From a virus: 24,633 nucleotides of DNA. A model generated the notes under the pieces. That model made no database searches and was not told the origin of the DNA. It was given only the letters and a program-made list of their open reading frames with translations. The stretch lies in IMG/VR virus record IMGVR_UViG_3300021964_000507, positions 1 to 24,633 of that record; one strand, given 5' to 3'. How positions within the stretch are numbered: the first letter of the stretch is position 1; every line of letters begins with the position of its first letter. The position numbers and the translations under genes are program-made. Positions 1-24,633 of this stretch are shown here, in pieces.

Positions 1-8
1 TCTGCCAT
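1..8 (-). CDS. start of a further minus-strand gene (cut by window edge)
   Basis: Only the first codons are visible. An ATG at position 8 reads leftwards as Met-Ala and then leaves the window. A GGAGG about 7 bases upstream is a good ribosome-binding site, and the ATG overlaps the TAA of the preceding gene as TAATG, the junction type used throughout this operon. The product cannot be identified. Confidence 0.55.
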
Positions 9-328
9 TAACTAACCTCCAAAAAGCTAACAATTATATGCAATCTATCTGCTGTTGTCGCTTGTGCTTTTAATATTTCACTTTCTTGTATTATAAGTGG
101 TTGTTCTAATAATTCAACTGTTGTATTTGAAGCAACTGATTTAGCCTTAAAAAGACTAAAAACATCAGAACCTGCAGTTAAAGTAATATCTATTGTATCA
201 GAACTCCCACTATCATTACTAATTAATATACTTTTAATAACTGTTTCTACTGCAGTTGGGCAAGTATATATCGTTGTATTATCAGTAGATGTTAAATCTG
301 CTTTTGCATTTTTAAAATTATTAGCCAA
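8..328 (-). CDS. small virion-type protein, unknown function, TTG start
   Basis: This 106-residue protein has a beta-rich, Ser/Thr-rich composition with no membrane segment or catalytic motif, as is usual for phage structural proteins. The start is TTG: no ATG or GTG occurs near the N-terminus, and an AAGGG lies about 8 bases upstream of the TTG. It overlaps the end of the preceding 63-residue gene by 8 bases, so the two are probably translationally coupled. Its position after the large stabilisation-like protein suggests a tail or neck accessory role, but that is inference only. No close family is recognised. Confidence 0.6.
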   Translation of the reverse strand: MANNFKNAKADLTSTDNTTIYTCPTAVETVIKSILISNDSGSSDTIDITLTAGSDVFSLFKAKSVASNTTVELLEQPLIIQESEILKAQATTADRLHIIVSFLEVS

Positions 329-512
329 AGAAAAATCCCTTTGCTGTTGCTTGGTCTTCAGTTTCTTGTGTTTGTGCCTGTGTTGTTCTGTTAACCTGTG
401 TCTGTTGTATTTCTAATGCAGATACAAGATTTCTTGCAAAATCATATATTTGTTTTGCTGAATCTAGGGCATTTAATCTATATACACTTGGAGGCTGTGG
501 TAATCTAATCAT
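321..512 (-). CDS. small hypothetical protein
   Basis: This 63-residue protein starts MIRLPQPPSVYRL, has a central helix-forming stretch (residues about 18-40) and ends in a Gln/Thr-rich tail with GFFFG. It overlaps the preceding 629-residue gene as ATGA and the next gene by 8 bases, so it sits inside a coupled trio. AGAGGA about 10 bases upstream is a plausible ribosome-binding site. Similar small proteins follow the large stabilisation-type protein in marine phages, but no function is known to me. Reality as a gene is supported mainly by the overlap pattern. Confidence 0.6.
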   Translation of the reverse strand: MIRLPQPPSVYRLNALDSAKQIYDFARNLVSALEIQQTQVNRTTQAQTQETEDQATAKGFFFG

Positions 513-2398
513 CTCATTGAATCCTCTTTTGCATTTATTCTAAAATCGCCTAATGACCATTCATCATTTGTGCCTGTACTTGAATATTTTACTGCTATTT
601 GTCTGCCTTTAGCTCTTGTACTTACTTTTTCAGTAGATTGTGTAATTGTAAATGGACCTTTTGTGGTTTCAGAACCATTTGGAAATTTACGACATTTAAA
701 TTCTAAGAATAAATTTGTATCACTTGTTAATGTTGCATCTGGTACAATTCTATCTATTAAAAAGGTTCTATTTCCAGTTTCGTCAATTTCAAGTTCTGAA
801 CTCTCGATAAAACAGTTCATCGCATCACCATTTGCACTTGTTCCGCTTTCATGGTCATATAATTTGGCATTAGCATCAAATGCAAAAGGTACATTTCTAA
901 AACCTTGTGCATCAAGCCAAACGTTTCTATCTAGTGTACCAACAGACCATACGTTTTCTACATAATTATATGTTACATAACTATCTGGTTCGGGATTATC
1001 TGAACCTGCTGAATTATCTTCGCTAACATAAAACCAAGTAATTTCGTTAAATTTTTTATTTTGTCCAACAAAAGTTTTATCAATAAATTGGTATTGTATT
1101 CTATTAAATACAAAGAATTTAACTGTGCATGGTAATTCTTGAACCGCTCCATTATAAACAAAAAAGTTACTTTTCCCCATCCAGTAAACATTACCATCAA
1201 CACTTATTGAACCATTTAATGCAACTGCACCACAATTAACAGCCAACAATCTAAAAGAAAATGTAAATGGTGGACCAACAAATGTCATTCCATATACAGC
1301 CTCATCAGTATTTATAAATGTTTCATCTTTTGTAGGTATAATAGATATAATTTTATTTCCCACCTCTAGTCTTTGGTCTCCAGATGTATTGGTTGCTGAA
1401 GGTGTAAAATTTGTAAAATCCTCTTGGTCTGAAAATCTAATTAACATTGGGTCAAGTGTTGTTGTACCTATATTGGTTGTGCCTCCAACTATAAGATGTC
1501 TATCTGGGAAAGATATTGCAATTGTTCTATTCTTTGTTGGCACGCCATCTGCACCTGCGAGACTTGATACCAATACGGCTCTTGAACTTTCGCCAGTTGA
1601 GGTATCCCAATAATATATTTGGCCATTTCTATTATTTGCTAATAAATCTTCTCCCCATAATTCTAAAGACCATTGTGTTGCCTCTAATGCAACCGTATCA
1701 CTTGTGACATCTCTTGCTGTTCCCCAAGTATCTTCGCCCCAAGTACCAACACCCCAACCTGTGGCAGTATCAGCACTCTGTATATTCATATTATCATCAC
1801 GACCAATAAGATATTTTATGTCTAAAGCCGTACCTCCACCGGTCGCACTACTTGTAGCCTGTGTCGGTGATTCTATTGTAAATGTATTAGCATCAACATA
1901 TGTAATTGAAAAACCTTCTATCCTATTTAGTGTATCTGCACTAATACCACCTACCGCAGTCGCTTCTTCTATAACTACAAAATCTCCATCTTTGGCACCA
2001 TGACCTGTATCTGTAACAGTAATTGTCGTAGAATCTTCGGTTGTTGCCAATGGGTTAGACAAATTAAGTGATGTTTTTCTTAAAGGTGTAATATCATACA
2101 AAACACCATTATTTATAATATATAAATGATTATGTGTACCAAGTGCAATTCTATCTATACCATCTGTATCAGCTCGCCAAAAGATTGCATTTTTAGGTTT
2201 GCCTTGTGCTAATATTTCGTCCTCTGTATTCACATTATTATAATATACCTCTTGTTCCCAACCACCAATTTTAGTAGGGTAACCATTTCTAAATCTAATT
2301 AGATTGCTATCAACATAGAATGGTCCATTTTTACCTGCAGAATATTCGGTAATATCTTTTACAATACCTGCATTTAATTTTAGAAGCCTATAACTCAA
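509..2398 (-). CDS. large virion protein, packaged-DNA stabilisation/tail-hub-like
   Basis: This 629-residue protein begins with a pattern seen in many podovirus-like phages: L.AGI..DIT.Y, then residues 29-48 with FRNGYPTKIGGWE. Beta-propeller-like repeats follow. Residues about 118-190 form a beta-rich insert (GHG..DGDFVVI, TFTI, ATSSATGGGT) found in other phage structural proteins. Residues 214-226 carry a Gly/Trp motif (GWGVGTWGEDTWG). The C-terminus (GRQIAVKYSS...W.LGDFRI) also fits that family. By analogy with P22 gp10-type proteins it may plug the neck or form the tail hub; this is family-level inference. The start is TTG, overlapping the lysozyme stop as TTGA with GGGGA about 9 bases upstream; no nearby ATG exists. 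Confidence 0.6.
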   Translation of the reverse strand: MSYRLLKLNAGIVKDITEYSAGKNGPFYVDSNLIRFRNGYPTKIGGWEQEVYYNNVNTEDEILAQGKPKNAIFWRADTDGIDRIALGTHNHLYIINNGVLYDITPLRKTSLNLSNPLATTEDSTTITVTDTGHGAKDGDFVVIEEATAVGGISADTLNRIEGFSITYVDANTFTIESPTQATSSATGGGTALDIKYLIGRDDNMNIQSADTATGWGVGTWGEDTWGTARDVTSDTVALEATQWSLELWGEDLLANNRNGQIYYWDTSTGESSRAVLVSSLAGADGVPTKNRTIAISFPDRHLIVGGTTNIGTTTLDPMLIRFSDQEDFTNFTPSATNTSGDQRLEVGNKIISIIPTKDETFINTDEAVYGMTFVGPPFTFSFRLLAVNCGAVALNGSISVDGNVYWMGKSNFFVYNGAVQELPCTVKFFVFNRIQYQFIDKTFVGQNKKFNEITWFYVSEDNSAGSDNPEPDSYVTYNYVENVWSVGTLDRNVWLDAQGFRNVPFAFDANAKLYDHESGTSANGDAMNCFIESSELEIDETGNRTFLIDRIVPDATLTSDTNLFLEFKCRKFPNGSETTKGPFTITQSTEKVSTRAKGRQIAVKYSSTGTNDEWSLGDFRINAKEDSMR

Positions 2399-2841
2399 AC
2401 TGCTATATTCCCCATTCTAGTACATAATCTTTCTGCCCTATTGGGAACCTGACGAAACCATTTTGAATTTCGCATCTCATTTTCTGCACCTTTCCAATCA
2501 TGGTTTGTTACATTTTCTTTCATGCGAATAAATTTAGATAAACGAGGTCGCCCAAGATTGAACATCATATTGGCAATAATTAATTGTGCCTCGTCTGGTA
2601 AAGTATAAAACTCATCATAAAGAATGGTACAATCTTCAAGTACCTTTTCAACGTCTTTTAAGAAGGCCTCGTTAACTCTTTCTTCGCTAACCTCTGTACC
2701 TACCTCATAATCGTTTTCTGGGTCTGTAGACCTGCATAAATGCCCAATACCAAATGTTTTATATCCTAAATGGTCTAAATATACTTCGTATTTCACACCT
2801 TCGTCTTCAATTAATTCTGTTTTTAGCTGTTCAATATCCAT
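2395..2841 (-). CDS. endolysin, T4-type lysozyme (GH24 muramidase)
   Basis: This 148-residue muramidase cleaves the MurNAc-GlcNAc bond of peptidoglycan at lysis. The T4-lysozyme catalytic triad is visible with the T4 spacing: E14 in the EDEG motif, D23 nine residues later and T29 fifteen residues later, followed by GIGHL (residues 31-35). The C-terminal half has the NMMFNLG and W.....R....R motifs of the family. There is no signal peptide or membrane segment, so release should depend on a holin, and a 3-TM holin is encoded two genes upstream. The start abuts the stop of the zinc-ribbon gene and the stop overlaps the next gene's TTG. Length is close to T4 lysozyme, so it looks intact. Confidence 0.93.
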   Translation of the reverse strand: MDIEQLKTELIEDEGVKYEVYLDHLGYKTFGIGHLCRSTDPENDYEVGTEVSEERVNEAFLKDVEKVLEDCTILYDEFYTLPDEAQLIIANMMFNLGRPRLSKFIRMKENVTNHDWKGAENEMRNSKWFRQVPNRAERLCTRMGNIAV

Positions 2842-3027
2842 CTAAGCCTCTTTCAAAACATCTAATGCCGACCATGCAGAATATTTAGAGCGACTTAAAT
2901 CAACGTCTTCTTCAATTAATTCACAAGCAGGACATATATATCTTATTGTTTGTATAACATCTTCTTTAACAAGAATTTGTTTCTGCATATTTATTTTACA
3001 TCTAAAACAGAATTTATTTTCACTCAT
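2842..3027 (-). CDS. small zinc-ribbon protein
   Basis: This 61-residue protein has two CxxC knuckles, C7-F-R-C10 and C32-P-A-C35, about 22 residues apart. That is the layout of a rubredoxin-like zinc ribbon that binds one Zn2+. The C-terminal part is acidic and helical. It overlaps the holin stop as ATGA and ends exactly at the base before the lysozyme ATG, so it is embedded in the lysis cassette. Such ribbons may bind nucleic acid or protein; which applies here cannot be read from the sequence. An AAGGGA precedes the start. Confidence 0.75.
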   Translation of the reverse strand: MSENKFCFRCKINMQKQILVKEDVIQTIRYICPACELIEEDVDLSRSKYSAWSALDVLKEA

Positions 3028-3419
3028 TTTGTTAATCCCTTTTGCTTTTCGTATGTCCTAAGTCCCCCTATGCCAAGCATTCCGCCGAGAACGGTTAAGA
3101 GTGTACCCATATCAAATTCTGGCAAATCTGGTAATTCTGCACCTGCAAAAGTGGCACCAAATATAATTAAATCTTTTATGATAAAATGATAGGCAAAGGC
3201 AATCGCACATACCCAACCAACTGCAGGTCGCCAACCACCCTTGAATATAGAACCAGATTGGGCTTCAGCCTTGTTAATTTCTAACTGAGCAAGCAAAGCC
3301 TCTTGGGCGTGTTTTTCAGACATGGTGGCTATCTCGTGGGCGAGTTTGGCCTTTTGGTCGGCATCTGGTATAAATTTATCTAATAAACCTGTAACTGGTC
3401 CAATAAGTGCCTGTAACAT
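3024..3419 (-). CDS. holin, 3-TM gene-transfer-agent type
   Basis: This 131-residue membrane protein probably forms the inner-membrane lesion that releases the lysozyme. It has an N-terminal amphipathic segment (IGPVTGLLDKFIPDADQKAKL), a charged helix (residues 22-52), then a GGWRPAVGW motif (61-69) leading into hydrophobic segments at about 65-92 and 105-121. This architecture, with the WRP..GW motif, matches the family named holin of 3 TMs for gene-transfer-agent release. The gene is immediately upstream of the zinc ribbon and lysozyme genes, as expected for a lysis cassette. GTGGGG lies upstream of the ATG. The lysis timing role is family knowledge and is not visible here. Confidence 0.85.
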   Translation of the reverse strand: MLQALIGPVTGLLDKFIPDADQKAKLAHEIATMSEKHAQEALLAQLEINKAEAQSGSIFKGGWRPAVGWVCAIAFAYHFIIKDLIIFGATFAGAELPDLPEFDMGTLLTVLGGMLGIGGLRTYEKQKGLTK

Positions 3420-3428
3420 ATAACCCCA

Positions 3429-3575
3429 CTAACTTCCGCATCTTGGACATTTTTTTCTATCAAACTTACTATCTATCCATACTTTACCATAATACAATAT
3501 AAATAGCCAAAAAGTAAATAAAACTCCCTCAATATAACTTAAATCATTCCAAGCATCTAAAACTATATTTTCCAT
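3429..3575 (-). CDS. 48-residue membrane mini-protein with C-terminal CPRCG
   Basis: This ORF reads from an ATG at 3575 with a strong GGGAGG about 6 bases upstream. The product has one hydrophobic segment (residues about 16-34, VLFTFWLFILYYG), a short basic linker and the C-terminal motif KKCPRCGS. It overlaps the upstream 70-residue gene by 13 bases, ends 10 bases before the holin start and fills an otherwise unexplained gap. The predicted topology is one membrane helix with a Cys2 tail that could be half of a zinc or disulfide site. It could be a lysis accessory, for example an antiholin or a partner of the neighbouring Cys-containing proteins; that is inference. Confidence 0.7.
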   Translation of the reverse strand: MENIVLDAWNDLSYIEGVLFTFWLFILYYGKVWIDSKFDRKKCPRCGS

Positions 3576-3775
3576 TCCAACCTCCCTATTGGCAACTCTT
3601 TACATGAATATTTAAAAGGTTTCCAAAGCGGATAATATTTATCAACTTGCCTACTAATTTCTAATGCTCTCTGTTTACATTCTTGTTTTGTTTCGTAGGG
3701 ACCTCTTGTATCTTCTAGTGTCTGGCATTTTTGAGGCATTGATATCACACAAATCGTAACAAATGCCTTAAACAT
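3563..3775 (-). CDS. small secreted Cys-containing protein
   Basis: This 70-residue protein starts with a hydrophobic segment (MFKAFVTICVISM) that could act as a short export signal or anchor. A small domain follows with cysteines at 9, 17, 33 and 58 and the pattern GPYETKQEC...RA...P...YSC. I know this pattern from small secreted proteins of marine phages whose function is unsettled. Two disulfides in the periplasm would be possible. It overlaps the EF-hand membrane gene as TAATG and the 48-residue membrane gene by 13 bases. A spanin-like role is conceivable from position only: no lipobox is present. Confidence 0.7.
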   Translation of the reverse strand: MFKAFVTICVISMPQKCQTLEDTRGPYETKQECKQRALEISRQVDKYYPLWKPFKYSCKELPIGRLEWKI

Positions 3776-4086
3776 TATTTTTTATTCATGAAAGCAGATG
3801 CACCCATATATGCACCCACAATACCAGCACCGCTGATATAGAAAAGATTAGAAATATCTGCCAAAGCCTTAACTCTTTCAATATCAACAAAGAACATTGA
3901 ACCAGTAAACAAACCCATAGCAACCAAACTTGCAGTTGCCATGCGCCTTTGTGCCCTTTGTTTTCGTAAATCATGTTCTAATTTTTTTATTTCAGTAACG
4001 TGAGCCAGTTCTTCATCTGATACAACACCATCGCCATCAGCATCATATTCATTATATTTACTATTATTTTCTAAAGATTTTTTCAT
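3775..4086 (-). CDS. membrane protein with a canonical EF-hand loop
   Basis: This 103-residue protein contains a textbook 12-residue EF-hand calcium loop, D15-A-D17-G-D19-G-V-V-S-D-E-E26, with Asp at positions 1, 3 and 5, Gly at 6 and Glu at 12. A charged, coiled-coil-like helix follows (residues about 28-50), then two hydrophobic segments at about 51-68 and 77-99. The likely topology puts the EF hand on one membrane face. It sits at the head of the lysis group and is coupled by TAATG to the next gene. Only one EF hand is present, so dimerisation or weak binding would be expected. No clear ribosome-binding site precedes the ATG. Calcium binding is inferred from the motif. Confidence 0.75.
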   Translation of the reverse strand: MKKSLENNSKYNEYDADGDGVVSDEELAHVTEIKKLEHDLRKQRAQRRMATASLVAMGLFTGSMFFVDIERVKALADISNLFYISGAGIVGAYMGASAFMNKK

Positions 4087-4104
4087 ATTTATAATCTTTG
4101 AAAA

Positions 4105-4518
4105 TTATGATTTAGGATATTTATCTTTAATTGCTTTGATTGTACCTTTCCAACCATCAATGCCATTGTGATAAATGTCATCTAACTGTTCGCCTATAGA
4201 TGGATACCCTGCTACTCTTTTATCTGCATATGTCATGTTAGCAATTCTATCTGCTTCAGCTTGAGCTTCGGCATCTGCTATAGCTTGTTTTTCTGTAGCA
4301 AATTTTGTTTCAAAACCATAAGAAGATATATCAGATATAGTTGCATTTGGTGTATCATCTTTATATTCAATTTCTCCACTTGTACCATCCCATTGAATAG
4401 CATGAATATTACTATCAACAAAACCAACAAAGTTTACTGAGTCTATATTTTCACCATCAATAGCAATTCTTGCTGTATTGTCTGCTTCGCCTTCATATGT
4501 ATACATTATTTTAGCCAT
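4105..4518 (-). CDS. tail-fibre-assembly-like / tail accessory protein
   Basis: This 137-residue protein has a beta-rich N-terminal half, an Ala-rich helix (residues about 75-95) and a conserved C-terminal block: YADKRVAGYPSIGEQLDDIYHNG, then W123 and IKDKYPK. The C-terminal pattern (R.A.YP.I.EQLD...G...W...I...K.KYP) is common in phage proteins encoded beside tail fibres, some named fibre-assembly proteins. The gene lies two genes after the tail fibre in this operon. AGGAG lies 7 bases before the ATG. Chaperone versus virion component cannot be decided from sequence. Confidence 0.65.
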   Translation of the reverse strand: MAKIMYTYEGEADNTARIAIDGENIDSVNFVGFVDSNIHAIQWDGTSGEIEYKDDTPNATISDISSYGFETKFATEKQAIADAEAQAEADRIANMTYADKRVAGYPSIGEQLDDIYHNGIDGWKGTIKAIKDKYPKS

Positions 4519-4528
4519 CTTTTATCTC

Positions 4529-5125
4529 CTATTGTGCTATATAATACCAACCAGTAGCTATGTATTTATCGTGTGTATAAACTGCATTACCTCTGTGTGT
4601 ATGTGTCCAATCAGCAGGGAAGAAACATACCCTACCTTTTTTTGGTTGTACCTTAATACCATATTCTAAAAATTCTGTTTCACCTTCACCTTCAGGAATA
4701 TCATTTAAATATATAGTCCATGTTAGACATCTACTACCATCAGATGTACCTCTTTCACAATGCCATACATGAAAACCCCCTTTTGGTGGTGTTTTTTGCA
4801 CCTTAACAGCATGGCTATAAAAATTATGGCAAGTTCCTAACGAAGGATAATCTTCCATATATAATTTAAGACCTTCATCTAATATTTGATTGGTTTCTTG
4901 TTGTAAATCTAATGCGTTATTATGTGCTTCATTGAAAAATATAGATAAATCTTTTCTTCTTTTTGCACCATATTGTTCTGTGCCATTATTGATACTCGTT
5001 TGCATCAATGAAGTATTGTTCGCTATCTCTTCAAACTTAGCAATCATTCTATTACAATAATCATTTGATGCTATATCATATGAGCTAATAAATGTTAGAT
5101 TTTTTACTTTAGTCATATCATTCAT
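4529..5125 (-). CDS. 2-oxoglutarate/Fe(II)-dependent oxygenase (prolyl-4-hydroxylase-like)
   Basis: This 198-residue enzyme carries the double-stranded beta-helix signature of the superfamily. The iron facial triad is H122-C-E124 plus a distal His, H175 or H177 in FPADWTHTHRG. A basic residue that would bind 2-oxoglutarate follows as K187 in DKYIATGWY, in place of the usual Arg. The family couples 2-oxoglutarate decarboxylation to hydroxylation of a protein, nucleic acid or small molecule; the substrate is not evident. It starts inside the stop of the Cys4 gene (ATGA), directly downstream of the tail fibre. The first His-x-acid uses Glu rather than the commoner Asp, which is tolerated in some members. 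The full domain is present. Confidence 0.88.
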   Translation of the reverse strand: MNDMTKVKNLTFISSYDIASNDYCNRMIAKFEEIANNTSLMQTSINNGTEQYGAKRRKDLSIFFNEAHNNALDLQQETNQILDEGLKLYMEDYPSLGTCHNFYSHAVKVQKTPPKGGFHVWHCERGTSDGSRCLTWTIYLNDIPEGEGETEFLEYGIKVQPKKGRVCFFPADWTHTHRGNAVYTHDKYIATGWYYIAQ

Positions 5126-5427
5126 TGTGAAATTACCTTGTTATTTTTTAGCTCCATAAACTTAGAAAGCTCTAATAAATTTTGATTTGACTCATTAGCC
5201 TTTACCATTTCATTTCTAAATGACTCTATAGCACCACCAGTTTGTCTTGATTGCATAGCATTTTCTACTAACAACATTGGCAACCATGCCATAGCACAAG
5301 CATACTCATCTACTTCTTTACCATCATTTGGATTTGTGCCTTTCATTTGCACAAACCATGCACACTTAAATTGTTTACATTTTTTAAAATTATTTAATGG
5401 ACAATTATCTTGTACTTCTAATTTCAT
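5122..5427 (-). CDS. Cys4 protein of unknown function
   Basis: This 101-residue protein has four cysteines in the first half (C9, C17, C22, C44) arranged C-x7-C-x4-C-x21-C, with the motif CPLNNFKKCKQFKCAW. A hydrophobic AMAWLPMLLVENAM helix and a C-terminal charged helix follow. Very similar small proteins occur in marine phages, and I know of no assigned function. The cysteines could hold zinc or an iron-sulfur cluster. It lies 1 base after the tail-fibre stop and overlaps the oxygenase start as ATGA, so fibre, Cys4 protein and oxygenase are probably made together. AAGGA precedes the start. Confidence 0.75.
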   Translation of the reverse strand: MKLEVQDNCPLNNFKKCKQFKCAWFVQMKGTNPNDGKEVDEYACAMAWLPMLLVENAMQSRQTGGAIESFRNEMVKANESNQNLLELSKFMELKNNKVISQ

Positions 5428-5428
5428 A

Positions 5429-6643
5429 TTAGTCCTTATTAGCTATAATAAAATCTACATAGTTAACATTAATAGATGCAGTAGATGCACCAACTGCTAA
5501 GTTACCTGCTGTTATATTACCACTAAGAGTTGGACTACCAGTCAGGCTACCACTCAAGTTATGACCGTGATTGTGAGAACCACCACCTCCAGTATTAGCT
5601 GAATTAACATTAGCATTAGTACCTTCAGTAGCGTAATTGATGATATTAGAAGGTCCGCCTTCAGCTACCTTTACTGGTATACTATGACTATGACTTGGTA
5701 TTTGACTTGTTGTTAATGTTGTATTTGAGATGTTACCACTTATACTCACAGCCAAGTTTCCAGCACTAACAGTTTGATTTGTTCCGGGATTACCACTAAC
5801 AGAACCACCTGCAACACTTGGAGTTCCAAAAGCAGTACTAAATGCAGAACTACCACCAGTACCAACAGTACCAGTTACAATCCTTAGTGCTTTATCATCA
5901 TGTGTTGTTTGCTTTGTCCAACCAGTAGGTGCTGCAGTTTGTTGGAACAACATTGATGTGCCTGAAGGGAATGGTTCTGCATTTGCTACTGCAGTTGTAA
6001 CATACTCTGTTGTTGCTAACTGTGTTGTGTTTGTTCCTGCACTAGCAGTAGGAGCGGCAGGTGTACCTGTAAATGTAGGGCTTGCAATATCTGCCTTTGT
6101 TGATAAATCAACAGTAGCAAAAGATAATGTACCACTTCCGTTTGTTGATAGAAATTGACCATTTGTTCCATCAGATGTTGGAAATGTTAGTCCGTTTATT
6201 GCACCTATACCAAATTCTGCAAATGCATCAACTACCTTAGCAGTTGAGCCTGCACCATCTAAATAAACTGCTCTTGTTCGACCATTTTCGATATTAACAG
6301 TTGCACCAGAACCTTGCTTAATAGTTATAGTTTGACTGCCTGTTGTGGCATTTTCTATAAACTGAAGCCTACTGATTGTATTTGGACCAATAGTTAAAGT
6401 TCTTGTTGCAGTTAATGTTGCAGAAGATGTTACTCTGAAGTAAATTGCTCTTGCGGGGTCTGCTGAACCATCTGCTACAGTTGTTGTTGCATTAGCATCT
6501 GTAGTAAAACAATCTTGTGTATCAAAACTTAGTGCTTGAGCAATATTAGATAGATTCCCATTGGTTATTGTGCCCCAAGTTCCACTAGCATCGCCAGTCC
6601 CCAATTCATTTAATCGTAAATCATTATCGTAGCTACTTGCCAT
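5429..6643 (-). CDS. tail fibre / receptor-binding protein
   Basis: This 404-residue protein starts with a virion-attachment type segment (YDNDLRLNELGTGDASGTWG). Residues about 183-215 match the lambda Stf-like fibre repeat (K...ASPTFTGTPAAPTA...T.QLATTEYV). Residues 226-258 (FPSGTSMLFQQ.A.P.GWTK...DKALRIVTG) and the TSQIPSHSHS motif (312-321) are typical of phage fibre or collar tip domains. The tip is Gly-rich and contains two His-rich sites, HSH at 318-320 and HNHGH at 357-361, which may bind metal as in T4 gp37. It probably recognises a host surface receptor. AAGGAG lies 8 bases before the ATG. The protein looks complete and ends with a beta strand. Confidence 0.88.
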   Translation of the reverse strand: MASSYDNDLRLNELGTGDASGTWGTITNGNLSNIAQALSFDTQDCFTTDANATTTVADGSADPARAIYFRVTSSATLTATRTLTIGPNTISRLQFIENATTGSQTITIKQGSGATVNIENGRTRAVYLDGAGSTAKVVDAFAEFGIGAINGLTFPTSDGTNGQFLSTNGSGTLSFATVDLSTKADIASPTFTGTPAAPTASAGTNTTQLATTEYVTTAVANAEPFPSGTSMLFQQTAAPTGWTKQTTHDDKALRIVTGTVGTGGSSAFSTAFGTPSVAGGSVSGNPGTNQTVSAGNLAVSISGNISNTTLTTSQIPSHSHSIPVKVAEGGPSNIINYATEGTNANVNSANTGGGGSHNHGHNLSGSLTGSPTLSGNITAGNLAVGASTASINVNYVDFIIANKD

Positions 6644-6658
6644 TACTGAAACTCCTTA

Positions 6659-7075
6659 TTAGGCTATGGTAATAATCGCATTTGCTCCTGCCGCTGGAAA
6701 CACTATTCTAAATGTACCAGAAGAAACAGTAAAATCACCACCAAAATTTAATATCGCTATAGCCTTATCTGAATTGGTACTATTATAGATTAATGCACCT
6801 CTAGCAGTAAAACTAGCACTTGTCCATGTTGGGTCATCAGCATCAAAATATGCAGTAGTTCCAGAAGTATCTACTGTTTGGTTTGTTAGAGTTACACCAC
6901 CTGCTGTATAACCTGTTCCAGTTATTTCATTAGATGTGGTATATGCTGTTGTTGTTGCATCTAGCGAGGCAGAACTACTATAAAGAGCTATCTTTAATGT
7001 ATCTGATGCTAGATTATGTCCTTCTTGCAATATTTCTGACTTAAATGAAGTCGCCATTGCTTGTGTTATAGCCAT
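6659..7075 (-). CDS. virion structural protein (tail-associated, conserved)
   Basis: This 138-residue protein has the pattern FK.EIL.G.HN....TLKIALYSSSASLDATTTAYTTSNEI.G.GYTAGG near the N-terminus, known from many phage structural genes just upstream of tail fibres. The second half is beta-rich and ends in hydrophobic strands. The precise role is unknown; tail or fibre-base attachment is suggested by its place between the adaptor-like gene and the fibre. AAGGAGG lies 9 bases upstream of the ATG. There are no membrane or catalytic motifs. Confidence 0.75.
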   Translation of the reverse strand: MAITQAMATSFKSEILQEGHNLASDTLKIALYSSSASLDATTTAYTTSNEITGTGYTAGGVTLTNQTVDTSGTTAYFDADDPTWTSASFTARGALIYNSTNSDKAIAILNFGGDFTVSSGTFRIVFPAAGANAIITIA

Positions 7076-7077
7076 TG

Positions 7078-7704
7078 TTAAATACCTCCTTCGTATTCTG
7101 CTTGGTAATTACGTTGCATTTCTTGTTGAAACAATGCTATTGCCTCATCAAACTGTGCTTTATACAAGTTTACACTATCTGGTGCCTTTAGAAAAGAAGA
7201 ACTTTCATATAGACAAGCCGATAATAAAACCTGCTCTGCATTATCTCCAACCCAGTTATTTGAATTTGTTGAAGATAAACCTGTTTCAAGACCTATAAAA
7301 TCAACCTCATATGCTAATGTTGCTGATGGTGTAGGTCCTATTAATATTTTAATACCAGATGTTGTTGCCTTTTTTGTAGCATACATAAACGGTTCACCTT
7401 GTGTGCTTGCATTTGGCACAAAATCTCTTAGATAACTATCTATTCTATGTTTAAGGTAAATAACATCGCTATTTGCCTTTGTAACAGCCACCTGTCGTAT
7501 CATTCTAGCATTTGCTACATCATATTCATTTGTGCCTATAGCAAAATTGGCTGATAATGTTTGCCTATAACACGGTAGATTAGGTAATCTGGCAAATATC
7601 ATGTTTTCAGCTTGTGTTATTATTTCTGGTATAGATGTGGTAAATTCTGTGCCATCATCTTCTATAAAATTTTGTATGTTTGTTACCAATTCTGTATAAT
7701 TCAT
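7078..7704 (-). CDS. head-tail adaptor-like protein
   Basis: This 208-residue protein has the features of phage adaptor proteins that dock under the portal. An N-terminal helix (NYTELVTNIQNFIEDDG) is followed by a second helix (IPEIITQAENMIFARLPNLP), a beta-rich middle and two C-terminal helices with LLSACLYESSSFL and LYKAQFDEAIALFQQEMQ. This resembles adaptors of SU10- or phiEco32-like podoviruses. The assignment is by architecture and short motifs, so moderately secure. The start directly follows the stop of the repeat protein. A second adaptor-like protein is encoded at 8898-9596. Confidence 0.7.
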   Translation of the reverse strand: MNYTELVTNIQNFIEDDGTEFTTSIPEIITQAENMIFARLPNLPCYRQTLSANFAIGTNEYDVANARMIRQVAVTKANSDVIYLKHRIDSYLRDFVPNASTQGEPFMYATKKATTSGIKILIGPTPSATLAYEVDFIGLETGLSSTNSNNWVGDNAEQVLLSACLYESSSFLKAPDSVNLYKAQFDEAIALFQQEMQRNYQAEYEGGI

Positions 7705-8898
7705 TTACTCACCCCATGTTCCTTCGCTCCATGCACCCTCTCCAAAACCCGGATTAATTTGTGCTTCTACACTTCCTGCACCAGATGTTCCAGTTAAACC
7801 AGTTACATCAATAGCGGTTTCTATAAAGAATGTAGATGTACCGATTGTACCAGTAGCACTAACTCCTGTTTCTGTTATTTCACTTTCTGTTACAGATGTA
7901 CCTAATGCTGATGTACCTGCGACACCAGATTGTGGATTTGGTCCATTAAATATATCTATTGTTGAGTCACCAATACCACCAGTTCCTCTGACTTCTTCAT
8001 CGCCACCCCAAACACCTGTTCCAAATCCATTCTCACCAAAACCATTTGTATTGGTTTCTGGTATTTCAGATTCGGCTACCTCAACACCTGCATTTGCTGT
8101 TCCAGTAGCACTTGTAGGTGTTACAGTTAAATTGAGTGTTCCATCGCCCTCTTCACCAAATGTACCTATTGTACCAGTTCCTGCCACCCCAGTAGATGCC
8201 ACATCTGTATTTGGTGCATATGCCCCTATCGTAAATGTTCCAGTTACACTTGTTAATGTTCCTGTTTGGGTATCAAAGCTTTCATCTCCAGTTGCTCCAG
8301 TAGCACTAACACCACCATTAGCAAGTTCAAATACTCTATCAGAATTAATTGTTTCTGTACCTGTAGCACCAGTCGCTTGTACACCAGTTACTACTGCACC
8401 AGTCTGATAATTTCCTATAGATGTATTACCGCTTAAACCTGTTGGTGATACATCTGTTTGGTCTTCTGCTATGACATCATTAACCGTACCTGTGGCACTG
8501 ACACCAGTAATTTCAAATCCCGGTGCATATGCTCCTATCGCAGTCGTTCCAACTTGACCTGTTACAGGTTCATCTAAAGATATACCTACAAAACCTATAG
8601 AACCTAAACACGATATACTTACACCTGTCTGCGACCTAGCAATTCTTGAAGCAAAGATGTCTTGAGTAAATCCAATATTAATCGTTACGTTTTCTGGGTC
8701 GTTATCTGGTCTTGGATTGAATAAAGCTGTTGCATCAACTACATTTTTCGCAGGTGTAAGCTGAGGGTGTTTCGGGTCGTATTCTTCTGGTTCTACCCTA
8801 AGATTATCCCATGTAGTTTTTAACTGAGGATAACGTACCTCAAAACCACTTATATCACTTATTGCCTTAGATTTTTTACCTGATGCAAATCTTGCCAT
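7705..8898 (-). CDS. virion protein with about twelve degenerate 20-residue TGVSATGTIG repeats
   Basis: This 397-residue protein has a conserved head (residues about 17-65: SGFEVRYPQLKTTWDNL, then KHPQL and NPRPD) found in many phage structural proteins. Residues about 91-380 are a chain of degenerate beta-type repeats with the core TGV.ATGT.G, spaced roughly 18-26 residues. A Gly/Trp motif occurs twice, at 286-298 (GFGENGFGTGVWG) and at the C-terminus (GFGEGAWSEGTWGE), like the motif in the 629-residue protein. An elongated repeat fibre or spacer is likely. The start overlaps the preceding stop as TAATG. Its role in head-tail joining or as a decoration is inferred from position between two adaptor-like genes. 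Confidence 0.7.
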   Translation of the reverse strand: MARFASGKKSKAISDISGFEVRYPQLKTTWDNLRVEPEEYDPKHPQLTPAKNVVDATALFNPRPDNDPENVTINIGFTQDIFASRIARSQTGVSISCLGSIGFVGISLDEPVTGQVGTTAIGAYAPGFEITGVSATGTVNDVIAEDQTDVSPTGLSGNTSIGNYQTGAVVTGVQATGATGTETINSDRVFELANGGVSATGATGDESFDTQTGTLTSVTGTFTIGAYAPNTDVASTGVAGTGTIGTFGEEGDGTLNLTVTPTSATGTANAGVEVAESEIPETNTNGFGENGFGTGVWGGDEEVRGTGGIGDSTIDIFNGPNPQSGVAGTSALGTSVTESEITETGVSATGTIGTSTFFIETAIDVTGLTGTSGAGSVEAQINPGFGEGAWSEGTWGE

Positions 8899-9596
8899 TA
8901 TCGTAAATTTAATCCAGTTGGTTGTAATTTCAATGATACACCATCGTTATCATTTGCTGATGCAAAACCAAATGCTTCATCATATATAGATTTTAATAAT
9001 TGGTATTTATCTGGTGCATATTTTAATGATAATCTACTTGCCAACCCTGCACATATACATTCAGACCATGTGTATGGTATATCTGTATCTTGATTAGAAA
9101 GTGTAATATCTTCTAATTGTGTCATTGCCCAATAATTTAATCTATATGTATCTTTATCTGGTGTTTGCCAAACAAAAACCTTATAAATATTGTTTGAACC
9201 TGTTTGCCTACCTTTATCAAGCATATATTGGTTAGGTTTACCTGTATCAGATTTATTTGGTATTTGATTATATTCAGATATTGTAACTCTATTTAGTATT
9301 GTATCTGTTCTTGTTGCCTCTGCACTATCGTAAATGACAACATCTAAGAAATCTAAAACACCTGCAGGTAGATTATAAGAACTTGTACCTTCGCTTAGAT
9401 TTAATGTATTTTGTGAAACTGTCCAATAGTTTATTCCACGATTAGCCCATTCAGAAAATAAAAGATTAAGGCTTCTACGAGCAGATATGGCATGGTCTCC
9501 AGTTCTTGTTTGTATATCAAGACCACATCTTTCATATGCTTCTGTTATTATTTCTTCAACATTTGGTCTAAATGCAACTGTACCAGAAGTCGCCAT
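8898..9596 (-). CDS. conserved head-tail joining / tail accessory protein
   Basis: This 232-residue protein opens with a helical signature, EEIITEAYERCGLDIQT, then AISARRSLNLLFSEWANRGINYW. This signature is common in podovirus-like marine phages and is placed by family knowledge among neck or tail accessory proteins. The middle is beta-rich (YNLPAGVLDFLDV) and the C-terminal half has the helix WSECICAGLASRLSLKYAP. It may form a ring below the portal together with the 208-residue adaptor-like protein. It is a full-length homologue by appearance, coupled to the next gene by TAATG. Assignment to a P22 gp4-like role is plausible but unproven. Confidence 0.7.
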   Translation of the reverse strand: MATSGTVAFRPNVEEIITEAYERCGLDIQTRTGDHAISARRSLNLLFSEWANRGINYWTVSQNTLNLSEGTSSYNLPAGVLDFLDVVIYDSAEATRTDTILNRVTISEYNQIPNKSDTGKPNQYMLDKGRQTGSNNIYKVFVWQTPDKDTYRLNYWAMTQLEDITLSNQDTDIPYTWSECICAGLASRLSLKYAPDKYQLLKSIYDEAFGFASANDNDGVSLKLQPTGLNLR

Positions 9597-9598
9597 AT

Positions 9599-10384
9599 TT
9601 AAGCTCCATCATTCTGTATATATATAAAATCCATTCCAGCAGATATGGCTATGTCGGCACCTGCACTATCGCCTATTGCCCTTACTTCAATATCTGTTTT
9701 TTCTTCAAATTTTAAGGGTATAGTGTATGCTTGATGTACTGAACTTTCTGCCTTAACGAATTTATCCTTAATTTGAAACACTTCCCCATCTGGTCTTGCA
9801 ACCAAATGAACAGTACAAAATTTATTATTTTGTGTAGTAGCTACAGTTATATCTGTCTGTAATAAATACGCAGTATAACCACTTGGTACTGTCCATAATG
9901 CCATTACAGTTTGATTATCTCCTATGGCAATAGTCGCATATTTATTTGCTGGAACTCCAGTAGTAACTGTTCCAGTACCTGCATATATAACACCAGCATT
10001 TTGACCGCCAGTTCCTGCTGATTTGACGACCATTCTATTTATTCTTAAAAATTCATTAGTTGTATTTACTGCAGTCTGACCATTTAATGTAATTGTTTCG
10101 CTTATCTCGTCATAATTTGCATCTAATCCAAAAAGCTCTACAGTTCTAGCACCAGTGCCTGCTGAAGTATCTGAGGTTGAAGAACTGGAAACCTTAAGAA
10201 CAGAGGCTGATGCCAAATATGAATATAAACCACCTTGTGCCCATACCGTTTCTAAAGAATCATCAACATCTGGGTTAAAACCAAATTTAAAATTACTTTT
10301 ATGAAATGATATTTGATTACGGGCAACTTGAAGGTAAAATGGCTCTGTTGTACCAACTCTGCTTATTGAAGATACTTGAGCCAT
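9599..10384 (-). CDS. virion structural protein, beta-rich, conserved
   Basis: This 261-residue protein has a recognisable N-terminal block, GTTEPFYLQVARNQI..HK, then FGFNPDVDDSLETVWAQGGLYSYLASA. It recurs in structural proteins of many aquatic phages. The rest is beta-rich with Gly/Thr-rich turns. No enzyme motif is visible. It lies within the head-to-neck gene series after the capsid genes, so a capsid-surface or neck position is possible. AGGAG is 7 bases upstream of the ATG. The function is unknown; membership in the virion set is well supported by context. Confidence 0.75.
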   Translation of the reverse strand: MAQVSSISRVGTTEPFYLQVARNQISFHKSNFKFGFNPDVDDSLETVWAQGGLYSYLASASVLKVSSSSTSDTSAGTGARTVELFGLDANYDEISETITLNGQTAVNTTNEFLRINRMVVKSAGTGGQNAGVIYAGTGTVTTGVPANKYATIAIGDNQTVMALWTVPSGYTAYLLQTDITVATTQNNKFCTVHLVARPDGEVFQIKDKFVKAESSVHQAYTIPLKFEEKTDIEVRAIGDSAGADIAISAGMDFIYIQNDGA

Positions 10385-10393
10385 TTTATTCTC

Positions 10394-10804
10394 CTAATAC
10401 TTTTTTGCCATGGTTAGGACTATTTGGTAAGAATCACCTGCACCTGCACCTGTTGTGGTAAATTTTATATCACCAGTTGGGCTTGTACCTGTTGATGATG
10501 TACTTGGTAAACCACCGACATCTTTATAATTAACTTCACCAATTTGACCTTCGTCAAGGTTAAGCATAATTATATCTGTACTGGCATCTGCCAAGACTCT
10601 TACTGTCATTCCTTTGATAACCCAAGTGCATTTTAATATTTTTACACCTGTGCATGCATCACCATTATCATTTGCTTGTAATGAAGAAACATCAACTTTT
10701 GTTACTGCAGATTCATCTCCAGTATCAACATATTGATATTGAAATGCCATTACAATTTCACGAGTGTTTTCAGAAAGTATAGTGCTTGATGTAATATCAG
10801 CCAT
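10394..10804 (-). CDS. virion structural protein, unknown role
   Basis: This 136-residue protein is beta-rich, with a short N-terminal helix-poor segment, the stretch GVKILKCTWVIKGMTVRVLADAS in the middle and a Gly/Thr-rich C-terminal half. Small proteins of this kind sit between the capsid and neck genes in related marine phages. GGAGG lies 8 bases before the ATG. There is no membrane segment, signal peptide or catalytic motif. A decoration or head-completion role is possible, but nothing in the sequence decides it. Confidence 0.7.
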   Translation of the reverse strand: MADITSSTILSENTREIVMAFQYQYVDTGDESAVTKVDVSSLQANDNGDACTGVKILKCTWVIKGMTVRVLADASTDIIMLNLDEGQIGEVNYKDVGGLPSTSSTGTSPTGDIKFTTTGAGAGDSYQIVLTMAKKY

Positions 10805-10816
10805 TAATACCTCCTA

Positions 10817-11287
10817 TTAACTATCTGCAAATGGTGTCGCTATTGTTCCAGAACCAATTAAAACACCTTGAACTAGGTATTCTGCAGTAGCAAGTGCTGT
10901 AACCTCTACATAGCTATTTGCAATACCACCTGTTGTAGTGCCATTCATTGAGATAACATCATTTGTTGCACCCGGTACGAAAGATTTAATAGCACCATCG
11001 TCAACTGAAACCATAACAGAACCTACAAATTTATCTGTGCCATCTGTTTGAATATCTAAATCTGAGGCAGTTGTTCCAATAAAGAATGTGTATTTAGCAC
11101 CAATCTCACCAGATACTATGGATGGTAATGTAACCGCACCATCAGCATCATTTACCTCTATGATACGACCTGCATGGTCATTAAATGTTAATGTTTCTTC
11201 TGCTGTAATATTTTTTACGTTATTAGAACCCGCTGATATAAAACCATTATTGGATACCACTGGTCCCGAAAAAGTTGATTTAGCCAT
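10817..11287 (-). CDS. capsid-associated structural protein (head fibre/decoration-like)
   Basis: This 156-residue protein starts MAKSTFSGPVVSNNGFIS, a conserved opening of small capsid-associated proteins in aquatic phages. It continues with a beta-rich domain (NVKNITAEETLTFNDHAGRIIEVNDADGAVTLPS...GAKYTFFIGT). It is the first gene after the major capsid protein, separated from it by a hairpin (11344-11366) that could lower its expression. AAGGAG is about 7 bases before the ATG. Head decoration or fibre is the best guess from position; no direct motif proves it. Confidence 0.75.
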   Translation of the reverse strand: MAKSTFSGPVVSNNGFISAGSNNVKNITAEETLTFNDHAGRIIEVNDADGAVTLPSIVSGEIGAKYTFFIGTTASDLDIQTDGTDKFVGSVMVSVDDGAIKSFVPGATNDVISMNGTTTGGIANSYVEVTALATAEYLVQGVLIGSGTIATPFADS

Positions 11288-11343
11288 GTTATTCTCCTTG
11301 TCTTGGCTAGTGTCTGCTTATGCAGTCAAGGTTAATATTAGTT

Positions 11344-11366
11344 GGAAAGGGGCAAAGCCCCTCTCC
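11344..11366 (-). terminator. hairpin after the major capsid gene (attenuator/partial terminator)
   Basis: Ten-base arms with one mismatch (9 of 10 pairs) flank a three-base loop. The inner part is GGGGC-AAA-GCCCC on the plus strand. It begins 15 bases beyond the capsid gene stop in the direction of transcription. On the minus strand it is followed by TTTCC rather than a full T run, so partial termination or mRNA 3'-end protection fits better than a strong stop. Confidence 0.65.
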
Positions 11367-11381
11367 GTACCGTGCGAGGTA

Positions 11382-12293
11382 TTAAGCCGCTCCTTCAGTT
11401 CCAAATATTCCTCTCCAGTCTGTAAAACCGAATGAATATCTTTCACGAACTTTATAACGAACATTACCAGTTTCAAAATCGCCCTCTACACCTCTCTTTA
11501 ATGGAGACCTTTGGAACATTTTGAGACCATCTGGTACGTCTGTCTTGATGAAGAATGCATCGCTATCTGTTAACCTTCTCATAATATGATAACCTTGAGG
11601 TAGGTAAGAACCAGAACGGATAGCATTGATATCATTATCAGCTGTTCCCACTCTTAATTCACTATTCAATATTCTTTGAGCAGTAAAGGTATATGCAGTT
11701 GGGATAATTAACATTTGTCCCTGTGCCGCAATTCTAAGACCTTTATCGTCTTTCATATCTGCAATTTGAATTAAAAGTGACTCTAATGATGTCTCACTCA
11801 AATCAGCGGCGGTTGCTAGAGTATTACTCTGGTTACCACTTGATGTTGGGTGAGCAGTAGATAATAATGCCACTCCATCACCACCTGCATAAACTCCTGC
11901 AGATGTTGCATTGTTTAAAATTGTTGCCGCTTTAATTTCTTTTGTAGAAGACATACTTCTAGCTAATGCCTTTGTATATCTTGAAGCGATAGAACCATAT
12001 AGTCCATCTTCTTCAGCTTCTTCTGTAATAGAAAATGCTAAGGCGACAGTTTCATGTTGATATCTAGCAGTCCACTGCTGAGATGCTGTATCATAAGATA
12101 TTGGGGCACCTTCGTTCTTTGTTGGTGCATTTCCAAAACCTGTTAACAACACATCTTCTTCAAAAGCTTTGTTTGATGTATTTGCATCAAAAACCTTTGC
12201 GAATTCTGGTGGATAACTATCATACTCTAAGCCGAACAGGGTATTCAAACCCGGCTCAAGCATCTTTGCAAATTGTGCTCTATTCATAGCCAT
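11382..12293 (-). CDS. major capsid protein (HK97 fold, Mu gpT-like)
   Basis: This 303-residue protein builds the icosahedral head. It begins with NRAQFAKMLEPGLNTLFGLEY and continues with FDANTSNKAFEEDVLLTGFG. It then has the long central helix region with ITEEAEEDGLYGSIASRYTKALARS, a predicted E-loop and P-domain like layout, and A-domain strands such as QGQMLIIPTAY. The C-terminus (VRYKVRERYSFGFTDWRGIFG) is typical of gpT-like major head subunits. Scaffold and minor head genes lie upstream and a hairpin lies downstream, as expected for a highly expressed gene. AGGAG is about 10 bases before the ATG. Met3 is an alternative start. The N-terminal dozen residues recur in the mini-protein at 14984-15127. 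Confidence 0.9.
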   Translation of the reverse strand: MAMNRAQFAKMLEPGLNTLFGLEYDSYPPEFAKVFDANTSNKAFEEDVLLTGFGNAPTKNEGAPISYDTASQQWTARYQHETVALAFSITEEAEEDGLYGSIASRYTKALARSMSSTKEIKAATILNNATSAGVYAGGDGVALLSTAHPTSSGNQSNTLATAADLSETSLESLLIQIADMKDDKGLRIAAQGQMLIIPTAYTFTAQRILNSELRVGTADNDINAIRSGSYLPQGYHIMRRLTDSDAFFIKTDVPDGLKMFQRSPLKRGVEGDFETGNVRYKVRERYSFGFTDWRGIFGTEGAA

Positions 12294-12305
12294 AGTTTAA
12301 ATCTC

Positions 12306-12857
12306 CTATATACCTGCTGTTGCTTTCAGCAAGTGCTCGTTAATAATTACTTCAAGCTGTGCATACTGTGCAAAACTATTGCTTGGGTCGTCCCATAAAC
12401 CAATGATTTTACAAGTAGCAGTACCTGTCCCCATTGTACCATTCAAACTGAAACCAGATTGACCAGTAGTTGCGGAGCCTGTACCAGCAACAACGTCTGC
12501 ACAGTTACCAATATTGGTTTGTGCCGGTGTTCCTGCAGATTGAATACGATAGACTATGTATGGGTCATCATATACATATGCTATAATATCTGTAGCAGTT
12601 GTACCAGATGGCCAGTACTGTGAATAAACATAACTTCCGTCACTTGCAGTGTATGATACACCTGCGAAAACACCTATATTATTTGTTTCTGTAGCAGTAT
12701 GAGGTGTAAGAACACCATCTGCTGTAAGAATACATAGGTCACCAGTAAAAATATTCTCTGCTAACCCAGATGTAATAGTATATTTGTTTGCTCTTGGTGC
12801 ATTACCACTCATGTGACGAAGGGGTATTAACCCATAAGGTGAATTGACATTTGCCAT
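12306..12857 (-). CDS. capsid decoration/head-stabilising-like protein
   Basis: This 183-residue protein has the opening MANVNSPYGLIPLRHMSGNAPRANKYTI, well known from small head proteins encoded just upstream of the major capsid gene. It is beta-rich throughout with a Thr/Gly-rich middle and four-strand style SH3-like spacing. No cleavage or catalytic motif is seen. By position and opening motif a cement or decoration protein is likely. AAGGAAGG lies about 10 bases before the ATG. Confidence 0.75.
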   Translation of the reverse strand: MANVNSPYGLIPLRHMSGNAPRANKYTITSGLAENIFTGDLCILTADGVLTPHTATETNNIGVFAGVSYTASDGSYVYSQYWPSGTTATDIIAYVYDDPYIVYRIQSAGTPAQTNIGNCADVVAGTGSATTGQSGFSLNGTMGTGTATCKIIGLWDDPSNSFAQYAQLEVIINEHLLKATAGI

Positions 12858-12886
12858 AATTTAAACCTTCCTTCTTGATTTAAGTG

Positions 12887-13363
12887 TTAATCCTCCATGG
12901 CAGACACCTGTCTACCACGACTAGATGAACTTTGCCTTTCTTGATAGATTGGCTGTCCAGTTCTACGACCTAATGAATCTAATTCGCCAGACAGTGCTTC
13001 ATTTTGTTGGTCTGACTTCTCATTGTAATATGCCTTCATCTGCTGATGTCTTTCTTTTGGCATTTCACAAAGAAGCATACCTTCAATACCTATGCAACCA
13101 ACCCATTGTCCATGATTGATTGTAGGAAAGTGCTGTTCTTTGACAGTATCAGATTTTCTTGGTTCCCAACCTTCTCGCATACGTTTGTACACGTTATCGG
13201 GAGTTTCTTTACCCTGTATCGTGGTAGCTACCCATCGTTGAACATACCCCGGTCGTGCTTCTGGAGCATCCAACAATGCTGGTGGAGTCCAATGAGTTTG
13301 AGGTCTTGCATCCTCTTCTCTTATTGAAATCCTTAAATCACTTCTTGTGCTTCTACTAGACAT
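12887..13363 (-). CDS. conserved head-region protein, unknown function
   Basis: This 158-residue protein has a conserved core, PEARPGYVQRWVATTIQGKETPDNVYKRMREGWEPR, followed by a beta part (HFPTINHGQWVGCIGIEGMLLCEMP) and a Gln/Ser/Arg-rich C-terminal tail. I know this core from scaffold-adjacent genes of many marine phages, where its function is not assigned. Its place between scaffold and decoration genes suggests a role in head assembly. AGGAAGG lies before the ATG. The polar tail (residues about 118-158) is probably disordered. Confidence 0.75.
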   Translation of the reverse strand: MSSRSTRSDLRISIREEDARPQTHWTPPALLDAPEARPGYVQRWVATTIQGKETPDNVYKRMREGWEPRKSDTVKEQHFPTINHGQWVGCIGIEGMLLCEMPKERHQQMKAYYNEKSDQQNEALSGELDSLGRRTGQPIYQERQSSSSRGRQVSAMED

Positions 13364-13364
13364 A

Positions 13365-14297
13365 TTAGTTATCCTTCCTGTTTAAAGTGTTAATTTCTTT
13401 AGCATACTTTTTAAGATGCTCAGGGTCTGTAATACCTAACTCTCTTGCCATTCGTAGTTGCTCCGAAGTCATTCGTATTCTGTTTCCTCTGTAAGCCTGA
13501 CCACCTGTAGTGGGTGCAACTGCTTGTCTACTTTGTCTAGGCCTCTCTATAGAAACTTCCTTTTTAGATATTAGCTCGGGAAAGTTCTTTTGTAAACGAT
13601 TATTTAATTCATCATAATATGATGCATCGTTCTTATCATATCCCTCAATATCAAGTTGAACATCTATTGCCCTAGCCATTGCAGTTTCTTTTTCAAAACC
13701 TTTAGCATTAAACCAATTATTTTCTCTCCACCAACTCATTGCTCTTTCTGGTGCAGGATTTGTGGCTTGTTGCTGTGCTCGTCCAACGTTTGGCGAGGTT
13801 GTCTCGCTCTGTTGTCGTTGTGCCCTCGCTTGATTTTGAAGTGCAATAGCAGTTTTTATATCTACCAATTCTTCATTAAATTTAACTTGCTTGTCAGTAT
13901 CACCTTCTTCAATGGCTTTTGCTAAAGCTCTTTTAACTAAATTATAATGTTCTGCTAATTGATTTTGCCCTTGTGACTCGTTAGATTTTTCAATCTTTTC
14001 GAGTCTTTTGGTCAAACCTTGAACAGTATTTTGTAGATTTTGAGCTTCTTCTTCAGCTATTTTCTTTTCACGAATTATTTTTTTTATTCTTCTTTGTACC
14101 GCCGAACTCATATCTTCATCGGATATTTCTGTTTTTTTGGCTCCTGTTGATTTTTCTTCTTTTGTATTTGTTATTGGTTCATCGTTAACTTCAATTTCAA
14201 TATCTTGTTCTTTTAATTTATTTTTAGCTTCATCAATACTTTCATTAATTTCGGCATTGACTTCATCTAAAACCTTTTCGTCTATATTATTTTCCAT
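13365..14297 (-). CDS. head scaffolding protein
   Basis: This 310-residue protein has the composition of phage scaffolds. It has an acidic, helical N-terminal third and a central coiled coil (about residues 70-160 with KIIREKKIAEEEAQNLQNTVQGLTKRLEKIEKS). A Gln-rich linker follows, then a conserved MSWWRENNWF block and a basic C-terminal helix (MTSEQLRMARELGITDPEHLKKYAKEIN) likely to contact the capsid protein. It sits two genes upstream of the major capsid gene. The start is the ATG at 14297, which has GGAGG 7 bases upstream. A TTG five codons earlier (14312) has no ribosome-binding site and overlaps the GGAGG itself, so it was rejected. No protease domain is fused. Confidence 0.85.
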   Translation of the reverse strand: MENNIDEKVLDEVNAEINESIDEAKNKLKEQDIEIEVNDEPITNTKEEKSTGAKKTEISDEDMSSAVQRRIKKIIREKKIAEEEAQNLQNTVQGLTKRLEKIEKSNESQGQNQLAEHYNLVKRALAKAIEEGDTDKQVKFNEELVDIKTAIALQNQARAQRQQSETTSPNVGRAQQQATNPAPERAMSWWRENNWFNAKGFEKETAMARAIDVQLDIEGYDKNDASYYDELNNRLQKNFPELISKKEVSIERPRQSRQAVAPTTGGQAYRGNRIRMTSEQLRMARELGITDPEHLKKYAKEINTLNRKDN

Positions 14298-14320
14298 GGT
14301 TGCGACCTCCAAGTTTCGCT

Positions 14321-14731
14321 TTAAATATAAGCAGTTACTTTTACACCTTCTGGCAAGATTGATGTAATCTCGTCATCATTGAGTAAAATAAACCGAACAT
14401 TATTAACAACAATCTTTTGACCTGCATATTTGCCAAATGTAACAAAATCGCCGACATTAGGTGTTGTTTCTTGCCTCCATTTAGCACCTGTATCTCTGTC
14501 TCGGTATGCCAATTCACCTAATGCAACAACATGACCATGAGCAGTTAGAATTTGCTGATTATCTTTAGCAGTTTCTGGTAATATTATACCACTTTTGGTC
14601 TGTGTAGCGATTTCTGCTGGTTGAATTAGAACCTTCCAGTTCAAAGGTTTTGGAAGTTGGTGAGATGCAATAGTCGCTTTTGACAAACTATCTGCATATA
14701 TTTTTCCGTGTTGATGAGTCACGTTATTCAT
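14321..14731 (-). CDS. groES: GroES-like co-chaperonin
   Basis: This 136-residue protein has the GroES fold signature: LNWKVLIQPAE, the mobile loop QTKSGIILPETAKDNQ (which contacts GroEL), GHVVALGE, then VGDFVTFGKYAGQKIVVNNVRFILLNDDEI. It would cap host GroEL for folding of a phage protein, most likely the capsid protein, as T4 gp31 does. Compared with bacterial GroES it has about 30 extra N-terminal residues and an insert after GELAY. The ATG at 14731 lies only 1 base from AGGAG. A GTG at 14722 is 9 bases from the same AGGAG and is the better-placed start. No phage GroEL is seen here. Confidence 0.9.
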   Translation of the reverse strand: MNNVTHQHGKIYADSLSKATIASHQLPKPLNWKVLIQPAEIATQTKSGIILPETAKDNQQILTAHGHVVALGELAYRDRDTGAKWRQETTPNVGDFVTFGKYAGQKIVVNNVRFILLNDDEITSILPEGVKVTAYI

Positions 14732-14921
14732 CTCCTATATTTATTTGTTTGATTGTTTCGTCAATCATCTCACAAGACTCTTCTAAACCTTGTGCAATGC
14801 CAACGTTCTTTTGGTATGATTGAAAATCAGACATTCGTCCGTCAACCATTTGGTTCGCTATTTCCGCTTTCTTCGTTTGTAGGTTCTTCTTTATCAGATT
14901 TAATAGGTCCATTGTGTTCAT
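14724..14921 (-). CDS. small helical conserved protein before groES
   Basis: This 65-residue protein is mostly helical, with the conserved stretch GRMSDFQSYQKNVGIAQGLEESCEMI. This stretch recurs in small proteins next to groES or scaffold genes in marine phages; function unknown. A strong GGGGAGG lies about 8 bases before the ATG at 14921. The first 27 codons overlap a second ORF (14842-14997) in another frame. In that overlap its codons end unusually often in G or C (AAC, GAC, CTG, ACG, AAG, GCG), unlike the rest of the gene. Its stop TAA lies inside the groES start region, so the two are coupled. Confidence 0.8.
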   Translation of the reverse strand: MNTMDLLNLIKKNLQTKKAEIANQMVDGRMSDFQSYQKNVGIAQGLEESCEMIDETIKQINIGDE

Positions 14922-14997
14922 TTATAGATGCCTCCCCAGACATTGAAACACCAGTAACCACGATTGTTACATCTTGTTGCTGATTATTTTTTTCCAT
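14842..14997 (-). CDS. possible 51-residue acidic protein overlapping the next gene
   Basis: The ATG at 14997 lies 5 bases before the TAA of the Lys-rich mini-gene and has a weak AGGCGG upstream. The product has a beta-like start (DVTIVVTGVSMSGEAS) and an acidic, polar tail (SDKEEPTNEESGNSEPNG). It would explain the 62 bases between the flanking genes that nothing else covers. It overlaps the 65-residue gene by 80 bases. In that overlap its own frame reads as GAA, GGA and AGC-type codons while the partner's third bases shift to G/C, as expected if both frames are used. The family is unknown. Confidence 0.45.
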   Translation of the reverse strand: MEKNNQQQDVTIVVTGVSMSGEASINEHNGPIKSDKEEPTNEESGNSEPNG

Positions 14998-15127
14998 ATC
15001 CGCCTTTACCTTTTTTCATTGTCTTTTTTTTCATTGTTTTTTTCTTTGCCCCTTTTTTTCCACCATGCATTGCCATTTTTTTGTTTCCTTTCTCCATAAG
15101 TTTTGAAAACTGTGCTCTATTTAACAT
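14984..15127 (-). CDS. Lys-rich mini-protein with a capsid-protein-like N-terminus
   Basis: This 47-residue protein has 17 lysines. Its first residues, MLNRAQFSKLMEKG, match MNRAQFAKMLEPG of the major capsid protein (8 of 12 aligned residues identical). After that it becomes a basic tail with a KKKTM repeat and GGYGKK. The start is the ATG at 15127, with AGGAG 6 bases upstream. A TTG upstream at 15193 has no ribosome-binding site and was rejected. It is the first gene of the leftward head operon, ahead of groES and scaffold. The basic tail suggests binding to DNA or to an acidic partner, and the shared N-terminus suggests docking to the same site as the capsid protein; both are inference. Confidence 0.75.
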   Translation of the reverse strand: MLNRAQFSKLMEKGNKKMAMHGGKKGAKKKTMKKKTMKKGKGGYGKK

Positions 15128-15291
15128 TGTTACTCCTAAACAACACATTAAGTGTAGCAGTTTCTTATTTATATAGATAGTGCTTTTAAACAAAATTACA
15201 AATATTTATAAAAAAGAACCTTTTTTGTGTTGACTTATATTTAGTATTTGTTACTATAGAATCATAAATTATCAATTTTTGGGAGAAAACA
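15128..15291. promoter_or_regulatory. divergent intergenic control region
   Basis: This is the largest gap between genes (164 bases) and the only point where transcription diverges. It is strongly AT-rich. On the plus side it holds a sigma70-like promoter (separate entry). On the minus side a TATATAAAT element (15167-15175) about 45 bases before the Lys-rich mini-gene could be a -10 box, but no convincing -35 was found. The head operon to the left needs a promoter here unless it is read through from 16318 across the opposing cassette. Confidence 0.55.
15230..15257 (+). promoter_or_regulatory. sigma70-like promoter of the plus-strand cassette
   Basis: A -35 box TTGACT (15230-15235) is followed after 16 bases by TACTAT (15252-15257), matching 4 of 6 -10 consensus positions; an overlapping TATAGA gives an alternative -10. 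The start codon of the first cassette gene lies 35 bases further on. The -35 matches consensus at 5 of 6 positions. This suggests use of host RNA polymerase, which fits early expression. Confidence 0.6.
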
Positions 15292-15645
15292 ATGATAAAT
15301 TTTACTACAAATCAAGAATATCAAGGTAACAACATAGACCTATTACAAGGTTTAGGTACAGAATTTTGCACATTCAGACAAGCAGTAGATTATTACAATC
15401 TAACTGGCAAAGAATTAAAAGGTGCAAAATCTTGTGCAAGATTGATGAAGATAATTGATAAAGAGGTTATCAAGAATGGTAAAAAAGAAAAGAAGAAGGT
15501 TCCTTTTTACTTTAACGTTTTTGAGAAAAACCACCTTATTCAAACAATGAAGAATAATGGTACAGATATTTTTTCAAATAAAGAAGAAGAAAATAACTAC
15601 GATATTGCATCTTTCTACTGCAATAAATTATTAGGTAATCAATAA
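15292..15645 (+). CDS. ArdC N-terminal-domain-like protein (putative antirestriction ssDNA-binding)
   Basis: This 117-residue protein matches the layout of the ArdC N-terminal domain. Residues 8-18 (QEYQGNNIDLL) correspond to the family's YRG.N..LL. Residues 25-31 (FCTFRQA) correspond to its TYRQ/TFRQA block, and G44-A-K46 to the KG.K strand. A short basic loop follows, then PFYFNVFEKNHL (about 71-82) at the place of the family's YTVFN.DQ. ArdC proteins bind ssDNA and protect incoming DNA from host restriction; here the metallopeptidase half is absent. It is the first gene of the only plus-strand cassette, with its own promoter and a GGGAG ribosome-binding site. The assignment rests on motif order only. 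Confidence 0.65.
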   Translation: MINFTTNQEYQGNNIDLLQGLGTEFCTFRQAVDYYNLTGKELKGAKSCARLMKIIDKEVIKNGKKEKKKVPFYFNVFEKNHLIQTMKNNGTDIFSNKEEENNYDIASFYCNKLLGNQ

Positions 15646-15651
15646 CAACAT

Positions 15652-15668
15652 GGGGGACTTGTTCCCCC
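15652..15668 (+). terminator. intergenic hairpin between cassette genes 1 and 2
   Basis: A six-base perfect stem, GGGGGA paired with TCCCCC, closes a five-base loop (CTTGT). It lies 7 bases past the first gene's stop and is followed by TAACC and only four Ts, so it is a weak terminator or an mRNA-stability or processing element that separates expression of genes 1 and 2. Confidence 0.5.
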
Positions 15669-15690
15669 TAACCTTTTGGGAGAAAACAAA

Positions 15691-15999
15691 ATGCAAAAAT
15701 ATTTAATATTACAACCAAAACATTCAGATATAGACGATGGTACTGCCTACCAAATTTCAAGGTCTAATGTAGAGGTTATCAACGAGGCTTGGGATAATGG
15801 TCATTATAGAGATGCAGGGATAATCAATGCTGATAATCTGAACGATGTTTTTCAGATTGGTAATATAGAACATGATAAAGTAGAAAAGCTTGATAAATTT
15901 TATTCTATATCTTGTGGGGATATAATCGTTGATTTATCTACAAAAATTGCTCATTTGGTAGCACCAATCGGTTTTAAACCAATAAGAATTGTTAGATAG
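15691..15999 (+). CDS. small cassette protein with a SxGDIIVD...GF motif
   Basis: This 102-residue protein ends with FYSISCGDIIVD followed by GFKPIRI. This short C-terminal motif (S.S.GD.[IV]V....GF) recurs in many small phage and plasmid proteins, some in polyvalent or antirestriction contexts. The N-terminal part has a YLILQPKHSDIDDGTAYQIS strand-rich opening and a helix with EVINEAWDNGHYRDAG. The start is the ATG at 15691, with GGGAGAAAACAAA just upstream. A TTG at 15676 would lie inside that ribosome-binding site and was rejected. Function unknown; co-expression with the ArdC-like protein is the best clue. Confidence 0.7.
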   Translation: MQKYLILQPKHSDIDDGTAYQISRSNVEVINEAWDNGHYRDAGIINADNLNDVFQIGNIEHDKVEKLDKFYSISCGDIIVDLSTKIAHLVAPIGFKPIRIVR

Positions 16000-16010
16000 G
16001 GAGAAAATAA

Positions 16011-16268
16011 ATGGCAAATACAACCATCATATCTAAAGACAAAGTTAATCAAAAAGAGGTGCAGGAACTTATTGATAAACATGGCTTTGATATGGAATTA
16101 ATAAAACAACAGTTTGAGATTATAAAAGAAAGCAAACCAAGAACCTACGATTTTAATGTAGAACAAGAAAGACAATATGCAATCAAGGTTTTAAATGTGA
16201 TTTCTAATCTAAATCAAAAACAAAGAGAAAGGGTATTGCATAGGGCATTTTTATTGAATAAAGTTTAA
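16011..16268 (+). CDS. small helical cassette protein, unknown function
   Basis: This 85-residue protein is predicted mostly helical and charged, with the pattern QKEVQELIDKHGFDMELIKQQFEII and a C-terminal helix NLNQKQRERVLHRAFLLNKV. No family is recognised. It is the last gene of the plus-strand cassette, 11 bases after the preceding stop, with GGGAGAAAATAA as ribosome-binding site, the same leader type as its two neighbours. Two hairpins follow its stop codon. Confidence 0.65.
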   Translation: MANTTIISKDKVNQKEVQELIDKHGFDMELIKQQFEIIKESKPRTYDFNVEQERQYAIKVLNVISNLNQKQRERVLHRAFLLNKV

Positions 16269-16269
16269 A

Positions 16270-16282
16270 GGAGGTGTCCTCC
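16270..16282 (+). terminator. short hairpin after the plus-strand cassette
   Basis: A perfect five-base stem, GGAGG paired with CCTCC around TGT, begins 2 bases after the cassette's last stop. No T run follows, so alone it would not terminate. It stands directly in front of the stronger hairpin at 16290-16317, and the pair probably acts together. Confidence 0.45.
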
Positions 16283-16289
16283 CCTCGCC

Positions 16290-16322
16290 AACCCTAGTCA
16301 TTAATTTGGCTAGGGTTTTAAT
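16290..16322 (+). terminator. intrinsic terminator of the plus-strand cassette
   Basis: A perfect eight-base stem, AACCCTAG (16290-16297) with CTAGGGTT (16310-16317), encloses a 12-base loop and is followed by TTAATTTGTT on the plus strand. It overlaps the stop codon of the convergent minus-strand gene. The T-rich side is only on the plus strand, so it should mainly stop cassette transcription from running antisense into the 401-residue gene. Confidence 0.75.
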
Positions 16323-17523
16323 TTGTTAGCTGATTTATCGGGTCGTAATTTTTTTCTCGCATAAATAATGCTATATCATTTGGAGATTTGCCTTCTTCTT
16401 TTAAGGTATTATAATAATCTGTTACTGCTTTATTTCTTTCATTAACAGTTTTATCATCTGTATATAAATCCATCATTGCTGGTTCTGACAATAAATTATC
16501 TTTATCAATCTTCCCACCATCATTTAATGCCTTTTGTTGTACTGCATACCTAAATTCAAATTCATTATCACCTGCAACATCTACTGATAAATCATCTACC
16601 AATTTTTCGTTATCCATAATTTCTTCTAACGATAGTTCATTTAAATCATCAATCCCATATGTTTCTTTAATGTATTGCTTACCAAATTTACCTTGTTCGT
16701 CTATTTCTCTAACCTTCATATTTCTATATGCAGGTACTCTATCAAAAAGCAAATCTGTTACTGTATCTGCTAATCCCATTTCACTATCTGACATATCTTC
16801 TAAATAATTTATAAGTTGTGGTCTAATAAATGCTTTTTGTGCTGAGGTAAATGTAATTTTTGGTTTTATCATTTTTGATGCTTTAGAAACCATTTTTATT
16901 GCATCTGGTACTTGTGTTGAAATTGCACCTAATGCACCTAATGTTCCAATATCTTTTACAAACTTTCTTCTACTTGGGTCAAAATCTTGATTTTCTGCTA
17001 ATTTTGTCGTCGTATTCGCCTCGCCTGATGTAGGTAAAGATGTATTTTGTATATTCATACCCACGTCATCTAATGGCTCTGTAGCCTTAGCTTTCAGCGA
17101 TTTAAGGAAATTCTTTACAGGCTTTGTTGCTACTGCAAGAAATGGTACTGCCTCAACCACACCTGCCATCATATCTATTGCAGGCATTCCTATATCTGGT
17201 CTATCAATAGCAGTTTGCAATGGTTTTCTTAATGCACTTAATACTGCCATACTTCTTTTAAAGGCATCTGGCTCTGCCTTCATTATTGCCTTTTCGCCTT
17301 CTTCAAAAGCAAAATATGTACCTGCAGGTGTAAAATCTAATAATCCAATGTTCTCTACAAATTTATCGCTTTTTACATCTCCAGTAAATCCTCTTGCGAT
17401 ATCCATGTTGGTTGCTTTACCTTCCCGTACTGCCTTATCTACGATATTATAATTCTCGCCAAGATAATCTAAGGCATCTGCAATCTTTCTTTGTGTAATC
17501 TCTCGTGACGATAACTCAGCCAT
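16318..17523 (-). CDS. putative internal virion protein with internal twin-arginine-like motif
   Basis: This 401-residue protein has a helical N-terminal half (residues 1-145, with FTPAGTYFAFEEGEKAI and a hydrophobic AVPFLAVATK stretch). A linker follows, then at residues 184-190 S-R-R-K-F-V-K with a hydrophobic, Gly/Ala-rich segment (DIGTLGALGAIST) and TQVPDA. That is the layout of a Tat signal (SRRxFLK, h-region, AxA-like end) but placed mid-protein. The C-terminal 180 residues are charged and helical. It is the last gene of block A, coupled by TAATG to the 137-residue gene. A role as an ejected or internal virion protein is inferred from this motif and from neighbours; no family name is known to me. 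Confidence 0.65.
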   Translation of the reverse strand: MAELSSREITQRKIADALDYLGENYNIVDKAVREGKATNMDIARGFTGDVKSDKFVENIGLLDFTPAGTYFAFEEGEKAIMKAEPDAFKRSMAVLSALRKPLQTAIDRPDIGMPAIDMMAGVVEAVPFLAVATKPVKNFLKSLKAKATEPLDDVGMNIQNTSLPTSGEANTTTKLAENQDFDPSRRKFVKDIGTLGALGAISTQVPDAIKMVSKASKMIKPKITFTSAQKAFIRPQLINYLEDMSDSEMGLADTVTDLLFDRVPAYRNMKVREIDEQGKFGKQYIKETYGIDDLNELSLEEIMDNEKLVDDLSVDVAGDNEFEFRYAVQQKALNDGGKIDKDNLLSEPAMMDLYTDDKTVNERNKAVTDYYNTLKEEGKSPNDIALFMREKNYDPINQLTN

Positions 17524-17936
17524 TAAAATCTCTTTTGGTATCTTATATTAACATCTGGTCTTTTTGATATATCGTCTTCAAATTGAGTTCCAAAAAGAAC
17601 TGAAGATGTATCATCAATAGGTAAATTAAGAAATGCCCTAATTTGTGCAAGTGATAGTCCAGAACCAAATTTTTGTGAGGCAGGGGCACCCATTTCTTGT
17701 ATATCTTGAGGAAAATTAACCTCGCCTTCAAAAAATCTTGGCGATATTCCACCACCAAATTGTATTCCTGATGGTGTTTCAAATGTTAAATCTATATCGC
17801 CTGCTATCGAATCTGTTTCTACTGTTATGGGATTTGGCGAAAAAGGCACATAATCTGTTTGTGATTTTTTACTACCTTCAATATTAACTTCTGGCATTTT
17901 CATTTCTAAATTATTCAAAAATTCAACAACGTTCAT
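17523..17936 (-). CDS. beta-rich small protein with outer-membrane-strand-like C-terminus
   Basis: This 137-residue protein has strands of alternating hydrophobic and polar residues (GDIDLTFETPSGIQFGGGIS, residues about 46-65). It ends with a hairpin-like pair, SSVLFGTQFEDDI and PDVNIRYQKRF. The alternation and the terminal Phe resemble the last strands of outer-membrane barrels. There is no signal peptide, so any membrane insertion would have to occur after delivery from the virion. It is coupled to both neighbours by TAATG. The family is not recognised; the membrane idea is inference. Confidence 0.6.
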   Translation of the reverse strand: MNVVEFLNNLEMKMPEVNIEGSKKSQTDYVPFSPNPITVETDSIAGDIDLTFETPSGIQFGGGISPRFFEGEVNFPQDIQEMGAPASQKFGSGLSLAQIRAFLNLPIDDTSSVLFGTQFEDDISKRPDVNIRYQKRF

Positions 17937-18121
17937 TAGACTTGTCCTGCTGTAAGTTTTCTTGCTAATAATTTTAATGTCTGGTTAAAACTCTTGTCAA
18001 GTTTACCTGCCAACATTGCAAAATCTTTTGGGCTTATTTCTTTCGTTTCTATCTTTCTTCTTTCAAGAAACTTTTTTGCCGCTCTTATCTCTGCATTAGC
18101 TACCTTTTTTACTGCCGACAT
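17936..18121 (-). CDS. small basic helical protein
   Basis: This 61-residue protein is rich in Lys and Arg and predicted as two amphipathic helices (VKKVANAEIRAAKKFLERRK and FAMLAGKLDKSFNQTLKLLARK). It lies between the 972-residue and the 137-residue genes, with TAATG overlaps on both sides, so it is probably expressed at a fixed ratio to them. No cysteines, membrane segment or known domain. A DNA-binding or partner-binding role inside the head is possible but unproven. Confidence 0.6.
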   Translation of the reverse strand: MSAVKKVANAEIRAAKKFLERRKIETKEISPKDFAMLAGKLDKSFNQTLKLLARKLTAGQV

Positions 18122-21039
18122 TATATTCCCTCTTCTGTAATAATATCTTCTTCACTTCCCATAAGTTGGTTTGCCACAGTACCTGCAAGACCTGTAGCAA
18201 CTATTGGTGTATACAAAGATACACCAGATTCAATATATTCTTTCACTTTAGGTGTTAAATAGATGGTTGGTGTATCACCAATATAACCTTTAAAACCATC
18301 TTTTTGACCAAGTAATGGGTCTGCTCGGTCTAATTCTGTGTTTACATCTCTATCAAAATAATCGTATCTTTTATTATTCATTATCAAGTCTGTTGCTTCA
18401 TCTAAAGACTCTTGGTCTAAGAATATATCTGTATATTCAAGTTTTGCATCTGTACCTTTCAATAGGTTCTTTGCAACCTTTGGTATAATAACATCATAAT
18501 ATTGTTTTAATTCTGGTTGGTTCCATCTCTTATCGTGTATTTTGCCAGAAGAAAAGGCGATACCATCATAATCATTGTCTTTGGCATGTTGCATTAATCT
18601 TTTTATTGCCAGTTCTGTAAATCTTTCAGAAGAACCAATAAATGGTGCTGATGGTATATTCCCAATTGGTCTTAGTTTTACATCATACGTTACAGCTTTT
18701 CCAAGATTTGATTGAAGGTCTTTTATACCATCATACACCTCATCAAGGGAATTATCTGAATAATCAAATCCCTCTGCAAGTGCATTTTCATTAGTACCAT
18801 AAGTTGTTCGTATATCTAGTTGTTTCTTAATCTTTCTTTCTAAATCTTTTTGTATATAAGATTCATTAAATTCTGCTTTTGTTAATTCAGATTTTCCTGT
18901 TCCTCCAAGTCTATCTCTTGCTGTTTCGCTACTATGAGGATAATTAAATTCACTATCTGGAATAACTTTTATAATATCATCATCTCCAAGAGAATTATAA
19001 AATTCTAGGGCAGTCATATTATCTGGTTTTTCTGGGTATTTTGTATAGTCAAGATAAAAAGGTAAGACACCATCTATGGTATCGTTTGTTTCATCTTTGA
19101 TAAACTTATTAAATTCTTTTTCGCCCATAAATCTTTTTAACATATCTCTATTAAATGCTTGTAATTTATCAAATTCTGCTTTTCCTGCAATAGACTGAAT
19201 ATCTGGTCTTTTCTGAAACTCTTTTGTAAGTATTTTATTTGCCAACACGGTTTCAATAGCATCAATCTTTTCTTTAAATTTACTCATATCAACATAATCT
19301 GTTACATCATTATAAAGGTTTTCTGGTACTTTTATACCATCTTGTAATAATGCCTCAGCATTTAATTTTTGAGCACTTTTTTTATCTATACCTCTATTAG
19401 AAAATGACCTTACTTGATTATCTTTAAGTTCATTAAATTTATATTTGGTCATTTGTTTTTTAACGATATCTTCAAAGTTATGTGCCTTATCGTAATCCAT
19501 ATCTGGCAAAATACCAAAAGTATCTTTAAAACCAACGTTTTGAAAAGATGGTTGCAGTCTTCTTACTGAAGAGTCATCATATGTTGTTGTTGATGTTCTT
19601 GCACCTTTCAAATCAGCAATGTTTGTTGTTTCTTTTAATTTTTCTATTGAATCTAATACATCGCCAAAGACTGCCTTATTATTCCTATTTATAAATGCCT
19701 TTTTCTCATTTTGTCCCATAACAAGACCTTTTTTTCTACCTTGTTGCGACATATCTGATTGCATTTCTTCTACATACAATATCTTTCTACCATCTTCATC
19801 TACTCTGTCTTTTGTTCTTGTGAATACAACAACATTTTCTTCGTCTGCTGTATGTGAATAGTTTTTATAATCTGTTTTTAATAATTCAACTTGGTCTTTT
19901 TCTTTATTGTATTGTATTTCTCTAAAACCTCTATTGGTATCTATCCTAATTTTATTTCCATCTTTAAAACTGTCATAATCATATTTGTTAATGAAAACAT
20001 CTGAGGGACTACCTGTTATGTTGCCAAGATTTATACTTGCACCTCTATTAACATTTGTAACATCATTAAGATTAACAACATCATCAAATTTACCTAATGT
20101 ACTAGCAACATTATCTATAGGTTCAGGCATTTTTAATAAGATTTCTTGATAGTTTTCACCGCCCGGTAAGGTGTAAACCTCGTGCATTGGCTTTAATTTA
20201 TCTTCATCTACATTATTTCTTCTTCTACGAAATCCATCTAATTGCAGTTTTGCCTCATTAAAACTATCTGCTCTTCCTATATTGAATACCTCATCAGAGT
20301 CTTGTTTTGCTCCAAGTATCTCATAACCAATATTATTATTGCCTTGTATTTTATACATAATATCTGAGTCTGCATCGTTTCTTGGTCTAAATTCTATTTT
20401 GGCAATATTTTGTGTATTTCGTTCTATTTCTTCTAAGGCTGTTTTGGCTGGGTCTGAAACACGAGCACCTCTTGCAGCCTCAAAGAAGTCTGTATTTAAA
20501 TCTGTTTTAAATGTCATACTTAAATCGTCAAAGTCTATTTTATTTATGAGTGGCTGTTGAATAGTACCAAGTCTATTTGCATCTGCATCTACCTCTGCAA
20601 ACAATTCTAATGCTCTTGGGTTATCATCATTAATATCGTAAAGAAAACTTTGTATGCCATATCTATCATTATCTGTTTCTATAACATCAATATTAAAAGG
20701 TTCGTATTCGTTTTCAAAACCTTTTTGGCTTTTAACAGTTTCTTCAATTCTTGTTTTATTTTTTGCTAAATAGTCTTTTAATTCTTGTGATGTAATGCTT
20801 CCACCATCTGGTACATTCAATATCGAATCTTCAAGACCTGTAAATATCATTTCGTCTTGTACTGGTCTACCAAACTTTGATAAAAGACCAGCAGGTTTAC
20901 CATCTTCTAGTCTGTATAGGTCTTTTGCAGGGAATTTATCTTGTCCCAGAGCATCTATTGCCTTTTCTGTAGGGGAGAAAAAGCCTAAATCATCTAATAC
21001 ACCATAACCAAATTTAAATATACCACCTGCTTTTGACAT
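18121..21039 (-). CDS. large polyvalent-type protein, putative internal virion protein
   Basis: This 972-residue protein is the largest in the window. The N-terminal region (residues 50-100, with GLLSKFGRPVQDEMIFTGL, then ITSQELKDYL) matches a module seen at the start of phage polyvalent proteins. A central module follows with HEVYTLPGGENYQEILLKMP (286-305), HTADEENVVVFTRT and the signature VEEMQSDMSQQGRKKG (423-438). The C-terminal module has PFIGSSERFTELAIKRLMQH then DNDYDGIAFSSG (799-832). These modules recur in large phage proteins thought to be packaged and injected; their biochemical activity is unsettled. It ends with a hydrophobic PIVATGLAGTVANQLMG stretch. It begins the coupled set of four genes down to 16318. 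Confidence 0.7.
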   Translation of the reverse strand: MSKAGGIFKFGYGVLDDLGFFSPTEKAIDALGQDKFPAKDLYRLEDGKPAGLLSKFGRPVQDEMIFTGLEDSILNVPDGGSITSQELKDYLAKNKTRIEETVKSQKGFENEYEPFNIDVIETDNDRYGIQSFLYDINDDNPRALELFAEVDADANRLGTIQQPLINKIDFDDLSMTFKTDLNTDFFEAARGARVSDPAKTALEEIERNTQNIAKIEFRPRNDADSDIMYKIQGNNNIGYEILGAKQDSDEVFNIGRADSFNEAKLQLDGFRRRRNNVDEDKLKPMHEVYTLPGGENYQEILLKMPEPIDNVASTLGKFDDVVNLNDVTNVNRGASINLGNITGSPSDVFINKYDYDSFKDGNKIRIDTNRGFREIQYNKEKDQVELLKTDYKNYSHTADEENVVVFTRTKDRVDEDGRKILYVEEMQSDMSQQGRKKGLVMGQNEKKAFINRNNKAVFGDVLDSIEKLKETTNIADLKGARTSTTTYDDSSVRRLQPSFQNVGFKDTFGILPDMDYDKAHNFEDIVKKQMTKYKFNELKDNQVRSFSNRGIDKKSAQKLNAEALLQDGIKVPENLYNDVTDYVDMSKFKEKIDAIETVLANKILTKEFQKRPDIQSIAGKAEFDKLQAFNRDMLKRFMGEKEFNKFIKDETNDTIDGVLPFYLDYTKYPEKPDNMTALEFYNSLGDDDIIKVIPDSEFNYPHSSETARDRLGGTGKSELTKAEFNESYIQKDLERKIKKQLDIRTTYGTNENALAEGFDYSDNSLDEVYDGIKDLQSNLGKAVTYDVKLRPIGNIPSAPFIGSSERFTELAIKRLMQHAKDNDYDGIAFSSGKIHDKRWNQPELKQYYDVIIPKVAKNLLKGTDAKLEYTDIFLDQESLDEATDLIMNNKRYDYFDRDVNTELDRADPLLGQKDGFKGYIGDTPTIYLTPKVKEYIESGVSLYTPIVATGLAGTVANQLMGSEEDIITEEGI

Positions 21040-21297
21040 CTACCAAGCCTTACATGACCAATATCTTGCTGTTGTCTTATCTGTGGTAGTATCACAGTTA
21101 TGTCTTGCTCTGAATGATTTTCTTCTAGCAGGTGATGTAACCTTAATCCTCATATTTGGGTCGCCAAATGTAACCTTTTTTACTTTGCCCTTGTCCATAA
21201 CATAAACCATAGATTTCTTTTTACCATAAGATGGTTCACCTTTTCTAATTCGTCTAGGTTTATTAAGAGTTACCTTTCTACCTTTATATTCAGCCAT
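21040..21297 (-). CDS. basic conserved phage protein, unknown function
   Basis: This 85-residue protein has a pattern I know from many aquatic phages: GRKVTLNKPRRIRKGEP, then YVMDKGKVKKVTFGDPNMRIK, then SPARRKSFRARHNCDT...KTTARYWSCKAW. It is strongly basic. The two cysteines (68 and 82) flank the conserved Trp-rich end and could pair. Family members lie close to portal or capsid genes, and the function has not been assigned to my knowledge. It ends at the base before the 972-residue gene's ATG and overlaps the preceding stop as TAATG. Confidence 0.8.
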   Translation of the reverse strand: MAEYKGRKVTLNKPRRIRKGEPSYGKKKSMVYVMDKGKVKKVTFGDPNMRIKVTSPARRKSFRARHNCDTTTDKTTARYWSCKAW

Positions 21298-21761
21298 TAA
21301 TCATCTCCGTAAAAGATATCTTCTAAAACACTATCAATAAAATTATCTGCCTCAGAGTCTGCAAATCCTTGATTTTCAAATTGTATTTGAGCATCTTGCA
21401 TGAATATTCTTGCATCTTCATAGTCATCTTTTTCTAAGGCTTCTTTTAATGCCTCTGCCATTTTCTTATTTGCAAACTGAAAACCTTCATCGTCTTCATA
21501 TGCTTCAAATGGATTTTTTTCTTTTTGCATTATATCATCAATCACTTTTTGATATATCTTCACTCTATTTGGGTCTACCATTCTTGGTTCTGATTTTGTT
21601 ACACCCATCATTTTGAGTTTTTGTTCTTCATTAGTATTAACAGGGTCTGCCTTTTCTCTTTTCATTTGCATAAGGTCTGTTAATGCACCTCTTTCTGGTG
21701 CCATTCTATTAGTGATTATCTCTCCTAATGCTCCTGTTATAAATTTACCTAACTTAGCCAT
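21297..21761 (-). CDS. hypothetical helical protein
   Basis: This 154-residue protein has a Gly/Ala-containing N-terminus (MAKLGKFITGALGEIITNRM), a charged helical middle and an acidic C-terminal tail (FADSEADNFIDSVLEDIFYGDD). The N-terminal 20 residues could be amphipathic and membrane-interacting. Coupled by overlap to both neighbours. No family recognised; like its neighbours it could be a head or ejection component. Confidence 0.65.
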   Translation of the reverse strand: MAKLGKFITGALGEIITNRMAPERGALTDLMQMKREKADPVNTNEEQKLKMMGVTKSEPRMVDPNRVKIYQKVIDDIMQKEKNPFEAYEDDEGFQFANKKMAEALKEALEKDDYEDARIFMQDAQIQFENQGFADSEADNFIDSVLEDIFYGDD

Positions 21762-21916
21762 TACTTGCCTTTATGAACTTTTTGTATCTCAAAAGATGCT
21801 TTCTTACTTGCACCTTTGTGTGGTTTGTAACCTCCTGCAGGGTCTTTCATTAATTTAAATGATTTACCACTCTGCATCCAATGATATCCTTTTGGTGCTT
21901 CAACTGATTTTTTCAT
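21761..21916 (-). CDS. 51-residue basic conserved mini-protein
   Basis: An ATG at 21916 with AGAGG 7 bases upstream opens a 51-residue reading frame ending in a TAA that overlaps the next ATG as TAATG. The product has the pattern APKGYHWMQSGKSFKLMKDP.GGYKPHKGASKKASFEIQKVHKGK. The segment KGYHWM..G..FKLM is familiar from small proteins in marine phages. It fills the whole gap between the flanking genes. Strongly basic; function unknown. Confidence 0.8.
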   Translation of the reverse strand: MKKSVEAPKGYHWMQSGKSFKLMKDPAGGYKPHKGASKKASFEIQKVHKGK

Positions 21917-21925
21917 AATAGACCT

Positions 21926-22189
21926 CTATGATTTTTTCTTTTTCTTACCACCTAACAAATCTGCATCTGCTTTTCTTGCTCCACCTTTTCCAGAAACAAA
22001 GCTTTTAACACGACCCATAGCCCATTGATGTGCAGATGTCTTTGGTCTACTGCCAGAACTATAATAAGCACCTAGACCTCTCTTATAGACTTTATCTAGC
22101 TTTTCTTTAGAGAACCTACCTGCTCCCTTGACAGATGAATATTTACCAGATTTCTTTTTTGTGGTGGTTTTCTTCTTGGTTTCTGCCAT
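21926..22189 (-). CDS. DUF5824-like basic protein
   Basis: This 87-residue protein has a Lys-rich start, then the conserved block KLDKVYKRGLGAYYSSGSRPKTSAHQWAMGRVKSFVSGKGGARKADADLL, then a Lys-rich end. The RGLGAYYSSGSRP...W...R..S...G..AR..D pattern is that of the DUF5824 family of phage proteins, whose function is not known. It sits in the run of small basic proteins upstream of the polyvalent protein. The stop lies 9 bases before the start of the 51-residue gene. The coupling is TAATG-like with the preceding gene. Confidence 0.8.
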   Translation of the reverse strand: MAETKKKTTTKKKSGKYSSVKGAGRFSKEKLDKVYKRGLGAYYSSGSRPKTSAHQWAMGRVKSFVSGKGGARKADADLLGGKKKKKS

Positions 22190-22386
22190 TAGGATTTGCT
22201 CCTTTGTTTACTTATCTTATCCATTTGTGCTTTGGTAAGTTTACCTTCTTTGTAAAGTTTGGCAGTTCTTCTTATTTCTCTTTCTCTTGCCTTAGGGTTT
22301 TTGGCACCTGCGACATATTTCTTAGGAGTTCCCTTCTTTGTCTTTGGTACCTTGTTAAACCTTCTTTTTGTTGGTTTTTTTGCCAT
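22189..22386 (-). CDS. small very basic protein
   Basis: This 65-residue protein is dominated by Lys and Arg, with KKPTKRRFNKVPKTKKGTPKKYVAGAKNP followed by a helix (REREIRRTAKLYKEGKLTKAQMDKI). The motif P.KYV.GAKN...R..EI..T is familiar from marine phage proteins of unknown function. Its first 11 codons overlap the previous 46-residue gene in another frame. The preceding gene's C-terminal Lys run and this gene's N-terminal Lys run come from the same bases. DNA binding inside the head is a reasonable guess only. Confidence 0.75.
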   Translation of the reverse strand: MAKKPTKRRFNKVPKTKKGTPKKYVAGAKNPKAREREIRRTAKLYKEGKLTKAQMDKISKQRSKS

Positions 22387-22495
22387 TCTTTTTCTTCTTT
22401 CTTAATTTTGCAAAGTCTGCACTTGTTATCTTTGTTCTAGGCTTTGCTATTCTTGCAAGAGATTTTTGCTTTTTAGAATATTTACTAAATGGCAT
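22355..22495 (-). CDS. 46-residue basic mini-protein
   Basis: An ATG at 22495 opens a frame reading MPFSKYSKKQKSLARIAKPRTKITSADFAKLR in its first 32 residues, then a Lys/Asn tail. The pattern KYS.KQK.LAR.A.PR.KIT..DF..LR recurs in mini-proteins of marine phages. The ATG overlaps the previous gene's TAA as TAATG. The stop lies 32 bases inside the following gene. It explains the gap between the flanking genes. Function unknown. Confidence 0.8.
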   Translation of the reverse strand: MPFSKYSKKQKSLARIAKPRTKITSADFAKLRKKKKNGKKTNKKKV

Positions 22496-22719
22496 TACAT
22501 TCCCTCTCCAAGACTTTGAAGCTCTTTCATTAACATCAAACCTTGTATTTGTATTTCTTTGACGTCTGAAGCCATCATATTTCTAATTGTTGGTTCTAGG
22601 TCGGCATAACCTACACTTTCAAGTAAATCTTCAAGTTTCATCAAAGGTAATTCTGCTTTTTGCATACCTTCTTTTGGTAGATTGGTTAATGCTCCCATTT
22701 TTGCAGATGTTCCGGGCAT
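22495..22719 (-). CDS. hypothetical Met-rich helical protein
   Basis: This 74-residue protein is helical with MKLEDLLESVGYADLEPTIRNMMASDV and a C-terminal helix IQIQGLMLMKELQSLGEG. It has many Met and Leu residues but no membrane segment. Starts inside the previous stop (TAATG). The DLLESVGYADLEP segment is neither acidic enough for a scaffold nor a known domain. No family recognised. Confidence 0.65.
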   Translation of the reverse strand: MPGTSAKMGALTNLPKEGMQKAELPLMKLEDLLESVGYADLEPTIRNMMASDVKEIQIQGLMLMKELQSLGEGM

Positions 22720-23000
22720 TACATAACCTTTGGTCCCATAGGTCCTAGAATGTCATTCATCATTTCATGAGCATTGCCAGAATCCATCTTAATGATTTTA
22801 ACTTTCATATCGCCATGATGGTCTTCTTCTTCCATTTCTTCTTCTTCATCTGGAAGCATCATTGTTTGATGGCAGAGTAATAAGAAGTTAACTAGTTGCT
22901 CGTCTGTTAATTCTAGGCCTTCCGCGTTTCTTGGGAAGCCCATTTTCTCCTCGAACAACTCTTCGTTCTTCTCCATGTTGCCTACTTCTATTTCTTCCAT
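22719..23000 (-). CDS. highly acidic small protein
   Basis: This 93-residue protein has an acidic start, a helix with LTDEQLVNFLLLCHQTMMLP, a run of Glu residues (DEEEEMEEEDHH) and the end VKIIKMDSGNAHEMMNDILGPMGPKVM. A strong AAAGGAG lies 7 bases before the ATG at 23000, so the start is well supported, although its first 113 bases lie inside the 412-residue gene. In that overlap its codons end often in G or C (GAG, AAG, AAC, TTC, GGC, GCG), unlike the GAA-dominated later part. The family is unknown. It could balance the very basic neighbours electrostatically. Confidence 0.75.
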   Translation of the reverse strand: MEEIEVGNMEKNEELFEEKMGFPRNAEGLELTDEQLVNFLLLCHQTMMLPDEEEEMEEEDHHGDMKVKIIKMDSGNAHEMMNDILGPMGPKVM

Positions 23001-24126
23001 TTATGTCTCCTTTAAGGTTAATAAATAAACCTATTGAATAACAAATTGCTTCTCCAATAACTTTACCTATCTTGATTGAAAGTCTATTTTTGCCTACCTT
23101 ACCATTAGATAGGTCAAATGCCATTTGCTCTGCCCAAGCACAAACTATTGGTTTCATAATTTTATATGCTAGTTTCTTATTTTTAACTCTCTCTGCCATA
23201 GGTTTACCCCAAATAGCATAACCGTCATATATTCGTCTGTTTACTTGTTGCCCATATATTTTATCATATTTATATATATTTCTTGGTAAATCTTTCATTT
23301 CAAAAAATGCTGTACAAAGAAATGTTGAATCTGCTGGAGTATCACTACCTGCTTCTCTTTGATTTTCTAATGTTACTGCCCTTGCGAATGCAGGGTCATA
23401 ACCTTTCATGTTTGTTACATTTGTTTGGTTTATCTTATCTTCTGCAAAATCACTTACTGATTTAAGTTCATTATCATAATATCCACCTGTCATGGCATCA
23501 CGAAAACTACTAAAGCCAGATATTACTTGGTCTTCTTCTATCATGGCTCTATCTTGTGGACTTATGCCTCCTCTAAAACCTGTACCTGTAATGTTTTGTG
23601 CAGTTCTACCACTTGAATATGGCTGTGTATAATATTGTTGCTGTGCTTTGTAAAAGTCATTACTTTTAGCATCTAGTTCATCTTTGGTAAATCTAGGTAT
23701 TTGTATAGGTGCCAAATCTAAGTCTGGTCTTTTCGCCATCATATATCTTTGTATATCATCACGACTTATGTTTTCTGTTGTTGAATATGGGTCGTTTTGT
23801 TTAAATTGTTTGATTTCGTTTATAACTGCACTTGTAGCACTTTTACCTGTTCCTGCCCTTTTCATTATTGCACCAAGTCCTGTATCTAATTGATTAGGAC
23901 TTGTTGAATTAAGTAAATTGGTCGCAGAACTTTCTAATTGTGTTTTACCAATGGCTTGTCCAAGAATAGCTAAATCACCTATACCCGGCAAAGCACCAAA
24001 TACTGTTGATGGTCTTAAAGAGAAATCAACACCAAAACGAGAAAGAGGCTTTGTACCAGCCTCTTCTGCCAAAATACCTTCTTTTAATGTACTTACGTCT
24101 TTAAGTGAAAAAGGTTCTTTTGCCAT
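22888..24126 (-). CDS. 412-residue putative structural protein with AT-hook-like C-terminus
   Basis: The N-terminal part has a hydrophobic Gly-rich stretch (TVFGALPGIGDLAILGQAIG, residues 41-60). A low-complexity middle with Gln/Tyr and GTGFRGGISPQDRAMIEED follows. The conserved C-terminal domain is at residues 266-366: DSTFLCTAFF, YDGYAIWGKPMAER, PIVCAWAEQMA, GEAICYSIG. This domain is familiar from phage structural or ejection proteins. The last 37 residues come from the overlap with the acidic gene and are strongly basic, ending with KKRGRPRINRR (399-409), which fits the AT-hook core RGRP. Only a weak AGGCG precedes the ATG. Function unknown; virion role inferred. Confidence 0.7.
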   Translation of the reverse strand: MAKEPFSLKDVSTLKEGILAEEAGTKPLSRFGVDFSLRPSTVFGALPGIGDLAILGQAIGKTQLESSATNLLNSTSPNQLDTGLGAIMKRAGTGKSATSAVINEIKQFKQNDPYSTTENISRDDIQRYMMAKRPDLDLAPIQIPRFTKDELDAKSNDFYKAQQQYYTQPYSSGRTAQNITGTGFRGGISPQDRAMIEEDQVISGFSSFRDAMTGGYYDNELKSVSDFAEDKINQTNVTNMKGYDPAFARAVTLENQREAGSDTPADSTFLCTAFFEMKDLPRNIYKYDKIYGQQVNRRIYDGYAIWGKPMAERVKNKKLAYKIMKPIVCAWAEQMAFDLSNGKVGKNRLSIKIGKVIGEAICYSIGLFINLKGDINGRNRSRQHGEERRVVRGENGLPKKRGRPRINRRATS

Positions 24127-24134
24127 TTATTCGC

Positions 24135-24633
24135 CTATGTTCCCATATTGAATTTTTGCATATCCATATCTTGAGTTCTATCTGCACCCATCTCACCTTC
24201 ACGGGTAACGGAACGTGTTGCAGGTCTAGGCATTGGCAGAGCACCTAAAGCAGGTCCCATTATTTCACCTTCACGAACAACAGATTGTGGGTCTAAAACT
24301 GCCTGCATGGCATCTTCTAATGATATACCCATACTAGTTAATGCTTCTATTGCCTCTTTATCTGACATGCTAAGGCCTGCCATTTGTTGTTCTAACATTG
24401 ACAGATTTTTGCCCATCTCTTCTGCACGAACAGCACTTCTAGGGTCTAATACTCTTCGCATTGCATCATCTCTACTCATAGAGTCCATACCCATATCTTG
24501 TCTTGGAGGTATTGCCTCTCCACCCATTCTATCAAGGTTTCGCATACTATCCATACCCATATTCATAGGTGCAGGTATATTTTCTTCGCCCATACCTTGT
24601 TCCATTCTTCGCATCATTGAACGATATTTGTTC
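24135..24633 (-). CDS. Met-rich repeat protein, 5' end outside the window
   Basis: From the first visible Met at 24617 the protein has 160 residues, but the frame stays open to the window edge and no ribosome-binding site precedes that Met, so it probably starts further right. It is very rich in Met, Arg and acidic residues. Repeats are visible: NMGMDSM (19-25) and DMGMDSM (41-47), and DAMRRVLDPRSAVR (51-64) and DAMQAVLDPQSVVR (102-115), with a third short RxVTREGEMG. The repeated helix plus VLDP.S.VR unit suggests a modular binding scaffold. No family recognised. Confidence 0.6.
   Translation of the reverse strand, partial: NKYRSMMRRMEQGMGEENIPAPMNMGMDSMRNLDRMGGEAIPPRQDMGMDSMSRDDAMRRVLDPRSAVRAEEMGKNLSMLEQQMAGLSMSDKEAIEALTSMGISLEDAMQAVLDPQSVVREGEIMGPALGALPMPRPATRSVTREGEMGADRTQDMDMQKFNMGT

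Follow-up and report, generated by a model that had tools for sequence, protein, structure and literature searches.

The N-terminal arm of the major capsid protein (MCP) is a scaffold-binding element in the phages SPP1 and P22. In the SPP1 procapsid the N-terminal helix (alpha1*) of the MCP is bound to the scaffold (PMC6813328), and in P22 the hook of the scaffold binds the N-arm of the coat protein at acidic residues of that arm (PMC12005531). The internal proteins IPI-IPIII of T4, which are unrelated to each other, carry an N-terminal sequence of about 10 residues (CTS) that takes them into the prohead; the cargo is interchangeable, and almost any protein can be packaged in that way (PMC7697877). 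A small protein with a short capsid-assembly motif of a larger assembly protein is also known, as CpmB of SaPI1 has the RIIK motif of the 80alpha scaffold and competes with that scaffold (PMC5644958).

The window, which means the whole analysed stretch of 24,633 nucleotides, is of the CRP-901 type. It has a homologous capsid, a GroES and the same late-gene order, and its MCP is 81% identical to the "major head subunit" of Roseobacter phage CRP-902. The features discussed here are the following.

14984 to 15127, minus strand: mini-protein gene, 47 aa, ATG at 15127, AGGAG 5 bases upstream
15086 to 15127, minus strand: N-terminal module of the mini-protein, MLNRAQFSKLMEKG, with a reciprocal profile match to the MCP N-terminus, conserved in 86 distinct mini-proteins
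14987 to 15085, minus strand: basic tail of the mini-protein as read from the sequence, 33 aa with 15 Lys
14842 to 14997, minus strand: small ORF overlapping the mini-protein gene, 51 aa, VTGVSMSG motif, kept in CRP-901 and CRP-902
14724 to 14921, minus strand: conserved late-operon protein, 65 aa, orthologues CRP-901 gp62 and CRP-902 gp62
14321 to 14731, minus strand: GroES-like co-chaperonin, PF00166, PHROG 3188
13365 to 14297, minus strand: probable scaffolding protein, acidic, coiled-coil, precedes the MCP, PHROG 28737 (function unknown)
11382 to 12293, minus strand: MCP gene, PF25209 Phage_capsid_4, PHROG 371
12249 to 12293, minus strand: N-terminal module of the MCP, MAMNRAQFAKMLEPG, start of a predicted helix 5-20 in a low-confidence model

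The mini-protein gene has a good ribosome-binding site and opens the late (morphogenesis) operon, where it is followed on the minus strand by the 51-aa ORF, the 65-aa ORF, GroES, the scaffold, two further ORFs and the MCP. The product of 13365 to 14297 is probably the scaffolding protein, judged by its composition and gene position. An orthologous mini-protein gene is present in the cultured phages: CRP-901 gp63 is annotated as "hypothetical protein", and the CRP-902 gene is absent from the GenBank annotation (L082 5227-5361, which is OQ401624 38142-38276, minus strand). The VTGVSMSG ORF 3' of the gene is without annotation in both phages. The consulted passages of the paper on these phages (PMC10149686) make no mention of a match to the capsid N-terminus, and no description of the tag motif was found in the open-access literature.

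The full mini-protein reads MLNRAQFSKLMEKGNKKMAMHGGKKGAKKKTMKKKTMKKGKGGYGKK. The sequence-only reading had described a 17-lysine tail; the lysine-rich tail is indeed present, but 17 is the number of lysines in the whole protein, of which 15 belong to the tail after MEKG. A helix is predicted at residues 4-20 (pLDDT averaging about 78 over residues 1-10), and the prediction places no secondary structure beyond residue 20. Searches of Pfam and PHROG with the mini-protein gave no family match. The HK97-fold capsid domain (PF25209) was not found in it; only the N-terminal module is common with the MCP. The structure model of the MCP itself is poor (pLDDT 52), and therefore the helix of its N-arm is not firmly predicted; no sequence relatives of this MCP were found in the PDB, and comparison of the modelled fold gave weak HK97-like matches to encapsulins and phage capsids, none at E <= 0.001. 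In one long record (G022, L571 17696-18600) the MCP gene is split over two frames with internal stops, due to a frameshift or a sequencing error.

The alignment on which the sequence-only reading was built could be reproduced. NRAQFSKLMEKG of the mini-protein and NRAQFAKMLEPG of the MCP are identical in 8 of 12 residues, and AATAGAGCACAGTTTTCAAA and AATAGAGCACAATTTGCAAA agree at 18 of 20 base positions. Among the 990 pairs of N-termini in the window this pair ranks at the top, with a BLOSUM62 score of 48 and the next pair at 22. Profiles built from 86 mini-proteins and from their MCPs rank each other first. When about 39,000 candidate starts were scored, none of the unrelated N-termini reached the MCP median on the mini-protein profile, and only 3 starts labelled as non-MCP ("other") reached the mini-protein median on the MCP profile; the best "other" starts among those listed there are MCP homologues. 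When 3,859 ATG ORFs were searched with a strict motif, MCPs and mini-proteins matched and nothing else. Starts of the NRAQF type, named earlier as possibly common by chance, did not prove so in either the motif or the profile searches. The similarity of the two N-termini is not due to chance.

How far this extends was seen from three scans with different MCPs, in which the MCP start could be read at 235 loci. Loci were counted if the MCP starts with NRxxF and more than 3 kb of upstream sequence is available (124 loci, some contigs being retrieved twice), and the mini-protein ORFs were picked by position and composition, independent of the motif. A lysine-rich ORF is found 2.7-2.9 kb upstream of the MCP in all 124 loci and always heads the late operon; these ORFs represent 86 distinct sequences. 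Relatives without the shared motif, which the sequence-only reading had named as the case against it, were not found: all 124 loci hold the gene, and the xR..F-type motif is kept in all 86 distinct sequences with few departures (N in 79, R in 86, A/S/T in 85, F in 84, L in 85 and G in 76 of the 86). The consensus is N-R-[AST]-x-F-x-x-L-[MI]-x-x-G. The C-terminal ends are usually GY, KY or YGK, and a central M-K-[YH]-G-K-K-K is frequent as well. Mini-profile search found a single tagged protein per genome for 16 of the 17 long CRP-901-type records searched, which is not so in the sister clades. Taken at the level of the aligned residues, the shared N-terminal label is real and conserved, and it is specific to the MCP and the mini-protein in the CRP-901-type set. 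Owing to its low complexity, the mini-protein alignment recovered no more than two confirmed loci when used as a query, and tblastn against phage records matched CRP-901 and CRP-902 or nothing.

In 30 loci of a sister clade, whose MCP starts with MAISRAQLVKELEPG, no such mini-protein is encoded at that place. The gp50 of phage HTVC023P, a basic protein of 46 aa, starts with MAITRGQISKQ, and the MCP of the same phage starts with MAISRSQLVKE. Because of this likeness the viral contigs were scanned for DNA encoding MAI[ST]RAQM, which gave 81 ORFs where only a few matches were estimated to occur by chance. About 67 of them are MCPs of a further clade, starting with MAISRAQMLKELLPGLNALFG or MAISRAQMLKELLPG; the 14 others are nearly all small and K/R-rich (mostly 39-158 aa, 20-50% K+R). 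A second scan (MAI[ST]RAQ...Q) revealed 78 distinct proteins, some small and basic and others forming a group of large, Gly-rich proteins; K+R reaches 25% or more in 31 of the 43 that are shorter than 150 aa. In related phages the MAISRAQ form, which was missed in the sequence-only reading, is present on many further small proteins. MCP and tagged mini-protein were found on one contig in L330, L351, L386, L415, L423, L427, L430, L432, L437, L484, L498, L502 and others. The MCP family was detected in 18 of the 34 records that have a tagged basic mini-protein, compared to 2 of the 42 whose tagged proteins are mostly larger ones (Fisher p = 2e-6, after removal of two self-hits to mini-proteins), and all full-length MCPs in the former records start with MAISRxQ. 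The MCP profile also matches two mini-proteins of 53 aa (MAISRAQMARQLEPGLGSSDKKK... and MAITRAQMARQLEPGLG...) at E near 1e-4. These comparisons show that, at the residue level, the tag follows the N-terminal variant of the MCP by clade: NR[AS]xF mini-proteins occur with NRAxF MCPs and MAISRAQ mini-proteins with MAISRxQ MCPs.

For six complete or long sister-clade genomes (psg01, DSL-LC04, G082, G083, G096, G097) a tagged partner was not found. Their gene table was made with a crude gene caller that lost several known short genes, and absence from it is therefore weak evidence; a census filtered for ribosome-binding sites also misses known cases. Taken as they stand, these genomes suggest that the function is not universal and that the role is dispensable or otherwise met there.

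The N-terminus of the tagged proteins behaves as a movable module. Untagged proteins of related phages match five tagged proteins solely behind the tag (E 1e-5 to 1e-15), with the matches starting at residue 20 in L495, 16-19 in L461, 18 in L366, 41 in L502 and 46 in L423. The bodies of these tagged proteins belong to phrog_727, DUF6496 (PF20106), phrog_17747 and phrog_27331, so that one N-terminal module is found on at least four kinds of bodies. As judged from these comparisons, a conserved and specific tag at the peptide level that is modular has been shown.

In the reading that we prefer, to which a probability of roughly 0.5 is assigned, the N-terminal 12-14 residues serve as a docking tag, common to the MCP and to small basic proteins, which loads the basic body into the head. 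Like the N-arm of the MCP, the tag would fold into a short amphipathic helix, and it would bind the site of the N-arm during prohead assembly, most likely on the scaffolding protein, otherwise on the inner face of the shell. The lysine-rich body, which is presumably DNA-binding, would thereby be carried into the head and could bind the packaged DNA there. Docking where the capsid N-arm docks, as the sequence-only reading had supposed, appears to be the best reading available by analogy to SPP1 and P22, although no second protein with the sequence of the N-arm is described in those phages. Packaging of the mini-protein in the head is inferred from the analogy to T4. As with the CTS, a short N-terminal peptide is found on several unrelated small proteins; the tag described here is in contrast the N-terminus of the MCP itself, and the likeness to the CTS is one of arrangement rather than of demonstrated sequence relation. 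A prohead-protease site of the T4 type ([LI]xE) is not conserved in the 86 mini-proteins, in which positions 9-10 vary; cleavage by a different protease is conceivable. More broadly, and with a confidence that stays somewhat short of even, we propose that in marine phages of the CRP-901/HTVC023P group the N-terminal peptide of the MCP may serve as a movable, interchangeable and capsid-derived head-loading tag on small basic proteins, which would exchange one DNA-binding body for another, unrelated one and would evolve together with the MCP.

If true, a natural tag for encapsulation would have been taken from the MCP itself or be shared with it, and a short tag for bringing proteins into the heads of phages would be at hand. 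A number of small lysine-rich "hypothetical" proteins would gain a function, and the strong conservation of the MCP N-terminus would be accounted for. The tag is present in abundant marine phages as well as in cultured Roseobacter and Pelagibacter phages.

The same peptide on unrelated bodies also bears on the question whether the mini-protein is an assembly regulator and not a cargo. Such a regulator would compete with the N-arm of the MCP for the scaffold, or displace the scaffold, and thereby time, size or terminate head assembly, its basic tail acting on the acidity of the scaffold or on DNA at packaging. The position of the gene, ahead of GroES, scaffold and MCP, is in line with that idea, and the competition of CpmB with the 80alpha scaffold is a precedent (PMC5644958). 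CpmB however copies the C-terminus of the scaffold, whereas here a gene of the phage itself has the N-terminus of the MCP; scaffold mimicry of the CpmB kind was not seen, as the MCP is the only strong partner in the all-pairs comparison of the window, which compared N-termini only. As unrelated basic bodies are swapped freely, which fits a cargo better than a tuned regulator, we regard this role as unlikely.

Large Gly-rich proteins of up to 917 aa on many viral contigs have similar starts (MAITRAQQ.[RK]QML..GG; loci L446-L505, e.g. L463 5822, L447 and L457 6330). HTVC027P gp82 (L324 15165-16184, 339 aa), which starts with MAISRMQQPRQQYGLG, is a further protein with a similar start (MAISRMQQPRQQ), while the MCP of the same phage starts with MAISRGQLVKE. 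Two proteins of the MAITRAQQ type gave weak tape-measure-like matches, as did gp82 in PHROG. The MCP of the phages with large MAITRAQQ proteins was looked for in the contig fragments and not found; with such starts on the large proteins of these phages, the tag may not be capsid-specific. It could be read by a factor that is not special to heads and mark virion or membrane-bound proteins generally, the MCP being one client, for which the similar starts and the tape-measure-like matches speak. Yet the respective records rarely hold this MCP family (2 of 42), and the MAITRAQQ version is set apart by its Q at position 8 and by ...QML..GG. These proteins may therefore be a separate, convergent group, and a general tag of that kind seems rather improbable. 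The gp25-like baseplate proteins of L460 and L492 start with MAITRAQAITQTQKK, and their likeness to the tag is probably chance.

The origin of the shared N-terminus was sought in the codons. The sequence-only reading had assumed that the capsid 5' end was partly duplicated and fused to a basic tail; the basic tail is joined to the module, but a recent duplication or conversion is unsupported by the codon and DNA-level tests. Arginine is encoded by AGA, CGC, AGG, CGT and CGA in the mini-proteins and almost always by AGA in the MCPs, and the same residues have varying codons in relatives (Phe TTT/TTC, Ser AGT/TCA/TCT, Ala varying too). Where the residues are identical, the codon is the same too at a rate of 57% inside a genome, compared to 54% between shuffled genomes. 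Across the relatives 8 to 18 of the first 20 bases agree between the two genes, and since the window is at the top of that distribution, its 18 of 20 is not a general feature. The codons vary while the residues stay; selection therefore acts on the peptide. A nucleotide-level element at both starts, i.e. an operator or RNA site, was also rejected, because the codons change and the 27 bases upstream of the two starts are no more similar than in shuffles. Nucleotide and residue identity within a genome is slightly above every shuffle, which may reflect relatedness. Either an ancient duplication or convergence could be the origin. The expected co-variation was mapped for the variable fifth residue (Q/S/N) on a tree of MCP sequences from which the N-terminus had been left out. 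Mini-protein and MCP change alike in every informative independent pair, but there are only 3-5 such pairs, so that this comparison within the clade is underpowered.

With the duplication untraceable and the likeness spanning only about 12 residues, the two proteins could have a similar helix start and no shared partner, either by convergence on an Asn/Ser N-cap with R, F, L and G or as a functionless old copy of the 5' end. That explanation is already disfavoured, and we consider it distinctly unlikely, as none of the about 39,000 other N-termini matches, the start is conserved over 86 distinct mini-proteins, and a second form of the tag follows a second form of the MCP. A folding signal read by the phage GroES and host GroEL is very improbable, since a mostly disordered protein of 47 aa needs no folding chamber and sister phages with GroES and no tagged mini-protein exist, even though the MCP is a likely GroEL client and all annotated relatives that were examined have the phage GroES two genes downstream.

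Two minor observations concern further small proteins. L025 encodes at 3480 a protein of 56 aa with MPNTRGQMKSQLKGNRK and a body that by eye resembles the window ORF 22355-22495, which would be a possible second tagged gene in a phage of the NRxxF clade; the likeness of the bodies was unconfirmed by BLAST at 1e-4. In the window, small basic proteins are clustered at 21040-22495, one of them with DUF5824 (21926-22189), and this cluster resembles those of sister phages that hold tagged mini-proteins.
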